This document shows positions 1 to 64,000 of a stretch of 64,000 bases of DNA, piece after piece (positions within the stretch are counted from its first letter, which is position 1; every line of letters begins with the position of its first letter). Position numbers and translations under genes: made by a program. This DNA is from Chloroflexota bacterium (GTDB lineage: Bacteria > Chloroflexota > Anaerolineae > Aggregatilineales > Phototrophicaceae): NCBI GenBank assembly GCA_016223085.1, contig JACRPS010000004.1, positions 186,001 to 250,000 of the forward strand, given 5' to 3'. The notes beneath the pieces were generated by a model. It ran no database searches. It had not been told where the DNA came from and was given only the letters and a program-made list of their open reading frames with translations.

Positions 1-2
1 AA

Positions 3-863
3 AACTGCGGTGAAACCTGGGAATTCACACCGTACACCCTCAACGGCTTTGTCGCCCGTGATCTGGCATGGATGCCGCGCCGGACGCAGCCGGTGCTGCT
101 ACTGGCAGCGGACGTGGGACTGTTTGAACTGATTGTCGCCCCCGGCGGCGGCCTGAACCAACTTGTGGTAAACCCATCCGATCAGGATTTGGGTTTTTAC
201 ACCATCGCGGTATCCACCTATGGCGCGGAGGGCGTGAACGTCGCCGTTGCCGCGCAGAATACCGGCGGCGTTTATCTGTCGAGCGATGGCGGAGTGACCA
301 AATCATTCCGCAAAATTGGTCTAACCGGCGAGGACATCCGCGAACTGGCGGTGCAGGTCATCGGCACGCGCTCGTTCCTATGGGCTGGCGCTGCTGCGCC
401 TGGCGGGGAAGACGTGGGCAAGGGCTGCTTCGTCTGGGAACTGCGCGGCGCGGAGGATGACCCCCTCGGCTTCCGCCCCATGAGCAAGGGCTGGAAAGGT
501 GGTAGCTGCCGGTCGCTGGCGTTTCTGGGTACCTGGGTGCTGGCGGCGTCGCACCGCGGCGGCGTGCTGCGGCTGGACTTCAGCGTGAGCAACCCGGAAT
601 GGCAGATGCCGGATATTAACTGCGGCCTGCCGCTGCGCGACCCTGGCCGCTTCCAGCCGGTGGACGCGGTTGCGGCTGACCCGGAGGGAGAACTGCTACT
701 GGCGGGTGGCATCGTCGGTGTGTTTCGCAGTGCTGATCAGGGCGTTCACTACGAGCCGGTATCCAACCGGGAATTCCTGGAGCGTGTGACGCTGCCGCAG
801 ACCTGGCTGTTTGTGTGTGATACGCCGGAGATTGAGGTGGTGCCGGAAGATGAAGCGAACTGA
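3..863 (+). CDS. Asp-box (BNR-like) beta-propeller protein of a tail-like cluster, 5'-partial
   Basis: The frame is open from base 3, so the start lies outside the window. The visible protein is about 286 residues. Three Asp-box-like motifs are visible: the CGETWEF segment at the very start, SSDGGVTKSF near base 280, and RSADQGVHYEPV near base 725. Asp-boxes are typical of sialidase/sortilin-type beta-propellers, so I infer a propeller fold. No signal peptide or membrane segment is visible, although the N-terminus is missing. The stop codon overlaps the start of the phage tail protein I gene by 14 bp, so the two are probably co-translated. The product is then likely a baseplate, fibre or accessory component of a phage-tail-like particle. 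A free sialidase is unlikely, because no sialidase active-site Arg pattern (FRIP) is seen. Confidence 0.6.
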   Translation, partial: NCGETWEFTPYTLNGFVARDLAWMPRRTQPVLLLAADVGLFELIVAPGGGLNQLVVNPSDQDLGFYTIAVSTYGAEGVNVAVAAQNTGGVYLSSDGGVTKSFRKIGLTGEDIRELAVQVIGTRSFLWAGAAAPGGEDVGKGCFVWELRGAEDDPLGFRPMSKGWKGGSCRSLAFLGTWVLAASHRGGVLRLDFSVSNPEWQMPDINCGLPLRDPGRFQPVDAVAADPEGELLLAGGIVGVFRSADQGVHYEPVSNREFLERVTLPQTWLFVCDTPEIEVVPEDEAN

Positions 864-1386
864 CATCGAACGCCTGCTGCCCGCGATTTTCCAGCGTACG
901 ATCAGGCCAGGCGGCCTGCTGGCTGCGCTGCTGGACTCGATGGAAACGCTCCACGCGCCATCGGAGGCGGTACTGGCGAATCTCGCGGCCTACTTTGACC
1001 CGTACCACACGCCGGATGTGTTTGTTCCGTATCTCGCCGGTTGGGTAGACCTGGAAAGCCTGCTCATTGGCGTGTCGGACGAAGCCGAGGCGGTGTCGTT
1101 CCCCACCGGCATGGGACAGCTTCGGGAACTGGTAGCGGCGGCGGCGTTTCTGTCGAAGTGGCGTGGCACGCACAAAGGGCTGCTGCGCTTTCTGGAAACC
1201 GCTACCGGCGAGAAAGGCTTTGAGATCAATGAGCAAGTGCCAGGGCCGGACGGACAGCCGAAGCCGTACCACCTGCATATTCGCGCACCGCAGGCCACCG
1301 AAGCGCATCGGGGATTGATTGAGAGCGTGATTGAGCTGGAAAAACCGGCTTACGTCACTTATGAACTGGAGTTTTATTCGGAATGA
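850..1386 (+). CDS. phage tail protein I family protein (baseplate component of a tail-like particle)
   Basis: This 178-residue protein resembles the phage tail protein I/TIGR02242 family found in contractile injection systems and P2-like tails. Visible family features are the N-terminal LLPAIFQRT stretch, the FDPYHTPDVFVPYLAGWVDL segment (about residues 45-65) and LSKWRGTHKGLLRFLETATG (about 100-120). It ends in a mixed region with HLHIRAP and YELEFYSE. The family is thought to sit at the baseplate wedge and connect to fibres. I chose ATG 850, which overlaps the upstream stop by 14 bp, because the family homology begins there. An earlier in-frame non-ATG start at 811 would lie deep inside the upstream gene. 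The rest of the tail cluster (sheath, tube, baseplate J) would lie upstream of the window. Confidence 0.8.
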   Translation: MKRTDIERLLPAIFQRTIRPGGLLAALLDSMETLHAPSEAVLANLAAYFDPYHTPDVFVPYLAGWVDLESLLIGVSDEAEAVSFPTGMGQLRELVAAAAFLSKWRGTHKGLLRFLETATGEKGFEINEQVPGPDGQPKPYHLHIRAPQATEAHRGLIESVIELEKPAYVTYELEFYSE

Positions 1387-1436
1387 CCGGAAGGCTTTAT
1401 CCCTATTGAACGCACTTCTAGAGTCAGGAGAACAAG

Positions 1437-1769
1437 ATGAGAGCCAGCAGCAGTAACCCCCTTAACGATCTGGTGAACAGCCTGCTCGGTCGGATCCCAA
1501 ACTGGGTCGGGTTTGGGATAATCATTATCATCGGTATCATTGCCATCGTCGCCGGCGCGACCAATAACCCGGTCACTGTCGGACTGATCGCGTTTGGCGT
1601 GTGGGCCATCGGCAGCTCAATTCTGGCCTGGGTGACGGGAGCCAGCAGCCGGCCTGATGGTTTTAACGGCAGCTTTGGTGCCACCATCACCAACCTGCAA
1701 CCCTGGGTCTGGTGGATTGTCTTTGGCGGTCTGGTCGTGGTGGTGATTATTGCCATTGCGGCCCGTTAG
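1437..1769 (+). CDS. small membrane protein, three hydrophobic segments, unknown function
   Basis: The protein has 110 residues and I do not recognise a family. It has hydrophobic stretches at about residues 24-45 (GFGIIIIIGIIAIVAGA), 48-66 (VGLIAFGVWAIGSSILAWV) and 90-109 (WVWWIVFGGLVVVVIIAI), consistent with three transmembrane helices. The start is well supported by an AGGAG ribosome-binding site about 7 bases upstream of ATG 1437. It lies 50 bp after the tail protein I gene on the same strand, and membrane proteins follow it, so it may be a membrane accessory of the tail-like system. That link rests only on gene order. Confidence 0.65.
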   Translation: MRASSSNPLNDLVNSLLGRIPNWVGFGIIIIIGIIAIVAGATNNPVTVGLIAFGVWAIGSSILAWVTGASSRPDGFNGSFGATITNLQPWVWWIVFGGLVVVVIIAIAAR

Positions 1770-1872
1770 CGGTTGCTGTAAATGTAATTTATAATGTGTA
1801 GTAGGCGGGAGCGCGAATATCGGGGGATAAACGCGTCCCGCCTCTGCGCCTATTCACCGACAGGAGCGCGCT

Positions 1873-2673
1873 ATGCCCAGCCTGTTTGACATCACTGCCT
1901 CCCAGAGCCGGGTTAACCTGGACAGCCAGCGCCGCGGGGAAGTTTCCTTTACTGTCACCAATACCGGTGGGCGTCTCGTTCGGGGACGTGCGCGCATCGT
2001 ACCGCAGGGTACGGCGGCGCCGGAATGGTTCACGCTCGAAGGCAACGCCGAACGGAACTTTGACGTGGCCGGCGTGCAAACCTACCTGGTCCAGATTGCT
2101 GTTGCCGCTGCTGCGCCCGCTGGTAATTACGTGTTCCGGCTGGACATGCTGGACGTTGCCAACCCGGACGAGTTTTACACGGAAGGCCCGGCAGTAGCCT
2201 TTGAAGTGAAAGGTGGGGAGATACCCCCTGACGACGAAGAACCGCCTCCCCCAAAAGGCTATGTAACGACCGTCGTTGGCGCGGTGGTTGGGATACTGGC
2301 TGGTTTGACCGCTGGCATCATCCTGGGCATTATTCTCGGCGTTATCGTCAATTCCATTAATAACGACCTGGCGGGCTTCGTTGCCGTGGGCACCATTGCG
2401 CTTGTGCCCTGGATTGGCTCGTCTCTCGGTGTGTATATCGCGTTGAATACCCGTAAGCTGGGCTGGCCGCGCGAAACCGCCGGTGTGTTTGCGGCAGTAA
2501 TCTTTGTGTGGTCAGTTGTATCCGTCCTGGTGACGGTAGGTATGGTTAATGCCCTGACCAGCGGCACGCTGGAAGGTATCCTGTTCTTTTTTATCATTCT
2601 GCCGTTATGGCTGATCGCGCCTGGCCTGATCGCGCGCGCCATCGTGCTGCGCTGGAAAACCGGCAGCTTCTAG
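1873..2673 (+). CDS. membrane protein with N-terminal beta-sandwich-like domain shared with next gene
   Basis: The protein has 266 residues in two parts. Residues 1-115 form a soluble, probably Ig/beta-sandwich domain. Its features are LFDIT at the start, RGEVSFTVTN, RGRARIVPQG and GNYVFRLDMLDVANPDE. This domain is clearly paralogous to residues 8-120 of the next gene. After an acidic, proline-rich linker (PPDDEEPPPP) come about four hydrophobic helices from residue 137 to 260, including a Gly-rich segment (GIILGIILGVIV). No signal peptide precedes the N-terminal domain, so its side of the membrane is unclear. I infer that the domain is an adaptor or docking module related to the neighbouring tail-like genes, but there is no direct evidence. 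A GGAG-like site (ACAGGAGCG) precedes ATG 1873. Confidence 0.65.
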   Translation: MPSLFDITASQSRVNLDSQRRGEVSFTVTNTGGRLVRGRARIVPQGTAAPEWFTLEGNAERNFDVAGVQTYLVQIAVAAAAPAGNYVFRLDMLDVANPDEFYTEGPAVAFEVKGGEIPPDDEEPPPPKGYVTTVVGAVVGILAGLTAGIILGIILGVIVNSINNDLAGFVAVGTIALVPWIGSSLGVYIALNTRKLGWPRETAGVFAAVIFVWSVVSVLVTVGMVNALTSGTLEGILFFFIILPLWLIAPGLIARAIVLRWKTGSF

Positions 2674-2707
2674 TTGCGTTTCTCTACACGTAAAGGTCGC
2701 ACCTGAA

Positions 2708-4114
2708 ATGAGTATATATCCTGAAGCCCAGGCCGTACTCTTTGACATCACCGCCGCTACCAACACGATTATACTGGACAACCAGACCCGCCGGGGCGAA
2801 GCGGCTTTCACCGTCACCAACCGCAGCGGTCGCAGCCTGCGCGGACGTGCTCTCGTCGTCCCACAGGATGAGGTTTCTGGCTCATGGCTGACGCTGATTG
2901 GTGAAGCAGAACGTCCGTTTAATATCGCCGGGGTGCAGCAGTACAGCGTACAAATCCTCGTCCCGATGGATGCTGCCGCCGGCAACTACGTTTTCCGGCT
3001 GAACATGGTGGACGTTGCCAACCCGGACGACACCCTGACGCAGGGGCCAACCGTAACCTTCACCGTGCCGGAACCACCTCCCCCGCCCCCGCCCCCTCCA
3101 CCGAAGAAACCATTCCCCTGGTGGATTATTGCCGTTGTTATCGCAGTAATTGTGGTCATCGGCATCATTATTTTTCTGCTGACACGCCCAACCCGCCGGA
3201 TTGCTTACACGTATAACGATGGCGCAAATTTTAACCTCGCTATCGTGGACGCCAATGGCAGCAACTTCCGGCAGTTGGCAACTAATGTGAACCAGTTTGC
3301 CTGGTCGAAAGACGGCAAACGCATTGTTTATACCGTGAGTGTCGGCGGCAATCTTGAAGTTTTTGTGATGAATGCCGACGGTTCCAACCAGACCAACGTT
3401 AGCAATAACGCGGCCAACGATTACAACCCGGTCTGGTCGCCAGACGGACAAAAGATTGTTTTTATCTCCTATAGGGATGGCAACTCTGAAATCTATGTGA
3501 TGGACGCCAACGGGGCCAACCAGACTAACCTCACCCAGAACGCCAACGGCGACTTCAACCCGGTGTGGTCACCGGATGGAAGCAAAATCGCCTTTGTGAC
3601 CAACCGGGACGGCAACAACGAAATCTATACCATGAACACCAATGGCACCGGTCAGGTTAACCGGTCATCCAATCCGGGACAGGATACAGTGCCGAACTGG
3701 TCGCCGGACAGCCGCAAACTGGTCTTCAGCACCAACCGGGACGGCAATAATGAGGTTTATTCCATGAATGCCGATGGCACCATCCAGACGCGGCTGACCA
3801 ATCACCCGGCAGATGATTATTCACTCGGCGCCTGGTCGCCAGATGGGCGAAAGATTGCGTTTATGTCCAACCGGGATGGCAACTTTGAAATCTATACCAT
3901 GAATGCGGACGGCAGCGAACAGACTAACGCCTCCGATAACACGGGTGATGATTATCTACCGCAGTGGTCGCCGGACAGCCGTCAAATCGCATTTATGAGC
4001 CGCCGCACCCCGGACCCGGATTTTGACATTTACGTCATGAACGCGGACGGTGGCAACCAGACCAAAATCACCGACGATACGTTTGACAATTACTTCCCGC
4101 AGTGGCAGCCCTAG
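2708..4114 (+). CDS. beta-sandwich-like domain, membrane anchor and TolB-like (PD40) propeller protein
   Basis: The protein has 468 residues. Residues 8-120 repeat the N-terminal domain of the preceding gene (LFDIT, RRGEAAFTVTN, GNYVFRLNMVDVANPDD). A run of ten prolines and KKPF (about 122-136) leads into one transmembrane helix (WWIIAVVIAVIVVIGIIIFLL, about 138-158). The C-terminal part, about 165-468, contains at least six PD40-type repeats of about 42 residues with WSPDGxKIAF, NRDGNxEIY and MNADG signatures. They form a TolB/YncE-like seven-bladed propeller. No enzymatic residues are evident, and such propellers usually mediate protein contacts. The gene follows its paralogue by 34 bp in the same direction. 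The blades are so alike that slippage or recent duplication is plausible. Confidence 0.8.
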   Translation: MSIYPEAQAVLFDITAATNTIILDNQTRRGEAAFTVTNRSGRSLRGRALVVPQDEVSGSWLTLIGEAERPFNIAGVQQYSVQILVPMDAAAGNYVFRLNMVDVANPDDTLTQGPTVTFTVPEPPPPPPPPPPKKPFPWWIIAVVIAVIVVIGIIIFLLTRPTRRIAYTYNDGANFNLAIVDANGSNFRQLATNVNQFAWSKDGKRIVYTVSVGGNLEVFVMNADGSNQTNVSNNAANDYNPVWSPDGQKIVFISYRDGNSEIYVMDANGANQTNLTQNANGDFNPVWSPDGSKIAFVTNRDGNNEIYTMNTNGTGQVNRSSNPGQDTVPNWSPDSRKLVFSTNRDGNNEVYSMNADGTIQTRLTNHPADDYSLGAWSPDGRKIAFMSNRDGNFEIYTMNADGSEQTNASDNTGDDYLPQWSPDSRQIAFMSRRTPDPDFDIYVMNADGGNQTKITDDTFDNYFPQWQP

Positions 4115-4144
4115 CGGCTGCCACCGAGTAGTGAAGGTGCCGCG

Positions 4145-4651
4145 ATGAATCAAAAAACCCTCATCATCATCGTGGTGGTTGTGGTGGTGCTGTTTTTCTG
4201 CGGCATGGGCACGGGGTTCATCCCCAAACAGGGTGAAGGCGAGGGTGAGCCGCTGAACCTGGACATCGGCTGGGTGAAAGGGATTGGCAACCTGTTTGGG
4301 CCGCGCATCGGGACGGGTGACGTGAACACCGGCTTTTCCACCTGCCCCGTTTCGGCGATTGAAAACAAGCAACTTACACTGGCACAGGCAGCTAGTTGCA
4401 CCTTCGCCTTTCGCCCATCGAATACGCGGGCACGGATATTGAAGGTCGAACTGGCCGTCACCAATGCGCCGGTCGGGCGGGCACAGTATGCCCCGATTCC
4501 CGTAGATGATACGGACTTTGCAGTCAATGCCACGCTCGTCCCGGCGCGGACGGAAATCACCTTCAGCATCCGCCAGAACGGTGGTACGCTGACGTTCATC
4601 TGCCAGACCGGCAGCAGTTTTGGCAACTGTTTATTCCGGCTGAACCCGTAA
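4145..4651 (+). CDS. membrane-anchored protein of unknown function
   Basis: The protein has 168 residues and I do not recognise it. An N-terminal hydrophobic stretch, TLIIIVVVVVVLFFCGMG (residues 5-22), should act as a signal anchor. It could possibly be a lipoprotein-like signal, but the Cys context FFCGMG lacks a good lipobox. The remainder looks like an exported beta-rich domain with four further cysteines at about residues 67, 85, 152 and 161, which could form disulfides if the domain faces outward. It is the last gene of the plus-strand run. Its 3' end overlaps the convergent gene by 21 bp, since the two TAA stops lie at 4649-4651 (+) and 4631-4633 (-). Confidence 0.55.
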   Translation: MNQKTLIIIVVVVVVLFFCGMGTGFIPKQGEGEGEPLNLDIGWVKGIGNLFGPRIGTGDVNTGFSTCPVSAIENKQLTLAQAASCTFAFRPSNTRARILKVELAVTNAPVGRAQYAPIPVDDTDFAVNATLVPARTEITFSIRQNGGTLTFICQTGSSFGNCLFRLNP

Positions 4652-5422
4652 GCCCATAAACGATGGGTCTGGCCGGATGATTTTCAGGATGGACATCACC
4701 GCGCCGATCAGCAGCAGAATCGCCCAGATGATGGCAATAATTCCCATGCAGATGGCGGCGATGGCATCCGTGATGCTGACCAGGATGATCGGCACCAGCC
4801 CGTGCAAAAAGCTGATGATGACGTTGCATACCAGCGACGTGATAATCAGCAGCACCAAACCTTTGTTCTGCAAAAACCGCTGCTGGGCGATGATAAGACT
4901 TGCCCCCATGCCCAGTTTGAGCAGCATCAGCAGGGCTAACATCGCACTGGCCCCGCCACGATTAAAGAAACCGTAGAGGGCCAGATACGCTATTGTTCCG
5001 AAGGGCACGGCCAGAAACAGCGACACCATCAAGATGAGCAGCCCCAGCGCCAGGAACACCAGACCGATAGTACCGAGAATCACCAGACAGGAAAACCCGC
5101 ACGTCACAAATCCCTGAACACGCGCCTGCAAACGGGCCGGGACGATCAGCGACGCGCCGATGAGGCCGATGGTGAGCAGCACTTCGGCATCCACCAGCGC
5201 CATGTAGCTGATCCCCATCCCCGGCGGACGGTCATCGGCAGCATTGTTGGCCTGGGTAGCAACCTCCAGAAACGCCGCCAGCAGTTCGGGGTTATCGGCA
5301 AACTGTGCGGGCGACAGCGTTCCCGTGTTATCCGGCAGCGCCAGCGATCCCACTTCCAGCAGCACAATCACGACGCTAAGGATAACGGCCAGAATCAAAA
5401 AAGGCTTTCTAAGCGAGTCCAT
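4631..5422 (-). CDS. multi-pass membrane protein, unknown function
   Basis: I use the ATG at 5422, giving 263 residues beginning MDSLRKPFLILAVILSV. An upstream in-frame start at 5503 would add 27 polar, Arg-rich residues before the first helix. About six hydrophobic segments are visible: the N-terminal helix, one near VLLTIGLIGASLIV, two around LVILGTIGLVFLALGLLILMV, ALLMLLKLGMGASLII, and a C-terminal pair. A soluble loop (about residues 33-75) follows the first helix. No known transporter motif is recognised. The gene is convergent with and overlaps the preceding plus-strand gene, so it is outside that transcription unit. A possible promoter lies at 5562-5590. Confidence 0.55.
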   Translation of the reverse strand: MDSLRKPFLILAVILSVVIVLLEVGSLALPDNTGTLSPAQFADNPELLAAFLEVATQANNAADDRPPGMGISYMALVDAEVLLTIGLIGASLIVPARLQARVQGFVTCGFSCLVILGTIGLVFLALGLLILMVSLFLAVPFGTIAYLALYGFFNRGGASAMLALLMLLKLGMGASLIIAQQRFLQNKGLVLLIITSLVCNVIISFLHGLVPIILVSITDAIAAICMGIIAIIWAILLLIGAVMSILKIIRPDPSFMGLRVQPE

Positions 5423-5561
5423 TCCGTGCCTGCCAACCAGAAACCTGCCGGTCAGGGAGGAGGGCGTCCGGCGGAATGATGAAGCCGTGCGCCAGGCTGC
5501 CACCAGCGCGGCTGTGCCATGCTGATGCCCGTTGTGCTGTTGTACCGGGTTCGACTATACT

Positions 5562-5590
5562 ATTGTGGACTCGGACGGGATAGGAGTCAA
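5562..5590 (-). promoter_or_regulatory. possible sigma70-type promoter for the membrane protein gene
   Basis: Read on the minus strand, TTGACT (5585-5590) is followed by a 17-bp spacer and CACAAT (5562-5567). The -35 matches five of six consensus bases and the -10 four of six. It sits about 140 bp upstream of the chosen start of the minus-strand gene ending at 4631. The evidence is sequence similarity only. Confidence 0.3.
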
Positions 5591-5607
5591 ATCGGGCGCG
5601 ATATCCA

Positions 5608-6219
5608 TTAGCCTACCCATAGAATCCGCAAGCCCAGGGCGACCACAACCAGATTGCCGATCACACTGGTCAGCACCTGCACGCGGGGTGACAGATGCCG
5701 GTGTGCCAGCGCCCCCAGCAGCGCCAGCAGCATCTGCCATGACAGCGACGCCAATCCCGCACCAACAACAAACAGCAGCCGGTCGTGGGCATCAAACGCC
5801 ATGCCGCTGCCACGCCCTATGATGAGCGCCGCGAAATAGGCCACTGTCAGCGGATTGAGCAGCGTCAGGCCGAGGAACTGGGCATAGGTGCGCCAGCCGC
5901 CGCGCAGCGTGACCGCCGCCGGTAGCTGTGTCCGCGACTGGCGCAGTCGCCACAGACCGTAAGCCCCTAACCCAATGAGCACCGCCGCACTCACCCAGCG
6001 CAGCCCGCCGGCGAGAGGTTGCAGCAGCACAGCCAGCGCCGGCCCACCCAGTGCCGCCAGCGCGGCAAACAGCAGGTCCGCCGAGGCAGCGCCCGCCCCG
6101 GCCAAAAACCCCTCGTGAAAGCCATGCCGCATCCCGGCATTGACGATCAAAATTGCGATTGCGCCAACCGGAATGGCGATTCCATAGCCGGCTAACACTC
6201 CCTCCCAGAACGCATCCAT
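5608..6219 (-). CDS. LysE family exporter
   Basis: The protein has 203 residues from ATG 6219 (MDAFWEGVLAGYGIAIPVGA), which matches the usual length of about 200 for LysE/RhtB amino-acid or small-molecule exporters. The N-terminal GYGIAIPVGAIAILIVNAGMRHG resembles the family's first helix (PGP/PVGP region). LGLTLLNPLTVAYF in the middle matches the conserved NP-containing helix. About six transmembrane helices are visible. An in-frame extension to 6375 is unlikely, because it would run through the terminator hairpin and an AAGGG ribosome-binding site sits just before 6219. The substrate cannot be told from sequence. It is a separate unit downstream of the ABC transporter operon. Confidence 0.8.
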   Translation of the reverse strand: MDAFWEGVLAGYGIAIPVGAIAILIVNAGMRHGFHEGFLAGAGAASADLLFAALAALGGPALAVLLQPLAGGLRWVSAAVLIGLGAYGLWRLRQSRTQLPAAVTLRGGWRTYAQFLGLTLLNPLTVAYFAALIIGRGSGMAFDAHDRLLFVVGAGLASLSWQMLLALLGALAHRHLSPRVQVLTSVIGNLVVVALGLRILWVG

Positions 6220-6246
6220 TGGGATTCCCTTTTCCGCAGAGGCAAC

Positions 6247-6274
6247 AAAAAACGGCTGCTGGAACAGCCGTTTT
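6247..6274 (-). terminator. intrinsic terminator of the padR-ABC transporter operon
   Basis: A perfect 10-bp stem (AAAACGGCTG / CAGCCGTTTT) closes a 6-base loop. On the minus strand it is followed by a run of T. It lies 34 bases past the stop of the ABC permease gene. The A/T flanks on both sides mean it could also work on the plus strand, but no gene ends there. Confidence 0.8.
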
Positions 6275-6307
6275 GATTGTGACCGATCTGGTCCGGTTTT
6301 GCAGTGG

Positions 6308-8872
6308 TTATTCGTACTGCAAGGCGCGAATGATATCGAGCCGGGCGGCGCTGCGGGCAGGAAGCACACTGGCAAACAGCGCCAGCACCACGCCGATAAC
6401 GATGGCGGCGACTACACCCAACAGCGGGAACTGGTATGGCATCTCCCAGCCTGCCGTGGCAAAGGCCGCGATAAAGCCGTAGCTCATGGCTACCCCCGCC
6501 AGCACACCCATCGCCGCGCCGAACACCCCCAGCAGCAGCGCCTCCGCCGTCACGATGCGCCGCACCTGGGTCCGGCTGCCGCCGACCGCGCGTACGACGC
6601 CGATCTCACGGGTGCGTTCCAGGATATTGATCGTCAGCGTGTTCAGCAGCCCCAGGGCCGCCGGGATCAGGATGAGAAATGCCAGGGCATAGAACAAATA
6701 CATGGCGCTCGCGCTGGTGCGAACGATTTCCTCGCGGTATTCGCCGGTCAACCGCGCTGTGAACTGCGGATAATCGGTCAGGATGTCCTGTACCTTCGCC
6801 AGCGCCGCTGCCTTGTCAGCATCCGGCGTCAGATTGACCATCAGCATGATGTCTTCCGTCTTATGGAAATCCGCCGCCAGATTGGCCTGCGAGATAAACA
6901 TCACCGCCAACTTGAACGTAAACAGATCGTTGGCGACACCGACAATACGATAGGTTTGCGGTCCGTTGGCCGTCTGAAGCACGACATCGCTGCCGACCGG
7001 GACTCCCAATGAGGACAGTGCCAGCGACGTGACGATGGCGTTGCGCTCGCTGTCCAGCGCCGCAAATACCTTGTCCGGTTCGCCCTGGCTGAATTCAAAA
7101 GTCGCCACCTGGGGATATGCGTTCGGGTCAATACCCAGGACCTGCAACGATTGCCCGCCCGCAGCGGCGGAGGCGTAGCGCAGGCTGCCAACCGCTTCAA
7201 CTTCTGGCAGCGCCCGCAGCCGGGCGGCCAGGTTTTCGTCCGCCCCGATCACGGTATCGTAGATGGAGATGGATGGTGGTAACAGAATCAGATCGCTGCC
7301 GAAGTTGGCGTCGGCCAGCGTGTTAATCAGCCCGCTAAAGGCGGAGACAATCGCGGCAATCGTCACCAGGGTAGCGAGGCCGATCATCAGGGTGCTGCCC
7401 GTGATCGCCGCGCGACCAGGCTGCCGCACCAGATTACTCCGCGCCAGGTCGCCTTCACGCGCATACCACAACGTGAGAATCGGGCTGAACAACCGCGCTG
7501 CCGGCATCACCAGTCCGGGTGCAGCCAGCACCATGCCGATCAGGAACAGCAGTGCCCCGCCAGCAGCGCCCTTGCTGCCAGTGAGCAGCAGCAGGACGGC
7601 CAGCGCCATCAAACCGGCGCCGATGATTAAACTCCAGCGGGCCGCGCGATGAATGCTGGCGGTTGTCGCCGGGCGCAGCGCATCCAGCGGCGACACCTTC
7701 CCGGCAGCGCGCGCCGGGAAATAGCCGGCAATCAGCGCCGTGACCAGCCCCAGCGCCACCGCGCCCAGAACGGCGGGCGCATTTAACCGCAGTTCCAGCG
7801 CGCCGCGATTGAGATACGTCGCCCAGAAGCGGCCCATAAAGCTGACCACGCCCTGCGCCATCAGATAGCCCAGCAGCAGCCCGATCAGCGTACCAAGCAC
7901 ACCTTGAATCAGGCTCTCGATCACGATCATCTGCGTGATCTGCCGCCGGGTCGCACCGACCGCGCGCAGCATCGCCAGATCATGACGGCGCTCGACAATG
8001 ACGGTACGGAACGTGTTGAAGATCAGAAATGCACCCAGGAACAGCGCCAGCAGACCCAACAGGTCCATCATGGCGAAACCAATCTGCATCGCCGCCAGCG
8101 TATCGGTTGAACTGCTGCCAGTATTCAGGGTATAGGCATCACCAAGCGTCTGCTCAATCGCGGCGGTCACGGCTTCCCGGTCGGCGCGCGGGTCAAACGA
8201 CACTTCAACCGCATTGATTAAGCCGGACTGGTTAAACGCGGCCTGCGCGTCGGTAAGTGTGACGTAGATTTGCGGCACACTAACGCTGCCCTGCTCCGCC
8301 AGCAGCCCAACGACCGTATACAGCTTCAAACCGCCGGCTGTCACCAGCGGAAACGTCGTGCCCACCTGTAACTGTGGGGACAGATCGGCCAGTCCGGCGG
8401 GCAGTACTGCCTTGCCGGTGTCGCTCGGCTCCAGGAAACGGCCTTCGCTGACGATAAACTCCCGCACCTGGCTGGCACTGGCCGGGTCAAGGCCGACCAG
8501 CTCAATCTGTGGCACGCTGCCGTTGTCATTTCTGATACCCAGCGTCGGCAGCTGGAACTGCCGCCGCAGCACGCCGGTTATGCCTCGCACGCCGTCTATT
8601 GCTTCCAGGCGCGGCAGGACGGCTTCCGGAGCGAAGGCCTCGCCCGTGACGCTGGTAATCGTCGCATCCGCACCGGCGATGCCACTCATCGTCTGGTTGA
8701 ACGCATCTACCGCACTCGGCAGCACCAGATTAATTGCAAAGATCAGCGCCACGCCGAAGACAATCGCCAGCGTGGTCAGCGCCGTCCGCAGTCGGCGGCC
8801 ACTCAAATAGCGCAGTCCCATCCGCGCCATTTGCCCGGCAGTTGAACCCAATCCTGACACCTGCGTAGTCAT
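6308..8872 (-). CDS. ABC transporter permease with two FtsX domains (MacB/LolC-like)
   Basis: The protein has 854 residues. It starts with a short cytoplasmic tail and a first helix (TALTTLAIVFGVALIFAINLVLP, about 31-53), then a large extracytoplasmic MacB-PCD-like domain. The first FtsX core is at about 255-400 (DLAMLRAVGATRRQITQMIVIES), followed by two more helices. A second extracytoplasmic domain comes next, and the second FtsX core is at about 725-850 (REIGVVRAVGGSRTQVRRIVTAEALLLG). The duplicated arrangement of about 850 residues is typical of stand-alone export or lipoprotein-handling permeases that pair with a MacB/LolD-type ATPase. That ATPase gene lies 15 bp upstream. A GAGGAAG ribosome-binding site precedes ATG 8872. 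It is part of the padR-ATPase-permease operon. The substrate is unknown. Confidence 0.88.
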   Translation of the reverse strand: MTTQVSGLGSTAGQMARMGLRYLSGRRLRTALTTLAIVFGVALIFAINLVLPSAVDAFNQTMSGIAGADATITSVTGEAFAPEAVLPRLEAIDGVRGITGVLRRQFQLPTLGIRNDNGSVPQIELVGLDPASASQVREFIVSEGRFLEPSDTGKAVLPAGLADLSPQLQVGTTFPLVTAGGLKLYTVVGLLAEQGSVSVPQIYVTLTDAQAAFNQSGLINAVEVSFDPRADREAVTAAIEQTLGDAYTLNTGSSSTDTLAAMQIGFAMMDLLGLLALFLGAFLIFNTFRTVIVERRHDLAMLRAVGATRRQITQMIVIESLIQGVLGTLIGLLLGYLMAQGVVSFMGRFWATYLNRGALELRLNAPAVLGAVALGLVTALIAGYFPARAAGKVSPLDALRPATTASIHRAARWSLIIGAGLMALAVLLLLTGSKGAAGGALLFLIGMVLAAPGLVMPAARLFSPILTLWYAREGDLARSNLVRQPGRAAITGSTLMIGLATLVTIAAIVSAFSGLINTLADANFGSDLILLPPSISIYDTVIGADENLAARLRALPEVEAVGSLRYASAAAGGQSLQVLGIDPNAYPQVATFEFSQGEPDKVFAALDSERNAIVTSLALSSLGVPVGSDVVLQTANGPQTYRIVGVANDLFTFKLAVMFISQANLAADFHKTEDIMLMVNLTPDADKAAALAKVQDILTDYPQFTARLTGEYREEIVRTSASAMYLFYALAFLILIPAALGLLNTLTINILERTREIGVVRAVGGSRTQVRRIVTAEALLLGVFGAAMGVLAGVAMSYGFIAAFATAGWEMPYQFPLLGVVAAIVIGVVLALFASVLPARSAARLDIIRALQYE

Positions 8873-8887
8873 GGCTTCCTCACTTCC

Positions 8888-9628
8888 CTACTGGAGCGCG
8901 ACCCGGCTTAGTTGTTCCCGAATCTGGTCAGCCGTACCCTGCCCTTTCAGGCGGTTCTCATCTACGATTTTGCCGTCCTTCAGGAACACAATCCGGTCGG
9001 CATAGGCGGCAATGCGCGGATCATGCGTCACCAGAATCAGCGTTTGTCCCCACTCGTCTACCGTGTGGCGGAGCATCTGCACCACTTCATCACTCGACCG
9101 CGAGTCGAGGTTGCCGGTTGGCTCATCGGCCAGGATGACCGCCGGTTTTGTGACCAGCGCCCGCGCCAGCGCCACCCGCTGCTGCTGGCCGCCGGAAATT
9201 TCTGACGGGCGGTGGGTGGCGCGGTCGGACAGGCCGACTTTCGCCAGCGCCTCATCCGCCTGCTTCAGCGCCTGAGCGCGCGGCATGCCGTCCAGAATCA
9301 GCGGTATAGCCACATTCTCCTGCGCCGTCAGCACCGGAATCAGGTTGAAGAACTGGAAGACAAAACCGATGGCAGTCCGCCGCAGCCGCGACAGATCGTT
9401 GTCATTCAGCTTGCTCAGGTCGTGGTCGCGCAGCCACACCTGGCCGCTGGTTGGCCGTTCCAGGCCACCAAGCAGGTACAGCAGCGTGCTCTTGCCGCTA
9501 CCGCTTGGCCCCATAATTGCCAGGAATTCCCCCTCTTCAACAGCCAGGTTGACCGCGTTTAGCGCAGAAACCGGGTGCGCGGCATCGCCGTAGGTTTTGG
9601 TTAACGAGTCGGTACGCACGATTGGCAT
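8888..9628 (-). CDS. ABC transporter ATP-binding protein (MacB/LolD type)
   Basis: The protein has 246 residues. Visible motifs are Walker [10 protein letters not shown] (about 40-48), the Q-loop region [15 protein letters not shown], signature [15 protein letters not shown] (about 143-157), Walker [13 protein letters not shown] (about 164-175) and the switch His in LVTHDP (about 200). The [11 protein letters not shown] and EPTGNLDS features are characteristic of the MacB/LolD/FtsE branch that serves FtsX-like permeases. It lies between padR and its permease gene, with 54 and 15 bp gaps on the same strand, so the three form one operon. Expression is probably controlled by PadR at 10321-10349. 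Confidence 0.92.
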
Positions 9629-9682
9629 GGTTTTACCCTCACTTCATGCCGAACAGGACGAGTAGTCGAACCTGTTTTTAGC

Positions 9683-10282
9683 TCAGGATTCGACAGTTTC
9701 CGCCGCTTTACGCCGGGGACGGCCACGAGTTTTTGGCGCCGGCTGCGGCGGGGAATAATGTTTGAGATCAGGCAGGCGCGCTTCACACATTTCAATCCAG
9801 CGCAAATCTGCTTCCAGGTGCATGGTAGCGCTTTCCAGCAGCAGCACCCAGGGAAGCTGCTTGCGCGGGTCGGCCTGGCGCAGCAGCGTGGTGACGTAAT
9901 GAAGCTGCTGGTACAGTTCGCGGCGCTGCGCCATCAATACCTGCTCGGCACTGACGGGCGCTCCGACCAAGCTAAGCACCAGCTTGATATAAAACGCATC
10001 CCCAAGCTGGTACTCCCGCACTTCCGGCGTTAAGTACCAGCCTTCCAGTTCGCGTTTTCCCTCGTCGGTGATGAAATACACCTTGCGGTCCGGTGCATCG
10101 TCGCTTTCCTCAATCTCGTAATCCACCAGATTCGCATCTTTCAGCCGTGCCAGCGTGCTGGCGATCTGACCCGGCTTCACATCCCACTCGGCATTCACCA
10201 TCGTGTGAAGCTGTTTGCCCAGTTCGTAACCGTGCATGGGATGTTGGTAAAGCAGTGCGAGAAGGGTGTGTTTGACCGACAT
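9683..10282 (-). CDS. PadR family transcriptional regulator
   Basis: The protein has 199 residues from ATG 10282 (MSVKHTLLALL). Residues 1-75 form the PadR winged helix, with LLALLYQHPMHGYELGKQL, a recognition region around GQIASTLARLKDANLV, and a wing with RKVYFITDEGKRELE. The C-terminal half (about 85-170) fits the Vir_act_alpha_C helical dimerisation domain. It ends with a basic AT-hook-like tail (KTRGRPRRKAAE). An upstream in-frame TTG at 10315 is rejected, because it lies just beside the promoter -10. PadR proteins usually repress neighbouring transporter genes and are relieved by a ligand. Here it heads an operon with an ABC transporter and has a palindromic operator over its own promoter. 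Confidence 0.9.
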   Translation of the reverse strand: MSVKHTLLALLYQHPMHGYELGKQLHTMVNAEWDVKPGQIASTLARLKDANLVDYEIEESDDAPDRKVYFITDEGKRELEGWYLTPEVREYQLGDAFYIKLVLSLVGAPVSAEQVLMAQRRELYQQLHYVTTLLRQADPRKQLPWVLLLESATMHLEADLRWIEMCEARLPDLKHYSPPQPAPKTRGRPRRKAAETVES

Positions 10283-10319
10283 TGAACCTATACACTGAGA
10301 GTCTAGTTTCGACAAAATA

Positions 10320-10349
10320 AACTATACATCGGGTGTATAGTTTTGTCAA
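10320..10349 (-). promoter_or_regulatory. padR operon promoter with overlapping palindromic operator
   Basis: On the minus strand, a perfect -35 TTGACA (10344-10349) is followed by a 17-bp spacer and TATAGT (10321-10326). A perfect 9-bp inverted repeat (AACTATACA, 5-base gap, TGTATAGTT, 10320-10342) covers the -10 and most of the spacer. A further half-site-like TATACA lies at 10289-10294 in the leader. A repressor bound here would exclude RNA polymerase, and PadR autoregulation is the natural inference. Confidence 0.8.
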
Positions 10350-10384
10350 CTGGAATCGCCGGCCTTCCAAAGGTACGAAGCAAA

Positions 10385-10417
10385 CAAAAAAGCGGCGCGG
10401 TCCCGGGACCGCGCCGC
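10385..10417 (-). terminator. intrinsic terminator of the GH13 gene
   Basis: A perfect 26-base palindrome (10392-10417, arms of 13 bases, very GC-rich) is followed on the minus strand by six T residues (10386-10391 read in reverse). It lies 17 bases beyond the stop of the GH13 gene and insulates it from the padR promoter. Confidence 0.88.
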
Positions 10418-10433
10418 CGAACAAGTAATGTCC

Positions 10434-13400
10434 TTACCGGGCGCGAACCGCTGCCCGCAGCTTTTCCACCTGATAGCCGGCTTTTGGCAGGGCCGCGAGC
10501 AGCCGTTCCACCGTCGCATAACGCCGTTTGAGCGCCTCAGGCGCGCCGTTCAACTGCGCCAGCAGCACCAGCCATAGCAGCAGTGTATCAAAGCCTTCCT
10601 GGTTAAACCACAGCACCCCCTGGAAGTGATTGACATTCAAAAGCTGTTGGGCATCGGTGTCATCCAGCAAGGTTTCCAGCAGCTTATCGGCGCGTTCATC
10701 CGGGCTGCCGGTGAACAGATCACGCTGGCCGGTCGCCAGCTTAACGGCTGTCACCGTACGCGCTGCGTCAGCGTCAGCCGCGCCTGCTTCCTGCAAGGCC
10801 GTCATGATGATGCGCCCCAGCAGCCACTCGTCTATCCAACTACGGCTCTGGTCGGCGTCGCCCAGTGCTTGCAGGACCAGCCAGCTATATAAGCCCCCCC
10901 AGACCGCCGGGTCGCTGTCCAGCTTTTCCAGCACGGGAGCAATGGATTCCGGTACAGCTTCAAGCGGCAACGCCAGCAGTTTTCCCAGCGTCCCCCGCAC
11001 CGACAGCGCGAATTGCCCTGCCAGTGATGCCGCATCCTTTGCAGGAATTTCATCTTCGTCCACCGCTTCCGCGGCTTCTTCATCCGCCAGTTCGTCCGCA
11101 ACCGCCTGCTGCGCCGGGGCTTCCACTTCAGCTTCACCCACAAACGCCTGCACCGCCTCGACCAGCCGGAGCGTCTTTTCCTGCACCTCGTCCAGCAGTG
11201 CCTCATCCGGCGTTTCGCGGGCTTCCAGCACCCGCTGCAGCGTATCAGTGTTGACCAGTTCGCGGAACGGCCCGCGCACCGATTTCAACGTGATCTCGCT
11301 CATCGCTTCGTCCATGCTGGGAACGCCCCGCCCACCGAGGTAAGCCGCCAGTTCGGCGTAAGGCCGCGCCGGGCTACTTGCCACAATGCGGAAGTCTAGC
11401 AGCACGATACACTGATAGGCGTTGAGTTCCGCGTAAAAACCCTGGTCACTCAGTTCGCGGCAGTTGCGGATGTATTCCAAGCCGGACCGGTGTTCGCGGA
11501 AGATCACATACTGGCTGTCGTCTGCCGGAATCCCCAGCCCTTCTGCCACCGTGCGCTGTATCAGCCGCCGGTTGTCGCCGTCACCCGTTTTGACCGAATA
11601 GGCCGCCGACACCTGAATCCAGCCGCGTGTGTTGTTGAAGGCGTTGTTATACAGCACCAGCGCGCGCTCATCGCCAACCCGGTTGGAGAAAGCGAATACG
11701 TTTTCATCCACCCCGCCACCGACCGCGTAGAAGTCGTACAGCAGGAAGTTTTCCACCCCGGCAAACAGGTAACGCCGGCGGCACAGCGGGAAAATCTCAC
11801 GTTCGTGCCGCTGAATCAGATAGGTGTCCGGCTGCTCGTCCCAGTAGGCGCGGTAATACTCCATACCGTACTTTTCAGCAAAACCTTCGATTTGCCCGTG
11901 ACCAATCATCGGCAGGCCGGGCATTGTCACCAGTAGCGTCGTCACGCCGAAGTATTTGTCATCCTTGCCAAACTGCTCCACTGCCGTTTTTTCGTCAGGG
12001 TTATTGAGGAAGTTGACGTAGCGGCGCAGCACTTCCGGGTCAAACTCAATCGTGTTTTTGATGACCGAGCGATATTTGGCGTTTTCCTCGTCGCGCAGCA
12101 TATTCATGAAGGCGCTGTTATAGACCCGGTGCATCCCCAGCGTGCGCACGAAGTAGCCTTCCAGCAGCCAGAACGCCTCTGCCAGCAGCAGCGTGTCCGG
12201 CGCTTCGACAGCAGCGCGGTCTACCACCTCGCGCCAGAACTCTTCCGGCATCAGCCGGTCGAATTCGGCTTTTGTCAGGCCATGTTCGGCGCGCGATGGG
12301 ATCGCCCCGCCTGTGCCCGGTTCGGGGAACCACAGCCGTTGAATGTGCCGCTTTACCAATGTCATAGCCGCGTCAAACCGGATGATGGGGAACTGCCGGG
12401 CGATGTGTAATATGGTCTGGATCATCGCCTCGCGCATTTCAGGATTGAGATAATTCAACTGCGCGGTATCATTCCAGGGCATGGACGTGCCATCGTTGCC
12501 GTGATAGATGTAGCGTGTGTCGCCGGTGTAATGGTCAACCCGCTTGAAGACAACGGCGGCGTCGCTGCGGTCGTAATAGTGATCTTCCAGATAAATGCCG
12601 ACCCGCCCATCCCATGACAGGTTCGGGCCGTTGAAGGTGTAATTGGGATACGGGCTGTAATCCAGCGACAGGAACCAGTCGGGATGTTCGATCACCCAGC
12701 GGCCATCAATACCGACATGGTTGGGCACCATATCGCTGGCAAGCCGGACGCCGCGCTTCCAGGCGCGCTCGTGCAGGTTGTCGAGCGCCGCCTGTCCGCC
12801 CAGCCGCCCCGCGATCTGATAATCAAATAACGAGTAGGCCGACGCAACCGCATCGGGATTGCCGGTCATCTGTTTGATGCGCTGTGATGCCTGGCTGCGC
12901 TCCCACAGGCCGATCAGCCACAGGCCGGTGATCCCCCACGCTGCCAGCCGGTCAAGTTCTTCATCGGGTATCTGGTCAAGCGTGGTGATAATCCTGCCGT
13001 ACTTTTTGGAAAGCTGGTCCAGCCAGACGTAAGCGTTCTTTGCCAGCATCACCAGATTGGGCATCCAATCGCGGTCGGGCGTATAGGCTTCAAACTCCAG
13101 GTCGGCGCGGTCGTAATACGGTACGGGCGTTGTGCCCTTCCCGCCAGGACCGCCGGGGCCGGGGATGGCGCGGAAATCCTCTTTCAGAATATCCATTGCC
13201 GTCAGCAGGCGGAAGGTATACGCCCCCACCACACTCCCCCATCGTTCTGCCAGATAACGAAGCTGGCCTTCCAGCGAGTACGGCGCGGCGCGCACAGGTT
13301 CAAGCAACAGGTCAATAATGCTCATCCCGCCGGGAAAACGCGCGTCGCCGGGGTCGTCCTTCGCCACCCCCCGGAAATAGCCGTTCAGTTCGGCGGTGAT

Positions 13401-13943
13401 ACGGCTGTAGGCAGTCTGCTGCTTAAGCGCATCGTCGCCGAACAGTTCCGCAAAAGCAGAATAAGCCGGGTTCGAGTTCGCCAGCCACAGCATCACCAGT
13501 TCTTCCAGCGCAACCTCCTGATTCGAGCGCGCCTCGCTGCTGCCAGCGAGGAACTCCTGCGGTTCCAGCACCCGGTTATACACGGGCTGCGGCGGGAATT
13601 CGTCCAGAAAACGGCGCAGTGTTTTATCCAAGTCGGGGCCAAATTCCGCCCGCAGTTGTTCCAGCGCAGTAGGCAGCAGTTGCGGCTGGCGCTGAAGATA
13701 CAGGCGGAAGATGTAGTGCATGATGCCCTGGATGAGCGCCACTGCGTTCACCTGGCTGGCGGGCACGATCTGATTGGGGAAACTGCCAATGTTGCGCCGC
13801 TGGTTCATTCGATTGGCAAAGCCACGCGCAGCGTGAAAATTGGCGATAAAGGCTTTGCCCAGGTAGTTAAACAGCGTGTCGTCAAACTGATAGCGGTCGC
13901 GCGCCAGACGCGAAACGTGAAAGCCCTGCAATTTTTCGTCCAT
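10434..13943 (-). CDS. large GH13 alpha-amylase family protein
   Basis: The protein has 1169 residues. An N-terminal part of about 330 residues has no recognised domain. It is followed by a GH13 (beta/alpha)8 catalytic domain at about 330-800. Region I reads DMVPNHVG, region II IIRFDAAMTL (nucleophile Asp), and region III LLAEAF (acid/base Glu). Region IV reads NFLNNPDE, keeping the Asp but with Pro where most members have His. A beta-rich C-domain follows. The last 200 or so residues contain an acidic Glu/Ala-rich linker (DEEAAEAVDEDE) and a helical tail. No signal peptide is seen, so a cytoplasmic role in glycogen/maltodextrin/trehalose-type metabolism is likely, but the exact activity is unclear. 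Conserved residues D, E and D suggest it is active. It is monocistronic, with a strong terminator. Confidence 0.8.
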   Translation of the reverse strand: MDEKLQGFHVSRLARDRYQFDDTLFNYLGKAFIANFHAARGFANRMNQRRNIGSFPNQIVPASQVNAVALIQGIMHYIFRLYLQRQPQLLPTALEQLRAEFGPDLDKTLRRFLDEFPPQPVYNRVLEPQEFLAGSSEARSNQEVALEELVMLWLANSNPAYSAFAELFGDDALKQQTAYSRITAELNGYFRGVAKDDPGDARFPGGMSIIDLLLEPVRAAPYSLEGQLRYLAERWGSVVGAYTFRLLTAMDILKEDFRAIPGPGGPGGKGTTPVPYYDRADLEFEAYTPDRDWMPNLVMLAKNAYVWLDQLSKKYGRIITTLDQIPDEELDRLAAWGITGLWLIGLWERSQASQRIKQMTGNPDAVASAYSLFDYQIAGRLGGQAALDNLHERAWKRGVRLASDMVPNHVGIDGRWVIEHPDWFLSLDYSPYPNYTFNGPNLSWDGRVGIYLEDHYYDRSDAAVVFKRVDHYTGDTRYIYHGNDGTSMPWNDTAQLNYLNPEMREAMIQTILHIARQFPIIRFDAAMTLVKRHIQRLWFPEPGTGGAIPSRAEHGLTKAEFDRLMPEEFWREVVDRAAVEAPDTLLLAEAFWLLEGYFVRTLGMHRVYNSAFMNMLRDEENAKYRSVIKNTIEFDPEVLRRYVNFLNNPDEKTAVEQFGKDDKYFGVTTLLVTMPGLPMIGHGQIEGFAEKYGMEYYRAYWDEQPDTYLIQRHEREIFPLCRRRYLFAGVENFLLYDFYAVGGGVDENVFAFSNRVGDERALVLYNNAFNNTRGWIQVSAAYSVKTGDGDNRRLIQRTVAEGLGIPADDSQYVIFREHRSGLEYIRNCRELSDQGFYAELNAYQCIVLLDFRIVASSPARPYAELAAYLGGRGVPSMDEAMSEITLKSVRGPFRELVNTDTLQRVLEARETPDEALLDEVQEKTLRLVEAVQAFVGEAEVEAPAQQAVADELADEEAAEAVDEDEIPAKDAASLAGQFALSVRGTLGKLLALPLEAVPESIAPVLEKLDSDPAVWGGLYSWLVLQALGDADQSRSWIDEWLLGRIIMTALQEAGAADADAARTVTAVKLATGQRDLFTGSPDERADKLLETLLDDTDAQQLLNVNHFQGVLWFNQEGFDTLLLWLVLLAQLNGAPEALKRRYATVERLLAALPKAGYQVEKLRAAVRAR

Positions 13944-13999
13944 TGTCGCCCCGGTTCTGTATGTGCCAAGTTAAACGGTCTGCCGCATGAACAACTTTT

Positions 14000-14026
14000 G
14001 TAGGAACGAGGGGGCCTTGCCCCTAC
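14000..14026. repeat. dispersed imperfect palindrome (GTAGG...CCTAC type)
   Basis: The element begins GTAGGAACGAGG and ends CCTTGCCCCTAC. Both halves closely match the element at 52547-52573, and it is related to the one at 21206-21233. It lies in the 254-bp gap between the divergent GH13 and DUF362 genes. It has no T-run, so it is probably a small repetitive extragenic palindrome and not a terminator. The rest of this gap shows only the possible promoter at 14155. Confidence 0.45.
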
Positions 14027-14154
14027 CGGAATTTATGGCTAGATACTAAGCGGAAAGCGGCGAACTGGCAAGCCGTTGGCCTGAAACTGCCAGCTTTTTA
14101 CGCACATCAAAGACAGCACCGACCATTGGACTGATCGCTACCCGTTCACGAGTC

Positions 14155-14163
14155 TGGTACAAT
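14155..14163 (+). promoter_or_regulatory. possible extended -10 promoter for the DUF362 gene
   Basis: TGGTACAAT matches an extended -10 element (TGn followed by five of six consensus bases). It lies about 35 bases upstream of ATG 14198. No good -35 is seen at the usual distance, which is acceptable for extended -10 promoters. The evidence is sequence similarity only. Confidence 0.35.
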
Positions 14164-14197
14164 CGGGGCGAGTTTCTTCAGCAGAAAGCTAACGCGC

Positions 14198-15409
14198 ATG
14201 TCCTCCCCGCTTAAATACCTGTCCCGCCGTCGGTTTCTTGGTATCAGCGCATCCGGCCTGCTGGCGCTGGCAAACGGCCATTGGCCGAACGCTTCTCGGT
14301 CAAAAGCGGATAAACACACCACCATCCACCTGTATACGTTTGACCCTGACGCAACCACGACGACTGACGCCATAAAAGCGGCGATGTTGTCGGCCACTGA
14401 TTTAAGCTGGTTGCACTCAGGTGATTCAGTGTTTGTGAAGGTGGCGAGCAATTCCAATTACGCACCACCATCGGTCACGTCGCCTGCCGTATTGGAGGGT
14501 GTGGTCGAAACGTTAAAGGAAGCGGGCGCGGGCACGGTCTACGTTGGCGACATGAGTGGCGCGCAGTTTGTACGGCATCTGCCGGACGAGACAATCGGCT
14601 CCACCCGCGAGAACATGCGCCAAAACGGCCTGCTGGCCGCCGCTGAAGCCACGGGCGCGACCATCCACTGCTTTGAAGAAGTGCCGTTTGAGCAGGCGTA
14701 TATTCTAGGCATTCCGCCGGGGGAACACCACTGGGGCGACGATTTGCGTGTGGCGGAAATTCTTGACCGGGTAGATCACATCGTCAATCTGCCGCGCTTG
14801 GGCAAACATGTATTGGCCGGGGCGTCGTTGGGATTAAAAAACGCGGTCGGCTGGATCAGCGATCACAGCCGCATGGTGCTGCACCGGGACGCGGCCACCT
14901 TCCAAGAGAAAATTGCAGAGATTAACGCGATCCCACAGTTGGCCGATAAAATGCGGCTGACGCTGACATTGGCCGATCAGGCTTTGACCACTTATGGCCC
15001 GGACGCGGGTTATCACTTCCCGCTGCGCCAGCCGGTGATAATCGCTTCGGAAGATGTGGTCAGCCACGATCAGGTGGCGCTGCTGGCCCTGCTGTGGGCG
15101 CGGGAACAAACGCCCGACGTGGCGCTGGCGGAAGACCCTTACCCTACCCAGTCGAATGGCTTAAACTGGTGGTTCGTGCGCGTGACGTGGGATAACGAAA
15201 TCGCCGGCTATCAGGACCTGCCCACGTTTAATAACCCGGCTGCCGCCGATGCCCTGACGCACATCAACCTCGCCTTCGACCTGCTGCATGGTGGGCGGCC
15301 TGATAGCATTGACGTAGTTCCGGGCGGACTCCGGCTGGATGAAACGCTGGCAAGCGCATTGACAGTGGACCCCGATCTGCGTATCAATCTGCGCCAGAGC
15401 GCGCTGTGA
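14198..15409 (+). CDS. Tat-exported DUF362 domain protein
   Basis: The protein has 403 residues. The N-terminus SRRRFLGISASGLLALA is a twin-arginine signal, so the folded protein is exported, possibly with a cofactor. The body matches DUF362 (residues about 45-330): it contains VFVKVASNSNY, the GVVETLKEAGAGTVYVGD segment and the long NLPRLGKHVLAGASLGLKNAVGWISD motif. Many DUF362 proteins carry ferredoxin-type cysteines, but here only a single Cys is visible (about residue 160), so no 4Fe-4S cluster is expected. The gene lies 130 bp upstream of three exported cytochrome genes on the same strand, which suggests, but does not prove, a shared redox function. No strong ribosome-binding site is visible. 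Confidence 0.8.
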   Translation: MSSPLKYLSRRRFLGISASGLLALANGHWPNASRSKADKHTTIHLYTFDPDATTTTDAIKAAMLSATDLSWLHSGDSVFVKVASNSNYAPPSVTSPAVLEGVVETLKEAGAGTVYVGDMSGAQFVRHLPDETIGSTRENMRQNGLLAAAEATGATIHCFEEVPFEQAYILGIPPGEHHWGDDLRVAEILDRVDHIVNLPRLGKHVLAGASLGLKNAVGWISDHSRMVLHRDAATFQEKIAEINAIPQLADKMRLTLTLADQALTTYGPDAGYHFPLRQPVIIASEDVVSHDQVALLALLWAREQTPDVALAEDPYPTQSNGLNWWFVRVTWDNEIAGYQDLPTFNNPAAADALTHINLAFDLLHGGRPDSIDVVPGGLRLDETLASALTVDPDLRINLRQSAL

Positions 15410-15538
15410 GCAACGTCACCGGCAAGGCGTGTCAAATGTTATCTGTTGCCGCTTCCGGCTCACCCTCTCCCGCAGCCAGTACGGCGCGTGTTACACTTGC
15501 CCGATACGAACTTCGATGATCGCCTGCGCTGTACCACC

Positions 15539-17194
15539 ATGCTGACGAGCAAATTCCGGGGAATTACCGGCTTTAGTCTGCTAACGGCGGGAATCCTTGT
15601 TACGATCCTGGTATCTCAATCAGGATGGCGTATTGTTCGCGGTGTAGTCCTGGATGATAAAACGCCAGTATCAGGAGCGATTGTTCGCATTCAGGGCAGC
15701 GCCACGTTTACGATGACCAATGGGCGCGGCGAATTTGAAATTGCCGCACCTCCTGCTGGTACGCCGCTAACCGCCTGGTCGCCCGGCTATTATGTGTCCG
15801 CTACCAGCGCCGAAAACCAGGTGATACAACTGCGCCGCCACACAACCCGCGATAATCCCAGCTACGACTTCATCAGCGCAACCGAGACCAATTCGGACAG
15901 AGCCTGTCGACAGTGCCACGCCGGACAGCCCGCGATGCCGGTAGATGAGTGGCAGCAGGATGCCCACGCGCAGGCGGCAGTTAATCCGCGCTTTCTATCG
16001 CTGTACAACGGAACGACGCTCGACGGGCGAACAGGTAAGCCGACGCAGTACCGATTCGATATGGACGCTGGCCTCAACGTGCCGGTTGCGCCATCGCTCG
16101 GTCAGGCTGGTGTCGGCGCGGGTTTCCGGCTCGATCTTCCCGATCAGGCCGGGCCATGCGCGGCCTGCCACGTGCCCATCCTGGCGCTGGAATCGCCGTA
16201 CAACGCCAACCCGAACGCTGCAACGGGCGTGGCGCGGGAGGGCATCACCTGCGATTTCTGCCACAAGCTCTGGAACGTGCGTGTGAACGCTGACGGGCTG
16301 CCCTCACCGCATCTGCCGGGTGTGCTGTCGGTGCAGATGCTGCGCCCGCCGGAAGGCGAGCAGGTCTTTCTCGGCCCGTTTGACGACACCCCCGGCAGCG
16401 ACATCTTCTCGCCGCTGCAAAACGAAAGCCGCTTCTGCGCGGCCTGTCATACCGGCACGTTCTGGGGTGTAACCATGTACAACAGTTTCGGTGAATGGCT
16501 GGACAGCCCGTACAGCGACCCGACGACCGGCCAGACCTGCCAGGACTGCCACATGCCGCATACGGGCGTTACCGGCTTTGTCAACCTGCCGCCAGACGTG
16601 ACGCAGTTTGTGCCGCAGCGCGACCCGCAGACCATTTTTAGCCACCGGATGCCGGGCGCTTCCGATGTTGACCTGCTGCAAAACACGGCCACACTGGAAC
16701 TTAACGCCCACGCCGATGGCAATGAACTGCTGGTCACGGCGCGGGTGACAAACACCAACGCCGGCCATCACATTCCAACCGACAATCCGCTGAGAAACAT
16801 GCTGCTGTTAATTGACGCACGTGATATACAGGGCCAACGCCTCTCATTGCGCGAAGGGCCAATCCTGCCTGACTGGGCGGGAATGGGTGACGAAGCCAGT
16901 GGCCATTATGCCGGTCTGCCGGGCGTATTATACGCCAAAATCCTGGCCGATTTTTATACGGGCGAAATGCCGACAGCGGCCTACTGGCGGCAGACACGGC
17001 TAGCCAGCGATAACCGCATCCCGGCGCTGGCAACGGACGAATCCGTGTATCGCTTCGCGCTGCCAGGCGCTGCCGCGGTCACGGTCGAAGCGCGGTTGAT
17101 CTTCCGGCGCGCGTTCATCGAACTGATGGAACAGAAAGCGTGGGATACGCCGGATATTCTGATGGAACAGGCGCGGGTGACAATCGAACCATGA
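15539..17194 (+). CDS. exported pentaheme c-type cytochrome with carboxypeptidase regulatory-like domain
   Basis: I start at ATG 15539, giving 551 residues. This puts a hydrophobic signal/anchor (GFSLLTAGILVTILVSQSGW) right at the N-terminus. The longer frame from TTG 15446 would add 31 unlikely residues. Residues about 35-80 resemble a carboxypeptidase-regulatory/CNA-B-like beta-sandwich (VRGVVLDDKTPVSGAIVRI). Five canonical CxxCH heme motifs follow: CRQCH, CAACH, CDFCH, CAACH and CQDCH. Two HxP-type His residues that could be distal ligands are visible, for example in the HIPTDNP segment. The C-terminal 200 residues look beta-rich. It is likely an extracytoplasmic electron carrier or a cytochrome c554-like oxidoreductase. 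Its stop overlaps the next start by ATGA, so the two are coupled. Confidence 0.85.
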   Translation: MLTSKFRGITGFSLLTAGILVTILVSQSGWRIVRGVVLDDKTPVSGAIVRIQGSATFTMTNGRGEFEIAAPPAGTPLTAWSPGYYVSATSAENQVIQLRRHTTRDNPSYDFISATETNSDRACRQCHAGQPAMPVDEWQQDAHAQAAVNPRFLSLYNGTTLDGRTGKPTQYRFDMDAGLNVPVAPSLGQAGVGAGFRLDLPDQAGPCAACHVPILALESPYNANPNAATGVAREGITCDFCHKLWNVRVNADGLPSPHLPGVLSVQMLRPPEGEQVFLGPFDDTPGSDIFSPLQNESRFCAACHTGTFWGVTMYNSFGEWLDSPYSDPTTGQTCQDCHMPHTGVTGFVNLPPDVTQFVPQRDPQTIFSHRMPGASDVDLLQNTATLELNAHADGNELLVTARVTNTNAGHHIPTDNPLRNMLLLIDARDIQGQRLSLREGPILPDWAGMGDEASGHYAGLPGVLYAKILADFYTGEMPTAAYWRQTRLASDNRIPALATDESVYRFALPGAAAVTVEARLIFRRAFIELMEQKAWDTPDILMEQARVTIEP

Positions 17195-19029
17195 GCCGTC
17201 ACCTGCTTTTGATCGGGATAGTATTGCTATTGCTGGCAGCCTGCGGCGCTCCTCAGGTGACGCTGACATTCGTTCGCACGCCCACGCCGACAGTCGAAAT
17301 CACGCCCGTGCCGCTGCTGCTGACGCCGGTGCAAACGCCCCAACCACTGCCCGGCCTGCCGCCGCTGACCAGCAGCATATCCAGCAAGCCGCTGGCGCTG
17401 CACGGCCAAACACTGGTCACAGCCAACGCCGACAGCGGCAGCATAACGCTGGTTGACACGGCCACGCTCGACGTGCTGGCGGAAATCCCGGTCGGCACAG
17501 ACCCGCGTTCGGTTGCTATCACGCCGGACGGCCAGCTTGCCCTGGTCACGCTGCGGCAGGATAACGCGCTCGCGCTGGTACGGCTGGACAAGCGCCGCCG
17601 TGAAACACTGCTGCCAATCGGCCACATGCCCTATGGTGTCGTCACCGATGGCCGGCGCGCTTACGTCAGCCTGTTTGCGGACGATCAAATTGCCATACTT
17701 GATCTGCAATCAGGCGAAGTCCTGTACCGCGTCAACACGCCGGACGCGCCCGCTGGACTGGTGCTCAGCGGCGAGTGGCTGCTGGTCACACATTTTTACA
17801 GCGGACAGGTATCGCTGCTGAACGTGCAGCGCACGCCGTTTCTGGTCGGCAAGACCAACGTAGAACCCGACGGCAACCTGGCGCGCAGCATCATTGTTGC
17901 GCCCGATGGTCGTCGCGCCTACCTGCCATTGACGCGCACCGGCCTGGCGTTGATCTCGTTGCAGTACATGCAGGACTGGTTTCCGGTCGTCGGCGTGCTG
18001 GACATCGCCACCATGACCAGCGACCGCAGCGCCCGCCTCACGTTGTCATCGGTTGACCGCGCCGCCAATATGCCCTCCGACGCGGCCTTCTCGCCGGATG
18101 GCCGCACCCTGTACGTGACCCTCGCCGGCAGTGACGCGGTGCTGGCGTTGGATGCAGGGACACATGGTAGCCTGGCGCGTATTCCAGTTGGGGCGAATCC
18201 GGTCGGCATCGTGCAGGACGCCGACCACGCCTTTGTGTTAAACGCGCTGGATGGCACACTGTCGGTTATCAACACAGCCAATTTTTCCGTTACAGATACG
18301 ATTCGCGTCACCACCATTCCCCTGAGTCCTGAACTCCTGCGCGGCAAAGTGCTGTTTCACCGCGCCGCGGACCCAGCATTAAGTGACGGTTCGATTAGCT
18401 GCGCAACCTGCCATTTTGATGGCGGCGCGGACGCGCGCACGTGGATTAACTTTCGCAGCGGACCACGTAATACGCCGGCGCTGGGCGGCGCAGCGGCACT
18501 GCCACCGTTTAACTGGGGCGGCGATATGGCCGAACTGCACGACACCATCGAAGACCAGATACGCAACGTGATGTTTGGTGACGGCCTGATTTCTGGCGCG
18601 TTTGACCCGACCACCGGCCAGGCTGATGCAGGGCACTCCACCGATCTGGACGCGCTTGCGGCTTACGTGGCTTCGCTCGAACCCTGGCCGAGTCCCTATC
18701 GAGTGCCGGACGGCACACTGAACGAAGCGGCGCGACGCGGGATGCGCCTGTTCCTCAGCGGATCGCCCGACTGTAGCTGCCATTCGCCACCTTTGTATAC
18801 CGATCAACAGGCCCACAACCTGGCCGGGGCGGGTTTTTCGCTGGAAGAATATGTGGCGTTTGACACGCCAACCCTGCGCGGCCTTTGGGCGACCGCGCCA
18901 TACATGCACGATGGTGTGGCGCAAACGCTGGAGGAAGTGCTGACGCGTACCGACCCGATTCACAGCGTGGCGGACGAGTTAACCAAGCAGCAGTTGAACG
19001 ATCTGATCGCGTTTTTGTTATCGCTGTAA
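17191..19029 (+). CDS. lipoprotein with YVTN-type propeller and MauG-like di-heme domain (second motif CxCH)
   Basis: The protein has 612 residues from ATG 17191, which overlaps the upstream stop by 4 bp. The signal ends in LLLAAC, a good lipobox, so it is a lipoprotein. A Pro/Thr-rich linker (about 30-60) leads to a beta-propeller (about 65-380) with YVTN-like repeats (ITPDGQLALVT, FSPDGRTLYVTLAGSDAVLALD). The C-terminal 230 residues resemble cytochrome c peroxidase/MauG-like proteins: CATCHFDGG (first heme), RNTPALGG, and the PTLRGLWATAPYMHDG motif near the end. The second heme site reads PDCSCHSPP, that is CxCH, one residue shorter than the family's CxxCH. It may bind heme through one or both Cys residues, or not at all. 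It is likely a surface oxidoreductase. Confidence 0.85.
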   Translation: MSRHLLLIGIVLLLLAACGAPQVTLTFVRTPTPTVEITPVPLLLTPVQTPQPLPGLPPLTSSISSKPLALHGQTLVTANADSGSITLVDTATLDVLAEIPVGTDPRSVAITPDGQLALVTLRQDNALALVRLDKRRRETLLPIGHMPYGVVTDGRRAYVSLFADDQIAILDLQSGEVLYRVNTPDAPAGLVLSGEWLLVTHFYSGQVSLLNVQRTPFLVGKTNVEPDGNLARSIIVAPDGRRAYLPLTRTGLALISLQYMQDWFPVVGVLDIATMTSDRSARLTLSSVDRAANMPSDAAFSPDGRTLYVTLAGSDAVLALDAGTHGSLARIPVGANPVGIVQDADHAFVLNALDGTLSVINTANFSVTDTIRVTTIPLSPELLRGKVLFHRAADPALSDGSISCATCHFDGGADARTWINFRSGPRNTPALGGAAALPPFNWGGDMAELHDTIEDQIRNVMFGDGLISGAFDPTTGQADAGHSTDLDALAAYVASLEPWPSPYRVPDGTLNEAARRGMRLFLSGSPDCSCHSPPLYTDQQAHNLAGAGFSLEEYVAFDTPTLRGLWATAPYMHDGVAQTLEEVLTRTDPIHSVADELTKQQLNDLIAFLLSL

Positions 19030-19054
19030 CGCGGCCTGAACAGGCAGGTGTACC

Positions 19055-21202
19055 ATGTCGAAGTATGTGTTTGTCCTGCGGCCTCTGGCCGTCGCCCTGC
19101 TGGTGATGGCGGCACTGGTTGCGCCACTCAACGCGCAGGTAGCACCCACGCCAACCGGCGGGCAGCCCTGGGACTTGACGTTCACCACGCAGGCAGGTGA
19201 ATTTGCCTTTTACGACGCGCCTGCCGGAGCATCCACGACCGGCAAGCCGGTGGACGTTGGCGACTTTGACGGTGACGGCTGCGGTGACCTCGCCATCACC
19301 GGGCAGAACGCCACTCATCCAGTCGCAGGCGAGTGGCGTGGCAGTGTCGGCCACGTTCGCATCGTCATGAACCTGTGCCAGATCAGCGGGCAGATCGGCA
19401 TGGACGCGCTGACGCCGATGCAGCGGGTCATCACCATTTATGGCGCTTACGCCGGCGATATGGCTGGAACTGAAACCTACGTGGCCGATTTCAACCGGGA
19501 CGGGTTTGACGATCTGCTGTTCAGCGCCCAGAACAGCGATGGCCCGTATCAGGATCGCTCTAACGCGGGGGCGGTGTACCTGCTGCTCGGCGGCTCAACC
19601 TTTGCGCTGCTGCCCGACGTTGACCTGCGCCAACCGCCGTCGAACCTGCTGACGTTTTACGGGGCGACGGCGGAAGACCGCTTCGGGCTGTGGGTCGAAG
19701 GCGGGGACTTCGACGGAGACGGTATAAAGGACATGCTGATCGGCGCGAACCAGGCGGACGGCGAAGGCGACCACCGGATTAATGCGGGCGAGGCGTGGAT
19801 TCTCTACGGCGATATGAACCTGACCAGCAAGTACCGCCCGGTAACAGACATGCAGCAGCCACCTGCCGACGCCACCCGGATTATCGGCGCGAACTACGAC
19901 GACCTGCTTGGCTCAACCGTGTGGGGCGACGATCTGAACGGCGACGGCTACGATGACGCAATTGTAAACGCCGCGCTGTGGCGCGCCTCCAGCGGCATCG
20001 GCGGGCTGTCGTTCGGCGGCGGCGATGGCCCAGCTAACCGGCGGTATAATAGCGGCGAGGCATTTGTGATCTTCGGTCGCTCCGGCATTCGCGGCCAGAC
20101 GGTTGATCTGGCGACAAAAATAGATGAAACAGGCAGGCCGATAGACACCTCTATCACGGTGATTTATGGCCGCAACGCCAATGACCTGCTGGGGGAAGAA
20201 ATCGCCGTCGGCGATCTGGACGGCGACGGTCAGTACGATCTCATCCTGGGCACGCTGGTCGGCGATGGGCCGGAACTGGACATGGACGAAGCCGGCGAAG
20301 CATGGGTGATCTATACCGGCGCTTCGTTCGCCGGTCAGATGATTGACCTGGCCGACCCGCCGCTGGGACAAACGGTGGTTATCTATCCTGACCAGCCGGA
20401 CAGCAAGGCCGGCGACACCCTCCGCGCTGCCGACCTGGACCGGGATGGCGTAGACGACCTGTTTTACGGCGCGCCGGACTACGACGCACGCGGTTATGAT
20501 GGCCGCCTTCGCCACAACGCTGGCATGATGGCCGTTATCTTTGGTGAAAAAGGCGGCCTGCCCAACCGGGGCGGCCAGATTTTGCTGTTCCAGCCGCCCG
20601 CCAACCTGCGGGTCAAGTTCATCGTCGGCGCAGATGACAACGACATGATGCCCTACGCGCTGGCAATTGCCGATGTAAACCATGATGGGGTGGTAGACAT
20701 CGTACCCAACGCGATGGGTGGCGACGGCCAGCGCAATGACCGCATCAACGCCGGCGAAATTTACGTGCTGGACGGCGCGGAATTCCTCTCAGCCGACCAC
20801 GTTTACGTTGTGGAGACGGATACACCGGAAACTGCACCTGCCCCGCCCACCGCCGCCGTCGCCACCACTGCCACCCCCCTGCCCTCGGCAACTGTCGCAG
20901 CGGCGGTGGGCGATCTGGAACGCGGCCAGCAGCGGTTTGAAGAAACGTGCGCCGGCTGTCACGGCTTTAAGGGCGAGGGTGTTCCGGCGCTGGGGCTGCC
21001 ACTGGTCACGTCGCCGCTGGTGCTGTTCGCCAGCGATGCCGATCTGCTGGCCTTCCTGCGCGAAGGTCGCCCTGCCGGGCATCCCGACAACGTGACCGGC
21101 GTGTCTATGCCACCCAGCGGCGGGCGGCCCGACTGGAGCGATGCCGAGTTTTTGGACATCATCGCTTACCTGCGCTGGCTGCGTGACAACACTGATAAAT
21201 AG
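19055..21202 (+). CDS. secreted FG-GAP (integrin-like) propeller fused to a cytochrome c domain
   Basis: The protein has 715 residues. An N-terminal signal peptide ends near PLNAQ (about residue 28). Seven FG-GAP/calcium-loop repeats follow, each with a DxDGDG-like core (DFDGDGCGDL, DFNRDGFDDL, DFDGDGIKDM, DLNGDGYDDA, DLDGDGQYDL, DLDRDGVDDL, DVNHDGVVDI). They suit a calcium-binding seven-bladed propeller. A Pro/Ala/Thr-rich linker (about 585-615) joins this to a C-terminal monoheme cytochrome c domain of about 90 residues. That domain has CAGCH and a downstream Met in VSMPPSGG as a probable sixth ligand. An AGGTG site precedes the ATG. It is the third cytochrome in a row, 25 bp after the MauG-like gene, and probably a partner in electron transfer outside the membrane. 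Confidence 0.88.
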   Translation: MSKYVFVLRPLAVALLVMAALVAPLNAQVAPTPTGGQPWDLTFTTQAGEFAFYDAPAGASTTGKPVDVGDFDGDGCGDLAITGQNATHPVAGEWRGSVGHVRIVMNLCQISGQIGMDALTPMQRVITIYGAYAGDMAGTETYVADFNRDGFDDLLFSAQNSDGPYQDRSNAGAVYLLLGGSTFALLPDVDLRQPPSNLLTFYGATAEDRFGLWVEGGDFDGDGIKDMLIGANQADGEGDHRINAGEAWILYGDMNLTSKYRPVTDMQQPPADATRIIGANYDDLLGSTVWGDDLNGDGYDDAIVNAALWRASSGIGGLSFGGGDGPANRRYNSGEAFVIFGRSGIRGQTVDLATKIDETGRPIDTSITVIYGRNANDLLGEEIAVGDLDGDGQYDLILGTLVGDGPELDMDEAGEAWVIYTGASFAGQMIDLADPPLGQTVVIYPDQPDSKAGDTLRAADLDRDGVDDLFYGAPDYDARGYDGRLRHNAGMMAVIFGEKGGLPNRGGQILLFQPPANLRVKFIVGADDNDMMPYALAIADVNHDGVVDIVPNAMGGDGQRNDRINAGEIYVLDGAEFLSADHVYVVETDTPETAPAPPTAAVATTATPLPSATVAAAVGDLERGQQRFEETCAGCHGFKGEGVPALGLPLVTSPLVLFASDADLLAFLREGRPAGHPDNVTGVSMPPSGGRPDWSDAEFLDIIAYLRWLRDNTDK

Positions 21203-21205
21203 ACC

Positions 21206-21233
21206 GTAGGGGCGCACGGCCATGCGCCCCTGC
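21206..21233. repeat. dispersed palindrome after the cytochrome operon, possible weak terminator
   Basis: An 8-bp perfect stem (GGGGCGCA / TGCGCCCC) encloses a 6-base loop, with GTA and TGC flanks. It starts just after the cytochrome stop codon. A run of six T starts about 10 bases after the stem (21241-21246). It may be a poor terminator, and it is similar in its outer GTAGGG/CCCCT bases to the elements at 14000 and 52547. Confidence 0.45.
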
Positions 21234-21491
21234 CTTCGAATTTTTTGCTTCCAACCCGTCCACCCTTCGCCATTTCTGGTAGATTTCTCCCAGGTGCCGC
21301 CGTGAATTTTCTCCCTACGCGACGGCCAGACGTTACAAAATGTTAGGTCTTTTATCACCGTTCCCGCATCTGATGAGACTCTCCGTCCGCTGCCGGTGAG
21401 CAACTAACGAAGTGTGAATCTTTCAGAAATTTTCACCACCCTTTAACCACTACTGATCCTTTAGTTAGAAAAAACTAATTTATGAATCCGA

Positions 21492-21511
21492 TAGGAATAA
21501 ATTCCTATAAT
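21492..21511 (+). promoter_or_regulatory. palindrome overlapping a TATAAT box upstream of the secreted protease gene
   Basis: The 416-bp gap before the protease gene is AT-rich near its end. It contains a perfect 16-base palindrome with arms TAGGAAT and ATTCCTA (21492-21507) that overlaps TATAAT (21506-21511), about 108 bases before ATG 21619. A second inverted repeat, TTAGTT/AACTAA (21461-21478), lies just upstream. No convincing -35 is seen, so an activator-dependent or regulated promoter is possible. Apart from the repeat at 21206, I see nothing else in the gap. Confidence 0.35.
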
Positions 21512-21618
21512 GCTGATATGGCGGGTTAGACTATTGCGCCAGACATGCCTGCGGTCACAGGCAGGGAACCTATTTGCATTACATTTGCCGCGCAAGTTTA
21601 CAAGGTCAGGGAGGGAGC

Positions 21619-24600
21619 ATGTTGTACAGACAGTTCTCACGTTTTCGATGGGCACGCTGTTTTACCCTGTTGTTCGCGGCCATCATTGTCACCTTCTCCG
21701 GCAGGCCCGTACCCACACTGGCACAATCCACCACGCCATCATGCGCGGTTACCCCAGACAAGCTGGACGGCCAGGGGTTAAGCGTTACCGGCTTTGGCCT
21801 GTCCGTCACCCAACTTGGTCTGAACGTCACGCAGCTAGGTTTGAGTGTCACCGGCTTTGGCCTGTCCGTAACGCAGTTCGGGCTGAACGTGACCCAGTTT
21901 GGCACGCCGGAACAGATCATCACCGACATTACCAATAATATTGTCACGCCGGCCTGGCTCACCAATCTGCTGCCGGGGATTCAGGGCGGTACAGGCTACA
22001 ACGGCACCAAGACGGCCCTGCTGATCGTGGATGACTTCAGCAGCCCGCAGGCGCACGGTTACGACGTGCGCAAAGTGGCGGAAGACCTGCGCAACGCCGC
22101 TGACAGCGCCGACGATGGTCAGCGGAATAACAGCCCCAACATCACGCTGTTTAACGTGGACATCAGCACCGAGGCGATTGGCTTTGTCTCCACCGCCATC
22201 GCGCAGACCATCCGCGATAACGTCAATAGCCTGATCGGACAGGGTTACCAGCACTTTGTTATCAATATGAGCTTCGGACTCGTGCCCTGCACCGACGTGT
22301 TTAACGGCACATTGACCGATGAGGAAACCGGCCAGACCCGGAGTTTCAACGTCACCTTCAACTACGACAGCTTCGAGGCTGCCCGCGACCAAACCCTGGC
22401 TGCCAAAACCAAGCAGGTCAGCCCGGTGCTGGAATGTGTTGCCAACAACGGCAACGGCTCGTACACCGCCTACTTTGGCTACGAAAACCGTAATCCGGTC
22501 GCCGTGACCATCCCGCGCGGCAACAATAACCGCTTCCATCCAGAACCGAAAGATCGCGGCCAGCCGACCGTGTTTGGGCCGGGACGCCAGCGATTTGTAT
22601 TTAAGGTAGATTTCAACGGCAGGAATCTGGTGTGGCAGCTTAAAGGCCCCGATGGCAAGGGGCGCACCGCCACCGCCAGCTCCAACCCGACACAGGACTG
22701 CGCCCGACGGGGGATTACCCCACCGGCGCAGGGTAATCTGGTCATAGTTCCCACCGGCTATGGATTGTCGCAGTACGTGGTGGAACGCCTGGGAATCCCG
22801 ACAGCTTTCGCAGATGAATACCTGTACCATCTTGTTTCAGTGGCACAGGACGACCCGATCAGCGGCCTGCGGCCTTTGATGCGTGGGTATCTGGAGCGCA
22901 GCTACCAGGAACAGCAGGACAGCAATCCTGCCACAATCTTCGCGGTTATCCCGGTCGCCTCGTCCGGCAACTTCCGCCACCTGTTCGGGGGAACGCCGCT
23001 CGCGCCTTCGATCTTCCCGGAGATCATCGCCACCGGCGCAACCCTGGGTGACTATGGCCCACGCTGGACGCTCTCCCACGATGGGAATACACTCGCCCCT
23101 GGCGCCGGCTATCCATTTGAATACGACGCCCAGGGCAAGATTTCACGCATCGGCGCGGGCACATCCTACGCTTCGCCCTACTTCAGTATGCTCTCGGCAC
23201 TGTGGCTGACCTACCCAAGCGCCTGTACGTTTGGCAACGGCCTGCCACCGCTGACAGCCAATGCTACGCCCAAGAATACGAACGCCATCATCATCCCCAA
23301 CGGGGCATCACCACTGGCCTGCGCCAAGCCACAGCTTACTGCCGACCTGAGTCTAACTAAAACGGACGTGGCTGACCCGGTTATCGCCGGCGACGACGTG
23401 TCGTACATGGTGACAGTTATGAACAGCGGCCCGGCCACCGCCGCCAATGTTGTTGTCACCGACAGCATCCCAACCGGGACGACCCTCAAATCGGCCACGC
23501 CATCCAGCGAGAGCGCCTCTTGTGAAGGGAGCGTCTGTAACCTGGGCGACATGACCAGCGGCCAGAGCATTTCCATCCTGTTTGTGGTGACGGCACCGGC
23601 GACGGGCACAACCATCACCAACACAGCCATCGTCGCTTCGGAAACACCTGACCCCAACACAACTAACAACCAGGATTCTGAAACGACGACGATAAAAGCG
23701 CTGGAAAAGGTCAGCCCGGTGCTGGAATGTGTCGCCGTTAACGGCGAAGGCAGCTATCACGCTTACTTCGGTTATAACAACCCGAACAGCATCGCCGTTA
23801 CCATTCCGATTGGCCCGAACAACGAGTTTGTTCCCGCCCCACAGGATCGCGGCCAGGGGACAATCTTCCAGCCGGGGCGGCAGGTGGATGTCTTCTCCTT
23901 CAGCTTCAATGGCAGCAATCAGGTCTGGAAGCTGAACGGCATAACTGCCACTGCCAGCAGCGATTTCCGTCAGCGCTGCGGCGATGTCGGCGTTACCAAG
24001 AGCGCGCCGGAACAGGTCACGCTCGGCGAACATGTCGTTTATACCCTGACGGTCAGCAACAACAGCCCGCGCCAGGTAGATAACATCGTCCTGACCGACG
24101 CGCTGCCAGATAACGTGACCGTGAAATGGGCGTCGCCGGAGTGCAGCATCTACGGCAATACCGTCACCTGCAATCTGGGTACGCTGGCGGGCAGCAGCAG
24201 CAAAGCGGTGACGATCAAGGCCACGCCGACCAGCGCCGGCACCGTGACCAACACGGTGAATCTCACTTCGTCGGAAGGGGCGAAGGGTAATCCGGCCAAC
24301 AACAGCGCCACCGTCTCGACCTATGTTGCTGAACCACCTCCCCCACCCGATTATGACGAAGATGGGTTGGCGGATACGGTTGATAACTGCCCGGAAGTCT
24401 ATAGCCCAGACCAGACTGACACGGATGGAGACGGCATTGGCAACGCCTGCGACCCGACACCTAACGGTGACAGCGACAGCGACGGCGTGGATAATGCTGC
24501 CGATAACTGCCCGGTGATCCCCAACACTGACCAGCTTGATACGGATGGTGATCGTCTGGGCGATGCCTGCGACCCTACGCCCAACGGTGATACTGACGGG

Positions 24601-24849
24601 GACGGGGTAGATAACACCCTTGATAACTGTGCGGTCAACGCCAACCCCGATCAAACGGACACCGATGGAGATGGCATCGGCGATGCCTGCGACTCCACAC
24701 CAACCGGAGATGTGGATGGTGACGGTCTGGACAACGCCCGTGATAACTGTCCGGCGGTGTCCAATCCTGATCAGAGTGACATGAATGGAAACGGCGTTGG
24801 TGATGTGTGCGAACCGGAAGCCACCGAAGAACCCGGTTCGTCGGCGTAA
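21619..24849 (+). CDS. large secreted subtilisin-like (S8) protein with DUF11 and thrombospondin type 3 repeats
   Basis: The protein has 1076 residues from ATG 21619, preceded by GAGGGAG. The signal peptide ends near PTLAQ (about 36). Residues 53-94 are six tandem 7-residue repeats (GLSVTGF type). The S8 domain follows: Asp138 in LLIVDDF, His146 in QAHGYDV, oxyanion Asn451 in ASSGN, and Ser516 in GTSYASP, so the catalytic set is complete. A domain of about 95 residues (267-361, starting VSPVLECVANNGNG) is inserted between His and Ser. It recurs at about 695-785 (VSPVLECVAVNGEG). Two DUF11-type repeats and four calcium-binding thrombospondin type 3 repeats (DTDGDGIGNACD type) end the protein. 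No sortase motif or C-terminal anchor is seen. It is likely a secreted or cell-surface protease. Confidence 0.88.
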   Translation: MLYRQFSRFRWARCFTLLFAAIIVTFSGRPVPTLAQSTTPSCAVTPDKLDGQGLSVTGFGLSVTQLGLNVTQLGLSVTGFGLSVTQFGLNVTQFGTPEQIITDITNNIVTPAWLTNLLPGIQGGTGYNGTKTALLIVDDFSSPQAHGYDVRKVAEDLRNAADSADDGQRNNSPNITLFNVDISTEAIGFVSTAIAQTIRDNVNSLIGQGYQHFVINMSFGLVPCTDVFNGTLTDEETGQTRSFNVTFNYDSFEAARDQTLAAKTKQVSPVLECVANNGNGSYTAYFGYENRNPVAVTIPRGNNNRFHPEPKDRGQPTVFGPGRQRFVFKVDFNGRNLVWQLKGPDGKGRTATASSNPTQDCARRGITPPAQGNLVIVPTGYGLSQYVVERLGIPTAFADEYLYHLVSVAQDDPISGLRPLMRGYLERSYQEQQDSNPATIFAVIPVASSGNFRHLFGGTPLAPSIFPEIIATGATLGDYGPRWTLSHDGNTLAPGAGYPFEYDAQGKISRIGAGTSYASPYFSMLSALWLTYPSACTFGNGLPPLTANATPKNTNAIIIPNGASPLACAKPQLTADLSLTKTDVADPVIAGDDVSYMVTVMNSGPATAANVVVTDSIPTGTTLKSATPSSESASCEGSVCNLGDMTSGQSISILFVVTAPATGTTITNTAIVASETPDPNTTNNQDSETTTIKALEKVSPVLECVAVNGEGSYHAYFGYNNPNSIAVTIPIGPNNEFVPAPQDRGQGTIFQPGRQVDVFSFSFNGSNQVWKLNGITATASSDFRQRCGDVGVTKSAPEQVTLGEHVVYTLTVSNNSPRQVDNIVLTDALPDNVTVKWASPECSIYGNTVTCNLGTLAGSSSKAVTIKATPTSAGTVTNTVNLTSSEGAKGNPANNSATVSTYVAEPPPPPDYDEDGLADTVDNCPEVYSPDQTDTDGDGIGNACDPTPNGDSDSDGVDNAADNCPVIPNTDQLDTDGDRLGDACDPTPNGDTDGDGVDNTLDNCAVNANPDQTDTDGDGIGDACDSTPTGDVDGDGLDNARDNCPAVSNPDQSDMNGNGVGDVCEPEATEEPGSSA
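21775..21900 (+). repeat. tandem 63-bp duplication encoding six 7-residue repeats
   Basis: Two 63-base units encode GLSVTGF-GLSVTQL-GLNVTQL and GLSVTGF-GLSVTQF-GLNVTQF. Each unit is itself three 21-base repeats. The regular Gly-Leu-x-Val-Thr spacing is unusual for a propeptide and suggests a short beta-solenoid or a flexible, variable segment. Confidence 0.85.
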
Positions 24850-24859
24850 GGCAGACACG

Positions 24860-24889
24860 ACAGGGACGGTAAGTGCCGTCCCTGTTTCT
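24860..24889 (+). terminator. intrinsic terminator, probably bidirectional, between convergent genes
   Basis: A perfect 10-bp stem (ACAGGGACGG / CCGTCCCTGT) has a 6-base loop and a TTCTT tail. It lies 10 bases after the protease stop codon and 11 bases before the convergent kinase stop codon. Confidence 0.75.
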
Positions 24890-24900
24890 TCCAGACGAAT

Positions 24901-27900
24901 CTACTCCGGCGTGCCGTTGTCCAGCACGTCGTCAACAACGCGATAGAGATCAAGCGATTTGCCCCGGTTAAGGCTGGCCTCGATGGACTGCGGGGGCAGC
25001 GTCTGTTGCAGCCGGTCCAGCACCGGCTGCGCCACTTTCCGTGTACCTTCGTAAGTGGCGGGGTGGTTTAAAACCAGCCCAAGCCATTCCAGACTACGGG
25101 TTGGGTCGGCTTGCAAGGCGGCCAGGCCGGCCAATCCTTCCAGCAGCGTGGGCACGGCTTCGATCTCCCGCGCGTGCCGCAGCCCATCGCGGTACAAGTC
25201 AGCCGCACGCGACTCATCCCCACAGGCGCGGGCGACATTGCCCAGGTTGACCAGAGTCGTCGCCACACCGCGCCGGTTGCCGATGGCACGCGCCAGCGCC
25301 AGGCTTTCTTCGTAGTAGTGCGTGGCACGGGGGTAATCGGACTGGAACTCGGCAATCACGCCCAGGTTATCCAGCGCCAGCGCCACCAACCGGCGCTCAC
25401 CGATGGAACGCGCAATCTCCAATGACTGCTCAAAGCGGCGATTTGCCAGATCATAATCGCGTTGCTCGCCGGCGACGCTGCCCAGATTCAGCAGGGAGGC
25501 CGCCGCGCGCCGCCGTTCGCCACTGGCTTGGGTGATGGCAAAGGTTTCTTCAAAGTAGCGCGTGGCAGCAGCGTAATCTCCCTGGGCAAAGGCTGCCATC
25601 CCCAGATTATTAATCACGCTCGCAATCGTATTTTGATCGTTCTCCGCGCGGCTGATCGCCAGCCCCTGCTCGCACAATTCGATAGCGCCGGCATAATCGC
25701 CCAAGTGGAACAGCGCCAGGCCGATACGATCCAGCGCGCGGGCAATCCCTTCCCGGTGGTCCAGCGACCGGAAAATCGCCAGACTGGATTCGCACAGGCT
25801 TCGGGCGCGGTGGTAATCGCCCATATAGATGTACAAATCGCCCAGTTCCAGCGAAGCGAGGGCGATACCGGCCTGATCGTTTAAACCCTGCCACAGTTGC
25901 AGCGACTGCTCAAGCTGCTGGCTGGCCGCTGGATAGTCGCCGGTATATTTCAGCGCCTCGCCCAGCTTCAGGTGATCGTCCGCGCGCAGCGACCGGGCCT
26001 CCGTATCCGGCAGCGAAGCCGCATCGAGCAGTTCGAGCGCGCGCGTAAAGTGGTTAATTGCGTCGGCAAAGGCACTTACCTGTAGCGCATAAGCGCCGGC
26101 CTGCTGCCGATAGTGCCGTTCTTTCTCCGGTTCCTGGGCACTGCGCCAATGCTGCGCCAGCCGGGCGGACTGTTCCGGGCTGTCCGCGTACACCACCTCC
26201 AGCGCCTCGGCAACGCGGCGGTGGAGAGTGCGCATAACCTCCGCCGGTATCATGTTCAGCGCGCCCATCCGCAGCTTGTCGTGGGCAAAGCGCCAGTGTC
26301 CATCCTGCACTTCCAGCACGGCGCAGTTGTTACAGGTAATGAGCCAGCTTTCGAGATGGCGACCGTCCCGCACCTGTTCGAGCACTGCCAGATCCAGTTC
26401 GCGCCCGGCCACCGCCGCCAGCCACAGTAGTTCCAGGTCCGCTTCCGGCACGCGCGACAGGCGGCGCTGGACAAACCGTTCGATGCCGCCGGCCATGACT
26501 GACTGGGGCAGCGAAATACGTCCCACTCTGTCAAGGCTGCCGGCTTCTTCCGCCAGAGCACGTACGACTTCCACCAGGAAAAAGACGTTGCCCTCGGTTT
26601 CCCGTTCCAGAAACTGCAATATCTGCGGTTGCTGACCGGCCTCGCCCAGCATCGAGGTGGTCAACGCGGCGATGTGGTGTGACCCCAGCCGCGACAGCCG
26701 GAGCAGTTGCGCCCCTGGAAACATCTGGGGCAGATCAGGCCGTTCATCATCGCGGTAGCTGGCAAGGATGAGCAGCGGTAGATCGGTAGCCATGCCACAA
26801 AGCACCTTCAGCACATCCAGACTTTCGCGCGACCACTGCAAATCTTCCAGCAGCAGCATCGTCGGCTGGCTCTGCTGGCGGAACAGACTGGCAATCGTCC
26901 CCACCAGACGCTGCTGGTAGGCCACGCCTTCGATCACCGGCACATCGGGAATGACACGCTGCTGCAGCAGGTCCATATCGTGAACGAGGTCTTTCAGGAT
27001 GCCGGCATCCAAATCGGAGAGGTCGGTCGTAAGGACCAGCCGGCGCACTGGTTCCGGCCAGAGCTGGTACGGCACGCCCCCCTCCGCCACCGCCTGACCA
27101 CGCAGCACCTGGAAGCCCCGCACCAGCGCCCGAATCCGCACTTCATCCAGCAGCCGGGTTTTGCCCACGCCGCTTTCCCCCCCAATGAGCCACATGCTGC
27201 CCTTGCCCTCGCGGGCGGCTTCCAGCGCGGCTTCCAGACGGCGGAGTTCGGCTTCACGCCCGACAAAGCGCGCCGCCTGCAAGTAACTTTCCCGGATTGC
27301 TGCGCCTTCGCTCGGCAGCGAAAACGGGGTCGCCTGTGCCAGATCAGCGAGCACGATTTCGGCCTGGATGTAACGCGCGGCCACTTTCTTCGCCAGCAGC
27401 CGCGCTACGATGTGCGGCACGTCGAGGGGCGCTTCCGCGCCGGAGGGTGAGAGTTCCTGTACCGGCAGTGAGTTCAGATCAAACGGCAGCACGCGCTCCG
27501 CGTTCAGTTGCGTCGTAGATTCATCGAGCGCCTGCGCCAGATCGTCCAGCTCATTCAGCGGCTGGTACAGCGCCGTGATGTCCGGCGGCACATTCAGTAC
27601 CTCGTTAATCAATAGGCTCACGTTGTCCACGTTGAAGGGATGCCGTCCGGCCAGCAGTTCGTAGGCCATCACTCCAATCGCGTACAGGTCGGCGCCCTGC
27701 CCGGCGCTGCCACCGATCAGCACTTCCGGCGCCATGTACGCCAGCGTCCCCACCACCCCTTCGCCAACCGGGTCACCTCGATCATGCACCAGCGACAGGC
27801 CGAAGTCCAGCACCCGCACCTGACCGTCCGTCACCAGCACATTACCCGGCTTCAGGTCACGGTGGATGATGCCACGCCGGTGCAGGTAAGCAACCGCCTG

Positions 27901-28293
27901 CAGCAGTTGCACCAGCAGATTGATCTTGTGTTCCAGGGGTTGATGTTGCCCGGCGGCAATCAGGTTTTGCGCGGCTTCGAGGTAATCCATCGTAAAAAAC
28001 GGCTGGCGGTCATCGTCAAAACCGTAGTCCAGCACGCTGATGATATGCGGGTGGCGCAGCGACGCCAGCGTGTGAAACTCCTGCGCCAGCGCCAGCCGCA
28101 GGCCATCGGATTCCAGCATCACGGCAGAGGTATCAGGCGAGCCAGTGTCTTTGGGCAGACGAACGCGCTTAAACGCAACCGTTCGCTGGGTGAGGCCATC
28201 AAAGGCGCGGTAAACTTCTCCCATGCCGCCTTCACCTAGCTTTTCTAACAAGGCATAGCGGCGACCGACTAACGTCCCAAACACGCCGTTCAT
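24901..28293 (-). CDS. Ser/Thr protein kinase fused to AAA-type ATPase and TPR repeats
   Basis: The protein has 1130 residues from ATG 28293. A GTG at 28308 is rejected, because AGGGGA lies ideally before the ATG. An N-terminal Hanks-type kinase domain (about 10-265) has LGEGGMGEVY, VAFK, IIHRDLKPGN, DFG and MAPE, so all catalytic residues are kept. A predicted-ATPase (AAA_16) domain (about 335-640) has Walker A GGESGVGKT and Walker B MLLLEDLQWS. About eight or more tetratricopeptide repeats follow from about 740 to 1080 (DYHRARSLCESSLAIF, DYAGAIELCEQGLAI and similar). No transmembrane segment is visible. Such kinase-STAND-like proteins act as cytoplasmic signal integrators in Chloroflexota and Actinobacteria. 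No adjacent substrate is evident. Confidence 0.9.
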   Translation of the reverse strand: MNGVFGTLVGRRYALLEKLGEGGMGEVYRAFDGLTQRTVAFKRVRLPKDTGSPDTSAVMLESDGLRLALAQEFHTLASLRHPHIISVLDYGFDDDRQPFFTMDYLEAAQNLIAAGQHQPLEHKINLLVQLLQAVAYLHRRGIIHRDLKPGNVLVTDGQVRVLDFGLSLVHDRGDPVGEGVVGTLAYMAPEVLIGGSAGQGADLYAIGVMAYELLAGRHPFNVDNVSLLINEVLNVPPDITALYQPLNELDDLAQALDESTTQLNAERVLPFDLNSLPVQELSPSGAEAPLDVPHIVARLLAKKVAARYIQAEIVLADLAQATPFSLPSEGAAIRESYLQAARFVGREAELRRLEAALEAAREGKGSMWLIGGESGVGKTRLLDEVRIRALVRGFQVLRGQAVAEGGVPYQLWPEPVRRLVLTTDLSDLDAGILKDLVHDMDLLQQRVIPDVPVIEGVAYQQRLVGTIASLFRQQSQPTMLLLEDLQWSRESLDVLKVLCGMATDLPLLILASYRDDERPDLPQMFPGAQLLRLSRLGSHHIAALTTSMLGEAGQQPQILQFLERETEGNVFFLVEVVRALAEEAGSLDRVGRISLPQSVMAGGIERFVQRRLSRVPEADLELLWLAAVAGRELDLAVLEQVRDGRHLESWLITCNNCAVLEVQDGHWRFAHDKLRMGALNMIPAEVMRTLHRRVAEALEVVYADSPEQSARLAQHWRSAQEPEKERHYRQQAGAYALQVSAFADAINHFTRALELLDAASLPDTEARSLRADDHLKLGEALKYTGDYPAASQQLEQSLQLWQGLNDQAGIALASLELGDLYIYMGDYHRARSLCESSLAIFRSLDHREGIARALDRIGLALFHLGDYAGAIELCEQGLAISRAENDQNTIASVINNLGMAAFAQGDYAAATRYFEETFAITQASGERRRAAASLLNLGSVAGEQRDYDLANRRFEQSLEIARSIGERRLVALALDNLGVIAEFQSDYPRATHYYEESLALARAIGNRRGVATTLVNLGNVARACGDESRAADLYRDGLRHAREIEAVPTLLEGLAGLAALQADPTRSLEWLGLVLNHPATYEGTRKVAQPVLDRLQQTLPPQSIEASLNRGKSLDLYRVVDDVLDNGTPE

Positions 28294-28341
28294 ACGCTGT
28301 CCCCTCACCCGCTAACCAACGACCAACTCCCACCGTTTACG

Positions 28342-28370
28342 ATTGTATCCCGAACGGTTTTACATTTCTA
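28342..28370 (-). promoter_or_regulatory. possible promoter of the kinase-ATPase-TPR gene
   Basis: On the minus strand, TAGAAA (28365-28370), a 17-bp spacer and TACAAT (28342-28347) lie about 50 bases before ATG 28293. The -35 matches four and the -10 five of six consensus bases. Confidence 0.4.
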
Positions 28371-28385
28371 CTCGCTACTCCATGT

Positions 28386-28424
28386 AATAAAGCGCCGCAA
28401 CCGTGAAATATCCGGTAGCGGCGC
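28386..28424 (-). terminator. intrinsic terminator of the GH18-like gene
   Basis: The stem has 7 bp (GCGCCGC / GCGGCGC), an A-A mismatch and 4 bp more (ACCG / CGGT) around a 9-base loop. On the minus strand it is followed by TTTATT. It lies about 58 bases past the stop of the GH18-like gene. Confidence 0.65.
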
Positions 28425-28481
28425 ACGCCAGTGTTATGAATTGGATTGGGAACCAGTGTTGTGCCGGGGCAAGCCGGTGTA

Positions 28482-29705
28482 TCAACTGCCAACCGCAGCG
28501 GTGATGGCATTCATCAGGGTATTGTTATCATCGTCCTGGCTCAATTCCCAGATCATCACCCCGCCTAACCCCTTTTCCTGCACGTAGGCGATCTTAAACG
28601 CGAGGGACTCCGGGTCTTCGTAGCTGATCGCCACCCGTTCGATTTCGTCATATAACCAGGGGGTTTTGGTTTCATCGTCAAAAAACCGGACGTAGGCGGG
28701 GTTCGCCAGCAGCGGCGCCAGATCACGGAAATACAGGATGCCTCCCGGTCGCGTACCGTCTGGCACACCTCCTGCCGGGCTGTACAGACCAAAGCGGTCA
28801 TTTGGCAGAACGTTGCGCCACGTTTGGGCGTAAAATGGCAGGCCAACCACGATTTTCTCTGCTGGCACACCTGCTGTTAGATACCCGTTCACCGCGCCGT
28901 CCACGTTGTACTCGGTTTGCACTTCCCTGCCACGTGGATCGCGGGAATTTTTGAACAACGGCGCGTGGTGGCTGGCAATCTCACTCCACTCCCCCTGAAA
29001 GCCGTAAGTCATCACGTTGAACCAGTCGGTATACTCCACCAGTTGCAGCAGGGGAAAGTGACTGTACAGCAGTTTGATCGCCGGCACAGTCATGGTGAGC
29101 AGGTACGGCCTGGTATCACGCTGGCTCCAGTATTCCAGTTGGCCGCGCAGTTCGGCCATCAGCAGAGGGAGGTTATCGGTATCCTCCGGTCTGCCATCCA
29201 CCTGCCCGCCGCTAACCGGGTAGCGCCAGTCAATGTCAATGCCGTCAAAGCCGTACTGGCGCATGAAAGCGATGCAGGAATTGCCAAACCGGATGCGCGA
29301 CTCGCGGGTGAGCGCCACGTCGCTGAAGCGGGTAGATTGCTCCCAGCCGCCGACCGACATCAGGATTTGCAACTGGGGGTGTTTTTCCTTCAGCAACTGA
29401 AGTTGCTTAAAATTGCCGCGCACCCGTTCGCCGGGTTTATCCCCTGGATAGGAATATTCAATATCGGCCCAACGGTCGGTAAACCCACACTGACCGTTGT
29501 CCGAAATATTGATGTAGGCATACACCAGATGCGTCAACTGCGAGGCAGGAATATCGGTCACCAGATAGTCATCGTACAGGCTGTAATAGGTGTAAAAACC
29601 CACCACCCGGTACGGCGACTCTTGCTGAGCCTTTCCGTCAGCAGCGGGGAACGCCAGCAGCAGCACGAATAAAACAGGTACAAAACGGTGAAACATGTTG
29701 GTCAT
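28482..29705 (-). CDS. secreted GH18 (chitinase-like) protein with catalytic Glu replaced by Arg
   Basis: The protein has 407 residues from ATG 29705. A second ATG at 29696 has better spacing to GGAG and is equally possible, while the TTG at 29717 is unlikely. A signal peptide (FVPVLFVLLLAFPAADG) is followed by a complete GH18 fold: VVGFYTYYS, LVYAYINI, LMSVGGWEQSTRF (the SxGG motif), FDGIDIDWRYP, FNVMTYGFQGEW and a C-terminal GVMIWELSQDD. In active GH18 enzymes the DxxDxDxE motif ends in the acid Glu. Here it is DGIDIDWR (codon CGC at 29223-29225), so the acid is missing. The protein is probably a carbohydrate-binding, chi-lectin-like protein. Its likely substrate, amino-sugar polysaccharide, is inferred from the family. 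Confidence 0.85.
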   Translation of the reverse strand: MTNMFHRFVPVLFVLLLAFPAADGKAQQESPYRVVGFYTYYSLYDDYLVTDIPASQLTHLVYAYINISDNGQCGFTDRWADIEYSYPGDKPGERVRGNFKQLQLLKEKHPQLQILMSVGGWEQSTRFSDVALTRESRIRFGNSCIAFMRQYGFDGIDIDWRYPVSGGQVDGRPEDTDNLPLLMAELRGQLEYWSQRDTRPYLLTMTVPAIKLLYSHFPLLQLVEYTDWFNVMTYGFQGEWSEIASHHAPLFKNSRDPRGREVQTEYNVDGAVNGYLTAGVPAEKIVVGLPFYAQTWRNVLPNDRFGLYSPAGGVPDGTRPGGILYFRDLAPLLANPAYVRFFDDETKTPWLYDEIERVAISYEDPESLAFKIAYVQEKGLGGVMIWELSQDDDNNTLMNAITAAVGS

Positions 29706-29781
29706 GCTCCGAAACAACTTCTCACAAAACAGGCGCTACCGGATGGCAGCGCCTTAAGCCATGTCAGGATGGTGAACGAGT

Positions 29782-31362
29782 CTAGCTGCTGCGTTCACCT
29801 GATACCAGTTTACACCCGCTTTTGCTAACCTGCCGAATCTCGATATTCCAGCCGTTGTTGTCAAAACTCATCAACGGTCGGGACTGCTCCATCACCCGCC
29901 GCATCAAATCCAGATTGAAGGTCTGAATGTCGGCGGCAATCTGTGGCGTCGCCAGCACGTAGTCAATGGTGCAAACGTCGTCATTCAGTTGCAGGTATTT
30001 AACCGCCGGGTCGGTATCCACCCGCCAGTAATGGTGTGCGCCTGGAAACTTCTGCCGCAACTGGAGGAAGGCGTAATTATCAGTCACAATCACCGAATCA
30101 CGCGCAACGTTGTTTTGCAGCCAGGCAATCGCCTCCCGCTGTCCGGCCACCTGGTCCAGCGTGAACCGTTCCAGACGGCTGGAATAATAGACTATAAACG
30201 GGTACATCAGGATGACGAGCGCGACTATACCCACCAGGAAGCGCAGCAGCGGCTGCGGGAAGATACGCGCCACCTGACCAACGGCGGCGGCCAGCAGGAT
30301 GCTGATGAGCAGCGCCAAAAACGGCGCGATCATCAGAACGTCCGACACAACAATGCGCCCACCGGCAATCAGGAAAAAGGCGGCGCCCAGCGTCAGTGCC
30401 ACGACCGAGCGCAGACGGCGGTTATCCAGCGCCATCACCAGCACAAACGGCAGGCTGACCAGACCACCGTAGATCAAAATCGGGTCAGCGATCATGGTCT
30501 GGACATCCACCCACGAGCGGAAGCTGTCTGCCAGGCCGCTGCCAATGTTTAAGAACGTACCCGTCGCCGGGCCGCGGTCAGCGATGGCTTCCAGCAGGCT
30601 CACGTGCGGGAAGTTGCCGCCCAGCCACCAGCCCATCGGGAACAGTTCCTCTTTCATCTGGGCGTACAGCGGATAGAAGGCAATCAGGAAAAAGGTCAGG
30701 ATGATCCACAGCGTCGTCGCAAATCGCCAGTGATGTTTGTTGGCCTGGAGGCGAATGACGTACAGAAACGCTGGCAGCATAAAAATAGCCGATTCACGCA
30801 CCAGCACGGCCAGCCCAAAACAGACCGCACTGAGCATGTAGCGCGTCAGCTTGCGGTAGTCGCCAACGATCAGGTAAAACGACAGCAGCAGCCAGACCAG
30901 CATGATGTTGTCCAGAATGACCCGCCGCTGCAGCGACCCGGTGAGCGGTGAGAAGGCAAAGATCAGTACTACCAGAATCGGCGCAACCATCCCATGCGTC
31001 AGTTTGTAGGCGATACCAAACAGCAGCGTCACCGTAAGCGCGTGGCAGATCAGCATCAGCACCCGCCCGGATTCCGGCGATAGTTCCACCGCCGCGAAGG
31101 TGCGGGTAAGCGCGCCCCACAGGCCGATCAGGATGGAACCTGCCGGCGGTTCTTCGTAGGCATAGGTGTAGGGGGAAAGCTGTCCCTGATTCAGCAGCGC
31201 CCAGCCGTTTGACAGATTCGTCCCTTCCACATCCTGAATATAGGGGAACTGAAACAGGTTTTGCGCCTGGCTGATCACTACCAGCATCACCAGGGCGATC
31301 AGCACAAACAGGACTTTGCGGTCAACCCGCGCCGGCGTTGGAGCAGGCATCATTGTTGTCAT
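29782..31362 (-). CDS. GT-C family (GT39/ArnT-like) membrane glycosyltransferase
   Basis: The protein has 526 residues with about ten to twelve transmembrane helices. The first helix (VLFVLIALVMLVVISQ) is followed by an extracytoplasmic loop with DVEGTNLSNGWALLNQG, which resembles the acidic motif of PMT/ArnT-type GT-C transferases that use polyprenyl-phosphate sugars. A further loop has YTYAYEEPPAG, and RRVILDNIML matches a conserved position of the family. The last 110 residues are soluble and extracytoplasmic. The gene is 12 bp downstream of the LysM-GT2 fusion gene in the same direction, so the two likely work together at the cell surface. A GGGGGTG site precedes the ATG. Confidence 0.75.
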   Translation of the reverse strand: MTTMMPAPTPARVDRKVLFVLIALVMLVVISQAQNLFQFPYIQDVEGTNLSNGWALLNQGQLSPYTYAYEEPPAGSILIGLWGALTRTFAAVELSPESGRVLMLICHALTVTLLFGIAYKLTHGMVAPILVVLIFAFSPLTGSLQRRVILDNIMLVWLLLSFYLIVGDYRKLTRYMLSAVCFGLAVLVRESAIFMLPAFLYVIRLQANKHHWRFATTLWIILTFFLIAFYPLYAQMKEELFPMGWWLGGNFPHVSLLEAIADRGPATGTFLNIGSGLADSFRSWVDVQTMIADPILIYGGLVSLPFVLVMALDNRRLRSVVALTLGAAFFLIAGGRIVVSDVLMIAPFLALLISILLAAAVGQVARIFPQPLLRFLVGIVALVILMYPFIVYYSSRLERFTLDQVAGQREAIAWLQNNVARDSVIVTDNYAFLQLRQKFPGAHHYWRVDTDPAVKYLQLNDDVCTIDYVLATPQIAADIQTFNLDLMRRVMEQSRPLMSFDNNGWNIEIRQVSKSGCKLVSGERSS

Positions 31363-31374
31363 GGTACACCCCCA

Positions 31375-34077
31375 TTAAATCGTCTGTGCCTGACGGTGCA
31401 GGTTGGCGTGCGCGGTTTTCTCCCAGGCGTTTTTACGCGCCAGGAAGCGGCCAATTGCGCGGAACGCTGCCGCCGACAGCAGCAGTTGGTACGGGTAATA
31501 CACCAGCGCCAGCTTGAGCCGGAAACCCAACGGCAGCCGCATCCCATAGGCTTCCGTGAATTCGCGGATGCCAACCAGATTGATAAACAACTGGGTCAGC
31601 AACATAAACAGCGGGATGTAGGAAATCAGCGAGACAACGACCGGCAGTTTCTGCGTCAGGCCCACGTACAGGCCCAGCGGGATAATCAGCACCATTGCCG
31701 CCTGCAATACTGAATTCAGCAGAATGTACAGCGCGGTGATTTTTTGTCGCAGCGTAGGCAGTTTGCGCCAGTCGCCCTTGCGGAAAATCTCGTAGAAACC
31801 CTGGCTCCAGCGCGTGCGCTGCTTGATGAAGCTTTCGACCGTCGCCGGCGTTTCTTCCTGCGTGGCGTGTTTTTCATCGTATACAATCTGGATTTTGGCA
31901 CCCTGCAGCGTCAGGCGAATACCGACATCCGCGTCTTCGGTCAGGCACTGCTCGTCCCAGCCGCCAATCCGTTCCAGCCAGTGGCGCTTGAAAAACACGG
32001 TGTTGCCCCCCAGCGGCGTCACCTGGAAGCGCCGCGTGAAGCAGTGCAGCCCGGACTTAAACCAGAAGAAATATTCCAGGCAGTTGAGCGCCGAGAACCA
32101 GGTAGACCTGAAGTTCATCAACTGTACCCCGGCCTGTACCACGTCAGCATTATCACGCAGCATGACCGTGTTAATGACGTTATAGAGTTCGTGATGCGGC
32201 TCGTCCTCAGCGTCAAACACACACACCACGTCGTTGGAAGCGACCTTCAGGGCACGGTTCAGGCCGTTGGGTTTATTCTTTGGCCCCTGGGTGAAGGTAA
32301 TCAGCTTGATATTATCCTTGCCCAGTTCAGCAATCGCTTCCCGCGCCTGCTGAATGGTGGCATCATCGTCTTCGTCGCGGATTACGATCAGGATTTCCTT
32401 CAGGTGATCGGGGTAATCAATCCGATCAATGGATTTGATCGTCTGTTTAATCACATCTTCTTCGTGGCGCGCCGGCAGTATCGCCGTAAACGAATACTGT
32501 GGCGGAGCATACTCTTTGGGCGCGCGGTACTGGTCAGCGACTTCCGGGTTGTTCCAGGTGTACAGCATCCAGTAGATCGTAAACAGCCCCTGCGGCAGCA
32601 GCAGCACCGTCAATACCACCATCACCACCGACCACAGCGCGGGACGTTGGGCAACCACCGCCTCGCGCACCGGCGCGGGGATGGCATTCAGCGGACGCGA
32701 CAGAATATCGCCGAGCGTGTCGTTCGGCTGGATGGGTGCCGGCTTCGGCACTACCACTACCAGACCATCGGTCAGGCTGAAGGTGAAGTTAAATGGAACA
32801 GGCTGCCCGTCAATTAGCGCCAGCCGCTGCACCACCGTTGGCTGAACCGGCAGGACAGCATCGCCCTCGGCGGGCGCTTCTTCCTGGCGCGAACTGGTCA
32901 GCATAAAGCCGTCCACCGCAAAGGGCCGGGTGTCACCGTCAATGCGCTGGAGCAAACCGGGCTTTTCCACCAGTTTCAGTTCAAAGCGCACGCTGTCGGT
33001 GCTTTCAATGCCCTGTTGCGTAACGACGGCAAAAGACAGATCGTACAGCCCCTGACTGAGCGGTTTGGTATCCAGGTTGTAGGAAAACGGCGGTGCGTCA
33101 AACGTTGCCAGCAGACGGCCATTGATTGCCAGTCTGGCGCTGCTAATGTGAATGTTATCGCTGATGGTGATCGAAATCGGCACAATGTCACTTGTTAGCG
33201 GCGAGGTCGGCCCCATTTCTGCCGGAGTCTCCGTTGGCCTAACGGGCGGCTCCACCGCAGCCGACGGCGCATCCAAATCACCGGTGATTTCCGGCCCCAA
33301 CCGCGACGCCAGCGTATCCGATAGCGGCGGGACGGCAGCGGCAGGGTTAATCCCGGCCAACTGAGGGATCAGCACTGGATTGGCAGATGAGCCGGTTTCG
33401 CCCAGCGGCGAAATCGAGGTATTGTCCGCGCTCGCCGCGCTGCTCTCAACCCCAGCCACCGGCGCAGCCAGACGCAGCACCTGCCCCACTCGCAGTTCAC
33501 GCGGGTTGATCGGCTCGTTCAGGGCGATCAGGGTTTCCAGCGGCACGCCGGTTGCCAGAGCGATGCCCGACAGCGTATCGCCAAGCTGTACGGTGTAGGT
33601 TTGCGTCCCTGTTGCTTCAACGGACGAGTTCACGGCCTGTGGCTCAGCACCGGTTGTTTCGGTCAGGTTCAGCACCTGTCCGGCGCGGAGTTCACGCGGG
33701 TTTAGGCCGGGGTTCAGCCGCAGCAGTTCGTCAACCGTTGTATTATGCTGAATGGCGATGGCCGACAGTGTATCGCCGGGCTGGATAGTGTAGCGCGCCG
33801 GTGACAAAGCTGGCGCTGGCGCGGCGCCGCTGCCAGTCGGCAGCCGCAGCGTTTGCCCGACAACCAGCGTGTTCGGGTTCACACCGGGATTCGCGGTCAT
33901 CAGAGCTTCAATCGAAACGCCAAACTGGCGCGAAATACTCCAGAGGGAGTCGCCCAACTGCACGACATAACTATTTGCGCCGGTATTGTTCACCAGCGGC
34001 GAATCATTGGCCGCAGCCACCCCAACAGTCACCAGACAGATGAAAACCGATATTACTAATAATAATGAGCGTTTCAT
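31375..34077 (-). CDS. LysM repeats fused to a membrane GT2 (cellulose synthase-like) glycosyltransferase
   Basis: The protein has 900 residues from ATG 34077, preceded by GGAAGG. The longer frame to 34173 has no support. A signal sequence (MKRSLLLVISVFICLVTVG) precedes three LysM repeats (about residues 36-80, 95-140 and 160-205; VQLGDSLWSISRQFGVS, IQPGDTLSAIAIQHNTT and VQLGDTLSGIALATGVP). A long Pro/Ser linker, a bacterial Ig-like domain (about 300-375) and one helix (about 500-530, VMVVLTVLLLPQGLFTIYWML) follow. A cytoplasmic GT2 domain (about 555-780) shows DAEDEP (DxD), TEDADVG and QRTRW (QxxRW), all the processive-GT residues. About four C-terminal helices end the protein. It probably makes a polysaccharide while its own LysM part holds a wall or amino-sugar polymer. 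Confidence 0.85.
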   Translation of the reverse strand: MKRSLLLVISVFICLVTVGVAAANDSPLVNNTGANSYVVQLGDSLWSISRQFGVSIEALMTANPGVNPNTLVVGQTLRLPTGSGAAPAPALSPARYTIQPGDTLSAIAIQHNTTVDELLRLNPGLNPRELRAGQVLNLTETTGAEPQAVNSSVEATGTQTYTVQLGDTLSGIALATGVPLETLIALNEPINPRELRVGQVLRLAAPVAGVESSAASADNTSISPLGETGSSANPVLIPQLAGINPAAAVPPLSDTLASRLGPEITGDLDAPSAAVEPPVRPTETPAEMGPTSPLTSDIVPISITISDNIHISSARLAINGRLLATFDAPPFSYNLDTKPLSQGLYDLSFAVVTQQGIESTDSVRFELKLVEKPGLLQRIDGDTRPFAVDGFMLTSSRQEEAPAEGDAVLPVQPTVVQRLALIDGQPVPFNFTFSLTDGLVVVVPKPAPIQPNDTLGDILSRPLNAIPAPVREAVVAQRPALWSVVMVVLTVLLLPQGLFTIYWMLYTWNNPEVADQYRAPKEYAPPQYSFTAILPARHEEDVIKQTIKSIDRIDYPDHLKEILIVIRDEDDDATIQQAREAIAELGKDNIKLITFTQGPKNKPNGLNRALKVASNDVVCVFDAEDEPHHELYNVINTVMLRDNADVVQAGVQLMNFRSTWFSALNCLEYFFWFKSGLHCFTRRFQVTPLGGNTVFFKRHWLERIGGWDEQCLTEDADVGIRLTLQGAKIQIVYDEKHATQEETPATVESFIKQRTRWSQGFYEIFRKGDWRKLPTLRQKITALYILLNSVLQAAMVLIIPLGLYVGLTQKLPVVVSLISYIPLFMLLTQLFINLVGIREFTEAYGMRLPLGFRLKLALVYYPYQLLLSAAAFRAIGRFLARKNAWEKTAHANLHRQAQTI

Positions 34078-34422
34078 CGTGATGCTTACCTTCCCTCTAT
34101 CACGCCTTACATCAGATACAAGGTAAAGCAACACGCCTTTAAATGACATAACAGGCGACATAAAGGATTTCACACCAGAGCGGCGGGTAGCAACTCAATC
34201 TTTACCTTACACAAACGTTACACTCATCCTTTGGCTGCTTCTTTACCCTATCCGCGCTTATCTCTGCCTATCATTTACATTTGATTCACAAATCTGCAAG
34301 GTAGGCATTTATTACAGGAATACTTACGTTATAAGAATCATATAAGTGCCGTAAAATACGCTGTTAGACCGCACTTTACTGCCAACTCTTTGCTTGTCTG
34401 GGCAGAATACTGGTGCTTCGAT
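34078..34422. other. 345-bp intergenic region upstream of the LysM-GT2 gene
   Basis: The region is markedly AT-rich compared with the flanking genes, especially at 34200-34370, where many TTTAC/GTAAA words occur. It must hold the promoter of the minus-strand LysM-GT2 gene. I found no convincing -35/-10 pair, no clear terminator for the GT2 gene that ends at 34423, and no obvious RNA gene. Confidence 0.4.
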
Positions 34423-35439
34423 TTAGGCTGGGCCAGGGTGGTTTTCCAGCCACAGGCGGGCGCCGCGTTTGAGGATGCGCGTCCACGGCAGCCCAAACTG
34501 GCGATTGGCAACGGCCAGCAGTTGCAGCGCTTCACGCGGAGAGGCTGACAGATTTTTGAAGGCGGACGAAAGCAGCTTTGGCCCGATAGTCTGGCAGTAG
34601 ACGGCGTCAGAGGCAAGAAAATCCCACAGCGATTGCAGCCGCCGGACATCACCGGGCTGCAAACTGCCCTGAACACCCCGTGTGCTGAGGAAAAACCGTT
34701 GATAGGCGGCTTCGTCCAGCGGTCTACCGGCCATGATTTCTTTAGCAATTTGCAGGGAAATCGTTTTGGACTCTTCAAGCTGTCGGGACGCTTTACCAAC
34801 CGAAAGCCGGTGGCGGTCACCGGCATCGCTGCCATAGTCCACCAGCGGTTCCTGGATGGTGTGAATCTCGGCCAACCGGCTTAAACGCCACCACAAATCG
34901 TAATCATCGGTGGTCGCAAACGCCTGGTAGCCGTTGATCTTCCTGATAAGGTGATGCCGTATCATGCCAGTAGCGTGAATCAAGGGGTTTTGCAGCAGCA
35001 GCAGCGCCCGGATGGCACGTGGGTCATCCGGCACGTGTACGATGGATAAAAGCCGGCCTCTGGCATCCACCCGACGGGCGGCGCTGCCCACCGCCCCGGC
35101 TTCCGGGTGCCCATCCAGGTAGGCGACCTGCACGGCCAGACGATGCGGCACGGAAATATCGTCCGCATCGTGAACAGCAATGAATTCACCACGCGCGCGG
35201 GCCAAACCATTGTTGCGAGCAGCGGCTACACCCTGGTTGGTAGCGTTCCGATGAATCACAATGCGCGGGTCACTGGCAGCATACTTCGATAAAATGGCCC
35301 AGGTATGATCGGAGGAAGCGTCATCCACGATAACCAGTTCCAGATCGGTAAACGTCTGCTTCAAAATGCTGTCAATCGTTTTAGCGACGGTCCGCGCGCC
35401 GTTGTAAACCGGCATCACAACGCTTACTCTGGGGTTCAT
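34423..35439 (-). CDS. family 2 glycosyltransferase
   Basis: The protein has 338 residues from ATG 35439 (MNPRVSVVMPVYNGARTV), with GGAGGA six bases before the start. The ATG at 35454 contains that site and is rejected. The GT-A fold is recognisable: VSVVMPVYN, LVIVDDASSDHT, NQGVAAARNNGLARARGEFIAVHDADD (with the DxD metal motif HDADD), and W-containing TTDDYDLWWRL as the acceptor-side motif. The C-terminal 110 residues are helical and soluble. There is no membrane segment. It is probably a sugar transferase of polysaccharide or glycolipid assembly, acting in the cytoplasm, with unknown donor. It is divergent from another GT2 at 35600. Confidence 0.85.
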   Translation of the reverse strand: MNPRVSVVMPVYNGARTVAKTIDSILKQTFTDLELVIVDDASSDHTWAILSKYAASDPRIVIHRNATNQGVAAARNNGLARARGEFIAVHDADDISVPHRLAVQVAYLDGHPEAGAVGSAARRVDARGRLLSIVHVPDDPRAIRALLLLQNPLIHATGMIRHHLIRKINGYQAFATTDDYDLWWRLSRLAEIHTIQEPLVDYGSDAGDRHRLSVGKASRQLEESKTISLQIAKEIMAGRPLDEAAYQRFFLSTRGVQGSLQPGDVRRLQSLWDFLASDAVYCQTIGPKLLSSAFKNLSASPREALQLLAVANRQFGLPWTRILKRGARLWLENHPGPA

Positions 35440-35500
35440 AACGTTCCTCCGCATCCCTGTAACAGCTCGACTTTTCCACCCGCTTACAGTAATACCTGCG

Positions 35501-35506
35501 TATAAT
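35501..35506 (+). promoter_or_regulatory. perfect TATAAT -10 box upstream of the second GT2 gene
   Basis: A perfect TATAAT with TG four bases upstream lies 94 bases before ATG 35600, within the 160-bp divergent gap. The -35 position is weak, so this is a candidate only. Confidence 0.35.
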
Positions 35507-35599
35507 GATGGAAACGGTTTTCAGCCGATTTAGGTTCGAGCAAGGCCTTGACCGTTACAGTCTTGGTGACAATGGCGATTATACCCGATTCGAAAGATT

Positions 35600-36544
35600 A
35601 TGAACGCAAAAAGACCCCGCGTGAGTATTGGCCTGCCGGTCTACAATGCCGAACGCTTCCTCGAACAGGCGCTCGACGGTATTCTGGCACAAACATTCAC
35701 TGATTTTGAACTGGTTATCTGCGACAATGCTTCAACCGACCGGACGCAGGAAATCTGCCGTCGGTATGCGGCCAACGACGCGCGCATCAAATATCACCGC
35801 AATAGCCATAACATCGGTGTGTCACGGAACTTCAACCGCACCTTTGAACTAGCGACCGGCGAATACTTTAAATGGTGCGCCCACGACGACATCCCCCGGC
35901 ATGAATTTCTCGAAAAATGCGTTGAGGTGCTGGATAAACACCAGGACGTAGTGCTGTGTTATACGCGGGGCATTGGCATAGACGAAAACGGCGCGGAACT
36001 ACGCCAACTGATTTATACCATGCGGACAGACTCCCCCAAACCCCACGAACGCTTCCGCGATCTGGTGATGATCGAACACCCAATGTTTATGCTGTTTGGG
36101 GTCGTCCGGGCGGATATGCTGCGGCGCACACCATTGCTGGAACACTATCCATCGTCCGATCGCGTCCTCATGGCGCGGCTGGGTTTGCTTGGTCCCATTT
36201 ACCGGGTGCCCGATTTCCTGCATCTCAACCGCGAATACCCTGGCACTTCGGTCAAAAAATATGGCGACAACTACCGCCTGATGGCGATGTATAACCCGGA
36301 CAAAGAGGGCAAAATATCCTTCCCCAGTTGGGCAATGTTCTTTGGCTATCTGAAAGCCATCTTTGCCTACCCGTTGAGCTTACAGGAACGCTACCGATGC
36401 CTGAAGGTGCTGTGGCAGTGGTCGTTCCGCCGCCGCCGGAAGTTTGTACGCGACATTACCCGCGCGGTAAAACATCCGCTACGACCGCTGGCCTACCGAC
36501 TGCTGGGCAAACCCGCGCCGCCTTCGTATTACAGCCGTCGCTAA
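35600..36544 (+). CDS. family 2 glycosyltransferase
   Basis: The protein has 314 residues. N-terminal GT-A motifs are VSIGLPVYNAERFLEQAL, ELVICDNASTDRT, NIGVSRNFNRTFELATGEYFKWCAHDD (the metal motif, AHDD) and later HPMFMLFGVVRADML. The ending is basic and helical (FRRRRKFVRDITRAVKHPLR), which fits membrane surface association but not insertion. It resembles the many Chloroflexota and cyanobacterial GT2s of surface-glycan clusters. It is transcribed alone and is convergent with the DUF4910 gene, separated by 16 bp. Confidence 0.85.
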   Translation: MNAKRPRVSIGLPVYNAERFLEQALDGILAQTFTDFELVICDNASTDRTQEICRRYAANDARIKYHRNSHNIGVSRNFNRTFELATGEYFKWCAHDDIPRHEFLEKCVEVLDKHQDVVLCYTRGIGIDENGAELRQLIYTMRTDSPKPHERFRDLVMIEHPMFMLFGVVRADMLRRTPLLEHYPSSDRVLMARLGLLGPIYRVPDFLHLNREYPGTSVKKYGDNYRLMAMYNPDKEGKISFPSWAMFFGYLKAIFAYPLSLQERYRCLKVLWQWSFRRRRKFVRDITRAVKHPLRPLAYRLLGKPAPPSYYSRR

Positions 36545-36560
36545 AGGCGGCAACCGACGG

Positions 36561-37892
36561 TTACGGAACGGGTCGCAGCAAATCGTGTTCGACCAGCAGC
36601 CTGGCGGCGTTCCGAATCAGTTCAAAGCGCAAGCCGGAGCGATTCGATATATCCAGCAGATCGTGATCGCCATCGGACAGATTTAACACCCACAGCAGCG
36701 CCATCTGATTGATTTCCTGATCGGAGCGCCCACCAATGGCACCATATAGGCCGCGCTTGCCTAACTGCGGCTCACCCTTCGGATTCTGGTTGACATAACG
36801 ACGGTTGTTTTCCAGTACATCCACAATCGCCAGGCATTTGTCAAACGAGTCCGCCAGGTAAGCCGGCTGGACAAATTCGAGATTATCCGCCGAAGTGTGG
36901 TATTCGGGAAACGTCCCGTGCTGCGACCGCATGAAACAGCCAACCGGCAGGTTAAAGCCGGGCGAACAGTACTGGCGTTCGTCATAGCCATAGGGGAAGA
37001 AGTCCATGATCCGGTCGCCGTTGCCGGAAAAACGGAACACGTTCTCGACCGCGCGATCAATCCCGGCATTGCCCCGCCGGCTGCGTTTGTAGGTCGGCTG
37101 ACCGGCATCGCCGACGCACGTGATAACCAGGCCGTGTTTGATGCGGTCAACCTGTGCCTCGTTCCGGCACAGCCATGTGATTGAACCGATGGTGCCGGGG
37201 ATAAACAGGAAACGATACGAATACCGGCGCGAGACCGATTGCAGCGTTTTTGCCAGAAAGGTGGCTAACGCTACGCCCGACAGGTTATCGTTGCACAGTG
37301 ACGGGTGGCAGGCATGACACGAAATTAAGACTTCCTCATCGCTGTCGCCCGGCAGATAACACTCCGCATACGTCAGGCTGCCATCCGCCAGCGAGGAGTC
37401 AATGCAGACCTCGTAGGTGTCTTCAGGCAAATTCAAAAGCTGGTTATGACTTAAACAGAATCCCCAGGTTTCCCTGTAATACGAGGTGCGGTAGGGAATC
37501 CAATCCGGGTATTCTGGCAGCGTGAACAGGTGCGGCTTCAGTTCATCCAGCGTCATCGTTGTCCGCACGGGTACGCTGTAGTTCACAACATGCAGATTCG
37601 ACCGCTGGAAATCAATCACCCGTTCGCCCTTTGAATTCTTCACGTAGGCGTCAGTGATGTTCCACTCTTTCGGAACCGTCCAGTCAAACACAGGTGTTCC
37701 ACTTGGCACTTCGTATACCGTCAATGGAATGTGCTGCCGGAGCGTGTCCAGCGTGGTGCGAAAGCCATTGCCGGTGATGCTGCGGCAGACCGGGTAAAGC
37801 TGGGCGATCAGTGCGTACATCGCCGCGCCGGCGCTGTTCAAATCAACCGTTGGTCGAAGTGCAGATACTGGGATAGATGGGGGTTGGGTCAT
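36561..37892 (-). CDS. DUF4910 aminopeptidase-like protein of a polysaccharide cluster
   Basis: The protein has 443 residues from ATG 37892, which overlaps the 3,5-epimerase stop by 4 bp (ATGA). It matches the DUF4910/DUF2172 family: LYPVCRSITGNGFR near residue 30, SYYRETWGFCLSHNQ, and the zinc-peptidase-like SCHACHPSLCNDNLSG (about 190-205). GTIGSITWL and HTSADN (about 355) follow. The C-terminal 70 residues form a winged-helix-like module. The family has an M28-type aminopeptidase fold, with His, Asp and His metal ligands likely present here. It recurs in sugar-modification clusters, but its reaction is not established. I infer removal or transfer of an amino-acid or acyl group on a surface sugar. 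Confidence 0.8.
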   Translation of the reverse strand: MTQPPSIPVSALRPTVDLNSAGAAMYALIAQLYPVCRSITGNGFRTTLDTLRQHIPLTVYEVPSGTPVFDWTVPKEWNITDAYVKNSKGERVIDFQRSNLHVVNYSVPVRTTMTLDELKPHLFTLPEYPDWIPYRTSYYRETWGFCLSHNQLLNLPEDTYEVCIDSSLADGSLTYAECYLPGDSDEEVLISCHACHPSLCNDNLSGVALATFLAKTLQSVSRRYSYRFLFIPGTIGSITWLCRNEAQVDRIKHGLVITCVGDAGQPTYKRSRRGNAGIDRAVENVFRFSGNGDRIMDFFPYGYDERQYCSPGFNLPVGCFMRSQHGTFPEYHTSADNLEFVQPAYLADSFDKCLAIVDVLENNRRYVNQNPKGEPQLGKRGLYGAIGGRSDQEINQMALLWVLNLSDGDHDLLDISNRSGLRFELIRNAARLLVEHDLLRPVP

Positions 37893-38425
37893 GCTGATTC
37901 GCTCAAATAAGGCCAGGAGGCATCTTTCTCGGAAATAACCGACACCGGCAGCGGCCACTGAATCTTCAGCGCCGGGTCGTCGTAACGCATACCGCGCTCC
38001 TGACCGGGCGCGTAGAAGTCGCTCATCTGGTAAAACACCTCGGTATCATCGTCCAGAGTCTGGAAGCCATGCGCGAACAGCGGCGGCACGTACAGCGCGC
38101 GCCGGTTCCGCGCGGTCAGTTCTACCGCGATATGCTGACGGTACGTGGGCGAATCGGGGCGCAGGTCAACAATGACATCATAGATCGCGCCCCGGCAGAC
38201 ACGGACCAGTTTGGCTTCCTGTGACGGCGGCGCCAGGTAGTGCATTCCGCGCAGCGTACCTTTGCGGTAGCTGACCGACAGATTACACTGGGCAACCACA
38301 GTATGCAACCCATGTTCTTCAAATTCGTGGGCGCAGAACGTCCGTGCGAAGTAGCCTCGGTCATCGTGCCGGGTTTCCAGATCAATGAGGTAAGCCCCCT
38401 TCAGGACTGTTTCGGTAAACTGCAC
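37889..38425 (-). CDS. rfbC: dTDP-4-dehydrorhamnose 3,5-epimerase family protein
   Basis: The protein has 178 residues from GTG 38425, which reads MQFTETVLKGAYLID as in the family, with AGAGGTG before it. The TTG at 38461 is rejected. Cupin-type RmlC motifs are visible: DDRGYFARTF, LRGMHYLAPP (with the catalytic His region), KLVRVCRGAIYDVIVDLR, YVPPLFAHGFQTLDDDTEVFY and a final DPALKIQWPLP. It epimerises C3 and/or C5 of a 4-keto-6-deoxy NDP-sugar. Here it sits with a CDP-glucose pyrophosphorylase and a C-methyltransferase, so the true substrate may be a CDP-4-keto sugar and not dTDP. Confidence 0.88.
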   Translation of the reverse strand: MQFTETVLKGAYLIDLETRHDDRGYFARTFCAHEFEEHGLHTVVAQCNLSVSYRKGTLRGMHYLAPPSQEAKLVRVCRGAIYDVIVDLRPDSPTYRQHIAVELTARNRRALYVPPLFAHGFQTLDDDTEVFYQMSDFYAPGQERGMRYDDPALKIQWPLPVSVISEKDASWPYLSESA

Positions 38426-38462
38426 GTAACACCTCTTGCTGACAAACCACCTCGAAACCAAA

Positions 38463-40508
38463 TCAGGCGCGGCAGGTCTCTGGCAGCACCTGCCCCTCCA
38501 GATACGGCTGTTCCTTTAAGACCACTTTCGTTAACAGGCGGGCATCCTCACAGCGCCCGACGGCGGCATAGGCCGTAATAAACGGTAGCCATTCCACCAC
38601 ATCTTCCGGTTGAAAGCCCTTCTCACGAACCTCATCTCCCAGCCTGGAGGCCGTTTCCCAATCGCCTCGCTGCTGGGCAAGTTCGGCCTTCTGAAAATAG
38701 TAGCACCAGCTATGCGGCGGTTCGTGCCCGAAGAATTCCCTGGGCATGGTCGGTGGGGCAACATCGTCCAGGATTTGCTCTGTGTTCGAGTAGACTCCGA
38801 CCCAACTGAGGATGGCCGGCGCATCGTGAGGCAGTTCCTGCAGGTGGCGGCGGTCAACGATATGCAGGCAGGAAGTATCGCTCGGTGCAGACAGCAGCAA
38901 AACGTGACTGAAATCCATCGTAAACTGGACGTTCATTAGTACATTGTAGTCCAGTGATTCATCCCTCACGATGGAGTCGGCCACTTTTTCGGTCAGCCGC
39001 ACGCCATAAATTGCCGGCTCACGAGTCTGGGGGGCATAGATTAAGTTCGCTGGCGCCCAGACCTCATAGGTATCGGCGGGGAAGAATGACTGTGGCGGAA
39101 CGCTCATAGCCAGCACGGTTCCCGGCTTTAGGGCCGGCACGCGCCAGAACATCTGCCACCACAGGGCTTTCTGCTCGTTCCAGATATTCCGATAATAGTT
39201 GGCATTGTTCACATGGGTTACGGTCGCTATCCCGACAAGAAATGCTACCACCCAGGGACGCGCCATCGGCGTCAGGAGCGTATAGATAAGACCGACAACA
39301 GCGATCGCAACCGGCACAACTACGTGCAACGAAAAACGGTCCGTGAGTTGCAGCAGCCTGACCGACTGATCGGCCAACACGATTGGCAGCAAGCCCAGGG
39401 CGGTCGCAAGAACACCAACGAGGAGCGTATCCCGCCCCCAGGTCAACGACCAGGCCGGCGGGACATCGGTGAGCGGGGTGCGTTTACGAACCCAGCGGGC
39501 ATACCCGATCACCACGCCGCCACCAATCAGCCCCAGCAGCACGGACGCAAAAAGGGCGGTTTGTGCGGCCTGATGCAACCGCGATTGCGCCGGTACAAAC
39601 CAGGCGAAAACACTAGTCTCCAGAAAATTCCGGATGAGATCACCGGGTACACGAACCGCCTGCGAGAGAGGCTGCTGTATATACTGTTGCGCCAGCAGGT
39701 CAAGGTTCGTTTTATCGCGAAAACTGTCGTCATAAATAAAGACCCGCCAGATCAAAAACACGAGGATGATGGAAACATAGGGCAGCCACCGGCGCAGCAG
39801 ATAAACAGCCAGCTTGCGCGGCGTTTTCCGCTTCTGCCGCCAGGCGATATACGCGATTAGCAGAAGGCGCAGCCCTTCGAAACTGATAAAGAGTTCATAC
39901 ATAAACAGATATACGAGGCCGCTGGCAAAGGCTATCAGAGTAAAAATTTCGTAGTTGCGGCGATTGCGCACATACTGCGCCCGAATGGTCGCTCCTAACG
40001 AAAACGCCCCAAGCAGGGTGACAAAAAAATGTACGTGATAAATGTGTCCCAGAGGAAAACCGAGGAAGCCGGGATAAATCACGTACAGCAGCGTGATGCT
40101 GGTGGTCGCCAGGCCCTGCTTCGGCCATAAACCGCGCAGTGCCCAGAGCAGTACCAGGGCGCTTAAGAACACGAGGCCAAAGATATACACGTGCCAGCGC
40201 AGCGGGTGATCGCCCAGGAGACTGTAAACAAATGCGGAATACACACCGTGAAAGGGCCGGTCCCAGCTCATCTGATAGGCCAGCGACCCCGGCCCCTGGG
40301 CATGACCGATCCAGACCATCAACCAGTCATCCCAGTAATACCCCAGCCCCGGCAGCAGCACCGCATGAGCCAGAACCGAGACGGTAAAAACAGTCAGCGC
40401 CGAGACGGCAAACTCGGCACTGACCATCAAATGTCGCTTTGTAGCAGATTGCGTTACGGAGACCGAACCGGCTTCGGTATCGGCATTTGGTTGAACAGGT
40501 TCAAACAC
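38463..40508 (-). CDS. multi-pass membrane protein, GT-C glycosyltransferase-like
   Basis: The protein has 681 residues from GTG 40508, with GGAGG about nine bases upstream. About twelve transmembrane helices span residues 30-460. The first extracytoplasmic loop has GYYWDDWLMVW, an acidic DD motif in the position used by GT-C transferases for catalysis. The last 210 residues are soluble and contain helical repeats (KAELAQQRGDWETASRLGDEV) that resemble TPR. It is likely a polyprenyl-phosphate-sugar dependent transferase for the surface glycan. I do not recognise a specific subfamily. It is placed between the C-methyltransferase and 3,5-epimerase genes in one operon, with short gaps of 33 and 37 bp. 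Confidence 0.7.
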   Translation of the reverse strand: MFEPVQPNADTEAGSVSVTQSATKRHLMVSAEFAVSALTVFTVSVLAHAVLLPGLGYYWDDWLMVWIGHAQGPGSLAYQMSWDRPFHGVYSAFVYSLLGDHPLRWHVYIFGLVFLSALVLLWALRGLWPKQGLATTSITLLYVIYPGFLGFPLGHIYHVHFFVTLLGAFSLGATIRAQYVRNRRNYEIFTLIAFASGLVYLFMYELFISFEGLRLLLIAYIAWRQKRKTPRKLAVYLLRRWLPYVSIILVFLIWRVFIYDDSFRDKTNLDLLAQQYIQQPLSQAVRVPGDLIRNFLETSVFAWFVPAQSRLHQAAQTALFASVLLGLIGGGVVIGYARWVRKRTPLTDVPPAWSLTWGRDTLLVGVLATALGLLPIVLADQSVRLLQLTDRFSLHVVVPVAIAVVGLIYTLLTPMARPWVVAFLVGIATVTHVNNANYYRNIWNEQKALWWQMFWRVPALKPGTVLAMSVPPQSFFPADTYEVWAPANLIYAPQTREPAIYGVRLTEKVADSIVRDESLDYNVLMNVQFTMDFSHVLLLSAPSDTSCLHIVDRRHLQELPHDAPAILSWVGVYSNTEQILDDVAPPTMPREFFGHEPPHSWCYYFQKAELAQQRGDWETASRLGDEVREKGFQPEDVVEWLPFITAYAAVGRCEDARLLTKVVLKEQPYLEGQVLPETCRA

Positions 40509-40541
40509 AGCAGCCTGCCTCCGGCGATTGCTATGACGGAA

Positions 40542-41819
40542 TTATTCGTACACCTCAACCTTCGGGATGGGAACGACAAACTGTCCGCCCCAATCACGGA
40601 TGTGGGCCATCTGCGCCATGATCTCGGTTTTGATATTCCAGGGCAGGATGAGTAAATAATCCGGTCGGGTTTCCTTAATCCGGTCAGGATGGTAAATCGG
40701 GATGTGAGTCCCCGGCAGGAAGTGACCCTGTTTGTGCGGGCTACGATCAACCGTGTAATCGAGAAAATCGGTACGGATGCCGCAGTAGTTCAGCAGCGTA
40801 TTCCCCTTGCCCGGCGCGCCGTAACCGACAACGGTTTTCCCGTTCTGCTTCGCTTCGATCAGGAAGGCCAGCAGCGCCCGCTTGGTCGCCTTGACCTGTT
40901 CGCCGAACGACCGGTAATGCTCCATGTCGAGGAGACCGGCTGTGATCTCCCGTTCGCGCAGCCCCCTAACCCGCTCGCTGACCGGTGGCGAGGCCTCGGT
41001 ATGCTGCGCATAAATCCGCAGCGACCCGCCGTGTGTCGGCAGTTCTTCCACGTCAACCAGCGTCAGGCCGTGCGCCGCAAAAATCTTCTCCACCGTCAGG
41101 AACGAGAAGTACGAGAAATGCTCGTGGTAAATCGTATCGAACTGGTTTTCCGCCATCAGCCGCATCAGATGCGGGAATTCCATGGTGATGAGACCATCGG
41201 GCTTCAGCAGCATCTTCATGCCGCCGACAAAATCGTTAACATCCGGCACATGCGCCAGCACGTTGTTACCAACGATCAAATCCGCCTGTTTGCCTTCCTC
41301 CCGTAGATAGCGCGCGGTCTGCTGGCCGAAGAACTTCACCAGCGTTGGAATCCCTTTGGCGACTGCCGCCTCTGCCACATTGGCCGCCGGCTCGATGCCC
41401 AGCACCGGCACTCCCCGCGCCATGAAGTATTGCAGCAGATAGCCGTCGTTGCTGGCCAGTTCCACCACCTGACTGTTTGCATCCAGCCCACACCGGTCAC
41501 AGATCATCTCGACGTATTGGCGGGCATGTTGCAGCCAGGAGTCGGAATAGGACGAGAAGTAGGAGTAGTTGTTAAAAATCTCGACCGGACTGACATATTC
41601 CTGAAGCTGCACCAGAAAACACCGCTTGCACACATACACATGCAGCGGGAAAAACGGCTCCATATTGTTTAGCTGGTCGGCACTAAGGATATTGTTACAC
41701 AGGGGCGACATCCCCAGGTCAACCAAGGTACAGCTTAGTGGCGCACCACAAAACCGGCACGTCCCCTGCTTAACAGCAGCGCCGTTTTGCTGGGTTGTTG
41801 CGGACAAACTTGTTACCAT
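40542..41819 (-). CDS. NDP-sugar C-methyltransferase (class I SAM-dependent)
   Basis: The protein has 425 residues from ATG 41819 (MVTSLS), with AGGTGAG in position. The GTG at 41834 is rejected. Three domains are recognisable. An N-terminal zinc domain has CRFCGAPL and CKRCFLVQ. A Rossmann methyltransferase domain (about 85-200) has VVELASNDGYLL, GIEPAANVA and IVGNNVLAHVPD. The C-terminal C-methyltransferase domain (about 240-410) has HGGSLRIYA, VGYGAPGKGNTLLNY, VDRSPHKQGHFLPG and YLLILPWN. This is the architecture of TylC3/TcaB9-type enzymes that add a branch methyl to C3 of a 4-keto-deoxy-sugar, with the His in the YHEHFSYF segment near the active site. The neighbours supply a CDP-sugar substrate. 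Confidence 0.9.
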   Translation of the reverse strand: MVTSLSATTQQNGAAVKQGTCRFCGAPLSCTLVDLGMSPLCNNILSADQLNNMEPFFPLHVYVCKRCFLVQLQEYVSPVEIFNNYSYFSSYSDSWLQHARQYVEMICDRCGLDANSQVVELASNDGYLLQYFMARGVPVLGIEPAANVAEAAVAKGIPTLVKFFGQQTARYLREEGKQADLIVGNNVLAHVPDVNDFVGGMKMLLKPDGLITMEFPHLMRLMAENQFDTIYHEHFSYFSFLTVEKIFAAHGLTLVDVEELPTHGGSLRIYAQHTEASPPVSERVRGLREREITAGLLDMEHYRSFGEQVKATKRALLAFLIEAKQNGKTVVGYGAPGKGNTLLNYCGIRTDFLDYTVDRSPHKQGHFLPGTHIPIYHPDRIKETRPDYLLILPWNIKTEIMAQMAHIRDWGGQFVVPIPKVEVYE

Positions 41820-41830
41820 GTGCTCACCTT

Positions 41831-42883
41831 TCACTGAACCGGAACACTCTGGTTGCGCCAGCGCAGCGTGTCATCCAGTTCGCCGCGACTCAGCAGTTGT
41901 TTGATGCGGTCAATCCGCTTGTAGCGCGGCCCTTCAAAATCCTCCAGCGTAACGCCGATGCGCTGGTAAGCCGCATACAATTCCTGCGCGCCTTTGCGAG
42001 CGTCCCACACCGGCTTAAAGTCCGGCAGCCGCCGCGCGATTTTGTCGAAGTTGACGCGGTAAGAACGTTTGTCCGGCTCACCACCCGGCGCGTAGTCTAT
42101 CCGGCAATCCGGCACCGTTTCCCGCACGATTTCCGCCAGGTCACGCACCTGATAGTTTTCGCTGTTGCTGCCCACGTTGAAGGCCTGGTTATGCACTGCT
42201 TCGCGCGGGGCGCGCAGGGCGGCGATAAACGCCCGCGCAATATCTTCGATATGGATGATCGGACGCCACGGCGTGCCATCGCTTTTGATGTAAATGCGCC
42301 CGGTTGCCACCGCCCAGGCGACCAGATTGTTCAGCACCAGGTCAAACCGGATATAGGGGGAAACGCCATAGGCGGTCGCATTCCGCAGAAACACAGGGCT
42401 GAACTGCTCGTTCGCCAGCCGGGCGACATCCCGTTCCACCAATACTTTCGACTGCGCATAAGGCGTGACCGGGTTAAACTCCGCCGCCTCATCCAGGACG
42501 GCGTCGCCGGCTGCGCCGTAGGTGCTGCACGACGACGAAAAGATAAAGCGCGACACCCCCGCTTGGCACGCCAGTTCGGCCAACCGCACCGACGCCCGGT
42601 AATTGATGTCGTGCGTCAGTTCCGGGTTGAGATTGCCAAGCGGATCGTTGGACAGCGCCGCCAGATGCAGCACGGCGTCAAAGCCGCGCAAATCATCTAC
42701 CGTCACATCACGTACGTCCTTGCGCATGGAGGGGATAGCCGGAGGCGCTTCGCCAAACAGGCATTCCAGATACAGGTCGCTATCCAGGCCAACAACGTCG
42801 TAACCTTCCTGGACCAGCAGGGGTACCAGCACGGCGCCGATATAACCGTTATGACCGGTGATTAACAAACGCATGTGTTTCAT
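41831..42883 (-). CDS. NAD-dependent sugar epimerase/dehydratase (extended SDR)
   Basis: The protein has 350 residues. An extended SDR fold is clear: MRLLITGHNGYIGAVL (GxxGxxG), DVRDV, LHLAALSNDPLGN, SSCSTYG and the catalytic YAQSK (about 165). HIEDIARAFIAAL lies in the sugar-binding half. Ser and Tyr/Lys of the catalytic triad are present. It probably acts on a CDP- or dTDP-4-keto or hexose substrate in the same pathway, but the exact reaction cannot be read from the sequence. Two starts are possible: ATG 42883 and ATG 42874. Both overlap the end of the cytidylyltransferase gene by 26-35 bp. It could stand in for a 4,6-dehydratase, because none is seen in this operon. Confidence 0.8.
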   Translation of the reverse strand: MKHMRLLITGHNGYIGAVLVPLLVQEGYDVVGLDSDLYLECLFGEAPPAIPSMRKDVRDVTVDDLRGFDAVLHLAALSNDPLGNLNPELTHDINYRASVRLAELACQAGVSRFIFSSSCSTYGAAGDAVLDEAAEFNPVTPYAQSKVLVERDVARLANEQFSPVFLRNATAYGVSPYIRFDLVLNNLVAWAVATGRIYIKSDGTPWRPIIHIEDIARAFIAALRAPREAVHNQAFNVGSNSENYQVRDLAEIVRETVPDCRIDYAPGGEPDKRSYRVNFDKIARRLPDFKPVWDARKGAQELYAAYQRIGVTLEDFEGPRYKRIDRIKQLLSRGELDDTLRWRNQSVPVQ

Positions 42884-43649
42884 CCCATACTTTCCAGGGT
42901 GGGTTGCCGTTTTCCCACAGTTTTTCCAGCGTCAGTTTGTCACGCAGCGTATCCATACACTGCCAGAACGAATCGTGGCGGTACGCCATCAGTTGATTGT
43001 CACGGGACAGCCGCTCCAGCGGGTCGCGCTCCCAGAAGGTCATGTCGCCATCAATGTAATCGAGCACTTCCGGTTCCAGCACAAAGAAGCCGCCGTTAAT
43101 CCAGCCTTCCTTGGTCTGCGACTTTTCGGTGAAGTTGGCAACGTGGTCGCCCTCCAGTTCGAGATGGCCGAACCGCGCAATGGGCCGGACGGCAGTTAGC
43201 GTCGCCAGCTTGCCATGCGCATAATGGAAACGTACCAGTTCGTCGAGATTGATGTCCGAGACGCCGTCACCGTAGGTCATCATGAAAGTTTCGTTGCCCA
43301 GGTAGGGCGCCAGCCGCTTGACGCGACCGCCGGTCATGGTCTGCGTGCCGGTATCCACCAGTTCAACCGTCCAATCAGGTTTATAACCGTCCATGATCGT
43401 GATCTGGCCGGTTTGCATGTTGACGGTTAAATTACTGTTCAGCGCGCAGTAATCCACCATGTATTTTTTAATCACTTCACCTTTATAGCCCAGGGCAATC
43501 ACAAAGTGATTAAAGCCGTAGTGGGCATAATGCATCATGATGTGCCACAGAATGGGACGGCCCCCAATCTCAACCATCGGCTTGGGTTTCACTTCGGTTT
43601 CTTCCGCCATGCGCGTCCCCAAACCGCCTGCCAGAATCACGACCTTCAT
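42849..43649 (-). CDS. rfbF: glucose-1-phosphate cytidylyltransferase
   Basis: The protein has 266 residues from ATG 43649, directly after a GGAGG site. Nucleotidyltransferase motifs are VVILAGGLGTRMAEET, KPKPMVEIGGRPILWHIM and FMMTYGDGVSDIN. INGGFFVLEPEVLDYI and the signature FWQCMDTLRDK match RfbF closely, so CDP-glucose formation from CTP and glucose 1-phosphate is the expected reaction. An in-frame start at 43751 is unlikely, because it would overlap the upstream gene and run through the ribosome-binding site. It is the first committed step of the CDP-sugar pathway of this operon. The usual partner RfbG (CDP-glucose 4,6-dehydratase) is not obvious in the window. Confidence 0.93.
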   Translation of the reverse strand: MKVVILAGGLGTRMAEETEVKPKPMVEIGGRPILWHIMMHYAHYGFNHFVIALGYKGEVIKKYMVDYCALNSNLTVNMQTGQITIMDGYKPDWTVELVDTGTQTMTGGRVKRLAPYLGNETFMMTYGDGVSDINLDELVRFHYAHGKLATLTAVRPIARFGHLELEGDHVANFTEKSQTKEGWINGGFFVLEPEVLDYIDGDMTFWERDPLERLSRDNQLMAYRHDSFWQCMDTLRDKLTLEKLWENGNPPWKVWDETHAFVNHRS

Positions 43650-43674
43650 ACCACCTCCGTTCACAAACACCGCT

Positions 43675-44445
43675 TCACGACCGTCCAATTTTATCCAGCA
43701 AGGGCTGCTGCCAGACCGTGCGGAACGTATCCCACAACACTTCCAGATCACGCGCCAGACTCACGTTCTGCACGTATTCCAGATCAATGGCGAGTTTCGC
43801 CGGCATGATCTGTTCCAGATAGCGGGTCTGCCAGTCGTCACCTGTGAGCAGGCTTTCCTCGTCCCGATAGTACACGGAAGCCGGGCTCGTAATCCCCGGC
43901 GCAACCTGGAGCACCTGCCGCTGCTCCGGCGAATAACACGCCACGTAACGTGGGTCTTCCGGTCGCGGGCCAACCAGGCTCATAGTGCCCTGCAGCACGT
44001 TAAACAACTGCGGCAGTTCGTCCAGCTTGTAACGCCGTAGCATCCGCCCGATCGGAGTCACCCGCCCGTCGCCAGAAACGGTGATTCCTGGACCGTGCGT
44101 GTCGGCATTCACCACCATCGAACGAAATTTGTAGACGGTGATCGGCTGACCGTTGCGACCTACCCGTGTCGCCCGATAAAAAATCGGCCCCGGCGACGAA
44201 AGCCGGACGGCGACCGCGATGATTACTAACACCGGTGACAATGCCAGCAGGGCGACCGCGCTCACTACAATGTCAAACAGGCGCTTCAGCGCCAGCGCCC
44301 GTTCCCGGTTCACCGCACCGGCCTGCCCGTTCCGTCCTGCGGACTGCACCAGCACATAGCGCAGCAGCCCTACTCCACCGGCCAGCAGCGCCGCGCTGAC
44401 TAAAAGAACCGTAACGGTCAGCAGCCGCTTCAGCCCGGTGTTCAT
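43675..44445 (-). CDS. sugar-phosphate transferase initiating polymer synthesis on a polyprenyl carrier
   Basis: The protein has 256 residues. One N-terminal transmembrane segment (TVTVLLVSAALLAGGVGLLRYV) and a second one (LFDIVVSAVALLALSPVLVIIAVAV) precede the bacterial sugar transferase core (PF02397). That core has KRLFDIVVS, RVGRNGQPITVYKFRSM, LDELPQLFNVLQGTMSLVGPRPE and ITSPASVYYRDEE. These match the WbaP/PglC-type phosphoglycosyltransferases that move a sugar 1-phosphate onto undecaprenyl phosphate. The core is of the short, single-domain type with an additional N-terminal helix. Its ATG overlaps the aminotransferase stop by ATGA. With the aminotransferase it may start glycan synthesis with an amino-sugar. 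Confidence 0.9.
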   Translation of the reverse strand: MNTGLKRLLTVTVLLVSAALLAGGVGLLRYVLVQSAGRNGQAGAVNRERALALKRLFDIVVSAVALLALSPVLVIIAVAVRLSSPGPIFYRATRVGRNGQPITVYKFRSMVVNADTHGPGITVSGDGRVTPIGRMLRRYKLDELPQLFNVLQGTMSLVGPRPEDPRYVACYSPEQRQVLQVAPGITSPASVYYRDEESLLTGDDWQTRYLEQIMPAKLAIDLEYVQNVSLARDLEVLWDTFRTVWQQPLLDKIGRS

Positions 44446-45635
44446 CGGCGGAACTCCTCGCAGATGTCAGTGACGGCGGCAATCACGTCCGCCACATCAT
44501 TGTCGGTCAGACCGGGATACAACGGCAGCGAAATCGTCCGCTGGTATTCCTGATAGGCAACCGGAAAGTCATCCGGCTTCCAGCCGTATTTATCGCGGTA
44601 GTAAGGATGCAGATGTATGGGGATGAAGTGGACACTTGTGCCGATCTGCCGCGCCTTGAGCTGCTCGATGAACGCCGCCCGGTTAATCGTCAGGCGGTCA
44701 AGACTAAGTCGCAGCACGTAGAGGTGCCAGGCTGACTCGGCCTCCGGGCGTTCAACCGGCGTCTGGAGCGCATCAACCTGGCTGAAAGCCTGCTGGTACT
44801 GCGCCACGATTTCCCGCCGCCGCTGCTGCATCTCGGCCAGGCGTTCCAACTGAACCAGCCCAATCGCGGCCTGAATGTCCGTCATGTTATATTTAAAGCC
44901 CGGGGTGATGACTTCGTAATACCAGCTCCCCTCGGCGGAATACCGTTTCCAGGCGTCGCGGTTCATCCCGTGCAGGCTGATGACCCGCGCCCGGTCAATC
45001 GCGTCCGGCGAACCGACCAGCATCCCTCCTTCCGCTGTCGTCAGGTTTTTGGTGGCGTAAAAACTGAAGGAGGCAAAGTCGCCAATCGTGCCGACGCGCT
45101 GGCCCCGGTAGGACGCCGGCAGCGAGTGGGCTGCGTCTTCAATCACCAGCAGGTTGTGCTGCCGGGCCAGTTCCATAATCGGCGCCATGTCTGCCGGGTG
45201 CCCGGCGAAATGCACTGGCAAAATCGCTTTGGTGCGCGGCGTAATTGCCTCGGCCACGCGGGCTGGGTCAAGCGTCAGCGTGTCTGGCTCTACGTCAGCC
45301 AGTACTGGCGTCGCGTGAACGTGTTCGATCACATTCACCGACGAGCAGAACGTCATCGGCGTGGTGATTACCTCGTCACCCGGCCCAATGCCGCTGGCTA
45401 CCAGCGCCACATGCAGACCGGCGGTACAGGAGTTAACTGCCAGTGCTGCCGGAGCCGAGAGATACGCCGCAAATTCGGTTTCAAAACGTTTAGTCTTGGG
45501 GCCGGTGGTAATCCAGTCAGAGCGCAGGGTATTCACGACCGCTTCAATCTCAGCTTCGGTAATGCTGGGGGGTGAAAATGACAGAAAAGTGGTGCGTCTC
45601 GGTCGGCTTACGGCAGGAGCAGTATTTGCAGACAT
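44442..45635 (-). CDS. DegT/DnrJ/EryC1 family sugar aminotransferase
   Basis: The protein has 397 residues. It has the PLP fold type I sugar aminotransferase pattern: LSFSPPSITEAEIEAVVNTLRSDWITTGPKTKRFE, NSCTAGLHVAL, DEVITTPMTFCSSVNVI and VIEDAAHSLPASYRG. The catalytic Lys is in SFYATKNLTTAEGG, and later there is PGFKYNMTDIQAAIGLVQL. It transfers an amino group to a keto-sugar nucleotide, such as a UDP-4-keto-6-deoxy-HexNAc. It heads the minus-strand operon and overlaps the sugar transferase gene by 4 bp. The FlaA1-type dehydratase at 48234 could make its substrate, but the sugar is not defined by sequence. Confidence 0.92.
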   Translation of the reverse strand: MSANTAPAVSRPRRTTFLSFSPPSITEAEIEAVVNTLRSDWITTGPKTKRFETEFAAYLSAPAALAVNSCTAGLHVALVASGIGPGDEVITTPMTFCSSVNVIEHVHATPVLADVEPDTLTLDPARVAEAITPRTKAILPVHFAGHPADMAPIMELARQHNLLVIEDAAHSLPASYRGQRVGTIGDFASFSFYATKNLTTAEGGMLVGSPDAIDRARVISLHGMNRDAWKRYSAEGSWYYEVITPGFKYNMTDIQAAIGLVQLERLAEMQQRRREIVAQYQQAFSQVDALQTPVERPEAESAWHLYVLRLSLDRLTINRAAFIEQLKARQIGTSVHFIPIHLHPYYRDKYGWKPDDFPVAYQEYQRTISLPLYPGLTDNDVADVIAAVTDICEEFRR

Positions 45636-46059
45636 GGGCCATCCAGTCCTGTAAAAATTCGTCTACTTCCCAACGGCTCTGCTATGGTCAGCGACGATAC
45701 AACGACGCCTTGTTTTATAATCTAGAAAATTTCACCTTGCATTGTGCTTAAAGGTAACTCGTAATTCAGACTGCTCCAGCCATCATCGCCTGGAACATCA
45801 ACCGCATAACCAGCCTTAATGGGTTCAGACAACCGGTCGTCAGTAGTGGAACAGCAGTAAGTTACCCGAATTTCTCTAACCGGGAACTTCCGCATATGGT
45901 TACAGACCCTCACCCTCTTGCCGACTACTCCTAACTCAATCCACACCTTTCGCAAACTTGTTATAAATATATTATTAAATTATTATTGAAAGGCGACATG
46001 AATTTGTAAGGCAACTGCAAGGTCAGTGCAACTATGATTTTGAGTTTTATAGTCAAACA
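45636..46059. other. 424-bp gap without a convincing gene
   Basis: The region lies between the aminotransferase start and the BY-kinase terminator. Its right half is AT-rich (TTATAAATATATTATTAAAT at 45960-45979). It must hold the promoter of the minus-strand sugar operon, but no good -35/-10 pair is clear. A small minus-strand open frame of 77 codons (45722-45955) has no ribosome-binding site or recognisable product. Confidence 0.4.
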
Positions 46060-46102
46060 AAAATTGCTTCGGGAACCAGGGTACGATTCCCGGAGCAATT
46101 TT
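46055..46102 (-). terminator. strong intrinsic terminator of the BY-kinase gene
   Basis: A 16-bp stem (one G-T wobble, 46060-46075 with 46087-46102) surrounds an 11-base loop. On the minus strand the right arm ends in CAATTTTTG. It lies about 24 bases past the stop of the tyrosine kinase gene. Its T and A flanks would allow function in both directions. Confidence 0.8.
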
Positions 46103-46126
46103 CATTTGAACTGACTGGTATCGCTT

Positions 46127-47833
46127 CTAATCTTTCGTAGGTGGCGACTGTTCCGGCTGCAACTGCCGATGGTTATTCAACGACTGTAACACCTGCTCGG
46201 CGGGCAGCAGCGGTGTACCAGCACGTATATAGTTCGAAGTGTAACCGTGATCTATGTCGGCCTTCCGCACCTTATTCAGCACAATCCCCTGAATATTCAC
46301 GCCAATATGCTCAAACTGGCGCAGCGCCCGCAGAATGGTGCTACGCTGCGTGCGGCCTGCCTGCGCCACGAGGATGCAGTCAGCTTTCACCCGCGCTGCC
46401 AGAATCGAGGCGTCCGCCACCAGCAAGCAGGGCGGCGTATCAAACAGAACGACCTGCGCTCCCAGCGCCGATTCCATCAGATCAACCCAATCCTGCAGCG
46501 AACTGGAATTCAGCAACTGCGTCAGATTGCCGACCATCGGGCCGCTGGTAATGACCCGCAGCCGGGGAATCGAAGTCTTTTGCACGCAGCCATTCAGCAG
46601 GGTAATAGCGCGTTCCTGGTTGCGGCTGTCGCTGACATCAAACGGGGCCGAAAGCAGCGTCGTTAACCCCGATTTGTTGCTCAGGTCAAAGACTTCGTGA
46701 ACGCTTGGACGGAGTAAGTCAGCATCAATCAGCAGCACTTCGACACCGTTCTGCGCCATCATCGCCGCCAGGTTAACAGCCGTGACCGTCTTGCCTTCGT
46801 GTTCGCCGGGGCTGGTAATGATATAGACACCTCTCCCGCGTGACTCCGCCGCAAATAATAGATTGGTTTGCAGCGTGCGGTAGGCCTCCGAAATGTTGGA
46901 GCGCAAAGGCAGGTTTGTCACCAGTACATTGCCGTTCTTGCCCTGCCGGCCAAACTGCGGAATCGTACCCAGCACGGTCATGTCGGTCAGGTCACTAATG
47001 TCTTTGGACGTTCGAACCGTCGGGTCCAGATAGCCAATCGCCAGCACCGCCGCGATTGCCAGCACAGCGCCGACCAGCGCGCTTAGAAAAGCGGCTTCAA
47101 TCCGACCAGGCCCGGTCCTGAACGGCAGCGCCTCGACGGCGGGGTCAACCACCGTCAGGGTGTTGGTTTGCTGTTCCAGGCTGGCAATGGTGGATGAATA
47201 CTGCGCCATGTTGGCCGACGCCTGATTGACCTGCTCAATGAGGGCGTTACGCTGCAACGTTAGCGGATTGATCTCATTCTGGGACTGGGTGGCTGCCAGC
47301 CGCTCATCAATCGCCTTCACTTCATCCAGCGTCGCCTGTATCTGTTGGTTCAAAATGGCGATCTGCTCATTCGCCAGCGTAAGCTGGGCCTCCTGCGCCG
47401 GCGTCAGGTTGGACGGGCTTTTCAGAATCAACTGCTTGGCGACTTCATTGGCGATTTTTACCGCCATCTCCGGGTCAGAGTAATACACCTGAATGAGAAT
47501 GAGCGGCGGGTCGTTGGGTTTCCCGGCCAGAACGCTCTTCTTTAGGTCCTGCGCGGTGATCGGCAGCTTCAGTTCGTCTACGACTCCCTGGAGAACCGGC
47601 AGCGTACTTGCCAACTGGACATACGTTTCCGCCAGACCGGCGCCGGTTTCAATATCGCCACGATTGGGATTGGGGCTGGTGATAAAACCGCCGATCAGCA
47701 CACGGGTTTCCGCCAGATAGGTGGGCGTCTGGCTGCTGCTGGAGATCAGACTGATAGCTGCTCCCAGCACTGCGCCTAAAACCACCAGCCAACCCCATTT
47801 TCGGAAAAGTCGAAATAGCTTGCTTGCATCCAT
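46127..47833 (-). CDS. polysaccharide co-polymerase with BY-type tyrosine kinase domain (Wzz-Wzc-like)
   Basis: The protein has 568 residues. A Wzz-like chain-length domain spans two helices (about 17-35 and 245-268) with an extracytoplasmic part between. That part contains a coiled-coil-like stretch rich in Gln and Ala (about 150-225). The cytoplasmic BY-kinase has Walker A SPGEHEGKT (about 335), Walker A' LLIDADLLRPS and Walker B VVLFDTPP. A Tyr-poor C-terminus has only Tyr in DHGYTSNY, so autophosphorylation capacity may be limited. His replaces the usual Gly or Pro in the Walker A context, but the Lys is kept. It regulates glycan length together with the sugar transferase and exporter. 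It is divergent from the dehydratase gene, and GGAAAT precedes the ATG. Confidence 0.9.
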   Translation of the reverse strand: MDASKLFRLFRKWGWLVVLGAVLGAAISLISSSSQTPTYLAETRVLIGGFITSPNPNRGDIETGAGLAETYVQLASTLPVLQGVVDELKLPITAQDLKKSVLAGKPNDPPLILIQVYYSDPEMAVKIANEVAKQLILKSPSNLTPAQEAQLTLANEQIAILNQQIQATLDEVKAIDERLAATQSQNEINPLTLQRNALIEQVNQASANMAQYSSTIASLEQQTNTLTVVDPAVEALPFRTGPGRIEAAFLSALVGAVLAIAAVLAIGYLDPTVRTSKDISDLTDMTVLGTIPQFGRQGKNGNVLVTNLPLRSNISEAYRTLQTNLLFAAESRGRGVYIITSPGEHEGKTVTAVNLAAMMAQNGVEVLLIDADLLRPSVHEVFDLSNKSGLTTLLSAPFDVSDSRNQERAITLLNGCVQKTSIPRLRVITSGPMVGNLTQLLNSSSLQDWVDLMESALGAQVVLFDTPPCLLVADASILAARVKADCILVAQAGRTQRSTILRALRQFEHIGVNIQGIVLNKVRKADIDHGYTSNYIRAGTPLLPAEQVLQSLNNHRQLQPEQSPPTKD

Positions 47834-48233
47834 TGTTTATTTCCGTTCTTGAACGAACAAGCTGCCGTCAGGAAATGTGTAACCAATGTTAGTGTAAGCC
47901 ACCCACGCTTGCAATTTCCCAAAAAAAGTAAATGTTTAGATCAATTGTAAGAACAATATAAGAGAACTGCGGTTATAAACTCCTAACACGGGCATTTTTC
48001 TAACCTAACAGTTAAATAAGCGTTTGTCTGCACTACCTGCCTGGGCTTACGCAGTTATTCCATGTTTCAAGCCAGTAAGACCGATTGCCATTGTATCTAT
48101 ATCAACCCCTATTACAACCAATACATTAGTCCTATTTTTTTACTTTTTTAGGCAGGAGAAAGCCCCTGCCGTTACAATCCGCGTAGTTTTAGCCGAGGTT
48201 AAATAATCACGCAATACATAAAGAGGCAATGTT
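47834..48233. other. 400-bp divergent promoter region of the polysaccharide locus
   Basis: The region is AT-rich and lies between the BY-kinase (-) and dehydratase (+) starts. It includes a candidate kinase promoter (see 47886-47914), a short inverted repeat ATTGT/ACAAT (47944-47957), and a T-run of seven followed by a shorter one (48132-48150). No sigma70-type pair for the plus direction is convincing. Confidence 0.4.
47886..47914 (-). promoter_or_regulatory. possible promoter of the BY-kinase gene
   Basis: On the minus strand, TTGCAA (47909-47914), a 17-bp spacer and TAACAT (47886-47891) lie about 50 bases before ATG 47833. Each hexamer matches four of six consensus bases, so the support is modest. 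Confidence 0.33.
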
Positions 48234-50210
48234 ATGGGTAAGGATCGTCGCACCCTGTTGCGGTATGCCCGGCACATTATTCTATCGGCTGTCATTGATG
48301 TCATTATCCTGTTCATTGCCTATCAGGCAGCTTTCTCGGTGCGTGGCGTACTCACGCCACTGGAGAAAAACGGGTTTCCCAAACTGATTCTGGTTGAAGC
48401 CCTGATCCTGCCGCTGGCTTTCTATCTGCTCGGCGTTTACCGCATCATCTGGTCGCGCACCAGCGGCCACGCCATCACCACGCTGATTATCCCGGTCGCT
48501 GTTTCGACCCTGGTCATCCTGTTTGTGAACGCGGTCTGGCGGCCCCAACCGCTGCCTTTCAGCGTTATCATTATCGCCAACGTGCTGATGCTGGGCGGCG
48601 CTGTCGCCGTACGCTACCGCTCCCGCCTGATTAGCGGGCTGTCGTGGCGCTGGCAGGCCGTCTGGAAGCAGAAATTTCCCCAGCAGGTGACGCGCGTCCT
48701 CATCGTTGGCACCGGCCAGCCGGCGCAGGAACTGGCGGTTCAATTGAAACACCGGGCTGCCGACAAGAGTAAATACCGCGTCGTTGGTTTCATTGATGAC
48801 GACCTGCATACCCAGAAGATGTATATCGAAGGCTGCCCGATTCTGGGCACCCATGCCGACATTGCCAGCGTAGTGGAATCCCACAACATTGACCTGGTTA
48901 TCCTGGCGATTCACAACATCTCCGGCCCGGCTTTCCGGGACATCCTGTCACAGTGTGAACAAACCAAGGCGCTTATTAAGGTGATCCCTGACCCCCTGGC
49001 AATCATGACCAGACGCGAGAATGTCTCCTTGCTCCGGGACGTGCAGCCGGAAGACCTGCTGGGGCGCAAAGCTGTCACCCGGCTGGATACGATTGACATG
49101 AGCGCCATTACCGGCAAGACCATTCTGGTTACCGGCGCAGCCGGTTCCATCGGCTCGGAGCTGGCGCGGCAGATCGTCCTGTACCAGCCGGTGAAGCTGA
49201 TATTGCTGGACAGCAACGAAAGCGGGCTACACGATCTGACGGTTGAACTCAAAACAAAGTTCCCCAACGTCCATCTGGTGCAGGCGTTAAACAACATTAC
49301 CAACCGGAAATCGCTGGAAACGATCTTCGTCAAACATCTGCCCCAGGTTGTCTTCCACGCGGCGGCCTACAAACACGTGCCGATTCTGGAAGACCACCCC
49401 AACGAAGCGATTCAGGTGAACATCGGCGGCACGCTGAACGTGGCCGAACTGGCGCAGCAGTTCAACGTGGAACGTTTTGTGCTGATCTCAACCGACAAGG
49501 CCGTTAATCCCAGCAGCGTGATGGGCGCGAGCAAGCGCATCTGCGAGATGCTACTGCGGGCGCTGTCCCAGAAGCCGGGGAACTGCACCCTGTTTACATC
49601 GGTTCGCTTTGGCAATGTGCTGGGCAGCCGGGGTAGCGTCGTCCCCACTTTCAACCAGCAGATTGATCGCGGCGGCCCGGTGACGATCACCGACAAAAAC
49701 ATGACGCGCTACTTTATGACCATCCCGGAAGCGGTTAATCTGGTGATTCATGCCGCCTGCCTCACACGTGGTCACGAAGTCTTCTTATTAAAGATGGGCG
49801 AGGAAGTCCGCATCCTCGATCTGGCAGAACGGATGATTCGGATGCGCGGGCTGCGCCCGTACAAGGACATTGACATCCAGACGATCGGCATCCGCGCGGG
49901 CGAAAAACTGAATGAGCAGCTTTACGATGGCTTGGCTGAAAGCGCCGTTGAAACGGCCCACCCCGGTATCATTCAGTTGAATACGCCGGCAAACAGCTTT
50001 GACCCGGCCAAGCTGCTGAACTGGGTGAACCATATCCTCGTAAACGGCATTGATCCCAATCAGAGTGCCCTGCGCCAACTGCTGTGGAACATGACCCCGA
50101 ACGAAAAATATGCCATTCTGGGCGAGAACGGTGGTGACAAATCCTGGGCTGCGCTCTCCCCGGACGAAACGCCATCGGTCCAGCGCCCCCGGCAGGCCTT
50201 CGCCGACTAA
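48234..50210 (+). CDS. FlaA1/CapD/WbpM-type nucleotide-sugar 4,6-dehydratase (membrane)
   Basis: The protein has 658 residues. Four N-terminal transmembrane helices (about 15-120) are followed by a CoA-binding-like Rossmann domain (about 150-270) and an SDR domain (about 290-590). The SDR domain has TGAAGSIGSELAR, AAYKHVPILEDHPNEAI, STDKAVNPSSVMGASKR (catalytic Lys, with Met at the Tyr position as in WbpM-like dehydratases) and GEEVRILDLAERMIR. The family converts UDP-GlcNAc or UDP-GalNAc-type sugars to 4-keto-6-deoxy products. Its product can feed the DegT aminotransferase or nonulosonate pathways. AGAGG lies seven bases before ATG 48234. It starts the plus-strand unit with the exporter genes 18 bp downstream. 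Confidence 0.92.
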   Translation: MGKDRRTLLRYARHIILSAVIDVIILFIAYQAAFSVRGVLTPLEKNGFPKLILVEALILPLAFYLLGVYRIIWSRTSGHAITTLIIPVAVSTLVILFVNAVWRPQPLPFSVIIIANVLMLGGAVAVRYRSRLISGLSWRWQAVWKQKFPQQVTRVLIVGTGQPAQELAVQLKHRAADKSKYRVVGFIDDDLHTQKMYIEGCPILGTHADIASVVESHNIDLVILAIHNISGPAFRDILSQCEQTKALIKVIPDPLAIMTRRENVSLLRDVQPEDLLGRKAVTRLDTIDMSAITGKTILVTGAAGSIGSELARQIVLYQPVKLILLDSNESGLHDLTVELKTKFPNVHLVQALNNITNRKSLETIFVKHLPQVVFHAAAYKHVPILEDHPNEAIQVNIGGTLNVAELAQQFNVERFVLISTDKAVNPSSVMGASKRICEMLLRALSQKPGNCTLFTSVRFGNVLGSRGSVVPTFNQQIDRGGPVTITDKNMTRYFMTIPEAVNLVIHAACLTRGHEVFLLKMGEEVRILDLAERMIRMRGLRPYKDIDIQTIGIRAGEKLNEQLYDGLAESAVETAHPGIIQLNTPANSFDPAKLLNWVNHILVNGIDPNQSALRQLLWNMTPNEKYAILGENGGDKSWAALSPDETPSVQRPRQAFAD

Positions 50211-50228
50211 CACACCGAGGAAGGATTC

Positions 50229-51230
50229 ATGGTTCAGAACACCGTTCAGCCGGCATCAGAGCAGCAATCATCGCTTCCAGCAACGGCCAACGGGGCAGGC
50301 ACGTCCGTGCCTGACATAATCCGAAAGCCAAAACCTCTCGCCCGAGTACGGATTGAGCCGGAACGCGGTTGGGTCGCCCCGCGTCTCGGTGAACTGTGGG
50401 AATACCGCGAACTGCTGTTTTTTCTGACCTGGCGCGACATCAAGGTACGATATAAACAGACCATCTTCGGCGCATCCTGGGCAATCATCCAGCCGTTTTT
50501 TACGATGGTGGTTTTCAGCCTGTTTTTTGGTCGGCTGGCTGGTGTGCCGTCCGATAACATCCCCTACCCAATTTTCAGTTACGCTGCGCTGGTGCCCTGG
50601 ACCTTTTTTTCCAATGGTCTGACACAGGCATCGGCCAGTCTGGTGAACAGTTCCAAACTCATCACCAAGGTGTATTTCCCGCGCCTCATTATCCCTGTTT
50701 CCAGTATTATTGCCGGACTGGTGGATTTCTGCCTGGCGTTTATCGTTTTGCTGGGCATGATGCTGTACTACGGCATCAGCCCGCTACAGCGCGAAGTTGC
50801 CCTGCTGTCCATACCGGCAGTCCCATTGCTCGAATCACTGACAACGGTGACGCTCCCATCCTACGCGATGATCTGGCTGCCTCTGCTGCTGCTGCTGGCC
50901 TTCATCACGTCACTGGCGGTCGGCTTGTGGCTGTCGGCCATGAACGTCCAGTACCGGGACATCCGGTATATCGTGCCGTTTCTGCTGCAACTGTGGATGT
51001 TCGCCACCCCAATTGCTTACCCCAGCAGCCTGCTGTCCGAACCCTGGCGCACGATCTACGGCATTAATCCGATGACCGGCGTAGTGGAAGGTTTTCGCTG
51101 GGCACTGCTGGGGACGGATACCCAGCCCGGCCCGACGATACTGGTCTCCGCGCTGGTGGCGCTGGCGCTGCTGGTCAGCGGCATGTATTACTTCCGCCGC
51201 ATGGAAAAATCCTTTGCTGATGTTGTCTAG
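50229..51230 (+). CDS. ABC-2 type polysaccharide exporter permease (Wzm/TagG-like)
   Basis: The protein has 333 residues. A cytoplasmic N-terminus of about 70 residues contains RVRIEPERGWVAPRLGELWEYRELLFFLTWRDIKVRYKQT, typical of the family. About six transmembrane helices follow. The middle part carries PYPIFSYAALVPWTFF, VYFPRLIIPVSSII, NVQYRDIRYIVPFLLQLW and PIAYPSSLLSEPWR, all conserved in Wzm/TagG permeases. The ATPase gene starts 7 bp downstream, so the pair forms one exporter for lipid-linked polysaccharide. AGGAAGG precedes the ATG. Confidence 0.92.
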   Translation: MVQNTVQPASEQQSSLPATANGAGTSVPDIIRKPKPLARVRIEPERGWVAPRLGELWEYRELLFFLTWRDIKVRYKQTIFGASWAIIQPFFTMVVFSLFFGRLAGVPSDNIPYPIFSYAALVPWTFFSNGLTQASASLVNSSKLITKVYFPRLIIPVSSIIAGLVDFCLAFIVLLGMMLYYGISPLQREVALLSIPAVPLLESLTTVTLPSYAMIWLPLLLLLAFITSLAVGLWLSAMNVQYRDIRYIVPFLLQLWMFATPIAYPSSLLSEPWRTIYGINPMTGVVEGFRWALLGTDTQPGPTILVSALVALALLVSGMYYFRRMEKSFADVV

Positions 51231-51236
51231 GAAGCA

Positions 51237-52538
51237 ATGATGAGTGATCTCGCGGTTCAGGTGAAAGACCTGGGTAAACGCTATCGAATCGGCGGGACAA
51301 AAACCCGCTACAAAACGCTCCGCAGCAGCATCGCCGGGTCGTTAACCGCGCCGGTGAAGCGTCTGGGGCATGCCTTCCAGGGTGAGGACAGCGCAAACGG
51401 CGATCACAGCCAGTTCTGGGCGCTCCAGGATATCTCGTTCAGCGTCAACCGGGGAGAAGTGGTTGGCATCATCGGCCATAACGGCGCGGGCAAAAGCACA
51501 CTGCTGAAAATCCTGTCCCGCATCACGTTGCCGACGCGCGGCTTTGCCGAAATCTACGGGCGCGTTGGCTCACTGCTGGAGGTGGGCACTGGCTTCCACC
51601 CGGAACTGACGGGACGCGAGAACATCTTCCTGAACGGCGCCATCCTGGGTATGACACGCGAGGAAATCACGCGCAAGCTGGATGAAATCATCGCCTTTGC
51701 CGAGGTGGAGCAGTTTATCAACACACCGGTCAAACATTATTCCAGCGGCATGGGGTTGCGGCTTGGCTTTGCGGTGGCGGCCCACCTTGAGCCGGAAATT
51801 CTGGTGGTGGATGAAGTGCTGGCCGTTGGCGACGCGGCTTTCCAGAAGAAGTGCCTGGGCAAAATGGGCGAGGTCGCCAAAGAGGGGCGAACGGTTCTGT
51901 TTGTCTCCCACAACATGGCGGCGGTTTCGGCCCTGTGTACGCGGGGCATTCTGCTGAAGAAGGGGCAAATCGTGGCTGATGGCCCGGTCAATGACGTTAT
52001 CAGCCGCTACATGGAGATGAATGCCGCCAACGCCAGCATTCCGTTATCAGACCGCACCGACCGCCGGGGCAATGGACGCTTCCGTTTCACCAATGTCACC
52101 TTTCTCAACGAAAACGGTGAGGTTGTACCTGGTGGCGTGTCCGGCCAGCCTTTGACCATTGTTCTGGATTATGTCGCCGCCGATGGCAAAAAGGCGCGCG
52201 ATGTGGATGCCTTCATCGCTTTCTTCGGCTCGTTCGGAGAACTGCTGTTTGCCCCCCATGTGCGGCTGGCGCGCGGCGCGTTTGATGAAATCCCACCGAA
52301 GGGGCAGATGATCTGCCGTATCCCCAAACTGCCGCTGACACCCGGCTACTACCGCTTTAGTCTGGAAATGGGCATCTCGCCAGATTATCTAATAGACAGC
52401 ATCGAAGACGCCGGCACGTTATTTGTGGAGCCGGGCGATTTTTATGGCACGGGTTACCTGCCGCTGCGCCAGCATATGAAAGCAGTGATGGTCGAACACC
52501 AGTGGGAGATTGTTGACAGCGATCACACCATTGTCTGA
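51237..52538 (+). CDS. polysaccharide ABC exporter ATPase with C-terminal Wzt-type domain
   Basis: The protein has 433 residues. The nucleotide-binding domain (about 1-255) has Walker A GHNGAGKST, Q-loop EVGTGFHPELTGREN, signature YSSGMGLRLGFA and Walker B ILVVDEVLAVGD, a typical Wzt/TagH set. Residues about 280-420 form a beta-sandwich like the Wzt_C domain, which recognises the non-reducing end of the polymer (GRFRFTNVTFLNENGE, GYYRFSLEMGIS). The presence of this domain implies export coupled to a modified or capped chain end. It starts 7 bp after the permease gene. A second Met one codon on is an equal choice of start. Confidence 0.92.
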   Translation: MMSDLAVQVKDLGKRYRIGGTKTRYKTLRSSIAGSLTAPVKRLGHAFQGEDSANGDHSQFWALQDISFSVNRGEVVGIIGHNGAGKSTLLKILSRITLPTRGFAEIYGRVGSLLEVGTGFHPELTGRENIFLNGAILGMTREEITRKLDEIIAFAEVEQFINTPVKHYSSGMGLRLGFAVAAHLEPEILVVDEVLAVGDAAFQKKCLGKMGEVAKEGRTVLFVSHNMAAVSALCTRGILLKKGQIVADGPVNDVISRYMEMNAANASIPLSDRTDRRGNGRFRFTNVTFLNENGEVVPGGVSGQPLTIVLDYVAADGKKARDVDAFIAFFGSFGELLFAPHVRLARGAFDEIPPKGQMICRIPKLPLTPGYYRFSLEMGISPDYLIDSIEDAGTLFVEPGDFYGTGYLPLRQHMKAVMVEHQWEIVDSDHTIV

Positions 52539-52546
52539 AACCGAGC

Positions 52547-52573
52547 GTAGGGACGAGGCCACCTTGTCCCGAC
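52547..52573. repeat. dispersed palindrome, third copy
   Basis: A 12-bp stem with one mismatch and one wobble (GTAGGGACGAGG / CCTTGTCCCGAC) surrounds a 3-base loop, just after the ATPase stop. It closely matches the outer halves of the element at 14000. There is no T-run, so it is not a clear terminator. It may act as mRNA stabiliser or attenuator between the exporter and nonulosonate genes. Confidence 0.5.
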
Positions 52574-52617
52574 ACAACCGGTGATGCTTGCTGGCGACAG
52601 ATCAAGTACAAGAAGGG

Positions 52618-53658
52618 ATGGCAGCCTTGTTCAACTGGAAAGCGTTTTTTGAGAAACGGGAACCTGTTTTTATCATCGCGGAAGTCGGCTCGGTGCACGA
52701 TGGCAGCTTTGGCAACGCGCTTAAGCTGATTGAAGTGGCTGCCGAGTGTAAGGCCGACGCCGTGAAATTCCAGACGCATATTGCCGCCGCCGAAACACTC
52801 CGTGATGCGCCCATGCCACCCTATTTTAAGGGTGAACCCCGCTATGAATACTTCGAGCGTACTGGCTTTACACCCGACCAATGGCAGCAGCTTAAAGCAC
52901 ATTCCGAGCAGAACGGTGTGAAGTTCCTGTCCTCGCCATTTTCCGAGGCAGCGGTTGAACTGCTGGAATCGGTTGGCGTTGACCGCTACAAAGTTGGTTC
53001 GGGAGAAACCACCAATCTGCCGATGCTGGAACGGATCGCCCGAACCGGCAAACCCGTTCTGTTATCGTCCGGTATGAGTTCCTGGGACGAACTGGACGCG
53101 GCGGTGAACACCATCCGCCGTCATCATGACCACATCACCGTCCTGCAATGCACCTCGGAATATCCGTGCCCCTACGAGGAAGTGGGACTCAACATCATGG
53201 CCGAGATGCGGGCACGGTATGGCCTGCCGGTCGGCCTGTCCGACCATACCCTGACGAGCTATGCCTCGCTGGCGGCAGTAGTACTGGGGGCGTCGGTTAT
53301 CGAAAAACATCTCACCTTCAGCCGCCGAATGTACGGCAGCGACGCGCGCCATTCGCTGGAGCCGGCAGAGTTCGCTGACCTGGTAGCGGGTATTCGGGCG
53401 GTGGAAACCATGTTGCGCTGCGCGGTTGATAAAGACCAGATGGCCGGGCAGATGCGCGAGATGAAACAGATTTTTGAAAAGAGCGTGGTGACGCTGGTGG
53501 ACATCCCCGCCGGGACAGTCATCACGCGGGACATGATTGGTATCAAGAAACCGGGCACGGGGATTCCGGCGCGGCGCTTTGAGGAGCTGATCGGCAAGCG
53601 CGCCGCCCGTAATATTGGCAGGGATGCCGTACTTCAAGAGGAAGATTTACATGCGTAA
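52618..53658 (+). CDS. neuB: N-acetylneuraminate synthase family protein with SAF domain (first NeuB)
   Basis: The protein has 346 residues from ATG 52618. An in-frame TTG at 52588 is less likely. The NeuB barrel (about 10-255) has VFIIAEVGSVHDGSFGNALKLI, ADAVKFQTH, FLSSPFSEAAVELLE, YKVGSGETTNLPML and VIEKHLTFSR. The C-terminal SAF (antifreeze-like) domain (about 285-345) has IPAGTVITRDMIGIKKPGTGI and RFEELIGKRAARNI. It should condense an N-acyl-hexosamine with phosphoenolpyruvate to a nonulosonic acid (sialic, legionaminic or pseudaminic type). The specificity is not visible. The NeuC gene overlaps its end by 8 bp. Confidence 0.9.
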   Translation: MAALFNWKAFFEKREPVFIIAEVGSVHDGSFGNALKLIEVAAECKADAVKFQTHIAAAETLRDAPMPPYFKGEPRYEYFERTGFTPDQWQQLKAHSEQNGVKFLSSPFSEAAVELLESVGVDRYKVGSGETTNLPMLERIARTGKPVLLSSGMSSWDELDAAVNTIRRHHDHITVLQCTSEYPCPYEEVGLNIMAEMRARYGLPVGLSDHTLTSYASLAAVVLGASVIEKHLTFSRRMYGSDARHSLEPAEFADLVAGIRAVETMLRCAVDKDQMAGQMREMKQIFEKSVVTLVDIPAGTVITRDMIGIKKPGTGIPARRFEELIGKRAARNIGRDAVLQEEDLHA

Positions 53659-54802
53659 GATTTGTGTTGTAATCGGTTCACGGGCAAATTACAGCAGCAT
53701 CAAGTCCGCCATGCGCGCTATCCAGCAGCATCCTGATCTGGAACTTCAGGTGGTGGTGGGCGCGTCCGCCGTTCTTGACCGTTACGGTTCGGTTGTGGAT
53801 TTGATCGAACGGGATGGTTTCAAACCCCTGGCGCGGGTGTTTATGCTGGTTGAAGGAGAAACGCCGTCAACGATGGCGAAGTCAACCGGGCTGGGGCTGC
53901 TGGAACTGCCGACCATTTTTGACCAGTTGCAGCCGGACATCGTGCTGACGGTAGGCGACCGGTTTGAGACAATGGCAACCACGCTGGCGGCAGCCTATAT
54001 GAACATCCCGCTCGCCCACACAATGGGCGGCGAGGTGACCGGCACGATTGACGAGAGTATCCGCCATGCCGTCACCAAGTTCGCTCACATCCACTTCCCG
54101 GCCTGCTCCGACGCCCGCGACCGCATCATCAAACTGGGCGAACGACCGGAAGACGTCTATCTCGTCGGCTGCCCGCGCATTGATCTGGTAGCAGAAATTC
54201 TGGAACAGGAAGCGAACGGCATCGGGCCAGATTTATTTAAGGAAGGTGTTGGCGGCACATTTGACCTGAATAAGCCGTTTATCCTGCTGTCGCAGCACCC
54301 GGTCACCACTGAGTACGGCGAAGGTGAACGGCAGATCGGCGAAACACTGATGGCGCTGCGCCAGGTGGGTATCCCGACGATTGCGCTGTGGCCGAATGCC
54401 GACGCCGGCTCCGAAGACATCGCGCGCGGGATGCGTAAATTCCGCGAACATTTCGACGACTCGAACTTCCGCTTCATCAAAAACCTGCCTACCGAAACCT
54501 ACATCCGCCTGATGCGCCGCACCGCCTGCCTGGTTGGCAATTCCAGTAGCGCCATCCGCGAAGGCGCGTTTATTGGCACGCCTGCGGTCAATATCGGTTC
54601 ACGCCAGACCATGCGCCAGCGCGGTAAAAACGTGATAGATGTGGACCATAACTGTGAGGCGATTGCCGACGCGGTGATGCAGCAGGTCAAACACGGGCCG
54701 TATAAGATGGAACCGATCTACGGTGACGGCCACGCCGGAGAACGGATTGCCACTACGCTGTCCGAATGTTCGTGGCGGTTACAGAAGCAGATCACCTACT
54801 GA
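53651..54802 (+). CDS. neuC: UDP-N-acetylglucosamine 2-epimerase (hydrolysing), NeuC type
   Basis: The protein has 383 residues from ATG 53651, with AGGAAG before it, overlapping the NeuB gene. MRKICVVIGSRANYSSIKSAM, VLTVGDRFETMATTLAAAYMNIPLAHTMGGEVTGTIDESIRHAVTKFAHIHFP and GNSSSAIREGAFIGTPAVNIGSRQ are the NeuC hallmarks. It releases N-acetylmannosamine (or a di-acetamido analogue) from the UDP-sugar for the adjacent NeuB. The variant found in legionaminate pathways (LegG) has the same motifs, so the product may be a 2,4-diacetamido sugar. Confidence 0.92.
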   Translation: MRKICVVIGSRANYSSIKSAMRAIQQHPDLELQVVVGASAVLDRYGSVVDLIERDGFKPLARVFMLVEGETPSTMAKSTGLGLLELPTIFDQLQPDIVLTVGDRFETMATTLAAAYMNIPLAHTMGGEVTGTIDESIRHAVTKFAHIHFPACSDARDRIIKLGERPEDVYLVGCPRIDLVAEILEQEANGIGPDLFKEGVGGTFDLNKPFILLSQHPVTTEYGEGERQIGETLMALRQVGIPTIALWPNADAGSEDIARGMRKFREHFDDSNFRFIKNLPTETYIRLMRRTACLVGNSSSAIREGAFIGTPAVNIGSRQTMRQRGKNVIDVDHNCEAIADAVMQQVKHGPYKMEPIYGDGHAGERIATTLSECSWRLQKQITY

Positions 54803-54878
54803 TGATGCCTCCAGGCCAGAAGCCCATCGTTTCATGGACGTAGGTAGGTGGCCTGGATAAATGCAAGCGGAGGACTGA

Positions 54879-55631
54879 GTGACCGAGCAGCCCGTTCATC
54901 CGCCGTTGAAGGTGCTGGGTTTAATCCCGGCGCGCGGTGGCTCCAAAGGCATCCCGCACAAAAATATCGCGCCCGTCGCCGGTCGCCCGCTACTGGCGTA
55001 TACCTGCGAGGCCGCGCTGGGCAGCCGCTGGCTGTCGCGTGTCATCCTCTCGACCGACGACCCCGCCATAGCGGAAGTCGGGCGGGCACACGGTGTTGCC
55101 GCTCCCTTCATACGCCCCACCGAACTCGCCGGCGACGACGCCACCAGTCTTGCTGTTGCCCAACATGCCCTGCGCTGGCTGGCTGAACATGACAATTGGC
55201 AGGCAGATATTCTGGTGCTGCTGCAACCCACGTCACCGCTGCGTCGGTCGCACCACATTGACGAGGCGCTGGACACCCTGATGAACAACAATGCCGACAC
55301 GGTGGTGAGCGTCGTGCCGGTTCCGCACCACTTTAGCCCTTACAAGCTGATGCAGCTTGAGGATGGCTGCCTGCGCAACTTCTGGCGCGACCCGCTGCCG
55401 TTTGACCCATTCAACCGGCACAGCCTGCCAACATTGTACGCCCGCAACGGCCCGGCAGTGCTTGCCAGCCGGGCTGCCGTCATTCTTGACCAGAACACCT
55501 TTTATGGCGAGCGCGTGGCGCCTTACGTGATGAACGAAACCGACTCGATTGATATTGACACGGCCTTCGATCTGCTCCTGGCCGAATGGCTGATTACCCG
55601 GCGCGAGGCCGACCGGACACAGGGAAGTTAG
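54879..55631 (+). CDS. neuA: acylneuraminate cytidylyltransferase (first CMP-nonulosonate synthetase)
   Basis: The protein has 250 residues from GTG 54879, behind GGAGGA. The motifs are LGLIPARGGSKGIPHKN (nucleotide loop), VILSTDDPAIAEV, LLQPTSPLRRSHHIDEAL, YARNGPAV and NETDSIDIDTAFDLLLAEW, matching NeuA/PseF/LegF. It activates the nonulosonate as CMP-sugar. It is 76 bp past the NeuC gene, where a short gap holds only the ribosome-binding site. It has no fused hydrolase domain. Confidence 0.9.
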   Translation: MTEQPVHPPLKVLGLIPARGGSKGIPHKNIAPVAGRPLLAYTCEAALGSRWLSRVILSTDDPAIAEVGRAHGVAAPFIRPTELAGDDATSLAVAQHALRWLAEHDNWQADILVLLQPTSPLRRSHHIDEALDTLMNNNADTVVSVVPVPHHFSPYKLMQLEDGCLRNFWRDPLPFDPFNRHSLPTLYARNGPAVLASRAAVILDQNTFYGERVAPYVMNETDSIDIDTAFDLLLAEWLITRREADRTQGS

Positions 55632-55634
55632 CCG

Positions 55635-56921
55635 ATGGCATCCTTACCTTCGCAGCCAGCAACACCACTCCCGCGTGTCGCCCACATCAGCCCGACTCGC
55701 GGCGGTGTGGCGAATGCCGCCCGGCGGCTGCATCAGGGGCTGCTCAAAATCGGGGTGGACAGCCGGCTGTTCCTGAGTGAAGCGGACGGCAACGACAGCG
55801 GGCAGCACATCTACCCGGTACCGAATGGGAAACGATGGCTGCGCTATGCCGATGTTCCTGCAAAACTGATGCACAAACATTTCGGCCTGACGGGCATGTT
55901 TCATGCCTCGTCGCTGGTCTGGTCGTTCCCCGATGTAGACGTTATTCACCTGCACGGAGCCGATACCGTCTGGTTTAATCTTCACGTCCTGCCCCGCTGG
56001 GGACGCGATCACGCGCTGGTGTGGACAATGCACGACCAGCATCTGGGCACCGGCCTGTGTGGTTTCCCGGAAATGTGGTCGTGCGACCGCTGGCGCACCG
56101 GCTGCGGCCAGTGTCCGAAGGTACGCAGCAAGGGACGGAAGGCCGATTTCACCCGCCTGACGTTTAGACGCAAGCAGGACATCGTGCGCCAAACGCAAAT
56201 GGCAGTCGTAGCGCCGAATCAATGGATGCTGGAGTTTATCGCCGCCAGCCCGATCACATGCCGTCAACCCTTGCACCGTATCCCCTACGGTATTGATACC
56301 GAGGTGTTTACCCCCTCCCCTGCCGCTGACACCCGCCGCGAATTCAACCTGCCGCAGGACAAACACCTGCTGCTGGCGGTGGCAACCCGGTTAGGGGAAA
56401 CACGAAAAGGCGTGCACTACCTGCCTTCCCTGCTGCAACATCTGAAAGCCAGTTTGTCCGATGAGGCTTATGGCCTTGTCCTGGTTGGCGACCAGCTACC
56501 CGATGCCATGCTGGCGGAACTACAGGCGATTCTGCCGGTTTACCCGCTTGGTCATATGAGCGACCAGATACGGTTGGCGAAGATCTACAGCGCCGCCGAC
56601 TGCTTTATCATCCCATCCATGATTGATAATTTTCCGAATGTGGTGCTGGAAAGTCTGGCGTGTGGCACACCGGTTGCCGGTTTTAAGGTTGGGGGTATCC
56701 CCGATATGATCCAGCAAGGTCAAACCGGTATCCTCGTGGACATGGGGGATACCCGCCAGATGGCGGTCGCTGTCGGTCAGATGCTGGCCGACGCCGCGCA
56801 TCATGAACAGATGCGACTGAACTGCCGCCAGCAGGCCGTCCGGGAATTTTCCCTGGAAATTCAGGCCAGCCGCTACTTAGAACTCTACCAGAAACTCATC
56901 CTTCAACCACAGGAGTTATGA
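55635..56921 (+). CDS. family 4 glycosyltransferase (GT-B)
   Basis: The protein has 428 residues. N-terminal VAHISPTRGGVANAARRLHQGL and VIHLHGADTVWFNLHVL fit the acceptor half. The middle part CGFPEMWSCDRWRTGCGQCPKV contains four Cys residues that may be structural. C-terminal LLAVATRLGETRKGVHYL, IYSAADCFIIPSMIDNFPNVVLESLACGTPVAGFKVGGIPDMI is the standard GT4 donor site (the E-x7-E region). It has no membrane segment and acts at the cytoplasmic face. The stop overlaps the next gene by ATGA. Confidence 0.88.
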   Translation: MASLPSQPATPLPRVAHISPTRGGVANAARRLHQGLLKIGVDSRLFLSEADGNDSGQHIYPVPNGKRWLRYADVPAKLMHKHFGLTGMFHASSLVWSFPDVDVIHLHGADTVWFNLHVLPRWGRDHALVWTMHDQHLGTGLCGFPEMWSCDRWRTGCGQCPKVRSKGRKADFTRLTFRRKQDIVRQTQMAVVAPNQWMLEFIAASPITCRQPLHRIPYGIDTEVFTPSPAADTRREFNLPQDKHLLLAVATRLGETRKGVHYLPSLLQHLKASLSDEAYGLVLVGDQLPDAMLAELQAILPVYPLGHMSDQIRLAKIYSAADCFIIPSMIDNFPNVVLESLACGTPVAGFKVGGIPDMIQQGQTGILVDMGDTRQMAVAVGQMLADAAHHEQMRLNCRQQAVREFSLEIQASRYLELYQKLILQPQEL

Positions 56922-57967
56922 TTTTGAAAGTTTTGATCTGTGGGCTTGGCTCCATCGGCCAGCGTCATGTACGGAACTTACGGGCATTACTTGGTAACGA
57001 GGTAGACATACTCGCTTACCGCGAACGCAACCAAAGTCCGGTGCTGAACCCGGACATGACGGTTCGCTCCGGCGCTGAACTGACGGACACTTACGGTATC
57101 CGCCCATTCAGCGATCTGGATGCAGCCCTGGCCGAACAGCCGGACGCGGTTTTTATCACCAACCCCAACACCCGCCACCTGCCGGTGGCGCTGGCAGCGG
57201 CCAACGCCGGCTGCCACCTGTTCATCGAAAAGCCGATTTCGCACTCGCTGGATGGACTGGACGAACTGCTCGAATTGGTGGAACAAAAAGGATTAACCGC
57301 TTTTGTCGCTTACCAGTTCCGGTTTCACCCCGGCCTCCAATGGCTGAAATCCCGACTGGACGAAGGCCGGCTGGGACAGCTTGCTGCCGCGCATATCGTC
57401 AACGGCGAATACCTGCCGGGCTGGCATCCCTATGAGGACTACCGTCAGACACACCCGGCCCGCCGCGAACTGGGTGGCGGCTGCCTGCGGATTCAAACCC
57501 ACGAACTGGATTATGCGCTCTGGCTGTTTGGGATGCCCCGGCGCGTGTTTGCGGTTGGCGGGCATCTCAGCCGGCTGGAAGTGAATGTTGAAGACTCCGT
57601 CAACCTGCTGCTCCAGTGTGACCATCACGGCAGGCCGCTGCCCGTTCATATCCATCTGGATTATCTCCAGCGCCCGCCGCAGCGGGTGTGCGAGGTGATC
57701 GGCGATGCTGGCAAGGCGCGTTACGACTATTACGCCGGCGAAGTAGTATTCCATGACACCGTCACCGGACAGGCGGAAACGTACTCGTTCCGCGACTTCG
57801 ACCGCAACCAGATGTTTATCGAAGAACTCAGACATTTCCTGGCCTGTATGCGCGGTGAGGCGCAGCCACTGATTGACCTGCGTGAGGGCATCCGCAGCAT
57901 GAAAATCGCCCTGGCCGCCGACCAGTCGCTCCAGTGTCAGCAGAGTGTCGAGGTGGAGTCACTATGA
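56918..57967 (+). CDS. Gfo/Idh/MocA family oxidoreductase
   Basis: The protein has 349 residues, with 4-bp ATGA overlaps at both ends. The N-terminal Rossmann fold has LKVLICGLGSIGQRHVRNLRALL (GxGxxG), AVFITNPNTRHLPVALAAANAGCHLFIEKPIS (with the catalytic EKP) and a C-terminal beta-sheet domain (GGGCLRIQTHELDYALWLFG). It uses NAD(P) to oxidise or reduce a sugar or sugar nucleotide. It is placed between a GT4 and the second CMP-synthetase gene, so it likely belongs to nonulosonate precursor supply, comparable to PtmF in Campylobacter. That comparison is inferred from gene context only. Confidence 0.85.
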   Translation: MILKVLICGLGSIGQRHVRNLRALLGNEVDILAYRERNQSPVLNPDMTVRSGAELTDTYGIRPFSDLDAALAEQPDAVFITNPNTRHLPVALAAANAGCHLFIEKPISHSLDGLDELLELVEQKGLTAFVAYQFRFHPGLQWLKSRLDEGRLGQLAAAHIVNGEYLPGWHPYEDYRQTHPARRELGGGCLRIQTHELDYALWLFGMPRRVFAVGGHLSRLEVNVEDSVNLLLQCDHHGRPLPVHIHLDYLQRPPQRVCEVIGDAGKARYDYYAGEVVFHDTVTGQAETYSFRDFDRNQMFIEELRHFLACMRGEAQPLIDLREGIRSMKIALAADQSLQCQQSVEVESL

Positions 57968-58722
57968 CCGCGCGGGTGCTCGCTCTTATACCGGCGCGTG
58001 GTGGGTCAAAGGGTATCCCCCGCAAAAACGTCATGCCGCTGGCGGGCAAACCGCTGATTGCCTATTCCATCCTGCAGGCGCAGGCGTCACGACACATCAC
58101 CCGCGTGATTGTCTCGACCGACGACGACGAAATCGCGGCGGTCGCCCGCGAGTGGGGCGCGGAAGTACCGTTTATGCGCCCGGCTGAATATGCCCAGGAC
58201 CTATCACCGGATATTGACGCCTTCCGCCACGCGCTGCTGTGGCTGGAACAGCAGGAAAATTACCGCCCTGATCTGGTGGTGCATCTGCGTCCACCCGGCC
58301 CGGTGCGCCGCGTGGAGCTGATTGACGCGGCGATTGAACTGCTGCTGGCACATCCCGACGCCGACGCGGTGCGCTCGGTCAGCCTGGCGCGGCAAACCCC
58401 CTATAAGATGTGGCGCATCGCGGCAGACGGCAAACTCGAACCGCTGCTGCGCGTCGAAGGGATGCCGGACTGCCAGTCCGTGCCGCGCCAGCAGCTTCCG
58501 GTCGTGTACTGGCAAAACGGTTATGTGGACGTACTGCGCCCACGCGCGGTGCTGGAGAAAAATTCGATGTGGGGGGACTGCGCCCTACCCTTTATCGTCG
58601 AGGATGAGTTGTACGAACTGGATTACCCGGAGGACATCCCTGCCGTTGAAGCCGCGTTGCGCCGGCTGGAACAGGGGTTGCCTCTCGCAGATCACCGTCC
58701 GGCTAAAAGACATTCAGTGTAA
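57964..58722 (+). CDS. second acylneuraminate cytidylyltransferase family protein
   Basis: The protein has 252 residues from ATG 57964, coupled to the previous gene by ATGA. LALIPARGGSKGIPRKNVMPLAGKPLIAYSI, VIVSTDDDEIAAVA, and later YWQNGYVDVLRP and MWGDCALPFIVEDELYELDYPEDIPAVEAAL are family features. In place of the QPTSPLR motif of the first copy it has HLRPPGPVRR, so the nucleotide or sugar pocket differs. A LegF/PtmB-like CMP-synthetase is possible, or another CMP-sugar made from a different acid. It precedes the second, short NeuB-like gene by 17 bp. Confidence 0.88.
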   Translation: MTARVLALIPARGGSKGIPRKNVMPLAGKPLIAYSILQAQASRHITRVIVSTDDDEIAAVAREWGAEVPFMRPAEYAQDLSPDIDAFRHALLWLEQQENYRPDLVVHLRPPGPVRRVELIDAAIELLLAHPDADAVRSVSLARQTPYKMWRIAADGKLEPLLRVEGMPDCQSVPRQQLPVVYWQNGYVDVLRPRAVLEKNSMWGDCALPFIVEDELYELDYPEDIPAVEAALRRLEQGLPLADHRPAKRHSV

Positions 58723-58739
58723 AGGAAGGATAGAAGAAG

Positions 58740-59612
58740 ATGGCGAATCAGGTCAAAATCGGCGAGCGACTGGTCGGCGACGGACAACCGGTTTTCATCG
58801 TGGCGGAGATCGGTATCAACCACAATGGTGACATCAACCTCGCCAAGAGACTCATTGACGCGGCAGTGCTGGCCGGTTGCGATGCCGTAAAATTTCAAAA
58901 GCGTACAGTGGATGTGGTGTATTCTCCGGAAGAACTGGCGCGCCCGCGCGAAAGCCCGTTTGGCACTACCAACGGTGATCTCAAGCGCGGGCTGGAACTG
59001 GGGCTGGCGCAGTACGAAGCGATTGACCGCTACTGCCGGGACAAGGGTGTGCTGTGGTATGTGTCGTGCTGGGATGAATACTCCGTCGCTTTCATGGAAG
59101 AACACTTCGACATGGCCTGCTACAAAATCGCCTCGGCCTCGCTCACGGATGATAATCTGCTGCGCTGCCACCGCGAGACAGGCCGCCCGATTATCATCTC
59201 AACCGGTATGAGCACCATCGAACAGATTGACCACGCGGTTGAGGTGCTGGGCAAGGATGACCTGATTATCCTGCACTGCACCAGCACCTACCCATCGAAG
59301 GTAGAAGAACTGAATCTGCGCGCGATCCACACGCTGAAGGAACGCTACGACGTGCCGATTGGCTACTCCGGCCATGAAGTTGGCCTGGCGACGACGCTGG
59401 CCGCAGCGACATTGGGCGCCTGCATGGTCGAACGGCACATCACGCTCGACCGCGCCATGTGGGGCAGCGACCAGGCCGCTTCGATTGAACCGCACGGCTT
59501 TGCCCGCCTGGTGAAGGACATCCGCGCTGTTGAAGCGGCGATGGGTGACGGGGTGAAGCGGGTCTATGACAGCGAAGTGCCGATTCTGGAAAAACTGCGC
59601 CGGGTGAAGTGA
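58740..59612 (+). CDS. short NeuB-like synthase without the SAF domain
   Basis: The protein has 290 residues. The catalytic barrel is complete and canonical: VFIVAEIGINHNGDINLAKRLIDAAVLAGCDAVKFQKRT, SCWDEYSVAFMEEHFDMACYKIASASLTDDNLL, STGMSTIEQID, LHCTSTYPSKVEELNLRAI, PIGYSGHEVG and VERHITLDRAMWGSDQAAS. It ends just after the barrel (EVPILEKLRRVK), so the C-terminal SAF domain of about 65 residues present in the first NeuB is missing. A NeuB-family condensation with phosphoenolpyruvate is expected, but the partner sugar is unknown. AAGGAAGG lies a few bases before the ATG. It is followed by the SDR gene 4 bp later. Confidence 0.88.
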   Translation: MANQVKIGERLVGDGQPVFIVAEIGINHNGDINLAKRLIDAAVLAGCDAVKFQKRTVDVVYSPEELARPRESPFGTTNGDLKRGLELGLAQYEAIDRYCRDKGVLWYVSCWDEYSVAFMEEHFDMACYKIASASLTDDNLLRCHRETGRPIIISTGMSTIEQIDHAVEVLGKDDLIILHCTSTYPSKVEELNLRAIHTLKERYDVPIGYSGHEVGLATTLAAATLGACMVERHITLDRAMWGSDQAASIEPHGFARLVKDIRAVEAAMGDGVKRVYDSEVPILEKLRRVK

Positions 59613-59616
59613 GCCG

Positions 59617-60447
59617 ATGAGTGTACGAGATCAGTTTGACCTGACCGACCGGGTTGCCATTATCACCGGCGGCGCGGGGTTCCTGGGGGTTAAACACGGC
59701 GAAGCGATTGCCGAACTGGGCGGGACGCCGGTGCTGGTTGATATTGCCGAAGACCGGGCAATTGCCCGCGCGCGGGAGATCGCCGAAACCTACAACCGGC
59801 CCGCGCTGGGCCTGTGTACGGATATTACCCGTCCCGAACAGGTTGAGGCGCTGCTGGAACGGGTGCTTGCCGTCTATGGCCGGGTGGATATCCTTATCAA
59901 CAACGCTGCCAATAACCCCAAGGTGGAGGGCAGCACCACCGGCAGCCACTGGTCACGGCTGGAGAGTTTCCCGCTACACGTCTGGGACCAGGATATTGCT
60001 ATCGGTCTGACCGGCGCTTACCTGTGCAGCCAGATCATCGGTACCGAAATGGCACGGCGCAAACGTGGTGTTATCCTGAATGTTGCTTCCGATCTCAGCC
60101 TGATCGCGCCCGATCAGCGTATCTACCGCCAGCCCGGTCTGCCGGATGAACAGCAGCCGGTGAAGCCGGTCACGTACTCGGTGGTTAAAGCCGGGCTGGT
60201 TGGTCTCACCCGCTATCTGGCGACGTACTGGGCTGATCGGGGCGTGCGGGTGAACGCCATCTCCCCCGGCGGAGTCTATAACCAGCAGGACGAGGCGTTT
60301 GTCGCCCGCCTGACGAATCTGATCCCGCTGGGGCGGATGGCGCACCAGGACGAATACAAGGCAGCGGTGGCCTTTCTGGTATCGGATGCCTCATCCTATA
60401 TGACTGGCACCAATCTGGTGATTGATGGCGGCAGAACCACCTGGTAA
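59617..60447 (+). CDS. SDR family oxidoreductase
   Basis: The protein has 276 residues. A classical SDR: VAIITGGAGFLGVKHGEAIAELG (TGxxxGxG), VDILINNAANNP, ILNVASDLS, the catalytic YSVVK (about 188) and the C-terminal YMTGTNLVIDGGRTTW. It probably oxidises or reduces a sugar or an acid of the nonulosonate pathway. Together with the Gfo/Idh gene and the CMP-synthetase it resembles the Campylobacter PtmA-PtmB-PtmF group that makes legionaminic precursors. I infer this from context. It ends 3 bp before the next start. Confidence 0.82.
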   Translation: MSVRDQFDLTDRVAIITGGAGFLGVKHGEAIAELGGTPVLVDIAEDRAIARAREIAETYNRPALGLCTDITRPEQVEALLERVLAVYGRVDILINNAANNPKVEGSTTGSHWSRLESFPLHVWDQDIAIGLTGAYLCSQIIGTEMARRKRGVILNVASDLSLIAPDQRIYRQPGLPDEQQPVKPVTYSVVKAGLVGLTRYLATYWADRGVRVNAISPGGVYNQQDEAFVARLTNLIPLGRMAHQDEYKAAVAFLVSDASSYMTGTNLVIDGGRTTW

Positions 60448-60450
60448 GGG

Positions 60451-62277
60451 ATGGGGAGGATGACGACGCTGGCGATGAGCAGGCCTTCCCGATGGCCCAA
60501 CCCGCAGCGGCTGCTGACAGGCATTCAGTTCCTGTGGGCGCTGGTTGCTGTTACGACTCTGATCGTAACAGTCTTGCTGTATCTGTGGCCTGATGAGCTG
60601 CTGGGTCTGTACCCATTTCGCGATCCTGCAGGGCGTCAGGCCGCGCTGGAACTGCTGCTGCGTTTCCGGTCGCTGGGGTGGGTGGCTGCCGCGGGCGCGG
60701 GCGCGGTTGCGGTTTACCTGTGGGACGCCCGGCGGCACGCCGTCGCTCTACCGGCGGCAGCCGGCTCCTTACCGCTGACGGTTAACCATCTGATCGCTAT
60801 CGAGCCATCGGCGCTTGTGAAACGGCTGCTGCTGGTAGCGGTGGTGATGGCTCTCGTACTCTGGCTGCTACCCCTTAATGACAGCTTACAGGATGACGAA
60901 GCCGATAAGCTGCTGGTCAGCGTGGGAAGCTGGCAAAACTGGACTTCCAACTTCTTTAACACCCGCGTTAACATCCTGCCGATCACCCTCGCCCGCCTGG
61001 TGTATCTGGTGACGCAAACGCGGCAGGAATGGCTGCTACGTCTGCCGGTGTTCCTGACATTTGCCCTGCCCCTGCTCTATCTGTGGGCCGTGCCCTACCG
61101 CAAACGCTACGGCCTTGTTACCAGCCTGCTACTGCTGATCTTCTTCGGGCTGCATGGGGTGCTGGGAGAATACGCCACCAAGGTGCAGGGCTATCTGCCC
61201 ATGCTCACTTTTGCAACCCTGCAATTCCTGCTCTGGACAGATATGCTGCGTTCCAGCGAACGTGGCCCGACTCTGGCACAGGGTTTGTTGTGGATTGCGC
61301 TCACTGTTAGTGGCTTCCTGTCCCACAATTTCGCACTGTTTTTTACGGTCGCCCAGGTTGCCGCTGCCTTCGTGATTGACGTAGGGCTACGGCTGTCACG
61401 GGGCAAGCGTACATCCTCAGCCCTGACGACAGCTTACGGTCTGGTCGCGCTGATTATCCTGGCCGCGCTGTCGGCGTTAGGTCTGCGCACGATTCTCGAT
61501 CATCTTGGTACGGGTCAGCCAACGGTCATCTCGCTGTCAGCGTTTGCCCGCCAGTTGGCGACGGCCATGACCGGCAGCGCGGGGTTTGCTGCCATAATCG
61601 GCTTGGCCCTGTATGGTGCGGCGCTGGTATTGGTCTGGCGGCGGGCACGCGCGCAGTACCGCCCGGAACTCTATCTGGCGCTCGTGTCCATTGCTCTGCT
61701 CGGTGCCTTTTACTTTCTAACAACACCGCGCTACTTCTATGCCCGCTTTTTGCTCTGGCTGCCGCTGGTCTGGCTGGTGCTGCTCGGTATTGCCACGCGG
61801 GAGGTAACCGCGTGGCTTCCCGGCACAACAACGCGACGGGCGGCCATCGTCGGGTGCGCCGGCTTGCTGGCTGCCTTGCTGCTGCCATCCCAGTTGAACT
61901 GGCAGGCCGACCGGGCAAACGCGATCAACATGCGGACGGCTGCCGCCGCCGCACGCGATTTAGCATCGCGGTACACAGCGGAAGGTCAATCGGTCGGTTA
62001 TTTGCTGGTTGATTCATACGGCAATTACTCCCATCGCATGTGGTTCTACCTGCCGGAAGCAGATGTCCTGTCAGACCGGAATCGGGATGCCGGGGAGTTT
62101 GCCAAACTGCGGCGGCAGATGCAGCGGGAAGTCTGGATTGTGCCGGCAGCCAGAAACGAGTTTAGCGATACCTACGCCTGGATACCGGACGCCGCCGATG
62201 AAGTTGTCCAGGCGGGAAACATGGGTGTTTATGCCGTTCAGAATGCAGCCTTTGACCGGCACATAAAGGGGCAATAG
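60451..62277 (+). CDS. GT-C family (GT39-like) membrane glycosyltransferase
   Basis: The protein has 608 residues with about thirteen helices. There are several possible ATG starts (60451, 60460), none with well-spaced ribosome-binding sequence. The first helix pair (about 25-45 and 75-92) precedes an extracytoplasmic loop with NDSLQDDEADKLLVSVG, an acidic motif (DDE) like that of PMT/ArnT-type enzymes. Later helices contain FGLHGVLGEYATKVQGYLP, a typical conserved loop. The last 120 residues form a soluble extracytoplasmic domain. It is likely a polyprenyl-linked sugar transferase of the surface glycan, with no specific assignment. Confidence 0.75.
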   Translation: MGRMTTLAMSRPSRWPNPQRLLTGIQFLWALVAVTTLIVTVLLYLWPDELLGLYPFRDPAGRQAALELLLRFRSLGWVAAAGAGAVAVYLWDARRHAVALPAAAGSLPLTVNHLIAIEPSALVKRLLLVAVVMALVLWLLPLNDSLQDDEADKLLVSVGSWQNWTSNFFNTRVNILPITLARLVYLVTQTRQEWLLRLPVFLTFALPLLYLWAVPYRKRYGLVTSLLLLIFFGLHGVLGEYATKVQGYLPMLTFATLQFLLWTDMLRSSERGPTLAQGLLWIALTVSGFLSHNFALFFTVAQVAAAFVIDVGLRLSRGKRTSSALTTAYGLVALIILAALSALGLRTILDHLGTGQPTVISLSAFARQLATAMTGSAGFAAIIGLALYGAALVLVWRRARAQYRPELYLALVSIALLGAFYFLTTPRYFYARFLLWLPLVWLVLLGIATREVTAWLPGTTTRRAAIVGCAGLLAALLLPSQLNWQADRANAINMRTAAAAARDLASRYTAEGQSVGYLLVDSYGNYSHRMWFYLPEADVLSDRNRDAGEFAKLRRQMQREVWIVPAARNEFSDTYAWIPDAADEVVQAGNMGVYAVQNAAFDRHIKGQ

Positions 62278-62313
62278 CTATCATGACAAACCTTATTGTA
62301 AGCAGGACAAGTG

Positions 62314-63381
62314 ATGCTTATGGCAACTGATTTAAAACTGCTGGCGCTGGATATTGACGGTGTGCTCACCGATGGACGGACGACACTTTCCGCCTCTGGC
62401 GAGGAAGTGAAACAGCTTTATTTCCATGACCTCGACGGCATCACGGCGCTGACCCGCCGGGGGACGCCAGTGGTGCTGGTCACGGGCGAAACCGGCCCGC
62501 TGGTGAAAGCAATTGCCGGGCGGCTCAAGCTGCCGGTGCTGGAGGGGCGGAAGGACAAGCTGGCGGCCATTCAGCAGCTTGCGGCGGATTACGACCTGAC
62601 GCTCGACCAAATCTGCTACGTCGGTGACAGCGACCGGGATGCGCCGGCGCTGCGCGTGGTGGGGCTGGGCCTGGCGCCTGCCAACGCCTCCAGTGCTGCC
62701 AAAGCCGCCGCTCACCGGGTGCTGTCTGGTTTCGGTGGTCATGGCGCTGTCGCTGAAGCGATTATCCTGGTTGAACAGTTGTCGTTGAACGGCAACAGCA
62801 CGCATGGTGTCCATCTGCGGCGTATCGTCGAGGCCAGTATCGCCGCTCACCAGTGCCTGCTGGATGAATCGCTGCCGGTGCTGGGCGAAGTGGCACAGAC
62901 GTTTGTCCGCGCCCTGCGCCGGGGCAATAAGATCATGCTGTTTGGCAACGGTGGCAGCGCCGCCGATGCTCAGCACGTCGCCGGGGAACTGGTGGGGCGC
63001 TTTCTGAAAGAGCGTAATCCCCTGCCGGCCATCGCCCTGACGACTGACTCTTCCATCCTGACGGCCATCGCCAATGACTGGGACTTCCACGACGTGTTTG
63101 CCCGCCAGATTCGGGCGCTGACGCGCCCGGGTGATGTGGCGGTTGGTATCAGCACCAGCGGCAAATCACCGAATGTGTTAAAAGCTCTGGCCGATGCGCG
63201 CGCCTGCGGCGCGACCACCATCGGTTTTACCGGCGCGGCTGGCGCGGCCATGCGGACGGCAGCCGATATTTGCTTCTGCGCGCCGGCGCATCTCACCCCG
63301 CGCATTCAGGAACTGCATCTGCTGGCCTGGCACGCCATCTGCGAGGTTGTTGAGGAAACGCTATTAACGGACAATAGGTAA
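62314..63381 (+). CDS. fusion of KdsC-like HAD phosphatase and GmhA-like SIS isomerase
   Basis: The protein has 355 residues from ATG 62314, with AGGA seven bases upstream. The N-terminal 160 residues match KdsC-type HAD phosphatases: LALDIDGVLTDG (nucleophile Asp in DxD), LYFHDLDGITAL, VLVTGETG and YVGDSDRDAPAL. The C-terminal 195 residues match GmhA/SIS isomerases: GNGGSAADAQHVAGELVGRF, IALTTDSSILTAIANDWDF, GISTSGKSPNVLKAL and TPRIQELHLLAWHAICE. Phosphatase and sedoheptulose 7-phosphate-like isomerase activities on one chain suggest consecutive steps in acid- or heptose-sugar synthesis. Both catalytic sets look intact. It follows the nonulosonate genes on the same strand. Confidence 0.88.
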   Translation: MLMATDLKLLALDIDGVLTDGRTTLSASGEEVKQLYFHDLDGITALTRRGTPVVLVTGETGPLVKAIAGRLKLPVLEGRKDKLAAIQQLAADYDLTLDQICYVGDSDRDAPALRVVGLGLAPANASSAAKAAAHRVLSGFGGHGAVAEAIILVEQLSLNGNSTHGVHLRRIVEASIAAHQCLLDESLPVLGEVAQTFVRALRRGNKIMLFGNGGSAADAQHVAGELVGRFLKERNPLPAIALTTDSSILTAIANDWDFHDVFARQIRALTRPGDVAVGISTSGKSPNVLKALADARACGATTIGFTGAAGAAMRTAADICFCAPAHLTPRIQELHLLAWHAICEVVEETLLTDNR

Positions 63382-63383
63382 CG

Positions 63384-64000
63384 ATGAGTATTGTTATTGG
63401 ATGTGACAGTTTTCTGGCGCTGCGCAACGTTCGCAACGGCAATCTGGGCCAGCATCTGCGCGACAAGGGGCTGGTGGTGCTGGTGGACCCCAGCCAGTAC
63501 GATGGTTCGCACAATGCCGCGCCGCCGGGTGTGGCAATCCGCAGCCTGCTGGAGTTTAACGCTGGCAAAGACCCCCGGTTAGCGCCGCTGATGAACCGGG
63601 CGTATGTCGCGCGCAAGTCGTTTTACGACCCGGCTACGATGTGGGAGAAGTTCCGCACCAGCAGCCACAAGTATCACCAGAACAATATGCTGCGGCGCGC
63701 GGTCAGTGTCGCGCGGGCGCGGATGCAGTTTTACCGCTACCGTCTCGCCGGTTTTATGGGCAAGGCCCAACCCTGGCGGCAGGACTTCGCCACAGCGTTA
63801 CAGGCTCACCCTATCATGGACGAGTACTGCCGTTTGCTGAAAGAACTGGATGCCGAAGTGGTGGTGGCATTCTCACTGGAAGGCCCGCGCGAAATGGCGC
63901 TAATCGAAGCTGCCCGCAAAATGGGGCTGCCAACGGCGGTGATGATCCGGTCGCGTGACAATCTGGCAGCCAAAATCCAGCATCTGCCGGATGCGGATGC
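63384..64000 (+). CDS. surface-carbohydrate biosynthesis protein of unknown function, 3'-partial
   Basis: The frame stays open from ATG 63384 to the window end (205 codons). It starts 2 bases after the stop of the fusion gene, so it is in the same unit. The protein begins IVIGCDSFLALRNVRNGNLGQHLRDKGL, which looks like the N-terminal half of a GT-B type transferase. Near the end of the window, MALIEAARKMGLPTAVMIRSRDNLAAKI resembles the inter-domain part of CDP-glycerol or surface-carbohydrate transferases, but I cannot name the family. No signal peptide or membrane segment is visible. Position and frame are well supported, function is not. Confidence 0.6.
   Translation, partial: MSIVIGCDSFLALRNVRNGNLGQHLRDKGLVVLVDPSQYDGSHNAAPPGVAIRSLLEFNAGKDPRLAPLMNRAYVARKSFYDPATMWEKFRTSSHKYHQNNMLRRAVSVARARMQFYRYRLAGFMGKAQPWRQDFATALQAHPIMDEYCRLLKELDAEVVVAFSLEGPREMALIEAARKMGLPTAVMIRSRDNLAAKIQHLPDAD

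What the first reader, a model, noticed from the sequence alone, without database searches (positions are those of the whole stretch)
14198..21202. Exported redox operon: DUF362, pentaheme cytochrome, MauG-like lipoprotein, FG-GAP-cytochrome
Three cytochromes follow each other with ATGA and 25-bp spacing, each fused to a different beta domain (CNA-B/regulatory-like, YVTN propeller, FG-GAP propeller). A Tat-exported DUF362 protein without ferredoxin cysteines lies upstream. This combination suggests an electron-transfer assembly at the outside of the membrane, perhaps for extracellular oxidation or protein modification. I know no described system with this exact set.
Basis: partly seen in the sequence, partly recalled or inferred. 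Interest (0 to 1): 0.62.

Follow-up and report, generated by a model that had tools for sequence, protein, structure and literature searches.

The report
Conserved exported cytochrome operon in Chloroflexota
A set of four exported redox proteins is really kept together in a group of Chloroflexota bacteria, often beside a respiratory bc complex, and its likely enzyme resembles two subunits of hydrazine synthase and carries a consistently shortened heme-attachment motif (CXCH) that I found described for no natural cytochrome.

Summary
The four ORFs lie at the stated places, with a 4-bp ATGA overlap (genes 2/3) and a 25-bp gap (genes 3/4). The set is a real conserved unit: of 154 genomes of the order, 16 hold this DUF362, 18 the close gene-3 clade, 15 both. 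Labels need changing. Gene 3 ("MauG-like") is closest to hydrazine synthase beta plus gamma in one chain (PDB profile E 5e-21 and 8e-22; CCP 1.5e-9), but has the CCP/MauG Trp and lacks the HZS catalytic His, the third heme-Cys bond and the alpha subunit. DUF362 belongs to the LarA (nickel-pincer) clan. In eight genomes a cytochrome b/Rieske/tetraheme-c complex adjoins the set, so I read it as a quinol-linked electron branch on the outer membrane face; a reductive, peroxidase-like reaction is most likely but inferred. The most unusual feature is gene 3's second heme site: C-[SGA]-C-H in 15 of 18 members, CXXCH in three members and in all 11 paralogues read. Whether heme is attached there is untested. 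Closest described systems: HZS-beta-gamma-like/FG-GAP clusters and the Geobacter ext cluster.

The parts
14198..15409 (+). Tat-exported DUF362 protein (403 aa), LarA clan
   Evidence: PF04015 113 bits; SRRRFLG twin-arginine motif; AlphaFold2 model (mean pLDDT 53) whose six best VIA-align matches are all LarA-type or LarA-like chains, Z 8.0-9.5; Pfam clan CL0471 shared with LarA's DUF2088 (PMC11770544)
14807..14839 (+). DUF362 motif H204-x3-G-x-S-x-G-x-K214, same spacing as LarA H174...K184
   Evidence: same pattern at H173...K183 of the LarAH5 malate racemase in this genome (L002)
15539..17194 (+). pentaheme cytochrome c with N-terminal membrane segment, regulatory-like beta domain and C-terminal beta domain
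   Evidence: five CXXCH; CarboxypepD_reg 27 bits; weak ExtKL match 30.8 bits
15905..16552 (+). the five CXXCH sites (15905, 16157, 16250, 16436, 16538); site 1 varies (CXXCM or CXXCK) in relatives, sites 2-5 invariant
   Evidence: alignment of 22 homologues
17191..19029 (+). lipoprotein: YVTN beta-propeller plus diheme domain, hydrazine-synthase beta-gamma-like
   Evidence: ATGA overlap with the pentaheme stop
18400..18414 (+). heme I motif C404-ATC-H408 (aligns with HZS gamma His106 site)
18772..18783 (+). heme II motif contracted to C528-S-C530-H531 (CXCH)
   Evidence: CXCH in 15 of 18 block proteins, CXXCH in 3 and in 11 paralogues
18961..18963 (+). H591, candidate distal ligand of heme II, conserved in the intact members read
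   Evidence: aligns with a His of HZS gamma (His332 by offset counting)
19055..21202 (+). FG-GAP (integrin-alpha-like, calcium-loop) propeller fused to a C-terminal monoheme cytochrome c
   Evidence: FG-GAP 105 bits, Cytochrom_C 36 bits; CAGCH at 20948-20962

Best explanation
The four genes form one exocytoplasmic, membrane- and surface-anchored electron-transfer unit of Aggregatilineales-type Chloroflexota, fed from the quinol pool. Electrons leave quinol through a bc complex (encoded next to the set in several relatives; in this genome a separate standard bc complex lies on contig C17). They pass through c-type hemes (tetraheme cytochrome c where present, the cytochrome c of the FG-GAP protein, the pentaheme) to heme II and then heme I of the hydrazine-synthase-beta-gamma-like lipoprotein, which reduces a small oxidant, most likely peroxide-like because its key residue is the CCP/MauG Trp. 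DUF362 is a LarA-clan protein exported folded by Tat; its role is open (a cofactor or substrate-processing accessory). Shown: gene content, conservation, bc linkage, homologies. Inferred: direction of flow, order of carriers, substrate, role of DUF362, attachment of heme at CXCH.
For: Co-conservation: DUF362 in 16 of 154 genomes, gene 3 close clade in 18, both in 15; pentaheme close clade in 17, with gene 3 in 15 (Fisher p about 1e-16, not corrected for relatedness). Same gene order in two families. bc linkage with two arrangements: cyt b-Rieske-tetraheme c downstream of the FG-GAP gene in G043, G049, G054, G059, G076 and G098; divergent cyt b-Rieske with the tetraheme c downstream of FG-GAP in G096 and G091. 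The cyt b, Rieske and c proteins hit quinol:cytochrome c reductase models. Gene 3: HZS gamma 7.6e-22 and beta 4.9e-21 against CCP 1.5e-9; W442 at the gammaHis144 position in all rows read, which in CCP and MauG is Trp (PMC12758564).
Against: The window's own locus, G007, G013, G025 and G108 have no bc genes beside the set, so the quinol link is indirect there. In G091 DUF362 stands alone on another contig, and G093 has DUF362 plus FG-GAP without gene 3, so DUF362 may serve another purpose. A bc complex can run in either direction. No substrate evidence exists. The diheme domain was not modelled reliably.
Confidence: 0.42

Rival explanations
1. Oxidative direction: the unit oxidises an extracellular substrate (perhaps a hydroxy acid handled by the LarA-like DUF362) and hands electrons to the cytochrome c pool or, through a bc complex in reverse, to quinone.
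For: DUF362 is in the LarA clan and keeps the H...K spacing; the anammox reading has hydrazine electrons entering bc1 (PMC12758564).
Against: DUF362 lacks clear equivalents of LarA Arg75 and His108 by eye; DUF362 is not always with the set; gene 3 has a Trp-type CCP site.
Confidence: 0.2
2. Protein modification: gene 3 acts like MauG or MbnH and oxidises a residue in a partner protein, with the propeller as docking platform.
For: CCP_MauG domain over cut-off; MbnH and MauG models hit at 54 and 48 bits.
Against: Below those families' cut-offs (363 and 444 bits); no conserved small partner gene in the set; HZS beta-gamma is a better match.
Confidence: 0.1
3. Extracellular electron-transfer conduit: the cytochromes pass electrons from quinol to an insoluble or cell-external acceptor and gene 3 is a carrier rather than an enzyme.
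For: Parallel with the Geobacter ext cluster (five-heme cytochrome, cyt b, Rieske, four-heme c lipoprotein; PMC5877670); the cyt b hits ExtP at 265 bits (cut-off 290) and the pentaheme ExtKL at 31 bits (cut-off 250).
Against: Nothing in the set resembles a conduit porin or nanowire; gene 3 keeps the Trp and diheme layout of an enzyme.
Confidence: 0.18
4. The CXCH site no longer binds heme covalently; C528-X-C530 forms a disulfide or metal site and gene 3 is functionally monoheme. (This rival concerns the heme site only and can be true together with the others.)
For: CXCH departs from the CXXCH that the Ccm system is known to recognise; CcmF and CcmH homologues are in this genome (L190).
Against: Both Cys, the His and the aligned distal H591 stay conserved in the CXCH members read over about 60-80% protein identity, unlike a decaying site.
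Confidence: 0.25

Closest known systems
Hydrazine synthase beta-gamma subunits (PDB 5C2V; HZS of anammox bacteria)
   Same: YVTN propeller followed by a diheme CCP-like domain; gene 3 is one chain, as in the fused Scalindua form; CXXCH heme I aligned with the gammaHis106 site; a His aligned with a C-terminal gamma His
   Different: gammaHis144 is Trp, gammaCys165 is Met, no HZS alpha in 17 of 18 genomes, second heme motif CXCH
HZS-beta-gamma-like clusters with FG-GAP proteins, clades I-III of PMC12758564
   Same: beta-gamma-like fusion beside an FG-GAP gene; clade I has a c554-type multiheme part fused upstream, here a separate, translationally coupled pentaheme lies upstream
   Different: no alpha homologue; FG-GAP protein carries its own cytochrome c; DUF362 and, in relatives, a bc complex are added
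Diheme cytochrome c peroxidase / MauG / MbnH
   Same: CCP_MauG domain and the Trp of CCP and MauG
   Different: fused propeller, CXCH at heme II, lower sequence similarity than to HZS
Geobacter extHIJKLMNOPQS cluster
   Same: five-heme cytochrome, Rieske, cytochrome b and four-heme cytochrome c in one cluster (in relatives of the window)
   Different: no ExtI porin, no ExtM/ExtN; similarity to ExtKL and ExtP is below the curated cut-offs
LarA-type nickel-pincer racemases
   Same: same Pfam clan as DUF362 (PMC11770544), best structural matches, H...G.S.G.K spacing
   Different: exported by Tat; Arg75 and His108 equivalents not found by eye; nickel-pincer use unknown

Membership tests
Hydrazine synthase | beta propeller plus gamma diheme fold | tested here: met
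   (5c2v_B 4.9e-21, 5c2v_C 7.6e-22); for the propeller (rank 2)
Hydrazine synthase | catalytic gammaHis144 | tested here: not met
   W442 at this position in all 29 rows
Hydrazine synthase | gammaCys165 third covalent heme bond | tested here: not met
   Met461 in all 18 block rows
Hydrazine synthase | alpha subunit | tested here: not met
   PF18582 absent in 17 of 18 block genomes including this one
Diheme CCP / MauG | CCP_MauG domain over gathering score | tested here: met
   36.3 bits against 25.6
Diheme CCP / MauG | two CXXCH motifs | tested here: not met
   second site is CXCH in the window protein and 14 relatives
Diheme CCP / MauG | Trp between the hemes | tested here: met
   W442 aligned at the gammaHis144 position, which is Trp in CCP and MauG
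Diheme CCP / MauG | peroxide-dependent activity | not testable with these tools
   needs purified protein
LarA superfamily (nickel-pincer enzymes) | shared fold with LarA | tested here: inconclusive
   ranks 1-6 LarA-type, Z 8.0-9.5, on a model with mean pLDDT 53; hhalign with one LarA gave nothing
LarA superfamily (nickel-pincer enzymes) | His174 and Lys184 equivalents | tested here: met
   H204 and K214 at the same spacing and pattern
LarA superfamily (nickel-pincer enzymes) | Arg75, His108, His200 equivalents | tested here: inconclusive
   H229 lies 15 residues after K214 (16 in LarA); no Arg or His seen by eye at the other two places
LarA superfamily (nickel-pincer enzymes) | larB, larC, larE cofactor genes in the genome | not tested
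Geobacter ext cluster | ExtKL and ExtP over curated cut-offs | tested here: not met
   30.8 of 250; 264.8 of 290

The most novel reading that the evidence does not exclude
A natural diheme c-type cytochrome family has moved to a contracted CXCH heme-attachment motif that still binds heme covalently in an organism with Ccm-type (CcmF/CcmH) maturation genes, inside a previously undescribed quinol-linked, surface-exposed relative of hydrazine synthase beta-gamma that works with a pentaheme, an FG-GAP cytochrome and a Tat-exported LarA-clan protein.
Probability: 0.3. Interest if true: 0.72.

Novelty: new variant of a known kind. Interest (0 to 1): 0.5.

Why it matters
Hydrazine-synthase-like beta-gamma proteins outside anammox bacteria have, as far as I found, no tested function. 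This locus gives one with stable partners and, in relatives, a dedicated bc complex, so its electron source can be tested. The consistent CXCH site is a clean natural test of how far the CXXCH rule for heme attachment can bend. It also places an exported LarA-clan protein beside respiratory cytochromes.

Tried and rejected
CXCH tied to the pentaheme: rejected, G091 has a pentaheme homologue (first site CXXCM) and a CXXCH gene 3. CXCH as an assembly error: rejected, 15 genomes share it. MauG as nearest relative: rejected. HZS complex: rejected (alpha absent, residues changed). Structure of the diheme domain: model too poor (pLDDT 22-47). DUF362 against a LarA by hhalign: no signal, so the LarA link rests on the Pfam clan, a weak DUF362-HMM hit to a LarA (6e-4), fold ranks and motif. 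Looking for the set outside the order: 400 genomes drawn over the phylum gave only one further protein, at 43% identity (G514, CXXCH, no cytochrome genes beside it on its 5-kb contig). Literature for CXCH: one paper, a motif-search pattern only.

Full report
What is there. Gene 1 (14198-15409) is a 403-aa DUF362 protein with a twin-arginine leader and a single cysteine. Gene 2 (15539-17194) has an N-terminal membrane segment, a weak regulatory-like beta domain and five CXXCH sites. Gene 3 (17191-19029) is a lipoprotein with a YVTN propeller and a diheme domain; its ATG overlaps the gene 2 stop. Gene 4 (19055-21202) starts 25 bp later and joins an FG-GAP propeller to a monoheme cytochrome c. 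The gap before gene 2 is 129 bp.

Is it a unit? Yes. In a first set of 61 genomes every genome with this DUF362 type held all four genes side by side. In the 154 genomes of the order DUF362 occurs in 16, the close gene 3 clade in 18, both in 15. Composition varies: G096 lacks the pentaheme, G093 has only DUF362 and FG-GAP, G091 has DUF362 on another contig than the rest, G081 has no DUF362, and the contigs of G028, G086, G088 and G094 end inside or beside the set. Core of the unit: gene 3 and FG-GAP; pentaheme and DUF362 usually present. The Fisher values (about 1e-16) ignore relatedness; the same order in two families is the stronger argument.

A bc complex goes with it. In five genomes of one family (G043, G049, G054, G059, G076) the genes for cytochrome b, Rieske and a four-heme cytochrome c follow gene 4 directly. 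In the window's family, G098 has the same order, and G096 and G091 have a divergent cytochrome b-Rieske pair with the four-heme cytochrome c after gene 4. The identities were checked on the G043 genes. All 16 block-related genomes tested have some cytochrome b, the window's own on contig C17 beside CcmF- and CcmH-like heme lyase genes. This is what ties the unit to the quinol pool.

What gene 3 is. A profile of five members finds the hydrazine synthase gamma and beta chains at 7.6e-22 and 4.9e-21, and cytochrome c peroxidases at 1.5e-9. The first PDB hit, an archaeal surface-layer YVTN propeller, covers the propeller only. The propeller model ranks HZS beta second. Counting along the alignment, gammaHis106 falls on H408, gammaHis144 on W442 and gammaCys165 on M461; the residue roles are those in PMC12758564. 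Trp at that place is the CCP and MauG state and also the state of the HZS homologues in clades I-III of that paper, which sit beside FG-GAP genes. HZS alpha is missing in 17 of 18 block genomes. So gene 3 works on the HZS beta-gamma plan but is not hydrazine synthase.

The contracted heme site. The second heme motif is C-S-C-H in the window protein and C-[SGA]-C-H in 15 of 18 block proteins from separate assemblies. G028, G091 and G096 have CXXCH, as do 11 paralogues read from the order, the G514 relative and an Anoxybacillus plasmid homologue. With the motif masked, the 15 rows fall on one side of a branch (support 72/60, not strong), compatible with a single change. H591, the candidate distal ligand, is present in the intact members read. 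The gene has no spare cysteine: C18 (lipid), C404, C407, C528, C530. The library search found CXCH only as a motif in a search script; most subscription papers were not searched. Attachment of heme there is not shown.

DUF362. Fold matching of a low-confidence model puts LarA-type or LarA-like chains in ranks 1-6 (Z 8.0-9.5; next 7.0). DUF362 and LarA's DUF2088 are in one Pfam clan (PMC11770544), so the relation is known. The genome also holds a LarAH5-type malate racemase (over cut-off), whose H...G.S.G.K motif has the same spacing as H204-K214. Whether this DUF362 binds a nickel-pincer cofactor is open; profile comparison with that LarA was negative.

Mechanism. I commit to a quinol-fed, outward-facing reductive branch with gene 3 as the enzyme (0.42). 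The quinol link is supported in relatives; direction, substrate and the role of DUF362 are inference. Geobacter's ext cluster is a described parallel in gene content (PMC5877670), but the models' cut-offs are not met.

Verdict. A real, conserved and partly new arrangement of known parts. Its sharpest testable oddity is the CXCH heme site.

Noticed in passing
L083, L084, L085, L086: Homologues of the pentaheme (about 39-42% identity) sit inside what look like oligopeptide ABC-transporter operons, between a permease and an ATPase gene, in four genomes.
   Followed up: no
window 15905-15919 and homologues: The first heme site of the pentaheme family is CXXCM in G059, G081, G091 and G056 and CXXCK in G052, while sites 2-5 are invariant; CXXCK is the catalytic-heme form known from NrfA.
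   Followed up: partly
L002 871-2145 (G000 contig C12): A LarAH5-type nickel-dependent malate racemase in the same genome, over the curated cut-off.
   Followed up: partly
L079 7961-9760, L089 7502-9343: A paralogue of gene 3 with normal CXXCH sites is widespread in the order; in both genomes it lies beside a very large exported-looking ORF and a small regulator-like gene.
   Followed up: no
L190 7991-19901 (G000 contig C17): Standard Rieske, cytochrome b, diheme cytochrome c, an eight-CXXCH protein and CcmF/CcmH-like genes lie together.
   Followed up: partly
window 21574-24849: The next gene is an exported 1091-aa protein with DUF11 and thrombospondin type 3 repeats and a short N-terminal repeat (GLSVTQLGLNVTQLG...), not conserved with the set.
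   Followed up: no
L073 3882-6524, L077 14350-17085: A membrane-pyrophosphatase-like gene lies upstream of the set in two genera.
   Followed up: no
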